DNA of 64,000 nucleotides from Hylemonella sp. (lineage in GTDB: Bacteria; Pseudomonadota; Gammaproteobacteria; Burkholderiales; Burkholderiaceae_C). Where the stretch lies: the NCBI RefSeq assembly GCF_027532185.1, contig NZ_JAPZSV010000001.1, positions 248,001-312,000 on the forward strand, written 5' to 3'. Position numbers and translations under genes: made by a program. The notes under the pieces are model-generated. The model was not told the DNA's origin and made no database searches. It saw only the letters and a program-made list of their open reading frames with translations. Shown one piece after another: positions 1 through 64,000 of this stretch (positions within the stretch are counted from its first letter, which is position 1; every line of letters starts with the position of its first letter).

Positions 1-44
1 GCGCCGTCACCCCCCGCCACCCCGGGATCATCCCGAGGTCGGGC

Positions 45-1328
45 TCAGCCCTGGGCCGCCTGCCGCCAGGCGTCGAGCGCGGCCGCAGCATCCTCGCGCT
101 GTTCCGCCAGCCGGGCCAGGGCCGCCCAGGCGCGCCGACGCAGGGCCTCGTCCTTGAGCTGGGTCAGGGCCTGGCGCAGCAGCTGCTGGGCCTTGCCCCA
201 GAGCTGCAGGTGCATGCAGGCCACACCCGCCAAGTACTGCAGCAGCGGCTCACGCGGGTTGCCGAGCTGGGCTGCCTCGATGCGCGCCAGCCAGGCCGCG
301 TCAGGTTGCCCCGGTGTCTGGTGAAAGCCGCGCTCGAGCAGCAGCACAAGCCGCAGGCGCAGCTCCTGCGGCAGGGTGGACGCGGGCCGCACCAGTTGCT
401 CCCACACCGGCAACAGCCACTGCTGCGCCAGCGCAAAGTCCCCCCCTAGCGCGAGCATGCGCTCGCCAGCCTGCAGCGCCACCTCGGGCATGCCACGCTC
501 GGCGGTGTCGAGCTGCTCCCAGACTTTCTGCAGCTGGGCCGGGTCATGCGTGCCGCGCAGCAGCTCCAAGGCCAAGCCACGCACGATGCTGCGCGCGGCC
601 GATTCGGAAAACGCGCGGTGCTTGCCCAGCAGACGCACCGTCTCCAGCGCGGCACGGAACTGCCCCGCCAGACGGGTCACGCGCAGACGCAGACGCAGCG
701 CCAACGTACGACGCGCCACGCCCTGGGGTAGCTCGTCCAGGCGCTGCAGCGCGGCCTGTACATCGCGGTCATCGAAGGCCCAGCGCGCCACGCGCAGCTG
801 CACGCCTTCGCGCACCTCCTGGGCGTCGCGGCCTCGGCCCTGGGTCAGGGCCAGCGCAGAACGCGCATGGTCATCGCGGCCAGCCCGGTCCTGCAAGGCA
901 TGGGCGCATTCAGCGGCCAGCAGATGGGCCAGCGCCATCAGGCGCGTGCCATGCGCCAGCGCCTGTTCGCCGCGCGCCAGCGCCTCGGTCTGCACCACCA
1001 CGTTCTCGGCCGCCTTGCGCGCCCGGATGAAGCGGCCTGCGGCCAGATGAGACATGGCGTCAAGCAGCCCCTGCAGCTGCGTGCGCTCCTGATGGCGGCG
1101 GCGCCAGCGCCGCGCCTCGGCAGGCAGGGCCAGCAGCAGAGACAAGCCGCGCAGCGCCGCGTAGAGCAGCACGAAGGCCGCGAACAGCACCAGCAGCACG
1201 AGGTTGAGTGAGAAGTCCAGGCGGTAGGGCGGCCAGAACAGCGTGACCGTGCCCTGGTTGTTGCCCGCGAACAGCGCCAGCCCTGCCGCCAGGGCAAAGA
1301 GGGCCAGGAACCAGAGCAGATTGCGCAT
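45..1328 (-). CDS. hemY: HemY-like inner-membrane TPR protein of haem synthesis cluster
   Basis: 427 aa. Two hydrophobic segments stand at the N-terminus (about residues 3-21 and 41-67), with the HemY_N-type stretch NNQGTVTLFWPPYRLDFS between them, followed by a long alanine/leucine-rich helical region of the TPR type. This is the proteobacterial HemY found at the end of hemCDXY operons; it is not the oxygen-dependent protoporphyrinogen oxidase that bears the same name in Gram-positives. Its biochemical role is unsettled in the literature. It starts 18 bp after the hemX stop, so it is very likely co-transcribed with hemC-hemD-hemX. It ends 44 bp from the window edge; nothing can be said about what follows. 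Confidence 0.9.
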   Translation of the reverse strand: MRNLLWFLALFALAAGLALFAGNNQGTVTLFWPPYRLDFSLNLVLLVLFAAFVLLYAALRGLSLLLALPAEARRWRRRHQERTQLQGLLDAMSHLAAGRFIRARKAAENVVVQTEALARGEQALAHGTRLMALAHLLAAECAHALQDRAGRDDHARSALALTQGRGRDAQEVREGVQLRVARWAFDDRDVQAALQRLDELPQGVARRTLALRLRLRVTRLAGQFRAALETVRLLGKHRAFSESAARSIVRGLALELLRGTHDPAQLQKVWEQLDTAERGMPEVALQAGERMLALGGDFALAQQWLLPVWEQLVRPASTLPQELRLRLVLLLERGFHQTPGQPDAAWLARIEAAQLGNPREPLLQYLAGVACMHLQLWGKAQQLLRQALTQLKDEALRRRAWAALARLAEQREDAAAALDAWRQAAQG

Positions 1329-1346
1329 GGCGTCCGCCTCCTGCGC

Positions 1347-2429
1347 TCAGCGTCCGGGCGCCACAGCCGCCAGCGCGGCCAGGGTCTCGTCGGCGCGTGG
1401 CAGCTCCACGCTCTGCATCTGGCTGCGTGTCTGCTGCAGCAACTCGGCGGCCACACGCGTGCGGCGCGCGCTGGCATCGAAATATTTGCCTAGGGTGTTG
1501 GCCGCCTTGAGCAGGTCGGCACGCGTAGCCTCCGGCTGACGTGCCAGCAGGCCCAGGCGCGCATTGAGCAGCAGCAGCTTGTAGTTCTCCCGCACGAAGA
1601 AGGACTGCTCGGGTGTCAGCAGCACGGCTTCGGGCGTGTCGATGCGACTCACGCGCACCAGACCGCGCAACTCATCGAGCACATGCTGCAGCGTGCGCTG
1701 CCACCAGGCCTGCAGGGGGTTCTCGCTGCGCGACACCGGCGGCGCAACCGGCGCCGGTGCGACGCCGACCGCATTGGCCAGAGGCAGCTCGTCGGCCAGG
1801 CGCACCAGTTCATCGAGCCGCGCCAACAGCGTGGGCGTGTCGGCGATGGGGGTGGACTTGATACGCGCCATGTCGCGGGCCAGCGCGCGCTGCACCGGGG
1901 CTAGGCGGGCCTGCGGAGCCCGCTGCACCCGCTGCTCGGCGGTGCGCAGGGCCGCCAGCAGGGGCTCCATGCTGCCGGTCAGCTGGGCCTGCTGCTGGGC
2001 CAGGCGGATGGCGGACTCGATGTCCACCACCAGATTCTCGTCGCGGGTGCGCGAGAGGCTCTGCATCAACTCTTCGAGCTGGCTGCGCTGCAGGGCCACT
2101 TCACCCAGCCGCGCTTCGAGCACGGCCTGGCGCGCGGCCAGGTTGCGCTCCTGCTCCTGGGTCTGACGCACCAGGGTGCGCGCCTCGGCCGCCGTGGCCG
2201 CCGCCTCGGTGGTCTGGCGGGTCAGCTGGTCCTGCAAGGTGGAGAGACGCTCCCAGAGCAGGCCGTTGAGCAGCAGCGCCAGAATGGCCAGCACACCCAG
2301 CGCCAGCACCAGGTTGCGCGACACGTGGGCCGCCGAAGGCTGTGCCCCGGCACTCGCCGTGGGTGCCGCGGCGGCAGGCGCAGCAGCGCCAGGGGTCTCG
2401 GGTGCTTCCAGGGGCTCGGGCGTGGTCAT
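1347..2429 (-). CDS. hemX: HemX-like membrane protein (uroporphyrinogen-III C-methyltransferase-like)
   Basis: 360 aa. An Ala/Pro-rich cytoplasmic tail (residues 1-35) precedes a single membrane helix (about 39-59), then a coiled-coil-forming stretch (about 61-125) and a mostly helical periplasmic domain. This is the HemX architecture. Databases often call it uroporphyrinogen-III C-methyltransferase, but no SAM-methyltransferase motif is visible, so that name should not be read as an enzyme assignment. The ATG overlaps the hemD stop (ATGA), which supports this start and translational coupling. Confidence 0.88.
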   Translation of the reverse strand: MTTPEPLEAPETPGAAAPAAAAPTASAGAQPSAAHVSRNLVLALGVLAILALLLNGLLWERLSTLQDQLTRQTTEAAATAAEARTLVRQTQEQERNLAARQAVLEARLGEVALQRSQLEELMQSLSRTRDENLVVDIESAIRLAQQQAQLTGSMEPLLAALRTAEQRVQRAPQARLAPVQRALARDMARIKSTPIADTPTLLARLDELVRLADELPLANAVGVAPAPVAPPVSRSENPLQAWWQRTLQHVLDELRGLVRVSRIDTPEAVLLTPEQSFFVRENYKLLLLNARLGLLARQPEATRADLLKAANTLGKYFDASARRTRVAAELLQQTRSQMQSVELPRADETLAALAAVAPGR

Positions 2430-3196
2430 TGGAAAGATTCTATCGAGGCCTGCACATCGGCCAAGGCCGGACGGGTCTCACGCACCTCGGCAAAACCTGC
2501 AGCCCGCGCCGCCTGCGCGATGCGCGCGTGCGTGGCCACGGCACGCGCGCGTCCCCAGTCCACGCCGGGCAGGCTGGCCTGCAGGTTGTGCACGGCTTCG
2601 CTGCTGCTGAAGAGCCAGACCGAGCCATCGCCAGCTGCGCCCAGCGCACGCTGCCGCTGCGCAGCATCGAGCACCGGTGCCTGGCGCTGGTAGCTGGCCA
2701 GGAAATCCACCGCACCGCCGGCCGCGCGCACCTGGCGTGCAAACCAGTCGCGGCCTGCGCCTTCGCTGCTGTGGCCCGCGGCGTCGGCCCCGCGCACGAC
2801 GAGCACGCGCACGCCGGGCCGGATGCGCTGCGCCACCAGGGACCAGAGCGCTTCGGAATCGAACTGCGGGGCATCCTCAGGCGGCGCCACGATCTGTTGC
2901 GTCGGCACACCCGCCTGCCGCAGTGCGCGCACCGTACCCGGCCCCGTGGCCCAGGCCTCGCAGGGCGTGCGGTCACCCGCCGGACGAACCGCATGAAAGC
3001 CTTCCACGGCATTGGCGCTCACGAACATCACACCGAGATAGCGATCGAGTTCTTGCCAGGCCTGGCGCAGGGCCGCCGGATCGGGTGCTGGCGCAATCGC
3101 AATCAGCGGCAGGGCCCAGGGCTCGTGCCCGGCCTGCTGCAACGCCTGCACCCAGTCCTGCGCTTCACGCTGCGGGCGCGTGACGACGACGCGCAT
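2426..3196 (-). CDS. hemD: Uroporphyrinogen-III synthase
   Basis: 256 aa. The N-terminus MRVVVTRPQREAQDW is the typical HemD opening, and the gene lies directly between hemC and hemX. HemD closes and inverts ring D of hydroxymethylbilane to give uroporphyrinogen III in the cytoplasm. The family is poorly conserved, so the call leans on the start motif, length and position. A TTG at 3205 overlaps the hemC stop and could add three residues, but the ATG at 3196 gives the canonical N-terminus and is preferred. Confidence 0.92.
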   Translation of the reverse strand: MRVVVTRPQREAQDWVQALQQAGHEPWALPLIAIAPAPDPAALRQAWQELDRYLGVMFVSANAVEGFHAVRPAGDRTPCEAWATGPGTVRALRQAGVPTQQIVAPPEDAPQFDSEALWSLVAQRIRPGVRVLVVRGADAAGHSSEGAGRDWFARQVRAAGGAVDFLASYQRQAPVLDAAQRQRALGAAGDGSVWLFSSSEAVHNLQASLPGVDWGRARAVATHARIAQAARAAGFAEVRETRPALADVQASIESFQ

Positions 3197-3201
3197 GGCG
3201 C

Positions 3202-4131
3202 TCAATGCGCTCCGCTGTCCAGCGTACCGCCGACCCGCAGCACACCCTGGCGCAGCTGCGTGGCCACCTGCAGGCCCAGGGCTTCGGCCGCGGCCAGATC
3301 GGCCGCGGGCGCTGCGGCCTGCGCTCGCACCAGGGGAATGCGACCCTCAGGATCGCCCCAGGCGGCCTGCAGGCTCAAGGTGGCGCCATCCAGCGCGGCA
3401 TAGGCCGCGAGCGGCATGGAACAGCTGCCGCCCATGGCGCGGCTAACCGCACGCTCGGCCGCCACACGCAGCCAGGTTCCCTGGTGCACCAGCGGCGCCA
3501 GGGCCTGCTGTACTTCGGGGCGGGCGCTTCGGATCTCGATGCCCAGGGCGCCCTGGCCGGCGGCTGGCAGCATTTCGCTGGGAGCAAAGACGGCGCGGAT
3601 GCGGTGCTCCAGATCCAGGCGCTTGAGGCCGGCGGCGGCCAGCACGATGGCGTCGTACTGGCCTTCGTCGAGCTTGCGCAGGCGCGTGTCCAGGTTGCCG
3701 CGCAGCGGCTCGATCTTCAGGTCCGGGCGGGCGGCTCGCAGCAGGGCCACGCGGCGCAGGCTGGAGGTGCCGACCACGGCGCCTTGCGGCAGCGCCGCCA
3801 GGCTGGTGTACTTCGGGGACACGAGGGCATCGCGCGGGTCTTCGCGCTCCATCACGCAGGCCAGCACAAAGCCCTGCGGCAGCTCCATGGGCACGTCCTT
3901 GAGCGAGTGCACCGCCAGGTCGGCCTGCCCCTCCTCCAGCGCGACTTCGAGCTCCTTGACGAACAGGCCCTTGCCGCCCACCTTGCTGAGCGAACGGTCC
4001 AGAATCTGGTCGCCCTTGGTGGTCATGCCCAGCAGCGTCACCGTATGCCCCTGCTGTTCCAGCAGGGCCTTCACATGCTCGGCCTGCCAGAGAGCGAGGC
4101 GGCTTTCGCGGGTGGCAATCGTCAGTTTCAT
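3202..4131 (-). CDS. hemC: Hydroxymethylbilane synthase (porphobilinogen deaminase)
   Basis: 309 aa, normal family length. It polymerises four porphobilinogens into hydroxymethylbilane. Visible features: opening [20 protein letters not shown], the HSLKDVP motif with catalytic Asp79, [11 protein letters not shown], and [12 protein letters not shown] with Cys237, the dipyrromethane cofactor attachment site. An in-frame ATG at 4149 would add six residues, but the canonical start is 4131. The gene is divergent from ppc with 116 bp between the start codons. Confidence 0.97.
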
Positions 4132-4247
4132 GCGGTGTGCGACTTTCATTCGTGGGATCGCCGATTCATCAGTCGTGAATCACAGACTCATCAGCATGGC
4201 GACGATGCTAGCATGGCACCGCACTGCAACACCTCGACACTCCAGCC

Positions 4248-7043
<2,796 letters not shown>

Positions 7044-7081
7044 TTCCCACCGATCCATCTCGGATGTGGAGGGAGAGAGCG

Positions 7082-7468
7082 ATGTTCGAACTGGTCGACA
7101 CAGGTGAACTGATCATCATGGCCCTCTTGGCAGGGCTTGCGATCTTCATTCTGTGGGAATCATTCAAACGAGAGCGGCCGGCATCCCGCAGCACCTCCTC
7201 CGTGCCGGGACAAACGGCCGCAGAGCTCGGCCTGTTGGTCGGGGCGGGTGTTGTTGCAGTGATGGGAGTACTGGCGCTGCTGGATCCCACCGACCCGCCG
7301 CGGAGTGGACGATATGCCTTCTTTTGGAATGCACTGGTCGGCGCATTCGGCCAAGTGGGTATTGCGGTCACCCTCTGGATCACTGCCGCTCTCACGCTTT
7401 ATGTTTGGCACGCGCGCCGACAAGCCAGGCTCAGCTCACCTCAGAGACAAACTCAGTCCGGCCGATAA
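7082..7468 (+). CDS. Small integral membrane protein, function unknown
   Basis: 128 aa. I do not recognise the family. Three hydrophobic segments are visible: one near the start (ELIIMALLAGLAIFILW), one in the middle (LGLLVGAGVVAVMGVLALL) and one near the end (VGIAVTLWITAALTLYVW), with a basic C-terminal tail. The ATG at 7082 is chosen because GGAGGGAGAG stands just before it; a longer frame back to 7040 lacks such a site. Base composition is less GC-rich than in ppc. The last 16 bases overlap the convergent queD. Confidence 0.6.
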   Translation: MFELVDTGELIIMALLAGLAIFILWESFKRERPASRSTSSVPGQTAAELGLLVGAGVVAVMGVLALLDPTDPPRSGRYAFFWNALVGAFGQVGIAVTLWITAALTLYVWHARRQARLSSPQRQTQSGR

Positions 7469-7815
7469 ACGCACTTGTCACCCAGAGCCTGCCGCTCCAC
7501 CGTCACCGCCGAAAGTCCGGGCACCTTGGGCTGCAATTCCTTCCAGATGAAGGTGCAGAGGTTCTCCAGTGTGGGGATGCCCAGGCCATCGACCTCATCC
7601 AGAAAGTGGTGGTCCAGCTTCTCGCGCAGGCCCTCGATCTCGCGGCGTACATAGCCCAGGTCCAGCACCATGCCCGACTGGCCTTGTCGCTCCCCACGGA
7701 CAAAGACCTCCGCGTAATAAGTGTGGCCATGAACCCGTCGGCTTCCCTCGGCCTCGATCTCACGGCGCAGGGTGTGGGCGGCGTCAAAGAAAAAACGCTG
7801 GCTGATCTCGTACAT
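7453..7815 (-). CDS. queD: 6-carboxytetrahydropterin synthase (QueD family), nucleophile Cys replaced
   Basis: 120 aa. QueD converts dihydroneopterin triphosphate to 6-carboxy-5,6,7,8-tetrahydropterin in the queuosine / 7-deazaguanine pathway. Zinc ligands are visible as His14 (DAAH) and His29/His31 (VHGH). Asp-His of LDHHF (about 70-71) and a late Glu (VERQALGDK) fit the active site. The family's catalytic Cys, four residues before HGH, is a serine here (GSRRVHGH, Ser25), which is unusual. The start ATG shares a base with the queE stop (TGATG), so the two are one operon. The 3' end overlaps the upstream convergent gene by 16 bp. Confidence 0.85.
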   Translation of the reverse strand: MYEISQRFFFDAAHTLRREIEAEGSRRVHGHTYYAEVFVRGERQGQSGMVLDLGYVRREIEGLREKLDHHFLDEVDGLGIPTLENLCTFIWKELQPKVPGLSAVTVERQALGDKCVYRPD

Positions 7816-8450
7816 CAACGGATTCCGATCATCTTGTGCGACTGGATGCCCAGCCGCCATTGCGGGTGTTGCTGGCAGTAGCGAATAGCACGTTCGGTGT
7901 TGGCCACGCGATCCGGCCCGTCCATGGGCTGGAGGAAGAAGTGCTGGAAGTCCAGCCCGGCAAAACGCGCCGGGTCGGCCTGGACCTGCGGGTAGACCAG
8001 CTTGAGCTCGTGCCCGCGCGTGAGCACCACCTCGGCATCGGCCTTGGGGCTGACACAGATCCAGTCCAGGCCCGGCGGGGCCGGTTGCGTACCGTTGGTT
8101 TCCACGGCAATCGTGAAGCCACGCGCGTGCAGGGCCGCGGTCAACGCCTCGTCCACCTGCAGGAGCGGCTCACCACCGGTCAGCACCACGTAACGACCGG
8201 CAAGGCCCTGGGGCTCCCAGGCCTTTTCAATCGCGTCCGCCAGCGCATCGGCATCGACGAACTTGCCGCCGCCCGTGCCATCCGTGCCCACGAAATCCGT
8301 GTCGCAGAAGCTGCAGACCGCCGTCGCGCGGTCTTCTTCCCGTCCGCTCCAGAGATTGCAGCCTGCGAAGCGGCAGAACACCGCGGCCCGGCCGGACTGG
8401 GCGCCTTCGCCTTGCAGGGTGTAGAAGATCTCTTTGACGGAGTAGGTCAT
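7815..8450 (-). CDS. queE: 7-carboxy-7-deazaguanine synthase (radical SAM)
   Basis: 211 aa. QueE rearranges carboxytetrahydropterin to 7-carboxy-7-deazaguanine using SAM and a [4Fe-4S] cluster. The cysteines Cys31, Cys46 and Cys49 form the C-x14-C-x2-C cluster motif of the proteobacterial QueE type rather than the usual radical-SAM Cx3Cx2C. EIFYTLQGEG and LTGGEPLLQ are also typical. The start at 8450 is chosen because MTYSVKEIFYTLQGEG is the family N-terminus; upstream in-frame sequence belongs to the intergenic repeat. No strong Shine-Dalgarno sequence is visible. Translationally coupled to queD. Confidence 0.93.
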   Translation of the reverse strand: MTYSVKEIFYTLQGEGAQSGRAAVFCRFAGCNLWSGREEDRATAVCSFCDTDFVGTDGTGGGKFVDADALADAIEKAWEPQGLAGRYVVLTGGEPLLQVDEALTAALHARGFTIAVETNGTQPAPPGLDWICVSPKADAEVVLTRGHELKLVYPQVQADPARFAGLDFQHFFLQPMDGPDRVANTERAIRYCQQHPQWRLGIQSHKMIGIR

Positions 8451-8502
8451 AAGGAGTGGATTTTCGCAGGTCTCTGCCTCCTGCGTCCGGGCGGCGTGGT
8501 TT

Positions 8503-8672
8503 GGCCGGGATGTGCGCCCGGCGGCGCAGTTCCTTTTCTTTGTCTCGCCAAAGAAAAGGAACCAAAAGAAAGGCGACCCTGGTGTCTGTGACCCCGGCTT
8601 TGCCGGGGCAACCTGCGATGCTCGCGCCAGGCGGGAGCCGCGCAAACTCGGCTAACGCCACAAACATGCGCG
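8503..8672 (+). repeat. Intergenic palindromic repeat, copy A
   Basis: Copy A of a ~170 bp element. It carries a perfect 13-bp stem (8529-8541 with 8550-8562, loop of 8). It is followed by CAAAAGAAAGGCGA and, further on, GCGCAAACTCG and CAAACATGCGCG, all of which recur in reverse orientation in copy B at 8751-8917. It sits in the 525-bp gap between the divergent queE and rarA, where no gene is seen. I recall similar hairpin elements scattered through Comamonadaceae genomes. Confidence 0.75.
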
Positions 8673-8750
8673 TCTCTTGATCCGCCTGCCGCTGCGCTTC
8701 TCGGCACAGACACAAGGGCGGGGATACCAACAGCCGGAACTCAACAAGGG

Positions 8751-8917
8751 GCGCGCATGTTTGAGCGCAGCGAGTTTGCGCGCACCCCGCTTAGACCGAG
8801 CAACGCAGCGTGCCCGCAGCGCAGCGCAGGGCCGACGAATCCGGCTCGCCTTTCTTTTGGGTACTTTTCTTTGGCGAAGCAAAGAAAAGTACCTCGCCCG
8901 CCGGGGCGAGACCCGGC
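8751..8917 (-). repeat. Intergenic palindromic repeat, copy B (inverted relative to A)
   Basis: Reverse-oriented homologue of the element at 8503-8672. Its stem (8860-8872 with 8881-8893, loop of 8) is again 13 bp and perfect, though the outer pairs differ: GTTCC/GGAAC in A is GGTAC/GTACC here. Both arms changed together, so pairing is kept. The stretch between the copies (8673-8750) shows no gene or clear signal. Confidence 0.75.
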
Positions 8918-8975
8918 ATGCCACGCCAGCCAGCACGATCAGAGGAACAAAACCAGACCCCATAGAATCCCCGCC

Positions 8976-10277
8976 ATGCCCCGCGAGCAAGCCGCCTTAC
9001 ATCAACCCCTCCCCGAACGCCTGCGCCCGAAAATCCTGGGCGAGGTGATCGGCCAGCAGCACCTGCTGGGTGAAGACATGCCGCTGCGCATCGCCTTCGA
9101 ATCGGGCCAGCCGCACAGCTGCATCCTCTGGGGGCCACCGGGCACGGGCAAGACCACGATTGCGCGGCTCATGGCCGATGCCTTTGGCGCACAGTTCATC
9201 AGCATCAGCGCGGTACTCGGCGGGGTGAAGGACATCCGCGAGGCCGTGGAACTGGCGCAGGTGGCGCTGGGCCAGGGCAAGCGCACCATCGTTTTCGTCG
9301 ACGAGGTGCATCGCTTCAACAAGAGCCAGCAGGACGCCTTCCTGCCGCACGTCGAATCCGGTCTCTTCACCTTCATCGGCGCGACCACCGAGAACCCCTC
9401 CTTCGAGGTCAACTCCGCCCTGCTCTCGCGCGCCGCGGTCTATGTGCTGCAATCGCTCAGCGAAGACGACCTGAAGCTGATTGTCCAGCGCGCACTGGAC
9501 ATCCAGGCCGTGCCGGCCATGGACGACGCCGCGCGCGACCGGCTCATCGCCTATGCCGATGGCGACGCGCGCCGCCTGCTCAATACACTCGAAACGCTGG
9601 CCGTAGCGGCCACCCAGCAGAAACAGGAACGCATCACCGACGACTGGCTGCTCAAGGTGCTGGGTGAGCGCATGCGTCGTTACGACAAGGGCGGCGAGCA
9701 GTTCTATGACACCATCAGCGCGTTGCACAAATCCGTGCGCGGCTCGGACCCCGATGCCTCGCTCTACTGGTTCGTGCGCATGCTCGACGGCGGTGCCGAT
9801 CCGCGCTATATGGCACGGCGACTGGTGCGTATGGCCAGTGAAGACATCGGCTTGGCCGACCCGCGCGCCCTGCGCCTGGCGCTGGATGCAGCCGAAGTCT
9901 ACGAGCGCCTGGGCTCGCCCGAAGGCGAGCTCGCGCTGGCCGAATGCGTGGTGTATCTGGCCGTCGCGCCCAAGAGCAACGCCGTCTACAAGGCCTACAA
10001 CGAGGCCAAGGCCTACATCAAGAAGGACGGCACCCGCCCGGTGCCCATGCACCTGCGCAATGCACCGACCCAGCTCATGAAAGAGCTGGATTACGGCAAG
10101 AACTACCGATATGCCCATGACGAAGAAGGGGCATTCGCGGCCGGCGAGAGCTATCTGCCCGAAGGCATGGCCGAGCCGGGTTTCTACCGACCTGTGGAAC
10201 GTGGCCTGGAGATCAAAATCGCCGAAAAGATGCGTACACTCCGCGCGCTCAACGAAAAAAGCCGGAACAAGCACTAA
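8976..10277 (+). CDS. rarA: Replication-associated recombination protein A (AAA+ ATPase)
   Basis: 433 aa. RarA/MgsA is a clamp-loader-like AAA+ ATPase acting at stalled replication forks. Walker A GPPGTGKT is at 53-60, Walker B VFVDEVH at 107-113, the sensor region GATTENPSFEVN follows, and the C-terminal part has the family sequence VYLAVAPKSNAVYKA. The start at 8976 gives MPREQAALHQPLPERLRP, the conserved start context; the longer in-frame extension back to 8757 is repeat DNA. In many proteobacteria rarA follows lolA; here lolA is 46 kb away, still behind ftsK. Confidence 0.95.
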   Translation: MPREQAALHQPLPERLRPKILGEVIGQQHLLGEDMPLRIAFESGQPHSCILWGPPGTGKTTIARLMADAFGAQFISISAVLGGVKDIREAVELAQVALGQGKRTIVFVDEVHRFNKSQQDAFLPHVESGLFTFIGATTENPSFEVNSALLSRAAVYVLQSLSEDDLKLIVQRALDIQAVPAMDDAARDRLIAYADGDARRLLNTLETLAVAATQQKQERITDDWLLKVLGERMRRYDKGGEQFYDTISALHKSVRGSDPDASLYWFVRMLDGGADPRYMARRLVRMASEDIGLADPRALRLALDAAEVYERLGSPEGELALAECVVYLAVAPKSNAVYKAYNEAKAYIKKDGTRPVPMHLRNAPTQLMKELDYGKNYRYAHDEEGAFAAGESYLPEGMAEPGFYRPVERGLEIKIAEKMRTLRALNEKSRNKH

Positions 10278-10339
10278 ACGCGACAACCTGCCACCCATGG
10301 CATGAAGCTTGCTGCAAGCAAACCAGTGACAGGTCACAC

Positions 10340-11260
10340 ATGGACATCTTTCTCCAACAAATCATCAACGGTCTGGTGCTGGGCAGCATGTATGCCCTGG
10401 TGGCCCTGGGCTACACCATGGTCTACGGCATCATCGGCCTGATCAACTTCGCCCATGGCGAAGTGCTCATGGTCGGCGCGCTCGTGAGCTGGACGGTCAT
10501 CGGCATCCTCCAGCCCCTGCTGCCGCCCTGGGCGGTGCTGATCATCGCCCTGCTCATCGCCTGCGCGCTTGCCGCGGCGCTGAACTACAGCATCGAGAAG
10601 GTGGCCTACCGGCCGCTGCGCAACAGCCCGCGCCTGGCGCCCCTGATCACGGCCATCGGCATGTCCATCCTGCTGCAGACGCTGGCCATGATCATCTGGA
10701 AGCCCAACTACAAGTCCTATCCCACGCTGCTGCCCAGCACACCCATCCAGATCGGCGGCGCCAGCATCACGCCCACGCAGATCATGATCCTCGTGACCAC
10801 CGTGGTCACGCTGGCTGCGCTGATGTGGCTGGTGCACGCCACCAAGCTGGGCCGGGCCATGCGCGCCACCGCCGAGAACCCGCGCGTGGCCGCGCTCATG
10901 GGCGTGCAGCCCGACCGCGTGATCTCGGCCACCTTCATCATCGGCGCCGTGCTGGCCGCGATTGCCGGGGTGATGTGGGCCAGCAACTACGGCACGGTAC
11001 AGCACAGCATGGGCTTCCTGCCCGGGCTCAAGGCCTTCACGGCCGCCGTCTTTGGCGGCATCGGCAATCTGGCCGGGGCCGTGGTGGGTGGCATCCTGCT
11101 CGGGCTGATCGAGTCCATCGGCGCTGGCTATATCGGCGACCTCACGGGTGGCGTGCTGGGCAGCCACTACACCGACATCTTTGCCTTCATCGTGCTGATC
11201 GCCGTGCTCACGCTGCGGCCCTCGGGTCTGCTCGGTGAGCGTGTCGCTGACCGAGCTTGA
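10340..11260 (+). CDS. livH: Branched-chain amino acid ABC transporter permease (LivH type)
   Basis: 306 aa hydrophobic permease with the LivH opening NGLVLGSMYALVALGYTMVYGIIGLINFAHGE split over several membrane helices, and the late loop AAVFGGIGNLAGAVVGG. It forms the membrane channel with LivM. It overlaps livM and heads a four-gene permease/ATPase set. A 12-bp palindrome GTGACAGGTCAC (10326-10337) lies right before the start codon and covers the likely ribosome-binding AGG. No periplasmic binding protein gene is adjacent, so the substrate (branched-chain amino acid or related compound) is an inference. Confidence 0.92.
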   Translation: MDIFLQQIINGLVLGSMYALVALGYTMVYGIIGLINFAHGEVLMVGALVSWTVIGILQPLLPPWAVLIIALLIACALAAALNYSIEKVAYRPLRNSPRLAPLITAIGMSILLQTLAMIIWKPNYKSYPTLLPSTPIQIGGASITPTQIMILVTTVVTLAALMWLVHATKLGRAMRATAENPRVAALMGVQPDRVISATFIIGAVLAAIAGVMWASNYGTVQHSMGFLPGLKAFTAAVFGGIGNLAGAVVGGILLGLIESIGAGYIGDLTGGVLGSHYTDIFAFIVLIAVLTLRPSGLLGERVADRA

Positions 11261-11268
11261 CGACGACC

Positions 11269-12362
<1,094 letters not shown>

Positions 12363-12366
<4 letters not shown>

Positions 12367-13159
12367 GCGTCGATACCCTGCTGCATGTCAGCGGCGTCTC
12401 CAAACGTTTCGGCGGTCTGCAGGCCCTCAATGACGTGCACCTGCGCATCGAGCGCGGCATGGTCTACGGCCTGATCGGGCCCAACGGCGCCGGCAAGACC
12501 ACCTTCTTCAACGTCATCACGGGCCTGTACACGCCCGACAGCGGCAAGTTCGAGCTCGCCGGCCGCGCCTACAAGCCCACGGCCGTGCACGAGGTGGCGC
12601 GCACCGGCATCGCACGCACCTTCCAGAACATCCGCCTCTTCGCCGACATGACGGCGCTGGAGAACGTGATGGTGGGCCGACATATCCGATCGTCTTCCGG
12701 CCTGCTGGGCGCCATCTTCCGCACCCGCGGCTTCGAGCAGGAAGAGGCCGACATCACACGCCGTGCCAACGAGTTGCTCGACTACGTGGGCATCGGCCAC
12801 CTCGGCGACTACAAGGCGCGCACCCTGAGCTACGGGGACCAGCGTCGCCTGGAGATCGCGCGGGCGCTGGCCACCGAGCCGCAGCTGCTGGCCCTGGACG
12901 AACCCGCTGCCGGCATGAACGCCACCGAAAAGGTCGAGCTGCGCGCCCTGATCGAACGCATCCGCAACGACGGCATCACCGTGCTGCTGATCGAGCACGA
13001 CGTCAAGCTGGTCATGGGACTGTGCGATCGCGTCACCGTGCTCGACTACGGCCGCCAGATCGCCGAGGGCACACCGGCCGAGGTGCAGAAGAACGAAAAA
13101 GTCATCGAGGCCTATCTGGGCCACGGCGGCGCCAAGACGGCCGCGGAGGCCACGGCATC

Positions 13160-13163
<4 letters not shown>
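12363..13163 (+). CDS. livG: Branched-chain amino acid ABC transporter ATP-binding protein (LivG type)
   Basis: 266 aa ABC ATPase. Walker A GPNGAGKTT is at 39-47, the LSYGDQRRLEIARAL signature near 155, and Walker B LLALDEPAAGMN follows. The Gln-loop sequence RTFQNIRLFADMTALENVMVG and the long insert after it are typical of LivG rather than LivF. Start and stop overlap livM and livF by four bases each, so all four genes are one transcript. Confidence 0.94.
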
Positions 13164-13885
<722 letters not shown>

Positions 13886-13915
13886 GGCAGCTGACGGCTG
13901 GGTTGGGTCGCCTCG

Positions 13916-13931
13916 ATACCTGTTACGGTAT
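13916..13931. promoter_or_regulatory. Candidate operator upstream of the GlcG/HbpS-like gene
   Basis: Inverted repeat ATACC-N6-GGTAT, 37 bp upstream of the start codon at 13969. The spacing fits an operator near the promoter. No matching regulator is recognisable; this is a weak call from symmetry alone. Confidence 0.25.
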
Positions 13932-13968
13932 AGGATGGCGCCTGAACTGCATCGATACGGAGTACCTC

Positions 13969-14848
<880 letters not shown>

Positions 14849-14850
14849 GC

Positions 14851-15101
14851 GCCTGTTCAAGGTCTCAGAGGAGCCGCGCCACCACCTTGCCGGGATGGGA
14901 TGCAAGGCGCAAAACGAAGCCGGGCCCATGCCCGACGAGGCTTTGCAACGCCGCAGACCGCCGGGCAAGGCGCTTGCCCTTCGGGTTGAAGCGGAATCGG
15001 GCGATTGACCCACCCAATCCCTTGCGTGGGCACGAGCCCATGCGGCGTGATCTTGCCGGGCAACTCATCCCGATTGCGCCCCTCCGAGACCGTGAAGAGG
15101 C
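14851..15101. repeat. MITE-like intergenic element with imperfect terminal inverted repeats
   Basis: The ends 14851-14873 and 15079-15101 form imperfect inverted repeats: GCCTGTTCAAGGTCTCAGAGG against GCCTCTTCACGGTCTCGGAGG (written in the same sense). Inside, GGGCAAG-GCG-CTTGCCC makes a short perfect hairpin and there are further imperfect symmetries. It fills the gap between the convergent VOC gene and the Bug-family gene. No reading frame of gene quality is present. I recall related sequence as a multicopy repeat in Comamonadaceae. Confidence 0.6.
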
Positions 15102-15109
15102 TCTGCGCC

Positions 15110-16081
15110 TCAGTCCACTTTCGCGCCGGAGGCCTTGACCACCTTTTCGTACTTGGCGAGTTCGGCCTTCATGAAGCTGCCGAAGGCCTCAGGCGTGGTG
15201 GGCACGGGCTCGGCCATCAGTGCGGCGAAACGTGTCTGCGTCTCGGGGGCCTGCAGCGCCGCGACGAAGGCCTGGTTCAGACGTGCCAGCACCTCCTTCG
15301 GTGTACCTGCCGGCGCGACCAGCCCCCACCAGGTGTCCACCGCAAAGCCCGGCAGAGTCTCGGCCACGGCGGGCACCTGCGGCAGGGCCGGTGCGCGCTG
15401 GAGCGTGGTGACTGCCAGGGCCTTGAGCTTGCCGGCGCGGATATTGGCCGAGGCCGTGGCCAGGTTGTCGAAGTTGTAGTCCACCTGGCCGCTGAGCAGG
15501 GCCAGCTGCGCCGGATTGCCGCCGTTGTAGGGGATGTGCACGGCATAGATGCCGGCCTGGGCCTTGAACAGCTCACCGGCCAGATGGCCTGCGCTGCCAT
15601 TGCCGCCGCTGCCGTAGTTGAGCCGGCCGGGGTTGGCCTTGGCGTAGGCGATGAGATCCTGCAGGCTCTGGATGTTCAGGCGCTGCGCCGTCTCGGCGTT
15701 GATCACCAGCACATTGGGCACGCGCAGCATCTGGGTGATGGGCGCGAAGTCCTGGTCGGCCTTGTAGGGCATCTTGCTGTAGAGCCAGGGGTTGACCGCG
15801 TGCGTGGCCGTGGCCGCGATGCCGATGGTCAGGCCGTCGGGCGCGGCCTTGGCCACCACATCGGCCCCGATATTGCCGCCAGCACCGGCGCGGTTCTCGA
15901 TGATGACCGTGCCCAGGCTGTCCTTGACGCGCTCGGCCAGCACGCGCGCCGTGATGTCAATGGGGCCACCGGGTGCATAGGGCACGACGAGGCGGATGGG
16001 TTTGGTCTGCGCCAGGGCGGACGCGCTGGACAGCGCCAGTGCGGCCAGGGCCAGGAGGGGGAGAAGGCGGCGTTTCATCAT
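15110..16081 (-). CDS. Bug-family (TctC-like) periplasmic substrate-binding protein
   Basis: 323 aa. A signal peptide (about residues 1-25, ending ALAQ) precedes the Bug opening TKPIRLVVPYAPGGPIDITAR. Further family motifs are ENRAGAGGNIGADVVAKAAPDG and NYGSGGNGSAGHLAGELF. Bug proteins bind carboxylates and related ligands for tripartite tricarboxylate transport or sensing. No TctA/TctB membrane genes are nearby, so this is one of the orphan receptors common in Burkholderiales. Start is at one of two adjacent ATGs (16081 or 16078). Confidence 0.92.
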   Translation of the reverse strand: MMKRRLLPLLALAALALSSASALAQTKPIRLVVPYAPGGPIDITARVLAERVKDSLGTVIIENRAGAGGNIGADVVAKAAPDGLTIGIAATATHAVNPWLYSKMPYKADQDFAPITQMLRVPNVLVINAETAQRLNIQSLQDLIAYAKANPGRLNYGSGGNGSAGHLAGELFKAQAGIYAVHIPYNGGNPAQLALLSGQVDYNFDNLATASANIRAGKLKALAVTTLQRAPALPQVPAVAETLPGFAVDTWWGLVAPAGTPKEVLARLNQAFVAALQAPETQTRFAALMAEPVPTTPEAFGSFMKAELAKYEKVVKASGAKVD

Positions 16082-16120
16082 GCCGCCATTGTGCAGGTTT
16101 TGCGGCGCTGGCGCGCCTTG

Positions 16121-16284
16121 ACTTGGCGGCGCCAAGTTAGCCTGCACTGCACATTGAGGAGCTTGTGGCTTCGACACGGTGCTGTCGCACTTCAACTTTG
16201 CTGCGCAAAGTCAGTCTTCGCCGCAAACACGGATCTTGTGGCGACGGCCCGGCGCTCTCGCGCCTTAACTTTGCGACGCAAAGT
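16121..16284. repeat. Array of three short hairpin repeats with ~73-bp spacing
   Basis: Three 17-nt hairpins, each a 7-bp perfect stem with a 3-nt loop, begin at 16121 (ACTTGGC-GGC-GCCAAGT), 16195 (ACTTTGC-TGC-GCAAAGT) and 16268 (ACTTTGC-GAC-GCAAAGT). The starts are 74 and 73 bp apart. The first differs from the others by a paired change (T:A to G:C), so the stem is preserved. Flanking bases (CTTNACTT... GTTAGCCT) are also repeated. They lie between the Bug-family gene and the ferredoxin-reductase gene; no frame here looks coding. Confidence 0.65.
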
Positions 16285-16297
16285 TAGCCTTTGCCGC

Positions 16298-16322
16298 AAG
16301 CAGAGCGCTACGCGCTCTGCTT
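16298..16322 (-). terminator. Hairpin overlapping the end of the ferredoxin-reductase gene
   Basis: Perfect 11-bp stem (16298-16308 with 16312-16322) with a TAC loop. It covers the last codons and stop of the oxidoreductase gene. No U-tract follows on the minus strand, so intrinsic termination is uncertain; it may instead stabilise the 3' end. Confidence 0.35.
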
Positions 16323-17369
16323 GTCCGCCTCACTCGTGAAGGAATCGGCGTAGAACTCTTCGTCGGGCAGGCCGGCCTTGGCATAGTCGCGGCGGGCGGA
16401 CTCGATCACGATGGGTGCGCCGCAGGCATAGACTTGGTAGCCGGAGAGATCGGGGTGATCTTCCAGCACGGCCTGGTGCACAAAGCCCGTTCGTCCGGTC
16501 CAGCCGTCTTCGGGCAGGGCATTGGAGATCACGGGTACGTACTTGAGGTTGGGCATCTCGGCCAGCTTCTGCACCACCCAGTCATGGAGGTACATGTCGT
16601 CCGGGCGGCGGCCGCCCCAGTAGAGCGTGGCCGCGCGGTTGATGCCCTTGTGCTGCATGTGCTCGATCAGGGCCTTGATGGGCGCAAAGCCCGTGCCCGA
16701 GGCCAGCAAGACCATGGGCTTGTCGCTGTCCTCACGCAGGAAGAAGCTGCCGTAAGGTCCCTCGACACGCAGGATCTCCTTCTCCTTCATCGCGCCGAAC
16801 ACATGGTCGGTGAACTTGCCGCCGGGCATGTGACGGATGTGCAGTTCCATGGTGGCGCCCACGGGCGGAGTGGCTGTGGGGTTGCCGGCACGGCTGTGCG
16901 GGGCGTTGGCCATGGAATAGCTGCGGCGGGCGCCATCACGGAGCAGGAACTCGACGTACTGGCCGGCGTGGAACTGGAAGTTGTCGTTGGCCGGCAGCTG
17001 CAGCACCAGGCGCATCACGTCGTGCGAGAGCCGCGTCATCTCGTTCACACGCACCGGCATCTTCTTGATCGGGAAGGCGCCAGCCTCGGTGACCTGGCGC
17101 GATTCGAGCACCACATCGCTCTGCGGCACGCCGCAGCAGGTCAGCACAAAGCCCGCGGCCTCCTCGGCCGCGCTCAGGGCTTTCTCCTGGTGCGGGCCAT
17201 GCACCACCGTGCCCGAGATCTTCTTGCACTTGCAGGAGCCGCAGGCCCCGTCCTTGCAGCCATAAGGCAAGCCGATGCCGGCACGGATGCCGGCGGCCAG
17301 CATGGCCTCGCCGGGTAAAACCTCGAAACTACGACCGCTGGGCTGCACGGTGACCTGATGGGAAGACAT
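16308..17369 (-). CDS. 2Fe-2S ferredoxin / FAD / NAD(P) oxidoreductase (CDP-6-deoxy-glucoseen reductase-like)
   Basis: 353 aa. An N-terminal plant-type ferredoxin domain has Cys38, Cys43, Cys46 and Cys78 or 79 (YGCKDGACGSCKC...LTCCG). It is followed by an FAD domain (RSYSMANAPH) and an NAD-binding domain (LLASGTGFAPIKALIEH). The family shuttles electrons from NADH to a partner enzyme; databases label this subgroup CDP-6-deoxy-delta-3,4-glucoseen reductase, but no sugar genes are near, so the partner is unknown. The start at 17369 gives the ferredoxin N-terminus. It is divergent from the SDR gene with 81 bp between. Confidence 0.88.
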   Translation of the reverse strand: MSSHQVTVQPSGRSFEVLPGEAMLAAGIRAGIGLPYGCKDGACGSCKCKKISGTVVHGPHQEKALSAAEEAAGFVLTCCGVPQSDVVLESRQVTEAGAFPIKKMPVRVNEMTRLSHDVMRLVLQLPANDNFQFHAGQYVEFLLRDGARRSYSMANAPHSRAGNPTATPPVGATMELHIRHMPGGKFTDHVFGAMKEKEILRVEGPYGSFFLREDSDKPMVLLASGTGFAPIKALIEHMQHKGINRAATLYWGGRRPDDMYLHDWVVQKLAEMPNLKYVPVISNALPEDGWTGRTGFVHQAVLEDHPDLSGYQVYACGAPIVIESARRDYAKAGLPDEEFYADSFTSEADKQSA

Positions 17370-17450
17370 CTTTTCGCTATCCTTGCTGGTTTTCTGAGCC
17401 ACAAAGGCGTAATTTTGCCTGCAAACACAAGCCCCCTCGGTGCCCTGCCC

Positions 17451-18332
17451 ATGCGCTTTCGGCGCTCGCGCCTGCTCATCGTGGGCTGCGGCGACGTGGG
17501 CCTGCGGGCCGCCGCCGCCCTGCCCCGGCGCGTGCGCGTGCTGGCACTCACCTCCAGCCCCGAGCGACACGCCGAACTGCGCGCACGCGGCATCACGCCC
17601 CTGGCCGGCAACCTCGACCAGACCGCCACCCTGCAGCGCCTCGCCGGCCTGGCCGATCGCGTGCTGCATCTGGCGCCGCCGCCTGGCGAGGGCGCGGGCG
17701 ACCCGCGCACCCGTGCCCTGCTGCAGGCGCTGCGCCGACGCACACCGCCGCTGGCCCTGGTCTACGGCTCCACCAGCGGGGTCTATGGCGATTGCGGCGG
17801 TGACTGGATCGACGAGACCCGCGCGCGACGTGCGGGTACGGCCCGGGCGCAGCGCCGCGTGGCCGCCGAGGACGAGGTGCGCTTCCTTGGTCGCAGCGCG
17901 GGCGTGCGCGCCAGCATCCTGCGCATCCCCGGCATCTACGCGCCGGACCGTGCCGGCGGCACGCCCCGCGAGCGCCTGCTGCGCGGCACGCCCGTGCTGC
18001 GGCCTGAAGACGACGTCTACACCAACCACATCCACGCCGATGACCTGGCGCGCGCCTGCCTGGCTGCACTGTGGCGCGGCGCGCCCCAACGGGCCTACCA
18101 CGCCAGCGACGACACGGAACTCAAGATGGGCGACTACTTCGACCTCGCCGCCGGGCTCTACGGTCTGCCCAAGCCGCCACGCATCAGCCGGGCCGTAGCC
18201 GCGCAAGAGCTACCCGCCCCACTGCTGAGCTTCATGGGCGAGTCACGGCGCCTCGCAAACAGCCGGCTCAAGCGTGAATTGCGTCTCGGATTGCGCTACC
18301 CGACGGCGGCACTCGGCTTGCGAGCCCCTTGA
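17451..18332 (+). CDS. NAD-dependent epimerase/dehydratase-like SDR protein
   Basis: 293 aa. The Rossmann motif GCGDVG is at 12-17, YGSTSGVYGDCGG supplies the Ser/Tyr region, and NHIHADDLARACLAAL is the usual C-terminal segment of extended SDR proteins of the YeeZ/SDR_a5 type. It has no recognisable sugar-nucleotide partner genes. The substrate is unknown. It is followed after 22 bp by the minor pilin genes, which may or may not share its transcript. Confidence 0.8.
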   Translation: MRFRRSRLLIVGCGDVGLRAAAALPRRVRVLALTSSPERHAELRARGITPLAGNLDQTATLQRLAGLADRVLHLAPPPGEGAGDPRTRALLQALRRRTPPLALVYGSTSGVYGDCGGDWIDETRARRAGTARAQRRVAAEDEVRFLGRSAGVRASILRIPGIYAPDRAGGTPRERLLRGTPVLRPEDDVYTNHIHADDLARACLAALWRGAPQRAYHASDDTELKMGDYFDLAAGLYGLPKPPRISRAVAAQELPAPLLSFMGESRRLANSRLKRELRLGLRYPTAALGLRAP

Positions 18333-18354
18333 AATCGCCGGGATAATCACCGGC

Positions 18355-18852
18355 ATGCTTCCCCCCCGGCCCCTCCCGGCGGCGCCCTGCGGCGCGCGCG
18401 GCTTCACCCTGATCGAGCTGGTCATGGTGATCCTGATCCTGGGCATCCTGGCCGTCTTCGTGCTGCCGCGCGCCGACCTGACACGGGGTTTCGACGAAGT
18501 GGGGTTCCACGATGCCGCGCGCTCCACGCTGGAATACGCACGCAAGAGCGCGATCGCCGAGCGGCGCCATGTGCGCGTCACGCTGGCGGGCAACAACCTG
18601 ACCTTGACCATCGACAACGTCGGCCCCGAGACCGCCGGTGCAGGCACCTTCCCGCGTCAGCTCGCCCTGCCGACGCCGGACCGTCGTTGCGGCGGCGCGA
18701 TCCACCAGCTCTGCGCCCCGCCCGACATCGCACTCGGCGGCCCGGCCACGCTGGACTTCAGCCCCCTGGGCCGGGCCAGCGCCGCGGCCACCTACACCGT
18801 GACGGGCCAGCCCGACATCCTCGTCGAAGCGGAGACCGGCCATGTGCGCTGA
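18355..18852 (+). CDS. Minor pilin, MshC / GspH-FimT type
   Basis: 165 aa. The class III leader peptide ends at G|FTLIELVMVILILGIL, which has the Glu at +5 and a hydrophobic helix as in type IV pilins and pseudopilins. The body fits GspH/FimT. It is first of five overlapping genes whose order and predicted products match mshC-mshD-mshO-mshP-mshQ of MSHA pilus clusters. It needs a prepilin peptidase and an assembly ATPase encoded outside the window. Start at 18355 follows GATAATCACCGGC; no strong Shine-Dalgarno sequence. Confidence 0.85.
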   Translation: MLPPRPLPAAPCGARGFTLIELVMVILILGILAVFVLPRADLTRGFDEVGFHDAARSTLEYARKSAIAERRHVRVTLAGNNLTLTIDNVGPETAGAGTFPRQLALPTPDRRCGGAIHQLCAPPDIALGGPATLDFSPLGRASAAATYTVTGQPDILVEAETGHVR

Positions 18853-19381
18853 AACCCGCCGTACGACGCGCACGGCCCAGCGCGGCCTGACCTTCATCGA
18901 ACTGATCTTTTTCATCGTCATCGTCACGGCGGGTCTGGCCGGCATCCTGACCGTGCTTGACGTCACCACCAGCCGCAGCGCCGACCCCATGGTGCGCAAG
19001 CAGATGCTGGCCGTGGCGGAAGGGGTGATGGAGGAGGTGCGCCTACAGTCCTTCGGCTGGTGCGACCCGGACGACGCCAACGCTGCCACAGCGGCCAACG
19101 CCGCCGGCTGCGCGGGCGGCACACCGGCGGAAACCCGCGGCAGCGCGCTCAATCCCTGGGACCAGGTCACCGACTACAACGGCGCGGTGCTCAACACCAG
19201 CCTCGCCGGCACGGCTTTCCCCGCCGGTTACAGCGCAGCCGTGCAGGTGCTGCAGGCCGACAACCTGGGCGGCGTGGCGGGGGGTGAGGCCCTGCGCATC
19301 GTCGTCACGGTGAACTTCGGCCCCGAGGCCCTGGTGCTCGAAGGCTACCGCACGCGCTACGCGCCCAACGCCCTGCCATGA
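18842..19381 (+). CDS. Minor pilin, MshD type
   Basis: 179 aa. Prepilin leader with RG|LTFIELIFFIVIV, Glu at +5, then a helix and the phrase QMLAVAEGVMEEVRLQSF typical of MshD-like minor pilins. It overlaps the previous gene by 11 bp and the next by 4 bp, showing tight co-expression. Several cysteines in the globular part could form a disulfide loop. Confidence 0.85.
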   Translation: MCAETRRTTRTAQRGLTFIELIFFIVIVTAGLAGILTVLDVTTSRSADPMVRKQMLAVAEGVMEEVRLQSFGWCDPDDANAATAANAAGCAGGTPAETRGSALNPWDQVTDYNGAVLNTSLAGTAFPAGYSAAVQVLQADNLGGVAGGEALRIVVTVNFGPEALVLEGYRTRYAPNALP

Positions 19382-20262
19382 AGAACGCGCATCACTCACC
19401 CCGCTGGCGGCGCATGGCCGGCTTCACGCTGGTCGAGATGGTCATCGTGATCGTCATCACCGGCATCCTGGCCGCCATCGTGGCCATCTTCATCCGCGCC
19501 CCGGTACAGGGCTACTTCGATACCGTGCGCCGCGCCGAGCTGACCGACCAGGCCGACCTGGCCCTGCGCCGCATCACGCGCGATGTGCGCCTGGCCCTGC
19601 CCAACAGCGTGCGGCTCAGCACCGTGGGCAATGTGAACTACATCGAGTTCATCATGACGCGTTCCGGCGGACGCTACCGCGACGTCAGCGACGGCTCCAC
19701 CGGTGGCGACTTCCTGAGCTTTACCAATGCTGCCGACCTGAGCTTCGACGTGCACGGCCCCTTGCCGGCCATGACGCCAGGCCTGGACTTCTTCGTGGTC
19801 TTCAACCTCGGCCCGGGCAACACCCCGGCCAATGCCTATGCCACGGGCGACGCCTGCGCCAACTGCAACCGGGCCCGCATCACCGGTGTCGCGGGCAACA
19901 CCGTGACGCTGGCCAACAACCCTTTTGCCAGCCAGGCCCCACCGCTGTCCTCGCCCAACGGCCGATTCCAGGTCGTGCCGGGCGATGTGCGTGCCGTCAC
20001 CTACAGCTGCCCCGTGGTCGGCGCGGCCGCCGGCAATCTGACGCGTCACTGGAACTACGGTTTCTTCACCGCCCAGCCTACACCACCCGGCGGCAACCAG
20101 GCCCTGCTGGCCACGGGCGCCAACTGCGCCGTCAGCTACGCACCGGCCCTGGGCGGGCGCCACGGCCTGCTGGAGATCCGGCTCAGCCTGAGCGCGGGTG
20201 CCGGGGCCGCCGCGGAGACCGTGGTGCTGCAGCAGCAGATCCGGGTGGACAACGCACCATGA
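19378..20262 (+). CDS. Minor pilin, MshO type
   Basis: 294 aa. Prepilin leader AG|FTLVEMVIVIVITGIL, followed by DTVRRAELTDQADLALRRITRDVRLALPNSVR, the family hallmark of MshO (a PilW/GspJ-like minor pilin). It is the largest of the minor pilins and contains a CANC motif. It is translationally coupled to both neighbours by ATGA overlaps. Confidence 0.87.
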   Translation: MKNAHHSPRWRRMAGFTLVEMVIVIVITGILAAIVAIFIRAPVQGYFDTVRRAELTDQADLALRRITRDVRLALPNSVRLSTVGNVNYIEFIMTRSGGRYRDVSDGSTGGDFLSFTNAADLSFDVHGPLPAMTPGLDFFVVFNLGPGNTPANAYATGDACANCNRARITGVAGNTVTLANNPFASQAPPLSSPNGRFQVVPGDVRAVTYSCPVVGAAAGNLTRHWNYGFFTAQPTPPGGNQALLATGANCAVSYAPALGGRHGLLEIRLSLSAGAGAAAETVVLQQQIRVDNAP

Positions 20263-20687
20263 GGACCGCCATGCGCCACCTGCAGCGCGGCTTCACCGCG
20301 ATCTCGGCCATCGTCATCCTCGTGGTACTCGTGGCCCTGGGGGCGTTCGTCGTCAACGTTTCCATGACCCAGCAGCTCGGCTCGGCCCAGGACGTGCAGG
20401 GTGTGCGCGCCTACGAAGCCGCGCGCGCCGGCATCGAATGGGGCCTGTACCAGCAACTGCGCAACGGCGCCTGTGCAGGCGCCACCAGCTTCGTGCCACC
20501 TGCGCCCACGCTGGCAGGATTTACCGTCACGGTGAGCTGCGTCGCCACGCCGGGCACCAATGGCGGGCCCATCACCTACACCGTGGTCGCCACGGCCTGC
20601 AACCAGCCAGGCGCCGGGGCCTGCCCCAACCCGGCCCCGGGACAGCGTTATGTCGAGCGGCGACTGGACGTGAGCTTCAATCAATGA
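20259..20687 (+). CDS. Minor pilin-like protein, MshP type (no Glu at +5)
   Basis: 142 aa. The N-terminal RG|FTAISAIVILVVLVALGAFVV resembles a prepilin leader but has Ser, not Glu, at +5, as in MshP and PilX-like proteins. AYEAARAGIEWGLYQQL and later cysteines match MshP. A second in-frame ATG at 20271 is possible. Its stop overlaps a run of three ATG codons that begin the next gene. Confidence 0.82.
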   Translation: MRTAMRHLQRGFTAISAIVILVVLVALGAFVVNVSMTQQLGSAQDVQGVRAYEAARAGIEWGLYQQLRNGACAGATSFVPPAPTLAGFTVTVSCVATPGTNGGPITYTVVATACNQPGAGACPNPAPGQRYVERRLDVSFNQ

Positions 20688-23600
20688 TGATGTACCCGGA
20701 GACTGCCTTGAATCGTCTGCCCCGTTTCCTGCTGCTGATCTTGGCACTTAGCCTGCCAGGCCTGGCCTGGTCGCAGGTCACGGTGCAAGCAGTTCCGAAC
20801 ACCTGTCAGGAAGTGAACTGGGCCGGTGGTACCCAGGGCTGGGGCAACGAAAACCGCGCCCAGACCCAGAACGACAGCGGCGCGACGGTGACGGTTAACG
20901 ACGGTCAGGTCAGCGAGTACCTGCGCTGCACCGATTACGGCTTTGCGATCCCCACGTCAGCCACGATCAACGGCATCGTGGTCACCGTGCGACGCACCGT
21001 GAGCAGCACCACCGGCGGCAGCGTCGTCGACGACCAGGTCGTCCAACTCGTGAAGGCCAATGTCGTCACCGGCGACAACAAGGCCACGGGCACAGCCTAC
21101 ACCACGGCCTGGGTCGACGCGGGCTACGGCGCCACCAACGATCTCTGGGGCACGACCTGGACGCCGGCGGAGGTCAACGCCGCGAACTTCGGCGTCGCCT
21201 TTGCCACCCACAAGGTGAACAACGCGAGCGGTAATCGCACCGTGTCCGTGGACGTGATCCGTATCGCGGTCACCTACACACCGGACACCACGCCGCCTAC
21301 CGTCAGCGCCATCGTGCGTGCGGACGCCAATCCCACCGCAGGTGCCGGCAGCGTGTCCTGGACCGTCACGTTCACCGAGCCCGTCACCGGTGTGGACACC
21401 GGCGACTTCGCCCTCGTTCCCGGCGGTGGCGTCAGCGGCACCAGCATCACCTCGGTCAGCGGCAGCGGCACCACCTGGACCGTCACCGCCTATCCGGGCG
21501 TCAACACCGGCACCCTGGGTCTGAACCTCGTGGACAACGACTCCATCGTCGACGCGGCGAACAACCGTCTGGGCGGCACAGGCGCCAACAACGGCAACTT
21601 CACCGGTCAGGTTTACAACGTCACCGCGGCCCCCTGCAACCCACCTGCCAACATCCCGGGCGGCATCACGGTAGCCTGCGTCTGCGACAACTTCAATCGC
21701 ACCACGCTCAACCCCTCACCCATCTTCGGCCAGGACTGGATCACCTCCATCAGCGACAGCACGGGTATCCTGCCCAGCATCGTCAACGCCAACTACCTGC
21801 GCCTGACCAACAACACGGGCAACAACGCCAAGGCAGCGACCGTGCCTTCGGCCTTCCCGGCGGCCGGCAACTACATCTCGGTGGAGTTCAACCACTACGC
21901 CTACAACGGCTCGGGCGCCGACGGCATCGCCGTGACGCTGTCGGACTACAACGTGCCGGCCGTGCCCGGCGCCTATGGCGGCTCGCTGGGCTACGCGCAG
22001 CAGAGCGCCATCAACGGCTTTGCCGGTGGCTGGATCGGCGTGGCGCTGGACGAATACGGCAACTACCAGAACCCGACGGAAGGCCGCCTTGGCGGCCCAG
22101 GCTTCCTGGTTGACTCGGTCGGCATCCGCGGCTCGGGCAGCGGCACCACGGGTTACCGCTGGCTGCAGGGCACCGGAGCTAATCTTTCGCCGGGCATCGA
22201 CGTCACGGGCACCACACGCGGCCCCGGTCACCGCTACCAGATCGTGGTCGATGCGCGCAACGCCGGCGCTGGCACACCGCAGACCTTCGTCGCCGTGAAC
22301 CGTGACACCTCGGGCACGGGCAACAGCTACGCAGCCCTCATCCCCTCCTTCGACGCCTTTGCGCGCGCTGTCACCCTGGGCTTCACCCAGGCGCCGGTAC
22401 CGGCCAACTGGCAGATCTCCTTCACGGGTTCTACCGGCGGCTCGACCAATATCCACGAGATCGGCGCGCTGCGCATCTGCGCGCAGACCGTCGTACCGCC
22501 CAGCGGCGGCGTGGCCTCGGGCTTTGCCGTGATCGACGAGGCCTATGGCACACCGTCGATTGCTGTGCAGAACTACTTGACCGGCCGTATCTACACCAAG
22601 GTGGCGGGCACACCCTTCAAGCTCAACATCGCGGCCCTGAGCAACAACCAGATCCAGACCGGCTATGTGCTGGCGGGCAGCCGCAACGTGGACGTCAAGC
22701 TCGTGGACAACAGCGATGGGGTCTGCGTGCTCAACAGCACCCAGGCCAACTACTGCAGCGCGGCCTGCCGGGCCAAACCGGCTGTGCCGACGACGGTGGG
22801 TGTGAGCGCCCAGACCCTGAGCTTCACCCCCACGAATGCCGGACAGCGACAAAGCCTGGACTTCACCGTCTCGGGCGCCTGGAGCAATCTGGTGGCCATC
22901 GTCAGCGACGGCACCACCAGCGCCTGCTCCACCGATGCCTTCTCGGTACGCCCGCCGCGCTTCGACACCATCAGCAGCACCGCCAGCAATGCGACGTCTA
23001 CGGGCCTGCCCGCCCTGCGCGCTGGCACCGATGTCTTCAGCATGACGGTGGGCACGGCCACCGCCGGCTATGCTGGTGCCGCCGCCCTGCCCACGATCAA
23101 CCCCGCCGGTGTGGAAGCCAACGCCGCTGGTTGGGCCGTGGGCAGCATCGCGCCGAGCGGCTTCCCAGCGGCCTCCGGCTCCAGCTCGACAGGCAACACG
23201 TTTACTTACAGCGAGGTGGGGCAGTTCCGCTTGCTGGGCTATGACCCGGCCGTCAACAGCAGCAGCGCGCGCGGTATCTACGACAGCACCTGGACAGCGG
23301 TGGACCAGGGCACGCAGGACTGCATTCCCAACAGCTACGCCAACCTGCGTGACACCAGCGGCACGTTTGCCAGCAACCCCAGCTATGGCAAGTACGGCTG
23401 CCTCTTCGGCCTGGGCGCCAACAGCGCCCTGTTCGGCCGCTTCATCCCGGATCGCTTCGTGCTGACCGCGGGCAGCGTCACGCCAGCCTGCAACGACAGC
23501 AATCCGGCCACGCGTGACTTCACCTACATGGGCCAGGCGCGCCTGGGCATGGCCTATCGCCTGGAGGCGCGCAACGGCGCCGACGGCATCACGCAGAACT

Positions 23601-24478
23601 ACGACGCTACACGCGCCGCGGTGGTCGCCCCCACTGTGGTCGCCGAGGACCAGGACGCCGCCAACCAGAGCTGCAACCTGGCTGCCCGCCTCTCCGGCCT
23701 GCCCACCGCAACCTGGAGCGCCGGGGTCTACAACGCGCCCCTTGCGCAAGCCACGTTCAGCCGGCCGGCCACAACCACACCCGGCACGCTCAACGCCAGC
23801 ACACCTGCCCTGTGCACGGCCACGCTGGCCAACGCCGGCAACCCCTTCTGGACCCTAGAGCTCGGCGTGCTCGTCAATGAGGGCACCGCGGTCATGACCG
23901 GGGCCAACATGAACGCAGCCAGCACGGGCGTGTGCAGCGGCGCGGGGTGCAACGCCATCCGGCTGGGCAGCACGGGCATGGTGCTGGGCCGCCTCAACCT
24001 GCTCAACGCCTATGGCTCCGACGCCCTGCCCCTGCTGGTGCCGGTGCGCGCCGAGTACTGGAACGGCAGCAGCTGGCAGCTCAACACCGAGGACCGCTGC
24101 ACCACGCTGAGCGCAAGCAATCTGGCCGTAGGCAACACGGTGAGCAGCAGCGGCCTGAGCGTGACCAGCGCCAGCCTGGCCCTGAGTCCCTCGCCCACGA
24201 TGAGCGGTGGCCTGACCAGCTTCCGCATCAACCCGGCTGTCAAAGGCCCAGGCAGCGTGGACGTGGTGCTTAACCTGGGCCTGGGCGTGGACGCCAATGC
24301 GGACTGGTGCGGCGCCTGGACTTCGGGCCCGGCGGCTGGCACAGGCACCGCGCCTTTGCCCGACCTGAGCTTCATGACCGCACAATGGTGCGGCGCCAAC
24401 GCCGACCGCGCACCGGCCGCGCGCCTGCGCTTCGGCAGCCCGACCACGCCCTTCATCTACCTGCGCGAGCGGTACTGA
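20684..24478 (+). CDS. MshQ-like large surface protein (lectin-like plus DUF6701)
   Basis: 1264 aa. Starts at ATGATGATG (20684, 20687 or 20690), with a signal peptide ending near GLAWS. Regions by inspection: an N-terminal beta domain (about 30-200); an Ig-like segment beginning TTPPTVSAIVRADANP (about 203-306); a lectin-like beta-sandwich with GWIGVALDEYGNY (about 330-600); and a C-terminal DUF6701/MshQ region (about 620-1264) with GRFIPDRFVLT. Ser/Thr/Ala-rich, with scattered cysteine pairs. Likely a pilus-associated tip or surface adhesin; the sugar-binding idea is inference from the fold-like sequence only. Last gene before a hairpin terminator. Confidence 0.82.
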   Translation: MMMYPETALNRLPRFLLLILALSLPGLAWSQVTVQAVPNTCQEVNWAGGTQGWGNENRAQTQNDSGATVTVNDGQVSEYLRCTDYGFAIPTSATINGIVVTVRRTVSSTTGGSVVDDQVVQLVKANVVTGDNKATGTAYTTAWVDAGYGATNDLWGTTWTPAEVNAANFGVAFATHKVNNASGNRTVSVDVIRIAVTYTPDTTPPTVSAIVRADANPTAGAGSVSWTVTFTEPVTGVDTGDFALVPGGGVSGTSITSVSGSGTTWTVTAYPGVNTGTLGLNLVDNDSIVDAANNRLGGTGANNGNFTGQVYNVTAAPCNPPANIPGGITVACVCDNFNRTTLNPSPIFGQDWITSISDSTGILPSIVNANYLRLTNNTGNNAKAATVPSAFPAAGNYISVEFNHYAYNGSGADGIAVTLSDYNVPAVPGAYGGSLGYAQQSAINGFAGGWIGVALDEYGNYQNPTEGRLGGPGFLVDSVGIRGSGSGTTGYRWLQGTGANLSPGIDVTGTTRGPGHRYQIVVDARNAGAGTPQTFVAVNRDTSGTGNSYAALIPSFDAFARAVTLGFTQAPVPANWQISFTGSTGGSTNIHEIGALRICAQTVVPPSGGVASGFAVIDEAYGTPSIAVQNYLTGRIYTKVAGTPFKLNIAALSNNQIQTGYVLAGSRNVDVKLVDNSDGVCVLNSTQANYCSAACRAKPAVPTTVGVSAQTLSFTPTNAGQRQSLDFTVSGAWSNLVAIVSDGTTSACSTDAFSVRPPRFDTISSTASNATSTGLPALRAGTDVFSMTVGTATAGYAGAAALPTINPAGVEANAAGWAVGSIAPSGFPAASGSSSTGNTFTYSEVGQFRLLGYDPAVNSSSARGIYDSTWTAVDQGTQDCIPNSYANLRDTSGTFASNPSYGKYGCLFGLGANSALFGRFIPDRFVLTAGSVTPACNDSNPATRDFTYMGQARLGMAYRLEARNGADGITQNYDATRAAVVAPTVVAEDQDAANQSCNLAARLSGLPTATWSAGVYNAPLAQATFSRPATTTPGTLNASTPALCTATLANAGNPFWTLELGVLVNEGTAVMTGANMNAASTGVCSGAGCNAIRLGSTGMVLGRLNLLNAYGSDALPLLVPVRAEYWNGSSWQLNTEDRCTTLSASNLAVGNTVSSSGLSVTSASLALSPSPTMSGGLTSFRINPAVKGPGSVDVVLNLGLGVDANADWCGAWTSGPAAGTGTAPLPDLSFMTAQWCGANADRAPAARLRFGSPTTPFIYLRERY

Positions 24479-24487
24479 AGAACGAAA

Positions 24488-24513
24488 GCCGCACAGTGCT
24501 GACACTGTGCGGC
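24488..24513. terminator. Bidirectional hairpin terminator between mshQ-like gene and tRNA-Leu
   Basis: Perfect 11-bp stem (24488-24498 with 24503-24513, loop CTGA). It lies 9 bp after the pilus gene stop on the plus strand and 8 bp after the tRNA CCA on the minus strand. On the minus strand it is followed by TTTCGTT, a fair U-tract. Confidence 0.65.
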
Positions 24514-24521
24514 CTTGAATC

Positions 24522-24606
24522 TGGTGCCTCGGGTCGGAATCGAACCGACACTCCTTTCGGAACCGGATTTTGAGTCCGGCGCGTCTACCAATTTCACCAC
24601 CGAGGC
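24522..24606 (-). tRNA. tRNA-Leu (anticodon CAA)
   Basis: 85 nt including an encoded CCA (24522-24524). The acceptor stem GCCTCGG pairs with CCGAGGC. The anticodon stem CCGGA/TCCGG encloses the loop with CAA, reading UUG. A long variable arm and the T-arm GTCGGTTCGATTCCGAC are visible, as expected for a class II leucine tRNA. No integrated element is seen at its 3' end. Confidence 0.97.
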
Positions 24607-24659
24607 AGGGCGGGCCATTCACGGGGAACGGAGGCGGAAATTATGGCACAGTGGTGGCC

Positions 24660-25562
24660 ATGAAGTACCCCACGATCGAAGACGCCATCGGCAAGACGCC
24701 GCTGGTCGCACTGCAGCGCATAGGCGCCGCTGACAACCAGGCCCGAGGCAATGTCGTCCTTGGCAAGCTCGAAGGCAACAACCCCGCAGGCTCCGTCAAG
24801 GACCGCCCGGCCCTCTCGATGATCCAACGCGCAGAAGAGCGCGGGGACATCCAACCCGGCGACACGCTGATCGAGGCAACGTCCGGCAACACTGGCATCG
24901 CGCTGGCCATGGCAGCCGCCATCAAGGGCTACCGCATGGTGCTCATCATGCCGGAGGACCTGTCGATCGAACGCGCCCAGACCATGAAGGCCTTTGGCGC
25001 CGAACTCATCCTCACGCCCAAGAGCGGCGGCATGGAGTACGCGCGCGACCTGGCCGATCAGATGGAAAAAAGTGGCAAGGGCCGCGTGCTGGACCAATTC
25101 GCCAACGCCGACAACCCTCGCATCCATTACGAAACCACGGGTCCCGAACTCTGGGAGCAGACTGGCGGGCGCATCACGCACTTCGTCAGCGCCATGGGCA
25201 CCACGGGCACCATCACGGGCGTCTCGCGCTTCCTCAAGGAGAAGAACCCGGCTGTTCGGATCATCGGTGCCCAGCCCAGCGAGGGTTCGCGCATCCCGGG
25301 CATCCGCAAATGGCCGCAGGAGTACCTGCCCAAGATCTACGACCCCAGCCGCGTGGACGAGCTGGTCTATGTGAGCCAGAGCGACGCCGAGGAGATGTGC
25401 CGTCGCCTCGCGCGCGAAGAAGGCATCTTCGCCGGCATCTCAGCGGCTGGCGCCTGCTGGGTCGCCCAGCAGATCGCTGCCACGGTGGAGAACGCGACCA
25501 TCGTCTTCATCGTCTGTGACCGGGGCGATCGGTACCTGTCGACCGGCGTGTTCCCGGCTTGA
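24660..25562 (+). CDS. cysM: Cysteine synthase B (O-acetylserine sulfhydrylase)
   Basis: 300 aa PLP enzyme making cysteine from O-acetylserine and sulfide or thiosulfate. Lys47 in NPAGSVKDRPA is the PLP lysine; EATSGNTGIALAMAA is the phosphate/substrate loop. The CysM-type IGKTPLVALQRI opening and IPGIRKWPQEYLPKIY distinguish it from CysK. The start at 24660 is the first ATG giving the canonical N-terminus. Its stop overlaps the NUDIX start, so both are co-transcribed. Confidence 0.94.
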   Translation: MKYPTIEDAIGKTPLVALQRIGAADNQARGNVVLGKLEGNNPAGSVKDRPALSMIQRAEERGDIQPGDTLIEATSGNTGIALAMAAAIKGYRMVLIMPEDLSIERAQTMKAFGAELILTPKSGGMEYARDLADQMEKSGKGRVLDQFANADNPRIHYETTGPELWEQTGGRITHFVSAMGTTGTITGVSRFLKEKNPAVRIIGAQPSEGSRIPGIRKWPQEYLPKIYDPSRVDELVYVSQSDAEEMCRRLAREEGIFAGISAAGACWVAQQIAATVENATIVFIVCDRGDRYLSTGVFPA

Positions 25563-26110
25563 TGGACACAGCCTACCGTTACTGCCCCGCCTGCGCCACG
25601 GCGCTGGCCCGCATCAGTCAGCCCGAAGACGGCGGCCCCAAGGAGCGCCTGCGCTGCCCAGCCTGCGGCTGGACGCACTGGAACAACCCGGTGCCTGTGC
25701 TGGCGGCGGTGGTGGAATACCAGGGGCAGATCCTGCTGGCGCGCAACGCGGCCTGGGAAGGCAAGATGTACGCGCTGATCACCGGCTTCATGGAAGCCGG
25801 CGAGACGCCGCAGGAAGGCATCGCGCGCGAAATCCAGGAAGAGACCCATCTGCGCGCGCTGGAGCTCAACCTCATCGGCGTCTACGATTTCCAGCGCATG
25901 AACCAGCTCATCGTGGCCTACCACGCGCGCTGTGAGGGCGAGGTGCGGCTTTCGCCCGAGCTCGTGGACTACCGGCTGTTCACCCCGGACAAGGTGAAAT
26001 GCTGGCCGGCGGGCACCGGCTACGCCCTGGCCGACTGGCTGCGCTCGCGCGGGCACGAGCCCCAGTTCATCGAGTGGTCGCGGCCGCCTGCCCCCACGCC
26101 AGACAGCTGA
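25562..26110 (+). CDS. NUDIX hydrolase with N-terminal zinc ribbon
   Basis: 182 aa. Two CPAC motifs (residues 8-11 and about 34-37) form a zinc ribbon as in NudC-like proteins. The NUDIX box GFMEAGETPQEGIAREIQEET matches G-x5-E-x7-REUxEE. The NADH pyrophosphatase NudC is longer and has an SQPWPFPxS motif, which is absent here, so the substrate is unclear. The ATG at 25562 overlaps the cysM stop. Confidence 0.88.
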   Translation: MDTAYRYCPACATALARISQPEDGGPKERLRCPACGWTHWNNPVPVLAAVVEYQGQILLARNAAWEGKMYALITGFMEAGETPQEGIAREIQEETHLRALELNLIGVYDFQRMNQLIVAYHARCEGEVRLSPELVDYRLFTPDKVKCWPAGTGYALADWLRSRGHEPQFIEWSRPPAPTPDS

Positions 26111-26158
26111 AACCCGGATTGCTTAAAATTCAGCCAGTTTGACCAATCTGGACCTGTG

Positions 26159-26386
26159 ATGAACGCTGACCGAGAACTCGACACCCGCGGCCTGAACTGC
26201 CCCCTGCCTATCCTCAAGGCCAAGAAGGCCCTGGCGGAAATGCAGAGCGGCCAGACCCTCAAGGTCGTTGCCACCGACTCTGGTTCGGTGCGTGACTTCG
26301 CGGCCTTCGCCAAGCAGACCGGCAACGAGCTGCTGGAGCAGAGCACCGAGGGCAAGGACTACATTCACGTCCTCAAGCGCCGCTGA
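26159..26386 (+). CDS. TusA/SirA-family sulfur carrier protein
   Basis: 75 aa. DTRGLNCPLPILKAKKAL carries the conserved CPxP motif, whose Cys accepts sulfane sulfur for tRNA thiolation or cofactor synthesis; DSGSVRDFAAFAKQTGNELL is the family's second half. The ATG at 26159 is preferred over a GTG at 26156. It stands after cysM and the NUDIX gene with 48 bp between, which fits a sulfur-related neighbourhood. It could be TusA itself or one of its YeeD/YedF-like relatives. Confidence 0.9.
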   Translation: MNADRELDTRGLNCPLPILKAKKALAEMQSGQTLKVVATDSGSVRDFAAFAKQTGNELLEQSTEGKDYIHVLKRR

Positions 26387-26452
26387 GAACTCGCTGATAA
26401 AGCGATTGCGCGCCCCGCTCGCTACGATATCTTCGGAAGTTCCAGGCCGATC

Positions 26453-27334
26453 TCAGACCTTGAGCGCCTTCAGATAGGCGCGGAAACGCGCGCCCACCTC
26501 GGGGTGTGCCAGGGCCAGCTCCACGGTGGCCTCCAGAAAACCTTCCTTGCTGCCGCAGTCGTAGCGCTTGCCCGTGTAGGTGTAGGCGTAGGCGGCTTCG
26601 TGCTTCAAGAGACCGGCAATGCCGTCGGTGAGCTGGATTTCCCCGCCCGCGCCACGCGGCTGCTGGCGGATCTGTTCGAACACCGCGGGCGTGAGGATGT
26701 AGCGCCCGGCCACGGCCAGGCGTGAGGGCGCGGCCTCGGGGGCCGGCTTCTCGACCATACGCTCGATCTGCAGCAGGCGCTCACCCGCAGGCGTACCCGC
26801 GACGATGCCGTAGCGGCGCACCTGGTCCTGCGGTACCTCCTGCACCGCCAGCACCGAACGGCCCAGACGCTGGAAGACCTCGGCCATCTGCACCAGCACA
26901 GGGGCGCCGTCGGGCGGACCCATCATGAGGTCATCGGCCAGCAGCACGGCAAAGGGTGCGCCTTCGGTCAGGTGCTCGGCGCAGAGCACCGCATGACCCA
27001 AGCCGAGTGCGCGCGGCTGGCGTACATAGGAACAGAGCATGTCCTCAGGCTGCACCGAACGCACGAGGTCCAGCAAGGCCTGTTTGCCGGCCTGCTCCAG
27101 CTCGTTCTCAAGCTCGTAGGCGGTGTCGAAATGGTCCTCGATGGCGCGCTTGTTGCGCCCGGTCACGAAGACCATGTGGCGGATGCCGGCCGCATAGGCC
27201 TCTTCCACCGCGTACTGGATCAGCGGCTTGTCGACGACAGGCAGCATTTCCTTGGGCGCAGCCTTGGTGGCCGGCAGGAAACGCGTGCCCAGGCCGGCGA
27301 CGGGGAAAACAGCGGTTTTGATCTGTTGTGTCAT
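26453..27334 (-). CDS. galU: UTP-glucose-1-phosphate uridylyltransferase
   Basis: 293 aa. It makes UDP-glucose for envelope polysaccharides. The nucleotidyltransferase signature [19 protein letters not shown] begins at residue 14; [16 protein letters not shown] and [12 protein letters not shown] follow, all typical of GalU. It lies 25 bp after valS in the same direction and may be read through from it. Convergent with the TusA-like gene, 66 bp apart, with no clear terminator. Confidence 0.95.
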
Positions 27335-27359
27335 GCCCCGATTCTCCCTGCGAAATATG

Positions 27360-30227
27360 TCACTTCAAGCGTGCCAGCTGGTCCCGGATCTTGGCCAGCG
27401 TGGCCGTGAAGTCGGCCAAGCGCTTGTTCTCCTGCTCGATCACGGCTGGCGGCGCCTTGGCCACGAAAGCCTCGTTGGACAGCTTGCCCTTGGCCTTGGC
27501 GATCTCGCCCTCCAGGCGTGTGGCTTCCTTGCCCAGGCGTGCCTTCTCGGCCGCCACGTCCACTTCCATGTGCAGGCACAGGCGAGCTTCGCCAACCACG
27601 GCCACGGGGGCGGCCTGCGCGGCTGCCACCCATTCGGCTTCGGTGGCGAACACCTTGACCTCGGCCAGTTTGGACAGGGCCTGTAGCACCGGTGCCCACT
27701 GCGTGAGGAACGCGGCCTCACCCGCATTACCGGCCAGCGCATACAGCGGCAGGCGCGTCGAGGGCGAGACATTCATCTCGCCACGCAGGTTGCGGCAGGC
27801 GTCGACGAACTGGCGCAGGCGGGCCACCTCGGCCATGGCGGCGGCGTCGATGCGCTCGGGCTGGGCCACGGGATAGGCGGCCACGCTCACGGACTCGCCC
27901 GCGCGGCCTGCCACTGGGGCGACCTTTTGCCACAGCTCCTCGGTGATGAAAGGAATCAGCGGATGCGCGAGACGCAGGATGGTCTCCAGCGTGCGGATCA
28001 GGGTGCGGCGCGTGCCGCGCTGCTGGGCGGCGTTGCCGCTGTTGATCTGCACCTTGGCGATCTCGACATACCAGTCGCAGAACTCGTTCCAGACAAAGTC
28101 GTAGATCGTGTTGGCCACTACGTCCAGGCGGTAATCGGCAAAGCCCTGCGCCACCTGGGCCTCGACCTGCTGCAGCAGCGAGACGATCCAGCGATCGGCC
28201 GCGCTGAACTCCAGGTAGCCGCCGGGCACGCACTCATTGGCGCCATGCTCGGCGAGACCGCAGTCCTGGCCCTCGCAGTTCATGAGCACGAAGCGCGTGG
28301 CGTTCCAGAGCTTGTTGCAGAAGTTGCGGTAGCCCTCGCAGCGCTTGCTGTCGAAGTTGACGCTGCGACCCAGCGTGGCCATGGCCGCAAAGGTGAAGCG
28401 CAGCGCATCGGCACCGTAGCCGGGAATGCCCTCGGGGAATTCCTTCTCGGTGTTCTTGCGCACCTGGGGCGCACTCTCCGGCCGGCGCAGGCCCTGGGTG
28501 CGTTTCTCCAGCAGGGGGGCCAGCGCGATGCCGTCGATCAGGTCCACCGGGTCCAGCACATTGCCCTCGGACTTGCTCATCTTCTTGCCCTGCGCATCGA
28601 GCACCAGGCCGTGGATGTAGACGTGCTTGAAGGGCACCTTGCCCGTGAAATGGGTTGTGAGCATGATCATGCGTGCGACCCAGAAGAAGATGATGTCGTA
28701 GCCCGTGACCAGCACGGACGAGGGCAGGTAAAGATCGAAGTCCTCGGTCTGCTCGGGCCAGCCCATGGTGCTGAAAGGAACCAGGCCCGAGGAGTACCAG
28801 GTGTCGAGCACGTCTTCGTCGCGCACCAGCTTCTTGCCCGGCGCCTGCGCCTGGGCTTCGGCCTCGCTGCGGGCCACGTAGACCTTGCCGTCCTCGTCAT
28901 ACCAGGCCGGGATCTGGTGGCCCCACCAGAGCTGGCGCGAAATGCACCAGTCCTGGATGTTGTTCATCCACTGGTTGTAGGTGTTGACCCAGTTCTCGGG
29001 CACGAACTTCACCTGGCCCGTGGCCACGGCGTCGATGGCCTTCTGCGCAATGCTCTTGCCCGTGGGATCTTTATCCGACACCTTGCTCATGGCCACGAAC
29101 CACTGGTCGGTGAGCATGGGTTCGACGATCTGACCCGTGCGCGTGCAGATGGGCACCATGAGTTTGTGCTTCTTGGTCTCGACCAGCAGACCCTGGGCTT
29201 CGAGATCCTTGACGATCTGCTTGCGTGCGACGAAGCGGTCCAGACCGCGGTAAGCCTCGGGCGCGTTCTCGTTGATGGTGGCCTGCAGCGTGAGGATGCA
29301 GATCATCTCCAGCTTGTGGCGCTGGCCCACCTGGTAGTCGTTGTAGTCGTGCGCGGGTGTGACCTTGACCACGCCGGTGCCGAATTCCTTGTCGACGTAG
29401 TCGTCGGCAATCACCGGGATCTCCCGGCCCACCAGGGGTAGCCTGACCTTCTTGCCGATCAGGTGCTTGTAACGCTCGTCCTCGGGGTGCACCATCACGG
29501 CCACGTCGCCCAGCATGGTCTCTGGGCGGGTGGTCGCCACGACCAGGCTGTCGGAGCCATCGGCCAGCGGGTAGCGGATGTGCCAGAGCGAACCGTCCTT
29601 CTCCTCGCTCTCGACTTCCAGGTCCGAGACGGCGGACTGCAGCACCGGGTCCCAGTTCACGAGACGCTTGCCGCGGTAGATCAGCCCCTGCTCGTAGAGG
29701 CGTACAAAGGTCTCGGTCACCACCTTGGACAGCTTGTCGTCCATGGTGAAGTACTCGCGGCTCCAGTCCACGCTGTCGCCCAGGCGGCGCATCTGGGTGG
29801 TGATGGTGTTGCCACTCTGCTCCTTCCACTCCCAGACGCGGGCCACGAAGTTCTTGCGCCCCAGGTCGTGGCGGCTGATCTTCTGCTCCTGCAGCTGGCG
29901 CTCCACCACGATCTGCGTGGCGATGCCCGCGTGGTCCGTACCCGGGATCCAGGCCGTGTTGGCGCCCGCCATGCGGTGGTAGCGCGTGAGCGAGTCCATG
30001 ATGGTCTGGTTGAAGGCGTGGCCCATGTGCAGCGTGCCCGTCACGTTGGGCGGCGGCAGCTGGATGGCAAAGGACGACGCACCCGCCTTGGCCTGGCCCG
30101 TGCCGCGGAAACCGGCCTTGCCGTAGCCGCGCTTTTCCCACTCGGGGCCCCAGTGCGCCTCCAGGGCAGCGGGTTCGAAGGACTTGGACAGGCTGTTGAG
30201 GCCCGGTTGCTGGACGGTGTCGGTCAT
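27360..30227 (-). CDS. valS: Valyl-tRNA synthetase
   Basis: 955 aa class I aminoacyl-tRNA synthetase. The HIGH-type motif is [13 protein letters not shown] (58-70) and KMSKS is at 549-553. The editing domain has [12 protein letters not shown], and the C-terminal coiled coil ([23 protein letters not shown]) is typical of ValS. Starts at ATG 30227, just downstream of the terminator that isolates it from the DUF2783 operon. Confidence 0.98.
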
Positions 30228-30243
30228 GGTGTGGATCAGGAAT

Positions 30244-30270
30244 GCAAAAACGGCACCCGCGGGTGCCGTT
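30244..30270 (-). terminator. Intrinsic terminator of the VOC / monooxygenase / DUF2783 operon
   Basis: A 10-bp stem AACGGCACCC/GGGTGCCGTT (30249-30258 with 30261-30270) is followed on the minus strand by a run of five T. It lies 47 bp after the DUF2783 stop and just before the valS start. Confidence 0.85.
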
Positions 30271-30316
30271 GCAGGGGCAGGCTGGAAACTGCCCCGATTT
30301 TACCGGGCGGGGCGCC

Positions 30317-30511
30317 TCAGGCGGCCTGCGGCGTCTGGCGGGCTGCGGCGATACATTCGGCCAGCACGTCCTGGCTGCCGATCTGGTTGGCCAGCAGCAG
30401 GATGAGGCGGGCATTGAGCAGCTCGGACTGCTCGCGCGACAGGCCGGTGTGCGCATCGAGCAGTTGCTCGTAGAAGCCGTCGGCGTCCTGGAGGTTGGGG
30501 CTGGTTTTCAT
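30317..30511 (-). CDS. DUF2783 small protein
   Basis: 64 aa, acidic and helical, with DADGFYEQLLDAHTGLSREQSELLNARLILLLANQIG. This matches DUF2783, a family typically encoded right after FAD-dependent aromatic monooxygenases. The function is unknown; the fixed partnership suggests an accessory or stability role for the enzyme. It begins 3 bp after the monooxygenase stop, so it is the last gene of that operon. Confidence 0.82.
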   Translation of the reverse strand: MKTSPNLQDADGFYEQLLDAHTGLSREQSELLNARLILLLANQIGSQDVLAECIAAARQTPQAA

Positions 30512-30514
30512 GGC

Positions 30515-32221
30515 TTACTCCTGGATGCCGATGGCTTTCTCGATGGCCTGGATCAGGCCCGCGTCCACGCTTTCACCCGTGGCGGCAATGTAGGCGTCGG
30601 GCCGCAGCAGCGCCCAGGCATGGCCGAAGACATGGCAGGCACCCTGCAAATGGCCCTGGGGGTCGATCACATGCTCCCGGGCCTGTGGCCGCGTCTGCGG
30701 TCCCAGCACCTGCACGCAGCGCACCGGCGCAGCGCTGCCCAGCTGGCGCAGGCGCTGCGCCGCAGCTGGCGAGATATCGCCGAAGACCAGCACCAGCAGA
30801 CGCCCGTCGGCCCAGGCGATCAGATCATTGACATGCCCAACGCTGTGGTCCGCCCAGCGGAAGGCCACGTTCTGCACCGACAAACCGCCCGTGCGCTCGC
30901 AGATGCCGGACTGCGTGTAGCTGTTGGCCACGGCCATGCGGCCCGTGTTGATCAGCGCACGCGCAAAGGGGTACTGCCGCGCCAGGCTGATGGCCGCGCT
31001 GCGGAAGGTGCGCTCCATGCCCTCGGCCGGGCGCAGGAAGCGCGTGGTGCGGGCCGTGACCTGCACGTTCTGCGCCGCGGCCTCGTGGCGCTCCTCGTGG
31101 TAGCTGTCCAGCAGGCTCTCGGGGGCCAGGCCGCGCAGCACGGCGGCCAGCTTCCAGGCCAGGTTGTCGGCATCGGCCACGCCGGTGTTGCCGCCGCGCG
31201 CGCCGAAGGGGCTGACGATCTTGGCCGCATCGCCCATGAAAAACACCCGCCCCAGGCGCAGCCGGTCCAGGCACTGGCTACGGTAGGCATAAGGGCCGAC
31301 CCAGACGATCTCGCAGTCGACATCGGGCCCGAACTGGCCCTTGAGCCGTTCGCGCACCACCTCCTCGCGGCTCACGGCCTCAAGGTCGGCCTTGGGTTCC
31401 ATCTGGTAGTCGATGCGCCAGACCCCGTCGGCCATCAGGTGCTGCCAGACCGCGCGGTTGTGGTTGAAGGGCGCCTCGATCCAGGTATGCCGCTCCTTGG
31501 GGGGCATGGTCTTGAAGCGCACGTCGGCGATGCACCAGCGGTCGTCCCCACGGCGCGACTGCATGCCCACGCCGGTCCAGGTGTGAAAGGGGCTGTGCGA
31601 GCCGCTGGCGTCGATCACGTGGCGGGCCTGGAGCCGGTATTTGCCGGCCGGCGTTTCCACGTCGAGCTCGGCGTGGTCCTCCCGCTGCCGCAGACCGACC
31701 ACGCGCGAACGCCAGCGCAGGTCCACTTGGCCCAGCTCGTGGATGCGCTCGACCAGATAGCCCTCGATGTAGAACTGCTGGATGTTGACGAAGGGCGGCT
31801 GGGCCGAGAGGCTGTAGCTGCTGTTCTGCCGCAGGTCGAAAGAGTAGACCTCGTCCTGGCCCGCAAAAGTGCGGCCCACGCTCCACTGGATGCCCTTGGC
31901 CGCGATGCGTTCGTAGACGCCCAGGCGCTCGAAGATCTCCAGCGATTTCTGCGTGTAGCAGATGCCGCGCGAGGCCGCGCCCTTGACACCCACGGTGTGG
32001 TCCTCGTCCAGCAGCACGGCGGCGATGCCCAGCCGCGCCAGGCCACAGGCCAGGGTCAAGCCCGTGATGCCGGCGCCGACGATGACGATGTCGTGGCATT
32101 TCACCTCACCGGTCTGGAGCTCCGGCGGCTCCACGAAGGGGTATTCGGGCAGGACGTAGCCCGTACCCTCGCTGAACTCGTAGCCATTCGTGTAGGCGGG
32201 GTCGCGCCAAGCCGCAGCCAT
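30515..32221 (-). CDS. FAD-dependent aromatic monooxygenase (class A, MhpA-like)
   Basis: 568 aa. IVIVGAGITGLTLA (46-59) is the FAD Rossmann motif, and FMGDAAKIVSPFGARGGNTG with DADNLAWKLA is the second flavin motif of para-hydroxybenzoate-hydroxylase-type monooxygenases; Lys stands where many relatives have His after GDAA. The length and C-terminal thioredoxin-like extension resemble 3-(3-hydroxyphenyl)propionate hydroxylases, but the substrate is unproven. The start at 32221 lies just after the VOC gene stop. The neighbours, a VOC protein and DUF2783, point to catabolism of an aromatic compound. Confidence 0.87.
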   Translation of the reverse strand: MAAAWRDPAYTNGYEFSEGTGYVLPEYPFVEPPELQTGEVKCHDIVIVGAGITGLTLACGLARLGIAAVLLDEDHTVGVKGAASRGICYTQKSLEIFERLGVYERIAAKGIQWSVGRTFAGQDEVYSFDLRQNSSYSLSAQPPFVNIQQFYIEGYLVERIHELGQVDLRWRSRVVGLRQREDHAELDVETPAGKYRLQARHVIDASGSHSPFHTWTGVGMQSRRGDDRWCIADVRFKTMPPKERHTWIEAPFNHNRAVWQHLMADGVWRIDYQMEPKADLEAVSREEVVRERLKGQFGPDVDCEIVWVGPYAYRSQCLDRLRLGRVFFMGDAAKIVSPFGARGGNTGVADADNLAWKLAAVLRGLAPESLLDSYHEERHEAAAQNVQVTARTTRFLRPAEGMERTFRSAAISLARQYPFARALINTGRMAVANSYTQSGICERTGGLSVQNVAFRWADHSVGHVNDLIAWADGRLLVLVFGDISPAAAQRLRQLGSAAPVRCVQVLGPQTRPQAREHVIDPQGHLQGACHVFGHAWALLRPDAYIAATGESVDAGLIQAIEKAIGIQE

Positions 32222-32223
32222 GA

Positions 32224-32856
32224 TCAGACCCTGGTTGCCGGGCGGCCGCCCACCTCGGGTCGGTCGTTCTGCTGTGGCTTGAGCGGCGCGCCGGTCTTGC
32301 CGGCCGCGCGCTCGGCACGCCAGACCTGCTTGCGTGCTGTCCATTCATTCAGACGGGTATGCGCCGTCTTGCTTTCCTGCAGCATCTGGAACTCGTCGGC
32401 CAGCTGGGCCGAGAGTTCGAGGCGGATGCCGTTGGGGTCGAAGAAGTAGATGCTCTTGAAGATGTGGTGGTCGGTCACCCCGATGACTTCAACCCCATGC
32501 GCCTGCAGGCGCGCCTTCATGGCCTCGAGCTGGGCAATGGAGTCCACACGGAAGGCGATGTGGTTGACCCAGCGCGGCGTGTTGGCACTGGGCTCGGCGG
32601 CCACGTCGTCGCCGAGGTCGAAGAAGGCGATGAAGGAGCCGTCCTGCAGGCGGAAGAAGAAGTGCGTGTAGGGGCAGTACTCGCCCGTGCTGGGCACGTG
32701 GTCGCTCTGGATGATGTGGTACAGCGGCAGGCCCAGGATGTCTTCGTAGAAGTGGCGCGTCTCTTCAGCATCACGCGCGCGGTAGGCGTAGTGGTGCAGC
32801 TGCTGGATGGGGGGCGGTGGCGGCAACTGGGCGGCCCGGGGCATGGCATTCGACAT
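32224..32856 (-). CDS. VOC-family protein, possible ring-cleavage dioxygenase or glyoxalase
   Basis: 210 aa. One VOC module pair with possible metal ligands His21/His22 (QQLHHYAYRARD), His99 (WVNHIAFRV) and Glu147 (NGIRLELSA). HFYEDILGLPLYHI and YFFDPNGIRLEL are close to extradiol dioxygenase-like and lactoylglutathione lyase-like proteins. First gene of the operon with the monooxygenase and DUF2783. Start 32856 has GGAGA nine bases upstream. An extended basic C-terminal tail (about 170-210) is not part of the VOC fold. Confidence 0.82.
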   Translation of the reverse strand: MSNAMPRAAQLPPPPPIQQLHHYAYRARDAEETRHFYEDILGLPLYHIIQSDHVPSTGEYCPYTHFFFRLQDGSFIAFFDLGDDVAAEPSANTPRWVNHIAFRVDSIAQLEAMKARLQAHGVEVIGVTDHHIFKSIYFFDPNGIRLELSAQLADEFQMLQESKTAHTRLNEWTARKQVWRAERAAGKTGAPLKPQQNDRPEVGGRPATRV

Positions 32857-32896
32857 ACGATGGTCTCCGGCGATGAATTCACGGATGCGTAATGCG

Positions 32897-32912
32897 TTTA
32901 CTTTAGCGTAAA
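32897..32912 (-). promoter_or_regulatory. Candidate operator before the VOC/monooxygenase operon
   Basis: Inverted repeat TTTAC-N6-GTAAA, 40 bp upstream of the VOC start. It sits in an A/T-rich patch unlike the surrounding DNA. Its form suits a MarR/GntR-type dimer site. No regulator gene is adjacent. Confidence 0.4.
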
Positions 32913-32954
32913 AGCCCGACCGGCCGAAGCCTGCGGCCGCCGGGTCTACGGGGC

Positions 32955-33224
32955 TAGGGCCTGTTCACACGCATTTCTCAAAATGCGTTGCGGATCAAAA
33001 AAGTCATGCGGTAGGCGCGTGGACGCAACCGGGGTGATCCCCGGCAAGTCCGCGCAACACCCCGCATGGCCTTTTTGGCCGCAACCCGGAGGGCATGGGG
33101 CAAAAACGGCGCCACTCGTCGTTGCACTCCTCACCCAGACGGCCAGTCCGGGCTTCGTCGTGCGCCTAGATTGGCGCCGTTTTTGCCCCACCCGCAATTG
33201 AGAAATGCGTGTGAACAGGCCCTA
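32955..33224. repeat. 270-bp MITE-like element with 27-bp perfect terminal inverted repeats
   Basis: The terminal 27 bases (32955-32981 and 33198-33224) are exact reverse complements, beginning TAGGGCCTGTTCACACGC. Nested inside is a second perfect 19-bp inverted repeat (33096-33114 with 33172-33190, beginning TGGGGCAAAAACGG). Further partial symmetry is present in the left half. No open frame of gene quality was found. It occupies nearly all of the 379 bp between the divergent VOC operon and sulP and ends 11 bp before the sulP start. Confidence 0.8.
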
Positions 33225-33235
33225 AACTCGGCCCC

Positions 33236-34909
33236 ATGTCTTCCGCTTCCCGCCTGCGCGCCTTGCTGCCCTTCCTGAGCTGGCCGCGCCCCACAGCCGC
33301 GCTGCTGCGCGGCGAGGCGCTGGCAGGTCTCGCCGTGGGCCTGATGGTGATCCCGCAGGGCGTGGCCTATGCCGTGCTCGCCGGCATGCCGCCCGTCACG
33401 GGCATCTACGCCTCCATCCTGCCGGCCCTGGTCGCCGTGCTCTTCAGCGCCTCGACCCGGCTCTCGGTGGGCCCCACGGCGCTGTCCTGCCTGCTGATCA
33501 GCGCAGGCCTCACGGGCCTGGCCCAGCCTGGCTCGGTCGAGTGGGTGCAGCTGGCCATCTGGCTGGCCCTGCTGTCGGGTCTGCTGCAGCTGCTGCTGGG
33601 TTTCATGCGCTTCGGCTGGCTGCTGAATCTGGTGAACGCGCCTGTCCTCACGGCCTTCACGCAGGCTGCAGCTCTGCTCATCATCGGCTCACAGCTGCCC
33701 GACCTGCTGGGGCTGCAGAGCTGGCAGCAGCTCAGCTCGCCACAGGGCTGGCACGGGCCCTCGCTGGCCTTCGGCCTGGGCACGCTGGCCCTGCTGATCG
33801 TGGCGCGGCGCTGGCGCCCGACTTTCCCCTCGGTGCTGCTCATCGTGCTGGGGGCAGCTGGCCTCTCTCATTTTCTGGGCTTCGAGGCCGGTGGCGGAGC
33901 CGTGGTCGGTGCACTGCCTGCGGGCCTGCCGGCCCTCACGCTGCCTGCCCTGCCGGAGTGGAAGGTGCTGAGCCAGTTGCTGCTGCCCACCCTGGTCATC
34001 ACCCTGGTGAGCTTTCTGGAAACCGCGTCGAGCGCCAAGGTGGACAACGAAGGCCGCGGCACGCGCTGGAATCAGGACCAGGACCTGATCGGCCAAGGCC
34101 TGGGCAAGATCGTGGCCGGCTTCAGCGGCGCCTTCCCGACGAGTTCCTCCTTCTCACGCTCGGCCCTCAACCTCTACGCCGGGGCGCAGACCGGCTGGGC
34201 CACGGTGTTCTCGGCCGGGGTGGTGCTGATCGCGCTCTGGGTGCTGATCCCCGTGCTGCGTCATGTGCCCCAGGCGGTGCTGGCCGCCATCGTGGTCGCT
34301 GCGGTGCTGGGTCTGATCAAACCGCGCGAGTTCGCCCGGCTATGGCGTATCGCCCGCGTCGAGGCCGTGATCGCCGCGCTCACCTTCGGCATCACCCTGG
34401 CCGTCTCGCCCCAGCTCTACTGGGGGGTGCTGGCCGGCGTGCTGATGTCGCTGAGCTACTTTCTTTACCAGCGACTGCACCCGCGCATCATCGAAGTGGG
34501 CCTGCACCCCGACGGCAGCCTGCGCGACCGCCACCTGTGGAAGCTGCCGCCCCTGGCGCCCCACGCCTACGCGCTGCGCATGGACGCGGCGCTGGACTTC
34601 GCGGCCGCAGCCGAGTTCGAACGCAACATCGTCGAGTACCTCGCCGAACACCCGGACACGCGCCATGTCTGCCTGTTCGCCCAGCCCATCAACCACATCG
34701 ACAGCACGGGCGTCGACGCCTTCCTCAAGCTGGGCAAGCAACTGCGTGAACAGGGCGTACTGCTGCACATCAGCGGCATGAAGCTGCCGGTGGAAAAGAC
34801 CTTGCTCCAGGCGGGCTGGCAACTGGCTGACCCGGGCCACCGGCTCTACCGCACCGAGACCGAGACCGTCGCCGCGCTGCGCGAACTGTCCCAGACCTCC
34901 CAGGTCTGA
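33236..34909 (+). CDS. SulP-family anion transporter with STAS domain
   Basis: 557 aa. About a dozen hydrophobic segments begin with LAVGLMVIPQGVAYAVLAGMPPVTGIYASILP, the SulP signature, followed by FPTSSSFSRSALN. The C-terminal ~120 residues form a cytoplasmic STAS domain (HVCLFAQPINHIDSTGVDAFLKL). Family members carry sulfate, bicarbonate or dicarboxylates; the substrate here is not decidable. Its upstream space is taken up by the repeat element, so its promoter must lie in or beyond that element. The last 64 bp overlap truC on the other strand. Confidence 0.92.
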   Translation: MSSASRLRALLPFLSWPRPTAALLRGEALAGLAVGLMVIPQGVAYAVLAGMPPVTGIYASILPALVAVLFSASTRLSVGPTALSCLLISAGLTGLAQPGSVEWVQLAIWLALLSGLLQLLLGFMRFGWLLNLVNAPVLTAFTQAAALLIIGSQLPDLLGLQSWQQLSSPQGWHGPSLAFGLGTLALLIVARRWRPTFPSVLLIVLGAAGLSHFLGFEAGGGAVVGALPAGLPALTLPALPEWKVLSQLLLPTLVITLVSFLETASSAKVDNEGRGTRWNQDQDLIGQGLGKIVAGFSGAFPTSSSFSRSALNLYAGAQTGWATVFSAGVVLIALWVLIPVLRHVPQAVLAAIVVAAVLGLIKPREFARLWRIARVEAVIAALTFGITLAVSPQLYWGVLAGVLMSLSYFLYQRLHPRIIEVGLHPDGSLRDRHLWKLPPLAPHAYALRMDAALDFAAAAEFERNIVEYLAEHPDTRHVCLFAQPINHIDSTGVDAFLKLGKQLREQGVLLHISGMKLPVEKTLLQAGWQLADPGHRLYRTETETVAALRELSQTSQV

Positions 34910-35571
34910 TCGCAAAGCGCCTCGATGCGCAGCGGCACGCCGCTGACCGGGTGCGGCAACTCCAGCCGCAGCGCATGCAGCCACAGGCGCTGCGCCCCCA
35001 GAAAGTTCGCCACCGCGCGATTCAAGGGCCCCTTGCCATGCGTGGCGTCGCCGAGGATGGGGTGGGCGATGTGCTTCATGTGGCGGCGCAACTGGTGGCG
35101 CCGGCCCGTGAGCGGCTGCAGCTCCACAAGGGCACAACGTGTCACGGAGAAATCGCGGTCGGGCAGCGGCAGCTCGTAGCGTTGCAGCGTACGGTAGCGT
35201 GTCTGCGCGTCCTGCACCTCGGTACGGCCGGCACGGGCATCGTCTTCCAGACGCCGCAGCGGGTGATCGACCAGGCCCTCGGCCGCAGGCCAGCCCCGCA
35301 CCACGGCACGGTAGGTCTTGCGCACCTGGTCAGGTGCCTCGAACGCCTGACCGAGCACGCGGGCCGTTTCGGCATCCAGGGCGAACAGCAGCACCCCGCT
35401 CGTGCCCTTGTCCAGGCGGTGCGCAGGCCAGACCGGGCGGCCCAGCTGGTCGCGCAGCAGTTGCAGGGCAAACTGCGTCTCGCCGGCGTCCAGCCCCGTA
35501 CGGTGCACCAGCAGGCCCGGCGGCTTGTCCACGGCCACGATCTGCTCGTCCTGATGGAGAATACGCAACAT
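34846..35571 (-). CDS. truC: tRNA pseudouridine synthase C (RluA family)
   Basis: 241 aa. HRLDKGTSGVLL holds catalytic Asp54. The opening [24 protein letters not shown] is very close to TruC, which modifies U65 of tRNA; RRHQLRRHMKHIAHPILGD is the second family motif. The start codon (35569-35571) and the yaaA start codon (35570-35572) overlap in CATG on opposite strands. The 3' end runs 64 bp into sulP, giving a C-terminal tail rich in Ser/Val (RSAATVSVSVR) that looks like read-through rather than family sequence. Confidence 0.92.
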   Translation of the reverse strand: MLRILHQDEQIVAVDKPPGLLVHRTGLDAGETQFALQLLRDQLGRPVWPAHRLDKGTSGVLLFALDAETARVLGQAFEAPDQVRKTYRAVVRGWPAAEGLVDHPLRRLEDDARAGRTEVQDAQTRYRTLQRYELPLPDRDFSVTRCALVELQPLTGRRHQLRRHMKHIAHPILGDATHGKGPLNRAVANFLGAQRLWLHALRLELPHPVSGVPLRIEALCDQTWEVWDSSRSAATVSVSVR

Positions 35572-36346
35572 GCTTTTTCTGCTCTCGCCCGCCAAATCGC
35601 TGGACTATGACACGCCGGTCGCGGACCTGCCCCACACCCAGCCCCTGTTCACCCAACAATCCGCCGAGCTCATCGAACTCCTGCGCGCCTACTCGCCGCA
35701 GCAGATCGCCGAGCTCATGGACCTGAGTGACACGCTGGCCGGGCTCAACGTCGCGCGCTACCAGGCCTGGCGCCCGAAGTTCAGCGCGAGGAATTCCAGA
35801 CAGGCCGTGCTGGCCTTCAACGGCGATGTCTACGACGGCCTCGACGCCAAGAGCCTCCAGACCGAAGACCTGGCCTGGGCCCAGGAGCATGTGTGCATCC
35901 TCAGCGGCCTGTACGGCGTGCTGCGCCCGCTGGACTGGATGCAGCCCTACCGGCTGGAGATGGGCACGACACTCAAGAACCCCAAGGGGCAGAACCTCTA
36001 CAAATTCTGGGGCACGCAGATCGCGGATTACCTCAACGAGCGCCTGGCCGGAGAGAAATCGCCCGTGGTCGTGAACCTGGCCTCGCAGGAATACTTCAAG
36101 GCCGTGGACACGAAGGCCCTCCAGGCCCGCGTGATCGAATGCGTGTTCGAGGACTGGAAAGGCGGCCAGTACAAGGTCATCAGCTTCTTCGCCAAGCGCG
36201 CACGCGGCCTCATGGCGCGCTACGCCATCAGCAAGCGGCTCAGCACAGCGAAGCAGCTGGAGAAATTCAACCTCGATGGCTACGCCTACGACGCGAAGGT
36301 TTCAGAACCCGATCGCCTGGTCTTCCGCCGGAAAGTACAAGCATGA
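35570..36346 (+). CDS. yaaA: Peroxide stress protein YaaA (DUF328)
   Basis: 258 aa. [17 protein letters not shown] is the canonical YaaA opening; [22 protein letters not shown] and the basic C-terminal region complete the family. In E. coli YaaA is OxyR-controlled and limits free iron during peroxide stress. Because the start overlaps that of truC head to head, the promoter and ribosome-binding site must lie within truC. Its stop overlaps the queF start (ATGA). Confidence 0.93.
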
Positions 36347-37188
36347 GCAAGCCCGAAGACTCCCTGCTCGGCAAGGCCACCCCGTACAAGGACCAGTACG
36401 ACGCCACGCTGCTCTACCCCATTCCGCGTCTGACCAAGCGTGTAGAAATCGGCGTGCCGTCCACCCTGCCCTTCCTGGGCGCGGACCTGTGGACGGCCTA
36501 TGAGCTGAGCTGGCTCAACCCGCGCGGCAAGCCCCAGGTGGCCATCGCGCACATCACTGTGCCCTGCGAGACGCCCAACATCATCGAGAGCAAGTCCTTC
36601 AAGCTCTACCTCAACAGCTACAACAACACGAAGTTCACCGACGCGGCCGAGGTACAGGCCCGCCTGCGCGCGGACCTGGGCGAAGCCGCCTGGCGCGGCT
36701 CGGGCAAGACGGGCTCGGTCGGTGTGCGCCTGCTGGCCCCCGAGCTCTTCGACCAGGAACCGATCCACGAGATGGACGGCCTCAACATCGACCGGCTCGA
36801 CATCGAGTGCACCCAGTACATGCCCGCGCCCGAGTTGCTGACGGCCGCCTTTGACGAGAAACCGGTGGACGAGGTACTGACCAGCCAGCTGCTCAAGAGC
36901 AACTGCCTCGTGACGGGCCAGCCCGACTGGGGCAGTGTGCAGATCACCTACAGCGGCCCGCAGATCGACCAGGCCGGCCTGCTGCAGTACCTCGTGAGCT
37001 TTCGCAACCACAACGAGTTCCATGAGCAGTGCGTTGAGCGCATCTACATGGACCTCTGGCGCCGCTGCAAGCCGGCCAAGCTGACGGTCTACGCGCGCTA
37101 CACGCGCCGTGGCGGCCTGGACATCAACCCGTGGCGCACCAGCCACCCGCAGGCCCTGCCGCCGAATATCCGCACGGCAAGACAGTAA
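36343..37188 (+). CDS. queF: NADPH-dependent preQ0 reductase
   Basis: 281 aa, the long (type II, two-module) QueF. It reduces 7-cyano-7-deazaguanine to preQ1 for queuosine. Cys188 and Asp195 in [15 protein letters not shown] are the catalytic pair. [17 protein letters not shown] (about 82-98) is the family binding motif and [16 protein letters not shown] supplies further active-site residues. Coupled to yaaA by an ATGA overlap; 28 kb from queD-queE. It faces creD with only 8 bp between. Confidence 0.96.
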
Positions 37189-37196
37189 GGTCTGAC

Positions 37197-38564
37197 TCAC
37201 GCCTGCGCTGCTTCGGCTCGGCCCGCAGGCGTCAGCAGACGGTACCAATCCACCTTGCGCGTCAGGTACATCACTGCGGCGAGCACGGCAAACAGCGCCA
37301 GTGAGCCGACAACCAGCGCCTTCTGCTCCAGCTGCAGCAAGAGGAAAAGCAGGCCGTACAGAACGCCTACGCCCAGTCCGAAAGGCAGGCCTCGTCGTAC
37401 GCCATGCAATATGTGCACAGCGTAGTAAGTCAGCAGCAACACACAGGCCGTGGCGGCGATGGCGTAGGCGAGATTGAACGCCAAATGCTCTCCCAGGCTG
37501 AGCAGCAGCAGGAAGAAGATGGCCACCGCGGAACCCACAAGAAAGTACTGAACCGGATGTACCCTCAGGCGCTGCATGACCTCGAACAGGCCGACTGCCA
37601 CAAAAGTCAGCACGACGAAAAGCAGGCCGTATTTGGACGCCCGATCGCTCAGGGTATAGGCGTTGACCGGATCGACAAAGGACACGCGGATGGCCTTCAG
37701 GCAATCTTTGGACTCCTCCCAGTCGCCCTCGCTGACACGGGCGCAGACGGGTTGGCCTTTTTGCAGATCATCCCCGTTGCCGATCGCCAGCGAAGAAATA
37801 CGCCAGTTGGCCTTGAAGCCCTCAGCGCCCACGGCGCGTTCTGCCGGGAGAAACTGACCTCCGAACGAAGGATGCTGCCAGTTGCTCTGCACACTTAGCT
37901 GGGTCATGTCTCCCGCGGGGACAAAGGTCCAGTCTTCGATGCCGAACAGCTCCAGGTCAAGCACGGCCTCCAGGTCATCGGGCGATTGCCCGACGCTTTC
38001 GGGCAGCACGGCATGCAGGCCACGGTTGTAGCGGCTGTGGTGAGTGCCTGCCCTCAGCGGCAGCGCCAGTCCGTTCCAACTGAGACCAGCAGAACGAATG
38101 CCGGTGGGATCGCTGATCGGCAATATAAGCTCAGGGGTGGCACAGCTGATGCGCGTGCGCTCGTTCTGGGGCCGTATCTTCAAAGACTCCGGCGTCCAGC
38201 GGGCATGAAGCGCCAACTTCATGTTGTAGGTACTGACCTTGTGCAGGCTGCGATGCAGGTTCTGCACATCAGCACCGGCCCTAGCCATCAGACTCTCGGG
38301 GGGCACCAATCTGGACACGTCCTTCTCACGCTCCACCGTTTGCGGATGGCCCGCATCCAGGTTCGTCGTATCGCGCCACCTCTCGACACAGCGCAGATGC
38401 ACCATGGGACCCGTGACGATCTGCGGGGTGCCCATACCGGCCACGGCCCGCTTGCGATGCTGCTGCCTGTCCTGCACGATGTCCTGGATCTGGCCCAGTC
38501 CGAACAACAAAGCCAACAGTACTAGCAGCAGATAGGCCAGTTTGGGTGAGATCAGCGACTTCAT
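37197..38564 (-). CDS. creD: CreD-like inner-membrane protein
   Basis: 455 aa. An N-terminal membrane helix (about 8-26), a long periplasmic beta-rich region, and five or so helices in the last third (from YGLLFVVLTFVAVGLFEVMQ) give the CreD topology. CreD is the main CreBC-induced gene in Enterobacteria and Aeromonas/Pseudomonas and affects envelope and beta-lactam responses. A perfect CreB tag lies 63-78 bp upstream. The creBCD stretch looks less GC-rich than its neighbours, so horizontal gain is possible. Confidence 0.9.
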   Translation of the reverse strand: MKSLISPKLAYLLLVLLALLFGLGQIQDIVQDRQQHRKRAVAGMGTPQIVTGPMVHLRCVERWRDTTNLDAGHPQTVEREKDVSRLVPPESLMARAGADVQNLHRSLHKVSTYNMKLALHARWTPESLKIRPQNERTRISCATPELILPISDPTGIRSAGLSWNGLALPLRAGTHHSRYNRGLHAVLPESVGQSPDDLEAVLDLELFGIEDWTFVPAGDMTQLSVQSNWQHPSFGGQFLPAERAVGAEGFKANWRISSLAIGNGDDLQKGQPVCARVSEGDWEESKDCLKAIRVSFVDPVNAYTLSDRASKYGLLFVVLTFVAVGLFEVMQRLRVHPVQYFLVGSAVAIFFLLLLSLGEHLAFNLAYAIAATACVLLLTYYAVHILHGVRRGLPFGLGVGVLYGLLFLLLQLEQKALVVGSLALFAVLAAVMYLTRKVDWYRLLTPAGRAEAAQA

Positions 38565-38594
38565 GTTTTCTCCATGGTTGAGATGGAGGGATGA

Positions 38595-38610
38595 TCACGC
38601 CGCGGCGTGA
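38595..38610. promoter_or_regulatory. 16-bp perfect palindrome in the creC-creD gap
   Basis: TCACGCCG/CGGCGTGA is a perfect 16-bp palindrome between the CreB tag and the creD start. It could be a short hairpin in the creD leader, a weak terminator after creC, or an operator. No U-tract follows. Confidence 0.35.
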
Positions 38611-38626
38611 GACCATGATGAAGTCT

Positions 38627-38642
38627 GTGAAGGCTGCGTGAA
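38627..38642 (-). promoter_or_regulatory. CreB-binding tag upstream of creD
   Basis: On the minus strand this reads TTCACGCAGCCTTCAC, an exact match to the known cre/blr tag TTCAC-N6-TTCAC. It lies 63-78 bp before the creD start and 13 bp after the creC stop, so CreB probably drives a separate creD transcript. Confidence 0.85.
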
Positions 38643-38654
38643 GTTTCAACCGAT

Positions 38655-40082
38655 CTAGCCGGCCGGGAACTCCATCTCGGCGCGAAAGCCGTTCGCATTG
38701 GTCAACTGCAGACGACCACGGTGCAGAGCCATGATCTGCCGCACGATGGCCAGGCCCAGGCCTGAACCACTGCGCTCACCGTTGGGGCGCGCCGTGGTGA
38801 AGAAACGCTCACCCAGCCTGGGCAGGGCATAGTCGGGCACACCGGGCCCTTGGTCCTGCACGGCAATGCACCGGGGTGTCACACACACCGTGACCTGGCT
38901 ACCCGATGGTGCGAAATCGAGGGCGTTCTCCAGCAAGTTGCTGACAGCCAATGCGATCGCCTGGGTGTCGCCCCTGACCGTCGCGCTGGCCCCACCCTCT
39001 CCGACCTCGATGTGTACCGTCATCTGTCGTGCAGCAAATCGTCCGGCCGCCGCTGCCACCGCCGCCCGGACGCTGTCCACGAGATACACCTCATCAACGA
39101 CATGCAGCCCCTGCCCAGAACTGGCCAAGTGCTCCAGCTTGCTGAGTTCCAGCAAGCGGTCGACCAAGCGCTGCAGACGCTCGCTCTGTGCCACCACATG
39201 CCCGGCAAACTCACGTCGCTGGGCCTCGGGCAGGTTTTCCTGCAGCAACTCCCCGCTGGCGCGCACAGCCGCTACAGGACTCTTGAGCTCATGGGTGAGC
39301 GCGCGCACATAGTTCTCGATGTACTCACGCCCATCCAGACGCTCACGCATGGTCTGCATGGCTTGAGCCAGCTCACCCAGCTCGCCGGGAACGCGCGGCA
39401 GCACCTCGGTCCCGCCAGACTGTACGCTGCGGGCATAGTTGCGCAGACGCCGGATGTTCCACACCACCCAAATGGTGACCAGCACGCCGACCGTCGCTGA
39501 GAGCATCAACAACCAGACGCCGCCGGTCATAATTTTCTGCTCGGCCCGGTCGATGAAGCGCTGCACCGTGCTGATAGGCTTGGCTACCGTCAACACGCCG
39601 ATGATGCGCCCCTCGTGTAATACCGGCGCAGCGACATACATGACCGATGTCCTGTCGTCGGTCTGTACTTCCCGCGTAGCCCGGGCCCCGTACTCACCGC
39701 GCAGGGTCAAGGCCACATCACGCCACTGGGAGTAGTCCTGACCTTGGGCAAGATGGACCGAGTCGAAGACCACCTTGCCGCCACGGTCGGTCACGTAGAT
39801 GCGGTAGTCCAGAGACTGTTTGCTCAGCCCCCAGATCCTGGCGTCAATGGGGCGTCGTGCATAGTTGTTGACATGCTCAGCAAAGCGCCCCTGGGCCAGC
39901 TGCCCCTGGGCCAGCTCATCGCTGGCAAGTTCGGCCAGGATGTTGGCCGTATCCACCAGCATATCTTCCATCACGTCACGCACGCTGGGGCGTATCTCGG
40001 TGGTGAAGACACGCAGCAGGAAAAACGCCGCAATTCCGTTGAGCAGGAAGAAGACGAAGAACAGGCGTATGCCGAGTTTCAT
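38655..40082 (-). CDS. creC: Sensor histidine kinase CreC
   Basis: 475 aa. Membrane helices at about 7-25 and 187-209 enclose a periplasmic sensor domain, followed by a HAMP-like linker, His264 in RALTHELKSPVAAVRASGELL, and N/G boxes (VSNLLENALDFAP, DQGPGVPDYALPRLGERFF, GSGLGLAIVRQIM). A tandem ELAQGQLAQG repeat lies in the sensor region. It should phosphorylate CreB. The start at 40082 overlaps the creB stop (ATGA). Confidence 0.93.
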   Translation of the reverse strand: MKLGIRLFFVFFLLNGIAAFFLLRVFTTEIRPSVRDVMEDMLVDTANILAELASDELAQGQLAQGRFAEHVNNYARRPIDARIWGLSKQSLDYRIYVTDRGGKVVFDSVHLAQGQDYSQWRDVALTLRGEYGARATREVQTDDRTSVMYVAAPVLHEGRIIGVLTVAKPISTVQRFIDRAEQKIMTGGVWLLMLSATVGVLVTIWVVWNIRRLRNYARSVQSGGTEVLPRVPGELGELAQAMQTMRERLDGREYIENYVRALTHELKSPVAAVRASGELLQENLPEAQRREFAGHVVAQSERLQRLVDRLLELSKLEHLASSGQGLHVVDEVYLVDSVRAAVAAAAGRFAARQMTVHIEVGEGGASATVRGDTQAIALAVSNLLENALDFAPSGSQVTVCVTPRCIAVQDQGPGVPDYALPRLGERFFTTARPNGERSGSGLGLAIVRQIMALHRGRLQLTNANGFRAEMEFPAG

Positions 40083-40786
40083 CGGGCGACCAAGCTGTAA
40101 CCCATGCCACGGTGGGTGACAATGCAGTCCTTGTCCGCACCGGCATCGCGCAGCTTGGACCGCAAAGTCTTGATGTGCGTGTCGACGGTACGATCCATGC
40201 TGTCTACGGTCTGCCCCCACACCGCCTCGATCAGCTTGTCGCGGCTGTATATCCGGCCATTGCCCTGCAACAGCGTCGCCAATAAGCCATATTCCAGTCG
40301 TGTGAGCGGCAGCGCAACACCCCGGAAACTGACTCGCTGGCCTTCCCGGTCAAGGACAAATGGACTGTCCGGAACCCTCCCCTCAAGTCTGCCAAGAGGG
40401 TGACCCGAAACGCTGCGACGCAGCAGGGCACGCATGCGCGCCACCAGCTCTCGCGGGCTGAAAGGCTTGGCGACATAGTCGTCTGCACCCAGCTCAAGCC
40501 CGAGTACGCGGTCCAGCTCCTCGCTGCGTGCGCTCAAAACGAGGATAGGCATGCCAGCGGTCTCGGGCCCGCTGCGCAGATCACGACAAAGGTCGAGGCC
40601 GCTGCCGTCGGGTAAGCCTACATCAAGAACCACCAGATCGAAAGGACGGCTCGATAGCTCTCGTCGAGCATCCCGCACCAGGGGGCAGTGGGTCAAAACA
40701 AAGCCCTCGCGCTGGACTGCAAATGCAATCGTACTGGCGATGGCGGGCTCGTCCTCAAGTAGCAGAATCTGCGTGCCGTCCCTCAT
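40079..40786 (-). CDS. creB: Response regulator CreB (OmpR family)
   Basis: 235 aa. The receiver domain has Glu11-Asp12, phospho-acceptor Asp55 (LVVLDVGLPDG) and the K of VAKPFSPRELVAR; the C-terminal winged helix (RLEYGLLATLLQGNGRIYSRDKLIEAVWG) binds DNA. First gene of creBCD. No CreB tag was found before creB itself, so it is probably not strongly autoregulated. Confidence 0.93.
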   Translation of the reverse strand: MRDGTQILLLEDEPAIASTIAFAVQREGFVLTHCPLVRDARRELSSRPFDLVVLDVGLPDGSGLDLCRDLRSGPETAGMPILVLSARSEELDRVLGLELGADDYVAKPFSPRELVARMRALLRRSVSGHPLGRLEGRVPDSPFVLDREGQRVSFRGVALPLTRLEYGLLATLLQGNGRIYSRDKLIEAVWGQTVDSMDRTVDTHIKTLRSKLRDAGADKDCIVTHRGMGYSLVAR

Positions 40787-40897
40787 GATTTCCTTCGTCT
40801 GACTCGTCGAGACAAGCTTATCAAGCTTTCGGCGCGCACCACGGCTCCATCACGAGCCCGACGGCCCTCTCGCCATCACAGGAAAAAGTACAACAGC

Positions 40898-41245
40898 TCA
40901 GGGCTGGCCGTTCGGCCACTGCAGCTCGAGCAGCTTCCAGCCGCTGCCCGACTGCTTCTGCACCGCACAACGGTACTCGTAGCGGACCATGGGCGCACCA
41001 AAGCGTACCTGGGCCAGCAGGGCGCCGGAGGACTGCCAGACCTCGGGCTTGCCCGCCCAGCGCGCGTCCCTGACGTCCACGGGCTGGGCCGGCTGCGAGC
41101 CGTCGACCTTGGGCTTGCCCAGGGTCTTGAGGGTGGCCATGGCGTACTGCTGACAGGCATAGGCCGCATAACGCGCGTCGTCCGGGTCGGCGGCGCAGGC
41201 CAGGCTGCTGGCCAGCAAAAGGGGAAGGAGCGGTTTCAGGTTCAT
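40898..41245 (-). CDS. Small exported protein, function unknown
   Basis: 115 aa. A signal peptide (about 1-18, ending LACA) precedes a compact domain with three cysteines (YACQQYAMATLKTLGKPKVDG, YEYRCAVQ). I do not recognise the family. It follows the enoyl-CoA hydratase gene by 11 bp on the same strand and may be co-transcribed. The 111 bp between it and creB show only AAGCTTATCAAGCTT, of unknown meaning. Confidence 0.65.
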   Translation of the reverse strand: MNLKPLLPLLLASSLACAADPDDARYAAYACQQYAMATLKTLGKPKVDGSQPAQPVDVRDARWAGKPEVWQSSGALLAQVRFGAPMVRYEYRCAVQKQSGSGWKLLELQWPNGQP

Positions 41246-41256
41246 GCAGAACAGAC

Positions 41257-42096
41257 TCAGCCCAGTTCACGGAAGGAACGCAGCGCCGCCAGCGGCGGGA
41301 ACTGGCCGGCACGCTTTTCCTTCATGGCCGTCACGGCTTCGAGCACGTGCTTGTTGCTCCAGATCGCGCCCTGCAGCCAGCCCATCTGCCTGAGTGCATC
41401 GTCGACGCCGTGGTCGCGCGCGTAGTGCAGGGCCTGCTTGGTGCCCCAGATGGCCACGGGCGGCTTGGCGGCAATCTCCTGAGCGGTCTGTAGGGCACCG
41501 GCCAACAGCGCCTCCGGCGTATCGAAGACCTGGTTGACCAGGCCATAGCCCAGGGCCTGCGCGGCCGGCATGCGCCGGCCTGTATAGGCCAGCTCCTTGA
41601 CCACGCCCAGCGGGATCAGCTTGGGCAGGCGCTGCAAAGTGCCCACGTCGGCCACCATGCCGATGTTGATTTCCTGGATGCAGAAGAAGGTGTCGTTCGT
41701 CGCATAGCGCAGACAGCAGGCACTGACCATGTCCACCGCGCCGCCGATGCAGCCGCCCTGGATGGCCGCGATCACCGGAATGCGCAGGCTCTCCAGCTTG
41801 CTGAAGGTGCCCTGCATATCGGTGAGCAGGTCGAAGATGGCGGCGCGGCCCTCGGCGCTACGGTCGTCCAGCGTGATGGCGCCACCAAAGGTCTCCAGCG
41901 CCATGCCGGCGCTGAAATGCTTGCCCGTGCTGCTGATGACGAGCACGCGCGCTTCCTGCCCGGTGTGCAGTTGGGTGAGCACCTGATCCAGCTCGCGCCA
42001 GAACAGCGGGTGCATGGTGTTCATGGCCTCGGGCCGGTTGAGCACCAGATGGGCGATATGGTCCTGGATGGACAGCGTGAAGCACTGCATGGTCAT
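41257..42096 (-). CDS. Enoyl-CoA hydratase/isomerase (dienoyl-CoA isomerase-like)
   Basis: 279 aa crotonase. AIQGGCIGGAVDMVSACCLRYA is the oxyanion-hole region, and FFCIQEINIGMVADVGTLQRLPK carries the Glu and Asp arrangement of delta(3,5)-delta(2,4)-dienoyl-CoA isomerase (ECH1-like). A role in unsaturated fatty-acid breakdown is therefore more likely than classic hydration. The start at 42096 has AGGAGAC directly upstream; an in-frame ATG at 42090 is also possible. Confidence 0.87.
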   Translation of the reverse strand: MTMQCFTLSIQDHIAHLVLNRPEAMNTMHPLFWRELDQVLTQLHTGQEARVLVISSTGKHFSAGMALETFGGAITLDDRSAEGRAAIFDLLTDMQGTFSKLESLRIPVIAAIQGGCIGGAVDMVSACCLRYATNDTFFCIQEINIGMVADVGTLQRLPKLIPLGVVKELAYTGRRMPAAQALGYGLVNQVFDTPEALLAGALQTAQEIAAKPPVAIWGTKQALHYARDHGVDDALRQMGWLQGAIWSNKHVLEAVTAMKEKRAGQFPPLAALRSFRELG

Positions 42097-42184
42097 GTCT
42101 CCTGTTTTCCCTCGAGGGTCTGGATACACTCTACAGGACGCGGCGGCAAGAGCATGTCACCCGCGCGTAAGCAGCCTCTTCTCG

Positions 42185-42694
42185 ATGAAACGCCGACACT
42201 ACCTCGTACTGCAAGCCAGTCTGCTCACCGGAGGCGCCATGGCCGACACCCCCAAGGTTCAATCGCTCGACGACGTTCAGCGCTGGCTCGACCGCCTGCA
42301 GCGCGCCCGCACGGTGCGCAGCAGCAGCGACTGGACACTGCGCGCCGTGCTGGAACATCTGGCGCATAGCGTCGAGATGAGCCTGGACGGTTTTCCGCAG
42401 CCCAAGGGCACGCTGTTCCGCGCCACCGTGGGGCCTGCAGCCTTCGCCTTCTTCAAGTGGCGCGGCCGCATGAGCCATGGCCTGACCGAGCCCATCCCCG
42501 GCGCGCCAGCCCTGCCCCAGCTCGACGATTGGCAGCCCGGTGCCACCCGTCTGCGTCTGGCTGTGGCGCGCTTCCAGGCGCACCGCGGGGCGCTGCAGCC
42601 CCACTTTGCCTACGGCCCGCTGGACCATGCCGACTATGCGCTGGCCCACGCCCTGCACGTGGCGAACCATCAGGACGAGATCGTGGTGGGCTGA
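42185..42694 (+). CDS. DUF1569 protein (DinB-like fold)
   Basis: 169 aa. The N-terminus MKRRHYLVLQASLLTGGAMA looks like a short export signal. The body has HSVEMSLDGFPQPKG and the final HALHVANHQDEIV, which match DUF1569, relatives of DinB/YfiT four-helix metal proteins. His residues in these motifs could bind metal. Function is unknown. Divergent from the crotonase gene (88 bp) and convergent with dinB (15 bp). Confidence 0.75.
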   Translation: MKRRHYLVLQASLLTGGAMADTPKVQSLDDVQRWLDRLQRARTVRSSSDWTLRAVLEHLAHSVEMSLDGFPQPKGTLFRATVGPAAFAFFKWRGRMSHGLTEPIPGAPALPQLDDWQPGATRLRLAVARFQAHRGALQPHFAYGPLDHADYALAHALHVANHQDEIVVG

Positions 42695-42709
42695 GCGGGG
42701 CCGCGAGGT

Positions 42710-43930
42710 TCAGAACAGCAACCCCGAAGCAGGCTCGGCCGGCACAGCCGGCGTTGCTATCGCAGCCCCCACGCGCTGCAGCGAGCCCACGCGCACACCG
42801 AGCAGGCGCAGGCGGCGCGTGAGATCCACGCGCTTGAGGCAGGCGCCAGCCGCCTGACGTATGGCCTTGGCGTCGGCGACGGCCTGCTCCAGCGTCTGGT
42901 CGCGCGTCACGCTCTTGAAATCGTCGTAACGCAGCTTGATGCCGATGGTGCGACCTTCATAGCCCTTGCGCTGCAGGTCGGCCGCCACGCGCTCGCACAG
43001 GGCCGTGAAGATGGCGCCGAGCTCGGCCTTGTCGCGCACAGCGTGCAGATCTCGCTCGAAGGTGGTCTCGCGGCTGATGGACACGGGCTCGCTCTCCGTC
43101 ACCACCGGGCGCTCGTCGCGGCCCCAGGATGCCTCGTGCAGCCAGGCGCCGTAGCTCTTGCCAAAGCGCTCGACCAGCCAGCCCGGGTCCTGCGCAGCGA
43201 GCTCGCCGATGGTGTGGATGCCCAGGGCCTGTAGCTTGGCGTCGGTCTTGGGGCCCACGCCATTGATCTTGCGGCAGGGCAGCGGCCAGATCAGGGTCTG
43301 CAGGTCCTCCGGCCGCACGATGGAGATGCCCTTGGGCTTGTGGAACTCGCTGGCCATCTTGGCCAGCAGCTTGTTGGGGGCGACGCCGATGGAACAGGTC
43401 AGCCCTGTGGCGTCCAGGATGCTTTTCTGGATCAGCAGCGCCAGCACGCGCCCGCCCTCGCGCTGGCCACCGGGCACCTGCGTGAAGTCGATGTAGACCT
43501 CGTCCACGCCGCGGTCCTCCATGACCGGGGCGATCTCGGTGATCACCTCCTTGAAGCGCCGCGAGTACTTGCGGTACTCGTCGAAATCCACCGGCAGCAG
43601 GATGGCCTGCGGGCACAGGGCGGCGGCCTTCATCAGGCCCATGGCCGAGCCCACGCCGAAGGCGCGCGCAGGATAGGTAGCGGTGGTGATGACACCACGG
43701 CCGGCGTAATCCTTGAGCAGGGGGAACTCGGCGACCGGGATCTCCGACAGCGGCTGCCCCGCATACTTCTGCAGCAGCGCATCGTCGTCGCGCCGGCGCC
43801 GCCCACCGATCACCACCGGCAGGCCCTGCAGCTGCGGGTAGCGCAGCAGCTCCACCGAGGCATAGAACGCATCCATGTCCAGGTGCGCGATGCGGCGCGG
43901 CAGATCGGAAACGGGCCTCGTGGAATTCAC
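42710..43930 (-). CDS. dinB: DNA polymerase IV (Y family)
   Basis: 406 aa from GTG 43930. RIAHLDMDAFYASVELL holds the first catalytic Asp residues (Asp18, Asp20) and DRGVDEVYIDFTQ the second acidic set. GVAPNKLLAKMASEFHKPKG and KINGVGPKTDAKLQALGI are palm/HhH motifs. It performs translesion synthesis. The upstream in-frame extension to 44191 is not supported. No LexA-type site is obvious in the 58 bp before the start. Confidence 0.93.
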   Translation of the reverse strand: MNSTRPVSDLPRRIAHLDMDAFYASVELLRYPQLQGLPVVIGGRRRRDDDALLQKYAGQPLSEIPVAEFPLLKDYAGRGVITTATYPARAFGVGSAMGLMKAAALCPQAILLPVDFDEYRKYSRRFKEVITEIAPVMEDRGVDEVYIDFTQVPGGQREGGRVLALLIQKSILDATGLTCSIGVAPNKLLAKMASEFHKPKGISIVRPEDLQTLIWPLPCRKINGVGPKTDAKLQALGIHTIGELAAQDPGWLVERFGKSYGAWLHEASWGRDERPVVTESEPVSISRETTFERDLHAVRDKAELGAIFTALCERVAADLQRKGYEGRTIGIKLRYDDFKSVTRDQTLEQAVADAKAIRQAAGACLKRVDLTRRLRLLGVRVGSLQRVGAAIATPAVPAEPASGLLF

Positions 43931-43988
43931 CCGGCAAGCATAGCGTGCAGAATGCCGACCACAGACCCACGCCTCTTGCGGAGACCTC

Positions 43989-44585
43989 ATGCACAAACGT
44001 GAATTCCTGGCCGCTGCCGGCACAGCGGCCCTGGCCACGACGGCCCCCCCTGCCCTCGCGTCCTCAGGACAGAGTGGCCCGCCGCTGCTGACCATCAGCG
44101 GCGCCATCGGGCGCGGCAACCGCGGCGCGCTGGACCCGGCGCTGGACCAGATGATGGCCAAGCAGCAGATCCGCTTCGATCGCGCCCACACCTTCGACTA
44201 CCGAGCTCTCACGTCCCTGCCCGCGGTGAGCATCCGCCCCACACTCGAGTACGACGCCAAGGTGCACACCCTGGGCGGCCCCCTGCTGGGCCAGGTGATC
44301 GAGGCCACGGGCGCACGCCTGGACAGCACGCTCAAGCTGGTGCTGCGCGCCATCGACGGCTACACCGTCAACCTCACGCTGGCGCAGGCGCGGCGCTACC
44401 GCTTCATCGTCGCGACCCATCTGGACGGGCGGCCCATGCCGCTGGGCGGCCTGGGCCCGCTGTGGGCCGTGTTCGACGCCGACCGCCACCCCGATGTGCT
44501 GGCCCGCCCCCTGGCCGAGCGCTACGCCCAGTGCCCCTGGGGGCTGTACCACATCGAGGTGCAGGCGACTCAGGCCGTCGGGTAG
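43989..44585 (+). CDS. Exported SUOX-like fold protein lacking the Mo-ligand cysteine
   Basis: 198 aa. The N-terminus MHKREFLAAAGTAALATTAPPALA resembles a Tat-type signal (Lys-Arg in place of Arg-Arg). The body, with FDYRALTSLPAV, GGPLLGQVIEATGA, RAIDGYTVNLTLAQARRY and MPLGGLGPLWAVFD, fits the molybdopterin-binding oxidoreductase (sulfite-oxidase-like) fold. It has a single late cysteine and none where the Mo ligand normally sits, so it may not be a redox enzyme. The 3' end overlaps the lldD-like gene by 16 bp. Confidence 0.72.
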   Translation: MHKREFLAAAGTAALATTAPPALASSGQSGPPLLTISGAIGRGNRGALDPALDQMMAKQQIRFDRAHTFDYRALTSLPAVSIRPTLEYDAKVHTLGGPLLGQVIEATGARLDSTLKLVLRAIDGYTVNLTLAQARRYRFIVATHLDGRPMPLGGLGPLWAVFDADRHPDVLARPLAERYAQCPWGLYHIEVQATQAVG

Positions 44586-45727
44586 GTGCCGGGCAGCAGG
44601 ATGCTGCGGTCCACGGTGTTGATGTCGGTGTGGCCGCAGAAGGCCATGGTGATGTCCAGTTCCTTGTGGATGATCTCCAGCGCCTTGGTCACGCCGGCCT
44701 CACCCATGGCGCCCAGGCCATAGGCCATGGCGCGGCCGATATAGACCGCGCGCGCGCCCAGGGCCCGGGCCTTGAGCACGTCCTGGCCAGAGCGGATGCC
44801 GCCGTCCATGTGCACCTCGATGCGGTTGCCCACGGCCTCCACAATGGCCGGCAGCGCCTCGATGCTGCTCTGGGCGCCGTCGAGCTGACGGCCGCCGTGG
44901 TTGGAAACCACGATGGCATCCGCGCCGGTGTCAACGGCCAGCCGGGCGTCTTCCACGTCCTGGATGCCCTTGAGGATGAGTTTGCCGCCCCAGCGCTGCT
45001 TGACCCATTCGATATCGGCCCAGCTCAGCGCCGGGTCGAACTGCTGGGCCGTCCAGGCCGAGAGCGAGCTCATGTTCTCCACGCCCTGAACATGGCCCAC
45101 GATGTTGCCGAACTCGCGCCGCGTGGCGCCCAGCATGCCCAGCGCCCAGCGCGGCTTGGTCGCGATATTGAGAATATTGGGGAGGGTCAACTTGGGCGGG
45201 GCCGACAGGCCGTTCTTCAGATCCTTGTGGCGCTGGCCCAGAATCTGCAGGTCCAGCGTGACCACCAGGGCCGAGCAGCGCGCGGCCTTGGCGCGCTCGA
45301 TCAGGCGCTCCATGAAGCCACGGTCCTTCATCATGTAGAGCTGGAACCAGAAAGGGTGGCCGTCCGTACCCTTGCTCACGTCCTCGATGGAACAGATGCT
45401 CATGGTCGAAAGCGTGAAAGGGATGCCGAAGCGCTTGGCCGCACGCGCCGCGAGGATCTCGCCATCGGCATGCTGCATGCCCGTCAGGCCCACGGGCGCG
45501 ATCGCCACCGGCATGGCCACGTCCTGGCCAATCATGGTGGAGCGCGTCGTGCGGCCCTCCATGTTGACGGCCACGCGCTGGCGCAGCCGGATTTTCTGAA
45601 AATCGCTGCTGTTGGCACGGTAGGTGGTCTCGGTCCACGAGCCGCTGTCGGCGTAGTCGTAGAACATGCGCGGGACGCGCTTTTGCGCCAGGACGCGCAA
45701 GTCTTCGATATTGGTGATGACGGGCAT
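44570..45727 (-). CDS. lldD: FMN-dependent alpha-hydroxy-acid dehydrogenase (LldD-like)
   Basis: 385 aa. SNHGGRQLDGAQSS carries the catalytic His/Arg, TLDLQILGQRHKDLKNG and MYIGRAMAYGLG-type sequences (AVYIGRAMAYGLGAMGEAGV) bind FMN and phosphate. The likely activity is L-lactate dehydrogenase feeding the respiratory chain, but other 2-hydroxy acids are possible. GGAGA lies before the ATG at 45727. Confidence 0.88.
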   Translation of the reverse strand: MPVITNIEDLRVLAQKRVPRMFYDYADSGSWTETTYRANSSDFQKIRLRQRVAVNMEGRTTRSTMIGQDVAMPVAIAPVGLTGMQHADGEILAARAAKRFGIPFTLSTMSICSIEDVSKGTDGHPFWFQLYMMKDRGFMERLIERAKAARCSALVVTLDLQILGQRHKDLKNGLSAPPKLTLPNILNIATKPRWALGMLGATRREFGNIVGHVQGVENMSSLSAWTAQQFDPALSWADIEWVKQRWGGKLILKGIQDVEDARLAVDTGADAIVVSNHGGRQLDGAQSSIEALPAIVEAVGNRIEVHMDGGIRSGQDVLKARALGARAVYIGRAMAYGLGAMGEAGVTKALEIIHKELDITMAFCGHTDINTVDRSILLPGTYPTA

Positions 45728-45737
45728 TCTTGTGTCT

Positions 45738-45755
45738 CCGGTTCAGATCAACCGG
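45738..45755 (-). promoter_or_regulatory. Candidate operator upstream of lldD-like gene
   Basis: Inverted repeat CCGGTT-N6-AACCGG, 11 bp upstream of the start and overlapping the ribosome-binding region. It could be a repressor site or a leader hairpin. No regulator gene is adjacent. Confidence 0.35.
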
Positions 45756-45821
45756 TGATTATCCAGTGAATCCTGACCCCAACTTGACCCATGGCCAACC
45801 GCATCAGGCGATGGCTGCCGT

Positions 45822-46931
45822 TCACTCGCCCAGGCAGATGTCCAGGTCGCGCGCGGTCTGCAAGGTGTCGCTGTCGGCCGGCACGGCCTTCATGCGCCCG
45901 GCCACCTCGGCCAGCGGCACATAGACCACATTGGGGTGCGCCAGCGAGACCATCACGCCACTCAGTCCCTGCGCCAGCCCGCGCACGGCCGCGGTACCGA
46001 AACGCTTGGCCGCGATGCGGTCGAAGGACGAGGGGCTGCCACCGCGCAGCAGATGCCCCAGCACCACCACACGTGCCTCCTTGCCCGTGAGCCGTGCCAA
46101 TTCGGCCGCCACCTGCTCGCCGATGCCGCCCAGGCGCTCGGCCCGCCCCACCTCGGCCGCTGCCTGCACGGCACGCTGGCCGGCGCGCGGTTGCGCGCCC
46201 TCGGCCACCACGACCAGGGTGTAGGAGCGGCCCCGGCTGTCGCGCGCGCGCACCTTGGCCGCCACGCTGGCCAGGTCGTAGGGGATCTCAGGCAGCAGGA
46301 TGGCGTGCGCCCCGCCCGCAATGCCCGCGTGCAGGGCAATCCATCCCGCATAACGCCCCATGACCTCGACCACCATGATGCGCTGGTGGCTCTCGGCCGT
46401 GCTGTGCAGGCGGTCCAGGCACTCGGTGGCGAAGGACACGGCCGTGTCGAAACCGAAGGTGGTGTGGGTCTTGTCCAGGTCGTTGTCGATGGTCTTGGGC
46501 ACGCCGATCACGCGCAGGCCGCGCTGGTGCAGGGCGTTGGCGATCGTCAGGCTGCCATCGCCGCCCACGGAGACCAGGGCGTCAATGCCCTCGCGCCGGA
46601 AGTAGTCCAGGATCTCCCGACTGCGGTCCACGGCTCGGGTGGAGCCATCCGGCTGCCGCTGCGGGTACTCCAACGGGTTGCCCTTGTTGGTCGAACCCAG
46701 CATGGTGCCTCCCAGGTGCGAGATGCCACGCACGCGCTCGCGCGTGAGCGCGATGACGCCGCCCTCTGGGTAGCGCCCGGGCTCCAGGATGCCGTTGAAC
46801 CCGTCGCGTATGCCCACACAGTCCCAGCCCCGCTGGGCCGCGGCCCAGACCACAGAGCTGATGACGGCGTTGAGACCGGGGGCGTCACCGCCACCGGTGC
46901 AGAGGGCGATGCGACGGATGGAGTTCGTCAT
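45822..46931 (-). CDS. 6-phosphofructokinase (Gly104/Lys124-type)
   Basis: 369 aa. GGDGS (123-127) matches ATP-using phosphofructokinases, while PKTIDND (145-151) has the Lys usually seen in pyrophosphate enzymes and in the trypanosome/actinobacterial ATP group. MGRYAGWIAL (191-200) is the fructose-6-phosphate region. The Gly+Lys pairing predicts ATP as donor. Phosphofructokinase is absent from many Burkholderiales, so its presence suggests a working upper glycolysis. It lies downstream of the hemerythrin gene with 108 bp between. Confidence 0.9.
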   Translation of the reverse strand: MTNSIRRIALCTGGGDAPGLNAVISSVVWAAAQRGWDCVGIRDGFNGILEPGRYPEGGVIALTRERVRGISHLGGTMLGSTNKGNPLEYPQRQPDGSTRAVDRSREILDYFRREGIDALVSVGGDGSLTIANALHQRGLRVIGVPKTIDNDLDKTHTTFGFDTAVSFATECLDRLHSTAESHQRIMVVEVMGRYAGWIALHAGIAGGAHAILLPEIPYDLASVAAKVRARDSRGRSYTLVVVAEGAQPRAGQRAVQAAAEVGRAERLGGIGEQVAAELARLTGKEARVVVLGHLLRGGSPSSFDRIAAKRFGTAAVRGLAQGLSGVMVSLAHPNVVYVPLAEVAGRMKAVPADSDTLQTARDLDICLGE

Positions 46932-47039
46932 GCGAGGCAGTGTAGCGCCCCAGCCATCAACGCACAGCAGGTGGGGAGGCCGGCAGGTCGTGCCACTCTG
47001 GACGGCGACCGACTCGACACCAGCCTCTGCCGCCTGGCC

Positions 47040-47534
47040 TCAGGACGCGCAGGCCTCGCCCGGCTCGTGCCCGCAGGAGGGCAAGGCGGTGTCGGCCGTG
47101 GCGGGTGCACCGGCCTTGAAGGACTCGGCCGTGGTGTCGTAACCCTTTTCCTGCAGATAGGCCACAAGGCCAGCGTCCATGCTCTCGGCGTGCCCCGGAA
47201 ACCACTCGACCAGGGCCTCGATCATGCTGCCGATGTATTCGGTCTCGCCGTTGAGCGCGCGACGCTCCACCTCTTTCATCACCTGCAGCACGCTGGCGTG
47301 CTGGCCGAAGTGGCAGAAGTCCTCGGGGATGCCGCAGGCGCGCATCCAGCGCTCTTCCATGGCGAAGTGTTCCACGGTGTGATTCAGCAGATCGCGGTAG
47401 ACACCGAGCTTCTGGTCGGCCGGGGCGGCCGTGGTGGCGTTGATCAGGTCCACGAATTCCTGGTGCGTGTGGTCGGTGCGGGCATCGCCCAACACGAGCG
47501 ATTCGCTCCAGTTCAGGGTATGGGTGGCGGACAT
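47040..47534 (-). CDS. Bacteriohemerythrin
   Basis: 164 aa. Di-iron ligands of hemerythrin are all visible: His22 or His24, His56, Glu60, His75, His79, His115 and Asp120 (HTVEHFAMEE, HFGQHASVL, HAESMD). It binds O2 reversibly in the cytoplasm. The start at 47534 is chosen because AAGGA is correctly spaced; the ATG at 47540 is too close to it. A Cys/Gly-rich C-terminal tail (ALPSCGHEPGEACAS) is additional to the domain. It lies downstream of the exported globin/cupredoxin genes. Confidence 0.93.
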   Translation of the reverse strand: MSATHTLNWSESLVLGDARTDHTHQEFVDLINATTAAPADQKLGVYRDLLNHTVEHFAMEERWMRACGIPEDFCHFGQHASVLQVMKEVERRALNGETEYIGSMIEALVEWFPGHAESMDAGLVAYLQEKGYDTTAESFKAGAPATADTALPSCGHEPGEACAS

Positions 47535-47649
47535 GGTCATTCCTTCTCGGGCCGTATCGGCGTGTCGGCAAGAGGCCCGGCCATGTGTCGCGAGGTGACA
47601 GAGGCGGGCTTGCCGGATTTCGCCCCGGATCATAGCCCAGCCCCTGGCC

Positions 47650-48306
47650 TCAGAGCCGGCGCCGGCGGGGTACCACCCCAAGCTGTACGGTCTGCTGCAG
47701 CGTGGTAGCCCCGAGCTGCAGGGCCTGGCGCGGCGGCTCCACCAGCAGCTCCGGATGCCAGACGCGCAGTTCCACCTGGCCCGCCGGCAGGCCCTCGAAG
47801 CGGGCTACCCCGCTCTCGTCGGTCTTGAGCGTCCAGGCCGAGTCGGTGACGAAGACATGGCCACGCATGGAGCCGTGCAGATGGCAGCCCAGCAGCACGA
47901 CGCCAGGCTTGTCCACCACCAGTTCCGTGGCGGCGGGTGCCTGCCCGGCCGCGCGGCCCGCGAGGCGGAACTCGAACCCCGCCGGTGCGTTCGGGTCCAG
48001 CGCGGCCAGACCGGTGGCCTGCGTGCCGCGCACATGGTGGTCCCAGCGGTCGAGATTGGCGAAGCGCAGCTGCGTGCCTGGCACCACGACGGTCAGGGCC
48101 GGCACAAAGCGCATGCGCTCCTGCTCGATCAGCACGGGGCCGGGCGGTGGCGCTGAGGCCGGCGCAGCACGACCGACCGGGTAGAGCACCACCACGGCTT
48201 CCGCCAGGGGCTTGCCCTCGCGGTCCTGCACCTGGACGTGCAGGCCGGAGGCCTGCGCGGCCCAGCAGACCAGCTGTGTGGACGCGATGCAGAGGAGTTT
48301 GCGCAT
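47650..48306 (-). CDS. Exported cupredoxin-like protein
   Basis: 218 aa. A signal peptide (about 1-19) precedes a beta-rich domain. Candidate copper ligands are His90/His91 (RWDHHVRG), Cys141, His142, His144 and Met147 in GCHLHGSM, which resembles the type 1 copper site of plastocyanin-like methylamine-utilisation-type proteins. The C-terminal part (about 155-215) looks like a second carboxypeptidase-regulatory-like beta domain. It starts 1 bp after the truncated-globin stop, so the two are coupled. Confidence 0.78.
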   Translation of the reverse strand: MRKLLCIASTQLVCWAAQASGLHVQVQDREGKPLAEAVVVLYPVGRAAPASAPPPGPVLIEQERMRFVPALTVVVPGTQLRFANLDRWDHHVRGTQATGLAALDPNAPAGFEFRLAGRAAGQAPAATELVVDKPGVVLLGCHLHGSMRGHVFVTDSAWTLKTDESGVARFEGLPAGQVELRVWHPELLVEPPRQALQLGATTLQQTVQLGVVPRRRRL

Positions 48307-48307
48307 C

Positions 48308-48742
48308 TCAACGCTCCGTGATTATGTCGCGGTGCATGGGCGCCAGCAGGGCCAGCAGGCGGTTCTGCTGTGTGAAAGGGATGCCCCGGGCGTCCATGGC
48401 GGCCTGCAGGTCTTCCACCAGAGCATTGAATTCGTGCTTGCGGATGCCCATGTCGGCATGCGCGGCCTTCATGTCGGCGCCCTCGTACTTGCAGGGGCCG
48501 CCGCTGAGCTGGCAGAACTGATCGCTCAGACTGTCCTTGAGAGCCTTGGGATTGGTGTCCTTGAAGTGGTGCTTGATGCGCTCATCCCGCAGGACGCGCC
48601 CGACAAAATCATCGACCAGGGCCGTGATGCCAGCTTTCTGGCCCAGGGCCTGGTAGAGCGTGTCAGAAGCAGCTTGGGTCTGGGCTTGAGCGCCCAGCAC
48701 CACACCCAGAAACAGGAAGCAAACAGCGAAGAATTTTTTCAC
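48308..48742 (-). CDS. Exported group 1 truncated haemoglobin
   Basis: 144 aa. A signal peptide (about 1-20, ending GAQAQ) precedes a TrHb1 globin: LYQALGQKAGITALVDDFVGRVL, SDQFCQLSGGPCKYEG with the glycine pair, and KAAHADMGI with proximal His95. Most bacterial truncated globins are cytoplasmic, so export is notable. It may handle O2 or NO in the periplasm or pass electrons with its cupredoxin neighbour. Second gene of the DUF3034 operon, 38 bp after it. Confidence 0.88.
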   Translation of the reverse strand: MKKFFAVCFLFLGVVLGAQAQTQAASDTLYQALGQKAGITALVDDFVGRVLRDERIKHHFKDTNPKALKDSLSDQFCQLSGGPCKYEGADMKAAHADMGIRKHEFNALVEDLQAAMDARGIPFTQQNRLLALLAPMHRDIITER

Positions 48743-48780
48743 GATGAATCTCCTTGGTTGGATTCAATGCACAACGGGGT

Positions 48781-49713
48781 TCAGAAGGCGACCTGGCCGG
48801 ACAGGTAGTAACCCGTCTGGCGGCGGCCATCGGTGATGCCGGGGACGATGCGCCCCAGGTCCACATAGGCCAGGGTCAGCGACAGGTTTTTGCTGGGTGC
48901 CCAGGCGATGAACAGGTCTTTCCAGTCGTCTTCGGCCAGGCCCTTGCCCAGGCCCGAGGCCGCGCCCAGGGCTTCAAGGTTGTTGGGCTTGTTGCGGTAC
49001 TCAGCGCCGATGGCGATGTTCTTCCTGACCAGATAGGCCACGGAGACTTCGGTCTGCAGGCTGCGGCTGTTGCGCGCCTGCGCCTTGCCGCCAAAGCCGA
49101 GCAGGCCGTTCTGGTTGGCGTTGGTGGAACGCACGGTGGCGTTGACCAGCAGGCCCTGACCCAGGAAGAGCTTGGTGGCGTTGACGTAGACGTCGGTACC
49201 GCTGTCTTTGACGCCCAGGAAATTGAAGACGGACTGCAACGAGCCGGGGCGAGTCTGCTTTTGCTCCAGGCCCACGGCGATCTGCGGCATCCAGCTGTTG
49301 CTGTCGAGGATGGCGTCGCCCGCCACCTTGAGCTTGAGACCGAGCACGTCCATCTGGATGTGCTGGCCGGGCTGCACGCCGAAGGCGGCCACGCCATTGA
49401 GCGCGATGCTGGGCGAGGCGTCAAAGTCCTGGCGGGCCACAGACAGCTCGACGCGGTCTTTCAAGCCCAGGGCCAGGCCGTAGCTGTTGAGGGCGTAGTC
49501 CTGGGTGACGGCGCGTGTGAGGTAGCTGCTGACACCGATCTCGCCTTCCGTGGCGTTGGTGCCGATCACGGCCCAGGGTGTCAGGCCACCCCCGGCCGAG
49601 CCGGTGATGGAGCTGACACCGCCCGTCAGCAAGAGTTTGCCGGTATCGGCCTGGGCCAGGCCGGTGGCACAGACCAGGCAGGAGAGCGTGGCGTACCGGA
49701 AGAAGGTCTTCAT
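48781..49713 (-). CDS. DUF3034 outer-membrane-like beta protein
   Basis: 310 aa. Signal peptide 1-22 (ending GLAQA), then a Gly-rich body of alternating strands (GKLLLTGGVSSITGSAGGGLTPWAVIG, AIGAEYRNKPNNLEAL) ending in GYYLSGQVAF, a C-terminal Phe as in outer-membrane barrels. This matches DUF3034. Function is unknown; its operon with a globin and cupredoxin hints at transport or sensing of a redox ligand. Its promoter carries the ECF-type motif at 49759-49788. Confidence 0.82.
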   Translation of the reverse strand: MKTFFRYATLSCLVCATGLAQADTGKLLLTGGVSSITGSAGGGLTPWAVIGTNATEGEIGVSSYLTRAVTQDYALNSYGLALGLKDRVELSVARQDFDASPSIALNGVAAFGVQPGQHIQMDVLGLKLKVAGDAILDSNSWMPQIAVGLEQKQTRPGSLQSVFNFLGVKDSGTDVYVNATKLFLGQGLLVNATVRSTNANQNGLLGFGGKAQARNSRSLQTEVSVAYLVRKNIAIGAEYRNKPNNLEALGAASGLGKGLAEDDWKDLFIAWAPSKNLSLTLAYVDLGRIVPGITDGRRQTGYYLSGQVAF

Positions 49714-49758
49714 CAGGGTGGCTCCTCGTAGAGTTGCAGGCCAACAGACCTGTCTACC

Positions 49759-49788
49759 GGATACGCACCCCGACGCCGATCGGATTCA
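49759..49788 (-). promoter_or_regulatory. Predicted ECF-sigma promoter of DUF3034 / globin / cupredoxin operon
   Basis: On the minus strand: -35 TGAATCC (49788-49782), 16-bp spacer, -10 CGTATCC (49765-49759). The spacer begins and ends with G. Two other copies with the same spacing stand at 51291-51320 and 51356-51385. The start codon of DUF3034 is about 46 bp downstream. Confidence 0.8.
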
Positions 49789-49824
49789 AAAAAGCAGAAA
49801 AATTTTCAGTAGCCCGTGCCGGCT

Positions 49825-50598
49825 CTACAACTGACGCTGGATCAGGCTGCCCTTGAAGAGCACGGGACCGGTCGGTCCGCCCGCGCCGGGCACGCCGCCC
49901 AGCGGCTCCAGGCTGATGGCCAGCGTGGGCACTTCGCGCACATCGGCTTCACCCGCGGTGAGTTTGACCAGCGGCCCCTGACCCAGCACGCCCAGCGAGC
50001 GCGGCGCGCCGGCTGGCGGCAGGGCCCAGAGCTGCAGGGATTTGTCACGGCCCTCCTGGTAGCTGCCGACACGCTGCAGGACCAGGGTGTTGTTCTTGGG
50101 GTCAAAGGTCACGAGCATGGACGCCGTGGACCGATCGTCTGCCAGCACGGCCACATACTGAATCTGTGGCGTGGCCTGCAGCTGCTGGCGCAGCTCGGCG
50201 ATCTGGGCGCCCGACTGTGTGCGTAAATCTTCGTTGACCTGCAGGCCCACGACCACGGCCGCCACGGTGGCCAAGGCGCCCGCCGCGGCCACACTGCGCC
50301 AGACGAAAAGGCTTTGCCACCAGCCGTTGCCGGCTGCAGGCTTCATGGCGCGCGCCGTCTGGGCCTGAAGCTGCAATTGGTTGTGGATACGGGTCCAGAC
50401 ATAGGCGGGTGGTTCGATGGCTGGCTGCAGCTCGGTCAGGCCGGCCAGCCGACCTTGCCAATGCTGGCAGGCGCGTTGCACGGCGGGCTGCTGCCGCGCC
50501 ACGGTCTCGAAACGACGGCGCGCGCCACCGCGCAGCGTGCCCAGGGCGTAACTGGCCGCGAGGCGATCGAGCAGTTCGGGATGGTCTTGGAATCTCAT
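49825..50598 (-). CDS. Anti-sigma factor (RskA-like)
   Basis: 257 aa. A cytoplasmic N-terminal domain (1-95; LLDRLAASYALGTLRGGARRRFETV) binds the sigma factor, a single membrane helix spans about 99-120, and a periplasmic C-terminal domain (SLQLWALPPAGAPRSLGVL, VFEGSLI-like VLFKGSLI ending) follows, as in RskA. It lacks the HxxxCxxC zinc motif. It begins 9 bp after the sigma factor stop. It should hold the sigma factor at the membrane until an envelope signal releases it. Confidence 0.9.
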   Translation of the reverse strand: MRFQDHPELLDRLAASYALGTLRGGARRRFETVARQQPAVQRACQHWQGRLAGLTELQPAIEPPAYVWTRIHNQLQLQAQTARAMKPAAGNGWWQSLFVWRSVAAAGALATVAAVVVGLQVNEDLRTQSGAQIAELRQQLQATPQIQYVAVLADDRSTASMLVTFDPKNNTLVLQRVGSYQEGRDKSLQLWALPPAGAPRSLGVLGQGPLVKLTAGEADVREVPTLAISLEPLGGVPGAGGPTGPVLFKGSLIQRQL

Positions 50599-50607
50599 GG
50601 TCGTATC

Positions 50608-51183
50608 TCAGTGCGCGCCGGCCATGCAGCCACGCAATTGGTTCAGACCGCGACGGATCCAGGTCTTGACGGTGCCCAAGGGCAGACGCAGCTGCTCGGC
50701 CAGCTCCAGGTGGCTGAGGTCGCGCAGATAGGCCAGGCTGAGGACTTCGCGCTGCCGGTTCTCGAGCTGCTGCAAGCAGCGGTGCAAGGCACGCGCCTGC
50801 TGGCTGGCCTGGACCTGATCGACAGGGTTGGGGGCGTCGCCCTCCAGGGTCTCGGCCAGGGCGTCGTCCAGCTCCTCGGTGCTGTCGGCGCGCTCGGCCG
50901 CGCGCCGCCGCAAGAGGTCCAGGGCGCGGCTGCGCACGATGAGACCCATCCAGGCCATCGGCGGGCTCAGGCTCGCGCGGTAATCACCGGCCGAGCGCCA
51001 GATGTACAGATAGCTCTCCTGCACCACGTCTTCGGCCCACTCCCGATGCCGCACCACCCGCATGGCCAGGCCGAACAGCAGAGGCGAGGTGCGTGCGTAC
51101 AGCGACTTCAGCGCTGACGCATCCTGTAGCGCGACCTGGTCGAGCAGGGCCGTCAGTTCCAAATCCTGGGCTTCGAGCATCAT
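50608..51183 (-). CDS. ECF-type RNA polymerase sigma factor
   Basis: 191 aa. Region 2 (LLFGLAMRVVRHREWAEDVVQESYLYIWRSAGDY) and region 4 (LENRQREVLSLAYLRDLSHLELAEQLRLPLGTVKTWIRRGLNQL) are clear, and no regions 1 or 3 are present. The start is at one of two adjacent ATGs (51183 or 51180). A frame extends to 51285 but would begin only 6 bp past the predicted -10. It is paired with an RskA-like anti-sigma factor and has its own ECF-type promoter, so positive autoregulation is likely. Confidence 0.92.
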   Translation of the reverse strand: MMLEAQDLELTALLDQVALQDASALKSLYARTSPLLFGLAMRVVRHREWAEDVVQESYLYIWRSAGDYRASLSPPMAWMGLIVRSRALDLLRRRAAERADSTEELDDALAETLEGDAPNPVDQVQASQQARALHRCLQQLENRQREVLSLAYLRDLSHLELAEQLRLPLGTVKTWIRRGLNQLRGCMAGAH

Positions 51184-51290
51184 GGCGCGATTGTGCTCGA
51201 TCCGGATCCAGCGAGCCTCACGCGCGCGGCGTGAGACGGCAGACCACAGTGTCTGCAGACGGGGGCCATGACAGATGATCTGCATGGGAT

Positions 51291-51320
51291 GGATACGCCG
51301 TGCAGGGCCACGCGGATTCA
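51291..51320 (-). promoter_or_regulatory. Predicted autoregulatory ECF-sigma promoter
   Basis: On the minus strand: TGAATCC (51320-51314), 16-bp spacer, CGTATCC (51297-51291). Same bases and spacing as the sites at 49759-49788 and 51356-51385. It points at the sigma factor gene, about 108 bp upstream of its start, leaving a ~100-nt leader. Confidence 0.8.
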
Positions 51321-51329
51321 GCCCGGCCC

Positions 51330-51341
51330 ATATCCGGATAT
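51330..51341. promoter_or_regulatory. 12-bp palindrome between the divergent ECF promoters
   Basis: ATATCCGGATAT is a perfect palindrome placed between the -35 elements of the two divergent predicted promoters (9 bp from one and 14 bp from the other). It could be a site for an additional regulator of both. Confidence 0.4.
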
Positions 51342-51355
51342 CACCAGGGGTCTCT

Positions 51356-51385
51356 TGAATCCGGATGCAAGGTCCTTGCGTATCC
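51356..51385 (+). promoter_or_regulatory. Predicted ECF-sigma promoter of the DUF3455 lipoprotein gene
   Basis: TGAATCC (51356-51362), 16-bp spacer, CGTATCC (51379-51385). It matches the two minus-strand sites exactly in both hexamer regions and in spacing. The DUF3455 start is 94 bp downstream. Confidence 0.8.
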
Positions 51386-51479
51386 CTTCTGTCGGCACCT
51401 CATGCGCCGATGCTGGACCGGCCGGCGTCACCTGCCGGGACCACGGCTTTTTTTCGCCACATCTTCAAGGAGTTCAACG

Positions 51480-52031
51480 ATGACCACCCGTACCCTCACC
51501 GCCCTGGCGGCCGCCACCCTGCTTTCTGCCTGCGCCATGTCCGGCGGTGGCATGTCCACGCCGAGCTCTGCACAGACCGGTGTGCCCGACGCCGTGAAGG
51601 TGCCGGCCGGCCACAAAGCGGTGCTGGAAACCGTGGGTGTGGGCGAGATCACCTACGAATGCCGCGCCAAAAAGGACATGGCGGGCGCCTTCGAGTGGGT
51701 CTTTGTCGGACCCGAGGCCCGCCTGATGGATCGCAGTGGCAAGGATGTGGGCCGTTACTACGGCCCGCCCGCCACCTGGGCCAGCAACGATGGCTCGCGC
51801 ATCACGGGCGTCCAGCTCGCCGTGGCCCCCGGTGGTGAAGGGAATATCCCGCTGCAACTGGTCAAGGCCAATCCGGCCATGGGCATGGGCGCCATGCAAG
51901 GCGTGAGCCATATCCAGCGCCTGGCCACCCGCGGTGGTGTGGCGCCGGCCCAGGCCTGCGCCATAGGCAACGTCGGTCAGAAGTCGGTGGTCAAGTACCA
52001 GGCCGACTACATCTTCTGGCGCGCGGTCTGA
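51480..52031 (+). CDS. DUF3455 putative lipoprotein
   Basis: 183 aa. A lipoprotein signal ends in LLSAC (Cys18), followed by a Ser/Gly-rich linker and the DUF3455 domain (VPAGHKAVLETVGVGEITYECRAKKDMAGAFEWVFVGPEARL split over two strands, KYQADYIFWRAV at the end). Function is unknown. AAGGAG lies 8 bases before the ATG. It is divergent from the ECF sigma gene and shares its promoter motif, so it is a likely target. Its 3' end faces argH with 19 bp between. Confidence 0.82.
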   Translation: MTTRTLTALAAATLLSACAMSGGGMSTPSSAQTGVPDAVKVPAGHKAVLETVGVGEITYECRAKKDMAGAFEWVFVGPEARLMDRSGKDVGRYYGPPATWASNDGSRITGVQLAVAPGGEGNIPLQLVKANPAMGMGAMQGVSHIQRLATRGGVAPAQACAIGNVGQKSVVKYQADYIFWRAV

Positions 52032-52050
52032 TCCGGCACCGCGGCACGGC

Positions 52051-53484
52051 TCAGCCGAGCCGTGTGCGGTGGCGTTCGATCTGTAGCTTCACCTGGGCCG
52101 GCGCCGTGCCGCCCAGGGTGGAGCGTGCGTTGAGGGAACCGCGCAGCGAGAGCACGTCATAGACGTCCTTCTCGATCTTGGGGTGGAAGCCCTGCAGCAC
52201 GGCCAGAGGCAGTTCGGACAGGTCGCAAGCATGGCTGACGGCGGCCTTGACCGCGTGCGCCACGGTCTCGTGCGCATCGCGGAAAGGCAGGCCTTTCTTG
52301 ACCAGGTAATCCGCCAGGTCGGTGGCCGTGGCATAGCCCTTGAGCGCCGCCTGTTCCATGGCCTGGGCGTTGACGGTGATACCGCCTTCCAGCTTGCCGG
52401 TGGCGGGGTTCAGCTGACCACCCACCATCTCGGTGAAGATGCGCAGCGTGTCCTTCAAGGTGTCCACCGTGTCGAACAGCGGCTCCTTGTCTTCCTGGTT
52501 GTCCTTGTTGTAGGCCAGGGGCTGCCCCTTCATCAGGGTGATCAGGCCCATGAGGTGGCCCACCACACGGCCGGTCTTGCCGCGAGCGAGCTCGGGCACA
52601 TCCGGGTTCTTCTTCTGCGGCATGATGGACGAGCCGGTGGTGAAGCGGTCGGCGATGCGGATGAAGCCAAAATTCTGGCTCATCCAGAGAATCAGTTCTT
52701 CACTGAAGCGGCTGATGTGCACCATGACCAGCGAGGCGGCCGCCGTGAATTCGATGGCAAAGTCGCGGTCGCTGACGGCGTCCAGGCTGTTCTGGCACAC
52801 ACCCTCCATACCCAGCGTCTTCGCGACGCGCTCTCGGTCCAGCGGGTAACTGGTGCCAGCCAGCGCAGCGCTGCCCAGGGGCAGGCGATTGACGCGGCGG
52901 CGCACATCGGCCATGCGCTCGGCGTCACGCGCGAACATCTCCACATAGGCCAGCATGTGGTGGCCAAAGCTCACGGGCTGGGCCACCTGCAGGTGGGTGA
53001 AGCCGGGCAGGATCACGTCCACGTTCTGCTCGGCCACGGTCAGCAGGGCTTTCTGCAGGTCGGACAGCAGATTGCCGATGAGATCGATCTCGCCGCGCAG
53101 CCACAGGCGCACGTCGGTGGCCACCTGGTCGTTGCGGCTGCGGCCCGTGTGCAGGCGCTTGCCAGCGTCCCCCACCAGTTGCGTGAGACGGGCCTCGATG
53201 TTGAGGTGCACATCCTCCAGGTCCAGCTTCCATTCGAAGGTGCCGCCCTCAATCTCGGCGCGGATCTGGGCCATGCCTTTCTGGATGGCCGCCAGATCCT
53301 CGGCACCGATGATCTTCTGCGCGGCCAGCATCTCGGCATGGGCCAGGCTGCCGGTGATGTCGGCGTCCCACAGGCGCTTGTCGAAGAAGACACTGGCCGT
53401 GTAACGCTTGACCAGCTCGCTCATGGGTTCAGAGAACAGCGCCGACCAGGCCTGGGATTTGGTGTCGAGTTGGTTGTGGGACAT
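52051..53484 (-). CDS. argH: Argininosuccinate lyase
   Basis: 477 aa, family length. It splits argininosuccinate into arginine and fumarate. [12 protein letters not shown] is the fumarase/aspartase superfamily signature; [13 protein letters not shown] and [15 protein letters not shown] are further active-site regions. It is divergent from the AlgZ-like kinase gene with 100 bp between, an arrangement also seen in Pseudomonas (argH-algZ-algR). The gap holds a direct repeat GGCGATC (from 53517 and 53534) of unknown role. Confidence 0.97.
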
Positions 53485-53584
53485 GGTGGGCGAGGTGGGT
53501 GGTTGGGGACGGGGCAGGCGATCGTCATTTGGCGATCAGGGCTAATTCACCAATAATCGGGTGCGGCCCCAGGGTCGCCTCCGT

Positions 53585-54622
53585 ATGAAAGATACCCAGA
53601 TTTTATCGGCCTTCCATGAGCTGCCGGCGGAACGACCCGCGCGCAGCGTCACCGCCCAGCCGCTGTACGACGCCTGCCAGGTGGGCGTGGCCCTGCGGGC
53701 CGTGCTGTTTGTGGAGGTGGCCATGGGCGTAGGCGCCCTCTACATGGCCGACACGCCACTCGACTGGCTGCTGCGTCTGGCCCTGCTGACCGGCAGTGCC
53801 TTGCCGGCTACCGTGTTCTGGCTGGTCGTGGCCTGTCTGTTCAAACGACCGCTCGCCCGCCTGCCCCGCCCCGCCCAGTACGGGGCCGGCGTGGCCCTGG
53901 GCATGCTGGCCGGGCTCTACGGTTGCAGCATGCTGGTGCTGGCCGGCCTGCTGGCCCCCGCACCCTGGGTGGCCAGCGGTGCCACCGGCGCCTTGCTGGC
54001 CGGCGTGCTGGTGGCCGTGCTGGCGCTGCGCGCGCGCGGACGCCTGCCGGCGGATACGGCGGCACGGCTGTCGGAGCTGCAGTCGCGCATCCGCCCGCAT
54101 TTCCTCTTCAACACGCTCAACAGCGCCATTGCCCTGGTGCGTGCCGAGCCGGCCAAGGCCGAGGCCCTGCTCGAAGACCTCAGCGATCTGTTCCGCCATG
54201 CGCTCGTGGACCAGGGGGAGTCGGTCACGCTGGCCGACGAGATTGCGCTGGCGCGCCGCTATCTGGACATCGAGCAGGTGCGCTTTGGCGAGCGCCTGCA
54301 GCTCGATTGGGCGCTGGATCCACAGGCCGAAGAGGCCCGCCTGCCCCCGTTGCTGCTGCAACCCCTGCTGGAAAACGCCGTGCGCCATGGCGTGGAGCCC
54401 AGCCCCACGGGCGCGCAGATCCGCATCTCCACGCAAAGGCGCGGCTCCAGCGTGGTGATCAAGGTGACCAACACGGTCCCCGCCGGTCCCGGCCCGCAGG
54501 GCCATGGCGTCGCTTTGGGCAATGTGCGCGACCGGTTGCGCCTGTTGCATGATGTCCAGTGCAGTTTTCAGACCGTGCACAAGGACGGTGTGCACCAGGT
54601 GCGCATCGAAGTACCGGCATAA
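53585..54622 (+). CDS. Sensor histidine kinase of the LytS/AlgZ (FimS) type
   Basis: 345 aa. Four or so membrane helices (from about 37 to 150) precede the His-kinase domain: RIRPHFLFNTLNSAI with His172, then LLLQPLLENAVRHGVEP and GVALGNVRDRLRLLHD as ATP-binding parts. This kinase type lacks a classic periplasmic sensor domain. It pairs with the LytTR regulator 40 bp downstream. In Pseudomonas the orthologous pair controls alginate and type IV pili; a link to the minor pilin cassette here is only a guess. Confidence 0.87.
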   Translation: MKDTQILSAFHELPAERPARSVTAQPLYDACQVGVALRAVLFVEVAMGVGALYMADTPLDWLLRLALLTGSALPATVFWLVVACLFKRPLARLPRPAQYGAGVALGMLAGLYGCSMLVLAGLLAPAPWVASGATGALLAGVLVAVLALRARGRLPADTAARLSELQSRIRPHFLFNTLNSAIALVRAEPAKAEALLEDLSDLFRHALVDQGESVTLADEIALARRYLDIEQVRFGERLQLDWALDPQAEEARLPPLLLQPLLENAVRHGVEPSPTGAQIRISTQRRGSSVVIKVTNTVPAGPGPQGHGVALGNVRDRLRLLHDVQCSFQTVHKDGVHQVRIEVPA

Positions 54623-54662
54623 GCGGCAAGAACGATCAGCCAAGACAGAGGGAGGCCCAAAC

Positions 54663-55412
54663 ATGAACCAGACCCTGCGTGCGCTCATCGTCGACGACGA
54701 GGCCCTGGCGCGCAGCCGCCTGCGCACCCTGCTGGGCGACTGCAAGCTGCCCGCCGCCCTGGTGGAAGGCGAAGCCGCCAACGCGACCCAGGCGGTGGAG
54801 CTGTTGCGCCGGCAGGCCTATGACCTGGCCCTGCTGGACATCCACATGCCCGGCGCCGACGGCCTGGCCCTGGCCCAGACCCTGCGCACGCTGCCGCATC
54901 CACCCATGGTGGTGTTTGTCACGGCCCACACCGAGCACGCCGTGCAGGCCTTCGAGCTGGAGGCGGTGGACTACCTGACCAAGCCAGTGCGCTTAGAACG
55001 CCTGCAGCAGGCCTTGCAGAAAGCCGAGCGTCTGTTGCGCAGCCGCGGTGACGCGCCCCTGGAGACGGCGGGCGAGGTGCTGCTGATCCAGGAGCGCGGC
55101 CGCACCGAGCGCGTGCCCCTGGCCGAGGTGCTCTACTTCAAGGCTGAACTCAAGTACATCACTGTGCGCACCCCGGCCAAGACCTATATCCTGGACGGTG
55201 CGCTCAGCGAGCTCGAAGAGAAGTATGGCGGGCGTTTCCTACGCATCCACCGCAATGCGCTCGTCGCGCGGCGCGCGGTACGCGCGATCGAGAAGCACGA
55301 GGACCCGGAGGAAGGCGAGGGCTGGGCCGTGCGCCTGAGCGGCGTCGAGGAGATGCTCACGGTGTCACGACGCCAGCTCGCCGCCGTGCGCGAAGCCATC
55401 GCCGCGAACTGA
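54663..55412 (+). CDS. LytTR-type response regulator (AlgR-like)
   Basis: 249 aa. Receiver domain with Asp11-Asp12, phospho-acceptor Asp59 (DLALLDIHMPGADG) and Lys of YLTKPVRLERL; LytTR DNA-binding domain from about 140 (VLYFKAELKYITVRTPAKTYILDG, FLRIHRNALVARRAV). The start at 54663 has GAGGGAGG upstream. In Pseudomonas hemC follows algR; here the hem operon is about 50 kb away. Confidence 0.92.
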   Translation: MNQTLRALIVDDEALARSRLRTLLGDCKLPAALVEGEAANATQAVELLRRQAYDLALLDIHMPGADGLALAQTLRTLPHPPMVVFVTAHTEHAVQAFELEAVDYLTKPVRLERLQQALQKAERLLRSRGDAPLETAGEVLLIQERGRTERVPLAEVLYFKAELKYITVRTPAKTYILDGALSELEEKYGGRFLRIHRNALVARRAVRAIEKHEDPEEGEGWAVRLSGVEEMLTVSRRQLAAVREAIAAN

Positions 55413-55434
55413 CAGCCCCCAACCGGAGACCCTC

Positions 55435-56190
55435 ATGCTGGAACTGCTCACGGCCCCCCAGGCCTGGATCGCCTTCGCCACGCTGACAGCGCTCGAGCTG
55501 GTGCTGGGGATCGACAACATCATCTTCATCTCCATCCTGGTTGACAAGCTCCCGGAGGCGCAGCGCGTGCTGGCGCGGCGGCTCGGCCTGTTCATGGCCA
55601 TGTTCATGCGCATCGGCCTGCTGATGCTGCTGTCCTGGATCATCGGTCTGGTGGCTCCCCTGTTCACCGTGGCCGGGCAGGAGATCTCCGGGCGCGACCT
55701 GATTCTCATTGCGGGCGGTCTCTTCCTGCTCTGGAAGAGCGTCGGCGAGATTCACCAGTCGCTGGAGGGTGCGGAGGGCCATGCCTCGGGTGCGGTGAAG
55801 GCGACGTTTGCCGCCGTGATCCTGCAGATCATGGTGATCGATCTGGTGTTCTCGCTGGACTCCATCATCACCGCGGTCGGCATGGTGGACGATGTCCGGA
55901 TCATGGTTGCGGCGGTGATCGTCTCCGTCGTCCTGATGATGCTGTTCGCCGGTGCCATCGGTCGCTTCGTGTCGGCACACCCGAGCATCAAGATGCTGGC
56001 ACTGTCCTTCCTGGTGGTGGTCGGTGTGGTCCTGATCGCCGAGGGCTTCGAACATCACGTGCCCAAAGGCTACGTCTACTTCGCCATGGCCTTCTCCCTG
56101 GGCGTGGAGATGCTCAACATCCGCATGCGCAAGCGTGCCGCCAAGCCCGTGCACCTGCACACGGAGTACACCCGCGAAGACGGCCGCTGA
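55435..56190 (+). CDS. TerC-family membrane protein
   Basis: 251 aa with seven or so membrane helices. LVLGIDNIIFISI and IDLVFSLDSIITAVGM hold the paired intramembrane acidic residues of TerC proteins, which are linked to metal (Mn2+) export during membrane protein maturation or to tellurite resistance. No ter genes are nearby, so a housekeeping metal role is likelier. GGAGA lies before the ATG. Convergent with lolA, 20 bp apart. Confidence 0.9.
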   Translation: MLELLTAPQAWIAFATLTALELVLGIDNIIFISILVDKLPEAQRVLARRLGLFMAMFMRIGLLMLLSWIIGLVAPLFTVAGQEISGRDLILIAGGLFLLWKSVGEIHQSLEGAEGHASGAVKATFAAVILQIMVIDLVFSLDSIITAVGMVDDVRIMVAAVIVSVVLMMLFAGAIGRFVSAHPSIKMLALSFLVVVGVVLIAEGFEHHVPKGYVYFAMAFSLGVEMLNIRMRKRAAKPVHLHTEYTREDGR

Positions 56191-56210
56191 GGCGACCCTG
56201 GCGACCCGTC

Positions 56211-56864
56211 CTACTGGCGGATCACGTCGGCGCCGGCCGGCGGCTTGAAGCGGAAGGTCTCGGGCGGCAGGCTCACATTGAGCTGCACCTTGTTGAAGGT
56301 CAGCAGTGAGCGCTGGCCGAAGCTGTCGACGATCTCCAGCGCGGCGAGTTCAGCCGTCTTCCTGCCACCCTGCTCCACTTCACGCAGACCCACGCGCACG
56401 CTTTGCACCTGACCGTCGCGAGTGCGTGGCGTGGCCTGCACCCACTGCAGGCCGTCGCGTTCGGGCGCATTGGCCAGCTGGTAGTCGGCCTGCAGAGCCT
56501 GCAGGTCGGGTGCCGCGGCAATCAAGGCCGCTGGCGTGCTGCCCAAGGCGCTGGCCTGGGCGCGGGCCGTGACCTGGTTCAGGTCGACGTCGTACAGCCA
56601 CAGGGTCTGGCCGTCGGCCACGATGGTCTGCGGCAGGGGCTTGCCGTAGACGAAGCGGAAGCGCCCGGGGCGCTGGAACTCGAAGGTGCCGCTGGAGTTA
56701 CGCGTGCGCGCCGTCTGGCCCTCGCGCGGCGGCGAGGTCACGACCTGGCTGAACTCGGCGCGGCCGCTGGCCGCGGTCTTGAGGAAGAGCTCCAGAGCAC
56801 CCAGGCCGTCAGCCTGCGCCGTGGCACCGAAAGCGACGAAACAGAGAGCAAACAGTTTTTTCAT
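56211..56864 (-). CDS. lolA: Outer-membrane lipoprotein carrier LolA
   Basis: 217 aa. A signal peptide (1-18, ending ATAQA) precedes the LolA beta-sheet fold (AEFSQVVTSPPREGQTART, GTFEFQRPGRFRFVYGKPLPQTIVADGQTLWLYDVDLNQV split over strands). It carries lipoproteins from LolCDE to LolB. The ATG at 56864 is preferred; a GTG at 56873 overlaps the ftsK stop and would add three residues. Classic ftsK-lolA order. Confidence 0.93.
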   Translation of the reverse strand: MKKLFALCFVAFGATAQADGLGALELFLKTAASGRAEFSQVVTSPPREGQTARTRNSSGTFEFQRPGRFRFVYGKPLPQTIVADGQTLWLYDVDLNQVTARAQASALGSTPAALIAAAPDLQALQADYQLANAPERDGLQWVQATPRTRDGQVQSVRVGLREVEQGGRKTAELAALEIVDSFGQRSLLTFNKVQLNVSLPPETFRFKPPAGADVIRQ

Positions 56865-56869
56865 AGGAC

Positions 56870-59215
56870 TCACTCGGCACGGGCCGGCACAAGGATGTCG
56901 CGCTGGCCGTTGGTGCTCATGGCGCTGACAAGGCCCGCCTTTTCCATGTCTTCCACCAAGCGCGCGGCGCGGTTGTAGCCGATCTTGAGGTGACGCTGCA
57001 CGAGCGAGATGCTGGCCTTGCGGTTCTTCAGCACGATCTCCACGGCTTGGTCGTACATCGGGTCCTTCTCGCCGCTGGGGCCGCCCTCGCCCAGCGGGCC
57101 GTCCTCGCCGTCGACCGTGCCGCCCTCGAGCACACCCTCGATGTAGTCGGGCTCGCCCTGGCTCTTGAGGTAGCTCACGACACGGTGCACTTCCTCATCG
57201 CTGACAAAGGCACCGTGCACCCGGATGGGCAGGCCTGTGCCGCTGGCCATGTAGAGCATGTCGCCCATGCCCAGCAGGGCCTCGGCCCCCATCTGGTCGA
57301 GGATGGTGCGGCTGTCGATCTTGCTGCTGACCTGGAAGGCGATGCGGGTCGGAATGTTGGCCTTGATCAGGCCCGTGATCACGTCCACGCTGGGACGCTG
57401 GGTGGCCAGGATCAGGTGGATGCCGGCAGCCCGCGCCTTCTGCGCCAGGCGCGCGATCAGCTCCTCGATCTTCTTGCCCACAACCATCATGAGGTCGGCC
57501 AGCTCGTCGATGATGACCACGATGTGCGGCAGACGGTCCAGCGGCTCCGGCGATTCGGGTGTGAGGCTGAAGGGGTTGTAGATGAACTGTTCCTTGGCCT
57601 TGGCCTCGTCGATCTTGTGGTTGTAACCGGCCAGGTTGCGCACGCCCAGCTTGCTCATGAGCTTGTAGCGGCGCTCCATCTCGGCCACGCACCAGTTCAG
57701 GCCGTGCGCGGCCTGCTTCATGTCGGTGACCACGGGCGCGAGCAGGTGCGGGATACCCTCGTAGACCGACATCTCCAGCATCTTGGGGTCGATCATGAGC
57801 AGGCGCACGTCGCGCGCTTCGGCCTTGTAGAGCAGGGAGAGGATCATGGCGTTGATCCCCACCGACTTGCCCGAACCCGTGGTACCGGCCACGAGTACGT
57901 GCGGCATCTTGGCCAGGTCGGCCACGATGGGATTGCCCACGATGTCCTTGCCCAGGCCCATGGTCAGCATGGACTTGGCCTCGTTGTAGACCTGCGAGCC
58001 CAGGATCTCGGACAGGCGGATGGACTGGCGCTTGGCATTGGGCAGCTCCAGCGCCATGTAGTTTTTGCCTGGGATGGTCTCGACCACGCGGATGGACACC
58101 AGGCTCAGCGAGCGCGCGAGGTCCTTGGCCAAGCCCACGATCTGCGAGCCTTTGACGCCCGTGGCCGGCTCGATCTCGTAGCGCGTGATGACCGGGCCGG
58201 GCTGGGCCAGCACCACGCGCACCTCGACGCCGAAGTCCTTGAGCTTCTTCTCGATCAGGCGGCTGGTCATCTCCAGCGTCTCGGGCGAGACGCTCTCCTG
58301 CCGGCCCTGGGCGCCGTCGAGCAGATCCACCTGGGGCAGCTTGGAATCGGGCAGATCGGCAAACAGCGGCTTTTGCCGCTCCTTGGCCACGCGCACGCTT
58401 TGCGGCACCTCGGCCAGCACGGGCTCGATCAGCACCGGCGGGGCATGGTGCTCAATGATCTCCTCGCGCTCCTCCAGCACCCCCTCTTCGCGCTCACGCG
58501 CGGCACGCTGCCCCAGGGCTAGGTCCTGCGCCATCTCGCGCTTGGCGCGACGCGATTCAATGAAGTCCTGCACCCCGGCACCGATGCGCTCGGCCACGTG
58601 ACCCCAGGAAAAACGGAACACCAGCGCCACGGCCAGCACCCACAGGCCGATGGCCAGCAGGGCCGAGCCTGTCACCCCCAGCCAGCGCGCCGCCAGTGGG
58701 CCGATCCAGTAGCCGAGCACGCCACCCGCATGCCCCGGCAGATGCGGCTCCAGGCTGTAGAAGCGCGACCACTCGATGGCCGTGCTGGCCAGCATCAGCA
58801 GGGCCAAGCCGATCCAGAAACTCCAGCGGCTGGCCACGAAGCGCGCCAGGCGTGAGGGGCGCGGGGCGTTCTCATCGACCAGCTCGGGGCCGCGCAGCCA
58901 GCGCGCCAGGGCCGCCAGCCAGCTGCGCACGGCGGCGGCAAAGCACCACCAGACCGAGAAACCGAAGAGGTAATAGCTGGCGTCGGCAATCCAGGCCCCG
59001 AGCTGGCCGCCGCGGTTGCGTACCGGCGCACCGTCGCCCGAGGTGGACCAGGCCGGATCGAGCAGGGTGTGGCTCAGCAGAGCCAACAGCCAGTAGGCCA
59101 GCAGCACGAGACTGATGAAGAGCAGGACCTCGCCGGCCAGGCGGCTGCGACCGCTGCGGGCGGGCGCCGCAGCGCCGGAATCGTCGGAATGGAGCGTGTG
59201 GAGTCGGTAGGTCAT
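56870..59215 (-). CDS. ftsK: DNA translocase FtsK
   Basis: 781 aa. Four membrane helices lie in the first ~205 residues, followed by a short linker and the motor domain: Walker [12 protein letters not shown] (near 440), Walker [14 protein letters not shown], and a C-terminal gamma winged helix ([25 protein letters not shown]) that recognises KOPS sites. It acts at the septum in chromosome segregation. The linker is short, so the protein is of the compact type. Confidence 0.97.
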
Positions 59216-59249
59216 GGAGGGGAATCAGGCCCGCGCAGGGGCTGCCGCT

Positions 59250-59927
59250 TCAGCGCGGCTTGGAGCGGCGTTCCTTGACGTGCATGGCGCCGCCCTCGAG
59301 CGGGGTCACGAAACCCTGCTCCTCGAAATCCTTCATCACGCGGCTGACCATCTCGCGCGAGGCTCCCACCATCTTGGCAATGTCCTGGCGCGAGAGCTTG
59401 TCGCGGATGATCATGTCGCCGGCGGGCGCGGCCTTGGCGGTGTCGAGCAGCACATTGGCCACGCGGCCGTAGACGCTCATCAGCGCCAGCGAACCGATCT
59501 TGCGGTCGGCATGGCGCAGTCGCTGCACCAGGCCGCGCATGATGCCGTAGGCCATGGGTGCGCTTTCGGCCAGGCTACGCAGGAATTCGGCACGGCCCAG
59601 CTCGAGCACATCGGTCTGGGTCTCGGCCTCGACCGAGGCCGAATGCACGTCGTTGTCGAGCAGACTCATCTCGCCGAAGTAGTCGCCGGACTGCAGCGTG
59701 GCCAGGATGACCTCGCGACCATTGCCGCTGTCGGTCATGAGCACGCGCGCACGCCCGGACAGGATGATGGACAGCGCATCGGACTTCTCGCCCTGCTGCA
59801 CGACGCGCTCGCCGCGCTTGACCCGGCGCTTGACCACCGTTCCGGCCAGCGCATGCAGCTGCTCGTCGGACAGCATCGAGAACAGGGGAACCCGGCGCAA
59901 CAAATCCTGATTGGTCAACATTGACAT
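59250..59927 (-). CDS. Crp/Fnr-family transcription regulator
   Basis: 225 aa. A cyclic-nucleotide-binding-like sensor domain (ILSGRARVLMTDSGNGREVILATLQSGDYFGEMSLLDN) is joined by a long helix to a winged-helix domain (LSRQDIAKMVGASREMVSRVMKDFEEQGFV). No N-terminal Cys cluster is present, so it is not FNR. Its ligand is unclear. It lies upstream of ftsK in the same direction, 34 bp apart, and is divergent from trxB. Confidence 0.88.
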   Translation of the reverse strand: MSMLTNQDLLRRVPLFSMLSDEQLHALAGTVVKRRVKRGERVVQQGEKSDALSIILSGRARVLMTDSGNGREVILATLQSGDYFGEMSLLDNDVHSASVEAETQTDVLELGRAEFLRSLAESAPMAYGIMRGLVQRLRHADRKIGSLALMSVYGRVANVLLDTAKAAPAGDMIIRDKLSRQDIAKMVGASREMVSRVMKDFEEQGFVTPLEGGAMHVKERRSKPR

Positions 59928-60035
59928 AGATCGGCCACTCTGCGCGTGCGTTGATGAGTTCTTACAATGGCGTGGTCCCGGAGCTGCCGGATCCCCCCTG
60001 TGCCATGGGCCGCGGCACGGTACGCGGCGCCCTGA

Positions 60036-61031
<996 letters not shown>

Positions 61032-61115
61032 CCTCCTGCCTCCCCCAGGCTCTGTTCCCTGCGGTCGTTTCGCCCGGCGCCTGACGCCAGAGGTTCAGGC
61101 CCTTCTGGCTGTCCT

Positions 61116-61215
61116 AGCCTGCGCAGGCAGGCTGGGAGCCGCAGCCCTCAGCCTCTCCTGCTATGCGCAGAGGGCGCACCCGGCGGCCCGGCGAAGCCGG
61201 TTCCGCGGGTGCCCT
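61116..61215. other. Hairpins in the trxB-rpmB gap (61032-61405)
   Basis: The 374-bp gap has no gene. It holds a 6-bp stem (61116-61121 with 61128-61133) and a compound hairpin: inner CCGGC-GAA-GCCGG at 61188-61200, outer arms 61171-61186 and 61203-61215 with two bulges. These may end trxB transcription, though no T-run follows. The rest of the gap holds the rpmB promoter and leader. Confidence 0.45.
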
Positions 61216-61260
61216 GGAACGGGCCTGCGGTACGCGCGGCCCTGGCTTCCTAAATCTGGC

Positions 61261-61266
61261 TATAAT
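61261..61266 (+). promoter_or_regulatory. Predicted -10 element of the rpmB promoter
   Basis: TATAAT, a perfect sigma-70 -10 hexamer in otherwise GC-rich DNA, 140 bp before the rpmB start. No good -35 hexamer is seen at the expected spacing. Start of transcription would be near 61273, giving a leader of about 130 nt. Confidence 0.6.
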
Positions 61267-61342
61267 TGCAGGCTTTGCTGGGCTTGCCCGGCAGCTTCAT
61301 GGGTTACCGCCACCCTACTGGCGAGGTGAGGCGAGTTGCGAT

Positions 61343-61366
61343 CGAACAGGGGCCCTCCCCTGTTCG
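61343..61366 (+). promoter_or_regulatory. Perfect hairpin in the rpmB leader
   Basis: A 10-bp stem with no mismatch, CGAACAGGGG/CCCCTGTTCG, with a CCCT loop, lies 39 bp before the rpmB start. No U-tract follows, so it is not a simple terminator; it could be a protein-binding or RNA-stability element in the leader. Confidence 0.5.
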
Positions 61367-61405
61367 AGCCAGTGACTGCTGTATTAAAGAAAGCGAAGTG
61401 TCCTC

Positions 61406-61639
61406 ATGGCACGCGTCTGCGAAGTCACGGGCAAAGGCCCGATGGTCGGGAACAATGTTTCCCATGCCAACAACAAAACCAAGCGCCGGTTCCTGCCGAA
61501 CCTGCAATACCGTCGTTTCTGGGTCGAGTCCGAGAACCGCTGGGTCCGTCTGCGCGTTTCCAGCGCCGCCCTGCGTCTGATCGACAAGAATGGCATCGAC
61601 TCCGTGCTCGCCGACCTGCGCGCACGTGGCCAGGCATAA
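61406..61639 (+). CDS. rpmB: 50S ribosomal protein L28
   Basis: 77 aa. [34 protein letters not shown] (split by inspection) is the L28 signature and [24 protein letters not shown] completes it. It is part of the large ribosomal subunit. The zinc-binding Cys4 set seen in some L28 versions is absent. Co-transcribed with rpmG 12 bp downstream. Confidence 0.98.
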
Positions 61640-61651
61640 GGAGTAAGCACC

Positions 61652-61822
61652 ATGGCTACCAAAGGCGGACGCGAAAAGATCAAGCTGGAATCCACGGCCG
61701 GCACCGGTCACTTCTACACGACCAGCAAGAACAAGAAGACCATGCCCGAGAAGATGGCGATCATGAAGTTTGATCCCAAGGCTCGCAAGCATGTGGAATA
61801 CAAGGAAACCAAGCTGAAGTGA
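61652..61822 (+). CDS. rpmG: 50S ribosomal protein L33
   Basis: 56 aa: opening [19 protein letters not shown], then [29 protein letters not shown]-type L33 sequence and a Lys-rich end. It lacks the CxxC pairs, so it is the zinc-free form. GGAG lies 9 bases before the ATG. It ends just before an intrinsic terminator. The usual rpmB-rpmG pair. Confidence 0.97.
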
Positions 61823-61841
61823 TTCGGCCCGGCACCTGAAC

Positions 61842-61867
61842 AAAAGCCCGCCTCGTGCGGGCTTTTT
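61842..61867 (+). terminator. Intrinsic terminator of rpmB-rpmG
   Basis: Stem AAAAGCCCGC/GCGGGCTTTT (61842-61851 with 61857-61866), loop CTCGT, ending in a run of five T. It is 19 bp after the rpmG stop. Confidence 0.93.
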
Positions 61868-61899
61868 GCTTTTCCGGCCCCATAACCCTGAAAGCAAGC

Positions 61900-61935
61900 T
61901 TGGATTGTTTGTAATGAGAATTATTATCATTACAA
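61900..61935 (+). promoter_or_regulatory. Fur box overlapping a sigma-70 promoter
   Basis: Palindrome with arms TTGTAATGA (61909-61917) and TCATTACAA (61927-61935) around GAATTATTA, closely fitting the Fur consensus. It covers the likely promoter: -35 TTGGAT (61900-61905), 16-bp spacer, -10 TATTAT (61922-61927). It is 40 bp before the start of the following gene, so that operon should be repressed by iron-loaded Fur. Confidence 0.87.
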
Positions 61936-61975
61936 TCCGTTCCATGGCATCTCGCCATGTTGAACGGAGCTTTCC

Positions 61976-62299
61976 ATGTCCTGCACCGAAGACGATCTGA
62001 ACCCGCCCTGCCTGGAGGCCCTGGTGGCCGGCACCTTCGCCCTCATGACCTGCTGGGCCGCACCGGCCCAGGACGGCACCCTGCCCACGGTACGCCAGCG
62101 CACGCTGATGGCACGCAAGATCGTCTCCAACCTCTTCTTCCTCAAGACCCATCCACACGCCAGCCCGGGGCTGCGTCAGCTCATGGCCCGCGCACACGAG
62201 CGCTGGGTGCTGGTGTCCGAATCGGCGGGCGATGCCTCGGTCGTCACCCGTCCCGGCGATTCACTGGCCGCCCAGACCAGCGGCGGCCTGCTGCACTGA
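61976..62299 (+). CDS. Hypothetical protein, Fur-regulated
   Basis: 107 aa. I do not recognise a named family. It is mostly helical, with Cys3, Cys12 and Cys26 in the first part (CLEALVAGTFALMTCWAAP) and a TLMARKIVSNLFFLKTHP segment. It has no signal peptide. It is the first gene after the Fur box and 10 bp before the DUF2325 gene. I recall the same pair, small helical protein plus DUF2325, in other Burkholderiales. A role in iron limitation is inferred from context only. Confidence 0.7.
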   Translation: MSCTEDDLNPPCLEALVAGTFALMTCWAAPAQDGTLPTVRQRTLMARKIVSNLFFLKTHPHASPGLRQLMARAHERWVLVSESAGDASVVTRPGDSLAAQTSGGLLH

Positions 62300-62309
62300 G
62301 GACCTCGCC

Positions 62310-63557
62310 ATGTGCCAGCAGCAGCGCAGCGCCACCACCATCCCCTATGCCCAGGCCCCCGAGGCCGCACCCAGGATGTCCGTGCCCGTCCCCGCCAGCG
62401 GCTCGCGCCGGCGCCGGCTCTGGGAGCTCGACGGCCACGCCTACTGCCCCGTCATCGGCGTCTGTCTGCCCCTGCCGCAGTTGCGCCGCCTGGCCGAAAA
62501 GACGTTGGGCCGCATGCAGCAGCACAACGACTACGAAGTCCACTGCATCGCCGTCACCGAATGCCGGCATCGTTCGCCCTTGTCCGAAGCCGTGCAGAAG
62601 GAGCTGGAGGGCCGCTACGCCCTGGTGCTCAAGGCCGCCCAGCAGCTCAAGTCCACCGAGGCCCTGGGCCGCTGGTGGGACGACTGCCGCGCCAGCGCGG
62701 ACTGGGCTGGCGCCCTGTGGGCCGCGCTGACCCACCCGCGCTGCGACACGGTACTGGAGCACCGCATCCTGGGCGAGGTGCATATGCTGCAGCACCAGGT
62801 GGGCATGGCCTGCCGCGCCGACCTGACACGACTGGACGCCCTGCACGACGAGAACGCCATCCTGGGCCGTGAGCTGGCCAACGCACAGGCGCGCTGCCAG
62901 CAGCAGGCCCTGCAGTTCAGCACCCGGCTGGAGGAGCAGCAGGCCCTGGCCCTGCGTCTGCGGGCCGACCTGGTGCAATCCCAAACCCGGCAGATGCAGC
63001 TGCAGGAGCAGCTGGCACAGTTCCAGGCCGGCTCACCGGAGCTGCCCACGCGCCTGGCCCTGAGCCAGCAGAACCGCCAGCTGCAGGAAGACCTGCAGAC
63101 CCTGCAGCGTCATCTACAGCACGCCCGTCACGAAGCCCAGGCCCAGCGCGAACGCGCCGAAGCACTGCAGCACCGGCTGGACGAGATGCCCGCCCCCTTG
63201 CCCCAGGAAACCGCGGGCGAGTCGCCGCGGCTCGACCACCGCGCCGTACTGTGTGTGGGCGGACGCACGGCCAGCGTGCCCATCTACCGCCAGGTCATCG
63301 AGCACCGGGGCGCGCGTTTTCTCCACCACGATGGAGGGACCGAGGACAACAGCAGCCAGCTCGACGCCACGCTGGCCGCGGCCGACCTCGTGATCTGCCA
63401 GAGCGGCTGCATCAGCCACAACGCCTACTGGCGCGTGAAGGACCACTGCAAGCGCACCGGCAAGCCCTGCGTCTTCGTCGAGACGCCCAGCCGCGCCGCG
63501 CTGGAGCGGGCGCTGGAGGACATCGTCTCCGTACCGAATCCGACCCCGGGTGGCTGA
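62310..63557 (+). CDS. DUF2325 protein with central coiled coil, Fur-regulated
   Basis: 415 aa. The N-terminal third is a helical domain (GVCLPLPQLRRLAEKTLGRM), the middle (about 195-315) is a long Gln/Leu/Arg-rich coiled coil, and the C-terminal ~85 residues are DUF2325 (VLCVGGRTASVPIYRQVIEHRGARFLHHDGG, DLVICQSGCISHNAYWRVKDHCKRTGKPCVFVE). DUF2325 looks like a small Rossmann-like domain of unknown role. Position behind a Fur box suggests an iron-starvation function. The start at 62310 is the first ATG after the upstream stop. Confidence 0.85.
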   Translation: MCQQQRSATTIPYAQAPEAAPRMSVPVPASGSRRRRLWELDGHAYCPVIGVCLPLPQLRRLAEKTLGRMQQHNDYEVHCIAVTECRHRSPLSEAVQKELEGRYALVLKAAQQLKSTEALGRWWDDCRASADWAGALWAALTHPRCDTVLEHRILGEVHMLQHQVGMACRADLTRLDALHDENAILGRELANAQARCQQQALQFSTRLEEQQALALRLRADLVQSQTRQMQLQEQLAQFQAGSPELPTRLALSQQNRQLQEDLQTLQRHLQHARHEAQAQRERAEALQHRLDEMPAPLPQETAGESPRLDHRAVLCVGGRTASVPIYRQVIEHRGARFLHHDGGTEDNSSQLDATLAAADLVICQSGCISHNAYWRVKDHCKRTGKPCVFVETPSRAALERALEDIVSVPNPTPGG

Positions 63558-63570
63558 GCACCCTCAGCGT

Positions 63571-63716
63571 TCAGAACTTGTGAGGAAATCGTAGCGAGCA
63601 GCCCGAGCGCAAGACGGACGGAGCGCAGGAGCCGGAACGTACCTCAGGTACGTGAGGAGTCCCAGCACCGCCCAACGCCGCGATCGGGTTGCGCCGTAGA
63701 TTTATTCATAAGTTCT
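63571..63716. repeat. Intergenic repeat with imperfect terminal inverted repeats
   Basis: Ends 63573-63590 (AGAACTTGTGAGGAAATC) and 63699-63716 (reading AGAACTTATGAATAAATC on the minus strand) match at 15 of 18. A central hairpin ACGTAC-CTCAG-GTACGT lies at 63637-63653. No coding frame is seen. The right end touches the murB stop codon. Similar elements are, as far as I recall, multicopy in Comamonadaceae. Confidence 0.6.
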
Positions 63717-64000
63717 CAGATCACCACGGGTTCGGGTTCCAGCAGGATGCCGAAGCGTTCGTACACGCTGGTCTGGATGGCCTTGGCCAGGGTCATGACC
63801 TCGCCGCCGGTGGCGCCGTTGTCGCCACCGCCGCGGTTGACCAGCACCAGGGCCTGCTTCTCGTAGACCCCGGCCTGGCCGATGGACTTGCCTTTCCAGC
63901 CGCAGGCATCGATGAGCCAGCCCGCGGCCAGCTTGACCGTGCCGTCGTCCAGCAGGTAATGCACGATCTTGGGTTCGCGGGCGATGATGTCAGCGCACTG
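63716..64000 (-). CDS. murB: UDP-N-acetylenolpyruvoylglucosamine reductase, C-terminal part (partial)
   Basis: The frame is open to the window edge, so only the last ~94 residues are seen. [34 protein letters not shown] (split) is the MurB C-terminal domain, with the loop before [15 protein letters not shown]. MurB makes UDP-MurNAc for peptidoglycan. The gene continues beyond 64000. Stop codon at 63716-63718 overlaps the adjoining repeat end. Confidence 0.93.

Follow-up and report, generated by a model that had tools for sequence, protein, structure and literature searches.

A SigK-like ECF sigma factor of Hylemonella sp. and its predicted promoters, which resemble those of the RpoE-ChrR response

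Two described regulatory systems are closest to the locus analyzed here. The first is SigK-RskA (families ECF18 and ECF19), described from M. tuberculosis and from the mpt83-sigK-rskA cassette of Y. enterocolitica; the cited part of the source reports a conserved cysteine pair in 94% of ECF18, 56% of ECF19 and <2% of other families (PMC7509140). The second is RpoE-ChrR (ECF11), which serves the singlet-oxygen response and includes RpoE of R. sphaeroides. The passages cited give the promoter consensus of PSPTO_1043 from P. syringae as TGATCC-N16-CGTA (PMC5507510) and the promoter of Shewanella (S. oneidensis) RpoE2 as TGATCC and CGTATT (PMC4336711). The same kind of excerpt names the fasciclin RSP_1409, cfaS, RSP_1090/91 and phrA as RpoE targets (PMC7074977) and a periplasmic glutathione peroxidase as an RpoE-type target (PMC4336711).

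We analyzed 64,000 nucleotides of DNA from Hylemonella sp. (contig NZ_JAPZSV010000001.1, positions 248,001 to 312,000), which are called the window below. A first-pass annotation of this DNA had proposed three identical ECF-type promoters at 49759-49788 (-), 51291-51320 (-) and 51356-51385 (+), which would serve a sigma factor gene and two target units. Coordinates and strands of the trio are exact. Sites were located by pattern searches, and the 16-position form TGAATCCG-N14-GCGTATCC has 3 matches in the window and 0 in 100 dinucleotide shuffles. The locus contains the following genes and elements.

47650..48306, minus strand: cupredoxin-fold protein in which His/Cys/His/Met are conserved; looks exported by eye
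48308..48742, minus strand: globin whose N-terminus resembles a signal peptide (PF01152, E 1e-15); looks exported from its sequence, by eye
48781..49713, minus strand: DUF3034 protein (PF11231, E 2e-91)
49759..49788, minus strand: predicted ECF promoter of the DUF3034-globin-cupredoxin unit
49825..50598, minus strand: RskA-type anti-sigma factor (PF10099 RskA_C in the C-terminal half, E 1.1e-22)
50608..51285, minus strand: SigK-like ECF sigma factor, recognition helix PLGTVK-T-WIRRGL; start at ATG 51285 (leaderless) or ATG 51183
51190..51195, minus strand: conserved CACAAT box, 6 nt before ATG 51183
51291..51320, minus strand: predicted ECF promoter of the sigma/anti-sigma operon, with -35 TGAATCC at 51314-51320 and -10 CGTATCC at 51291-51297
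51356..51385, plus strand: predicted ECF promoter for the gene of the DUF3455 lipoprotein; points away from the sigma promoter
51480..52031, plus strand: DUF3455 lipoprotein (PF11937, E 3e-32), AAGGAG shortly before ATG 51480

The -35 elements of the divergent sigma and DUF3455 promoters lie 35 bp apart. From the end of CGTA to the ATG there are 48 nt at the DUF3034 site and 97 nt at the DUF3455 site. Pfam finds DUF3034, globin, RskA_C, sigma-70 regions 2 and 4 and DUF3455 in the genes that had been named as facing the sites. The name cupredoxin has no Pfam match above the cut-off behind it; the cupredoxin fold does appear in a structure model, for which the best Foldseek match is amicyanin (E 3e-6), and none of the 8 rows departs from the set His, Cys, His and Met. 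The DUF3034 protein is a probable outer-membrane beta-barrel, judging from a low-confidence model (mean pLDDT 63) that matches FapF/OmpG barrels. A PHROGs search with DUF3034 and DUF3455 returned nothing. A bacteriohemerythrin-like protein is encoded at 47040-47681 (-), where it overlaps the end of the cupredoxin gene on the same strand.

The sigma factor consists of sigma-70 regions 2 and 4 only. The nearest PDB entry to its profile is SigK (4nqw, E 8e-31), and RpoE of R. sphaeroides (2q1z) matches with E 4e-21. A match to RskA adjoins the sigma gene in 35/35 loci. Two cysteines, C137 and C187 in the numbering of the first row, are invariant in 32/32 sequences; they were equated with C133/C183 of SigK by position only.

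The genome assembly to which the window belongs comprises 13 contigs with 3,326,341 bases. A search of all 13 contigs with the 14-base form of the site gave 4 exact matches (the three in the window and G000:C13:275619), zero matches with 1 mismatch and 5 with 2 mismatches. The latter look like background because the reversed control also gives 5 at up to 2 mismatches. With 3 mismatches allowed, the window itself holds 5 further matches, each with exactly 3 mismatches, and the shuffles have a mean of 2.5 in all. The looser pattern TGAATCC-N16/17-CGTA has 5 matches in the genome; the fifth, C11:409147 (N17), falls within a gene of the other strand and was judged to be a chance match. The fourth exact site, on another contig, precedes a gene for a lipoprotein alpha/beta hydrolase, and it is conserved: homologues of this gene (58% identity) in two other genera (G099, G039) have the site as well. 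Exact sites are hence rare in the genome (4 in 3.33 Mb), with a bias towards gene starts. The first-pass annotation had spoken of a small local regulon; the sigma pair and two units are supported, but a fourth unit lies on another contig, and the regulon is wider in relatives.

Conservation was examined in 115 sigma neighborhoods, 35 from 150 genomes of the family and 80 from named loci (Polaromonas, Variovorax, Acidovorax, Hydrogenophaga, Rhodoferax and others); after removal of three duplicates 112 were distinct. Culturable relatives that have the system include Polaromonas sp. JS666 (L152) and Variovorax boronicumulans (L124). In the 115 loci the pattern TGAATCC-Nx-CGTA occurs 138 times with x=16 and 19 times with x=17. 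All other spacings from 10 to 23 together gave 3 matches (two N22, one N23), none of them at 10-15 or 18-21. The reversed pattern gave 0 matches at 16 and 17 and 2 at 19, while one of eight letter shuffles gave 3 matches at spacings 15-17 and the others 0.

The sites stand before particular genes. In the 112 loci a site with at most 1 mismatch is found upstream of sigma in 85/109 cases, of DUF3034 in 35/37, of DUF3455 in 17/31, of a Tat-type ferritin-like gene in 19/21 (13 with N17), of cytochrome c in 9/17 and of DUF4331 in 3/6. At the same threshold there is none before rskA (0/107), argH (0/19), lldD (0/18), globin (0/35), pfk (0/4) or hemerythrin (0/4), and the cupredoxin gene is preceded by one in 1/35. 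Reversed upstream sequences have no match at 0-1 mismatch for any gene. The conservation upstream of orthologues that the proposal of three promoters implied is present, but for DUF3455 it extends to no more than 17/31 loci. The distance from the end of CGTA to the start, on the gene's own strand, is 13-173 nt for sigma and 39-133 nt for DUF3034. In 24/109 sigma loci no site with at most 1 mismatch stands directly upstream; in three of those examined (L054, L061, L074) the sigma gene sits downstream of a DUF3034 unit that has a site.

A matrix of 216 N16 sites, from loci with at least 55% sigma identity, reads TG(A/c)ATCC-R-N14-(G/c)-CGTA-(T/c); since these sites were chosen by their match to TG-ATCC and CGTA, it is mainly positions 3, 8, 23 and 28 that are informative. 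To two decimals, every one of the 216 sites has A or G at position 8. Sixteen positions had been called fixed. They are identical in the three sites of the window, but the two inner G vary in relatives, where position 8 is split between A and G (51/49%) and 69% of the sites have G directly before CGTA.

The site and the sigma factor occur together. The pattern TGAATCCR-N14-SCGTAY has 75 sites in 38/150 genomes of the family, and its reversed control has 1. It is present in 26/32 genomes with a sigma of at least 55% identity vs 12/118 others (Fisher p 1e-14), absolute counts that are slightly favored because the letters R, S and Y derive in part from these genomes. When sites at the sigma locus are set aside, the counts are 15/32 vs 12/118 genomes (p 1e-5). 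Some of the 12 genomes with a site but no sigma at this identity have it before DUF3034 or DUF4331 (G032, G049, G078). Eleven of 70 classified sites fall inside a called gene. At E <= 1e-50 the sigma factor is missing in all five further genomes sampled from the genus (G014, G145, G229, G298, G358), and its occurrence at genus level is therefore patchy.

Genes 3' of the distal sites in relatives encode DUF3034, DUF3455, DUF4331, fasciclin, ferritin-like proteins and cytochrome c, as well as periplasmic glutathione peroxidase, HupE/UreJ, the lipoprotein alpha/beta hydrolase and a DUF4148-like protein (below the Pfam cut-off). In G099, G039 and G071 DUF1365 follows closely on a site that lies near the end of a gene for an FAD enzyme (two with an Amino_oxidase match, one with NAD_binding_8), and the next gene in G099 starts with a match to CMAS (cyclopropane synthase). 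A further site, in G134, is found where a photolyase-related (DPRP) gene ends. On expression of DUF3455 genes one published account was found: two such genes of Delftia acidovorans on soybean roots rose 20-fold from day 2 to day 7, in an account whose cited part mentions no sigma factor (PMC7725335).

Two target classes were compared between genomes with and without the sigma factor. In the DUF3034 survey, which covered the 30 best of 49 genomes, sigma-bearing genomes including our own have the exact TGAATCC/CGTA site in 11/16 cases and one more has it with one mismatch; among the 14 other genomes 1 has the exact site (G040, 74% complete) and 6 have TGCATCC instead. In the fasciclin class (405-base hits) TGAATCC stands at 8/11 loci of sigma-bearing genomes, and at the 9 other loci TGAATCC was found 0 times, TGCATCC 4 times and GGAATCC or CGAATCC twice. 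Neither of the two fasciclin genes of the genome studied here has a site.

The best evidence that the sigma factor reads these sites comes from the sigma factor itself, because a residue of its recognition helix covaries with the third base of the -35 element. The sigma-4.2 helix reads PLGTVK-T-WIRRGL in the window and in most close orthologues, and mostly PLGTVK-S-W in distant sigma factors. Of 27 distant loci, 7 have an exact TGNATCC-CGTA upstream, in every case TGCATCC; 1 has it with one mismatch and 19 have none. The covariation set comprised 168 loci with a detectable site, and 18 more had none. Counted by promoters, Thr occurs with A 206 times and with C 20 times, Ser with C 32 times and with A 8 times. 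Counted by loci, the pairs of base and residue are A/T 126, C/S 19, C/T 7, A/S 1, C/A 1 and other 1, with 13 ties. The Thr/Ser residue thus covaries, leakily, with A/C at this base. We take it that the same helix position of sigma-E from E. coli contacts the -35 element.

Over 154 loci tested no other sigma column has as much mutual information with the base as the VK[T/S]W column, and the lead is clear. Within the 139 loci of at least 55% identity the same column leads only narrowly (0.199 vs 0.193); in a set of 108 close loci the helix residue initially ranked below an N-terminal column. In a tree built without the helix column the residue changes 12 times and the base 13 times. Six supported independent pairs that differ in the residue show a mean of 5.9 changes in the same direction and 0 in the opposite one (median sign-test p 0.03, range 0.03-0.22). 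From the side of the base, 9 pairs give 5.4 in the same direction, 0 opposite and 3.6 without difference (median p 0.06). An earlier tree test on 121 loci lacked power (p 0.25), and the set was widened to 168. In three Acidovorax loci (L118, L123, L136), the sigma, 72% identical to that of the window, carries Ser, and TGCATCC stands at sigma and cytochrome c, but DUF3034 retains TGAATCC in two of these loci.

The sites could belong to another ECF sigma factor, of RpoE-ChrR type or a SigK-like paralogue, and not to the one encoded between them. RpoE-ChrR sigma factors use TGATCC-N16-CGTA, and in G101 an ECF11-like sigma with a Cupin_7 neighbor (L360) has TGCATCC-N16-CGTAT upstream. Furthermore, sites are present in the 12/118 genomes that have no close sigma, where other sigma factors therefore read the same or similar sites. 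However, the sites co-occur with the sigma factor of the window and track its recognition-helix residue. In the genome studied here the sole match to the ECF11-like query (E <= 1e-30) is the sigma factor of the window, at 41%, and 2 of the 3 Cupin_7 matches are one tandem cupin gene, which has no ECF sigma within about 1.5 kb. We consider this alternative unlikely. Less likely still is that a DNA-binding regulator uses the sites as operators and that they are not -35 and -10 elements; some operators are also two-part sequences with fixed spacing, but the sites here lie on the strand of the gene at the distances from the start given above, their letters and spacing match published ECF promoters, and the covariation is with a sigma factor. 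That functionless copies of one sequence were spread by local duplication is suggested by three identical 16-position matches within 1.6 kb, yet it is scarcely credible, since the three sites show no resemblance by eye in their 14-base spacers and recur from genus to genus ahead of certain genes but not ahead of control genes.

The sites are almost certainly promoters, as far as their letters, spacing and position can tell. The three in the window and the fourth on another contig very probably serve the SigK-like ECF sigma factor encoded between the three. Autoregulation together with two target units, as the first-pass annotation had predicted, is backed by rarity, gene-start bias, conservation, spacing, co-occurrence and helix covariation.

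The sigma gene has two candidate starts. The first ATG of the open reading frame, at 51285, lies 8 nt past CGTA, and ATG 51183 lies about 100 nt further. The 34 residues that follow ATG 51285 are poorly conserved, and distant orthologues start near the equivalent of ATG 51183. We considered ATG 51285 as a plain over-extension; this is countered by the same in-frame ATG, exactly 8 nt after CGTA and with an open frame, in 5/5 closest relatives (L086-L090). Since none of the five has lost this ATG, a leaderless start at 51285 is to be taken seriously as an alternative. Over all loci an ATG stands at the 8-nt offset in 33/105 and is in frame and open in 9/105. The hydrolase gene has an in-frame ATG 8-10 nt past CGTA in three genera (the window's own, G099 and G039), and leaderless messages are therefore predicted from promoters of this kind. 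Loci of this predicted leaderless type are the window (51283-51285, minus strand), L086-L090, L238 (about 5620-5660), L210 and L218. Among the closest relatives, L086 has a sigma 97% identical to that of the window, yet its sigma -35 is TGAATCT. The two divergent sites are kept in L087-L090; in L087-L089 the second faces a ferritin-like gene, not DUF3455.

In 127/152 loci the sigma ATG is preceded, at 5-8 (mostly 6-7) nt, by a (C/G)A(C/G)AAT box. The same box is found before DUF3455 in 2/40 cases and before seven other genes in 0. A Shine-Dalgarno-like motif precedes the sigma ATG in only 10/152 loci; it precedes DUF3455 in 40/40, the ferritin-like gene in 31/35 and DUF3034 in 27/38, and is also mostly missing from cytochrome c (1/20), argH (3/19) and globin (9/31). 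The CACAAT box may act in translation or as a housekeeping -10 element; for the latter, sigma-70 reading, no -35 was seen at 10-25 nt.

These observations suggest a simple scheme. The RskA-type anti-sigma factor would hold the sigma factor until envelope stress releases it, and RNA polymerase with the released sigma would start at TGAATCCR-N14/15-SCGTAY promoters. The sigma-rskA operon would be switched on by its own sigma, a positive feedback, along with the unit of DUF3034 barrel, globin and cupredoxin, the DUF3455 lipoprotein and the lipoprotein hydrolase. Targets of a redox type are found in relatives: glutathione peroxidase, fasciclin, ferritin-like and cytochrome c genes and the amine oxidase/DUF1365/CMAS cluster. 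Because targets in relatives overlap those of RpoE-ChrR, the role may be in oxidative, perhaps photo-oxidative, stress of the envelope; this role rests on relatives because the fasciclin genes of the genome itself have no site. As to the signal, singlet oxygen, organic peroxide or other oxidative damage of the envelope is the likeliest candidate, with a chance that we put close to, but below, even.

If the assignment is correct, it provides a testable promoter code and regulon for SigK-like sigma factors of environmental Betaproteobacteria, and a likely regulation for exported families that are uncharacterised (DUF3034, DUF3455, DUF4331 and the exported globin). More tentatively, the SigK/RskA sigma of Comamonadaceae-type bacteria may have taken over much of the RpoE-ChrR singlet-oxygen regulon with a shifted -35, the helix residue switching repeatedly between Thr and Ser in step with A/C of the -35 across the promoters of each genome. 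The Thr/Ser-A/C series would then be a natural set of promoter-specificity switches, and this switch is directly testable by reporter assay.

The first-pass annotation knew of no published description. None was found for this promoter, but the near-identical RpoE-ChrR promoter is published, as the cited parts of two papers show (PMC5507510, PMC4336711). Among the matches listed in the open-licence literature, no paper concerned a TGAATCC promoter or DUF3034/DUF3455 under an ECF sigma, which is weak evidence of absence. We also asked whether the SigK-like sigma excludes RpoE-ChrR. By hand count, a Cupin_7 match lies about 1 kb or less from a match to the ECF11-like query (E <= 1e-30) in 16/150 genomes; exclusion is not shown, because 2 of these 16 (G064, G113) are among the 32 sigma-bearing genomes, vs 3.4 expected. 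At G064:C22:12518-15098 and G113:C2:520331-522919 the ECF11-like sigma with its Cupin_7 neighbor lies about 1 kb from the SigK-like sigma.

With SigK-RskA, as far as the cited part of its description goes, the locus shares the sigma profile, RskA_C and the two cysteines (PMC7509140). It differs in its neighboring targets, which are here DUF3034/globin/cupredoxin and DUF3455 or a ferritin-like gene. Fasciclin targets may be a further likeness, since a site precedes a fasciclin gene at 8/11 loci of sigma-bearing relatives but at none in the genome studied here; mpt83 encodes a fasciclin protein. With RpoE-ChrR, going by the excerpts cited at the outset, it shares the promoter core ATCC-N16-CGTA, a sigma/anti-sigma pair with a site before it and, in relatives, the targets fasciclin, the amine oxidase/DUF1365/CMAS cluster, glutathione peroxidase and a photolyase-related gene (G134). 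In contrast to RpoE-ChrR, the -35 is TGAATCC, one base longer than TGATCC; the anti-sigma is of RskA_C and not of ChrR type (ZAS-cupin); the sigma profile is nearer to SigK; and the genome studied here has no site before its fasciclin genes. By its sequence the promoter is a near twin of the RpoE-ChrR promoter; with the same core it would behave as such a promoter, although it does not belong to that class. The SigK-RskA and RpoE-ChrR systems are in this way linked by a common promoter core and common targets, and the present system is best read as a SigK-RskA architecture with an RpoE-ChrR-like promoter and targets.
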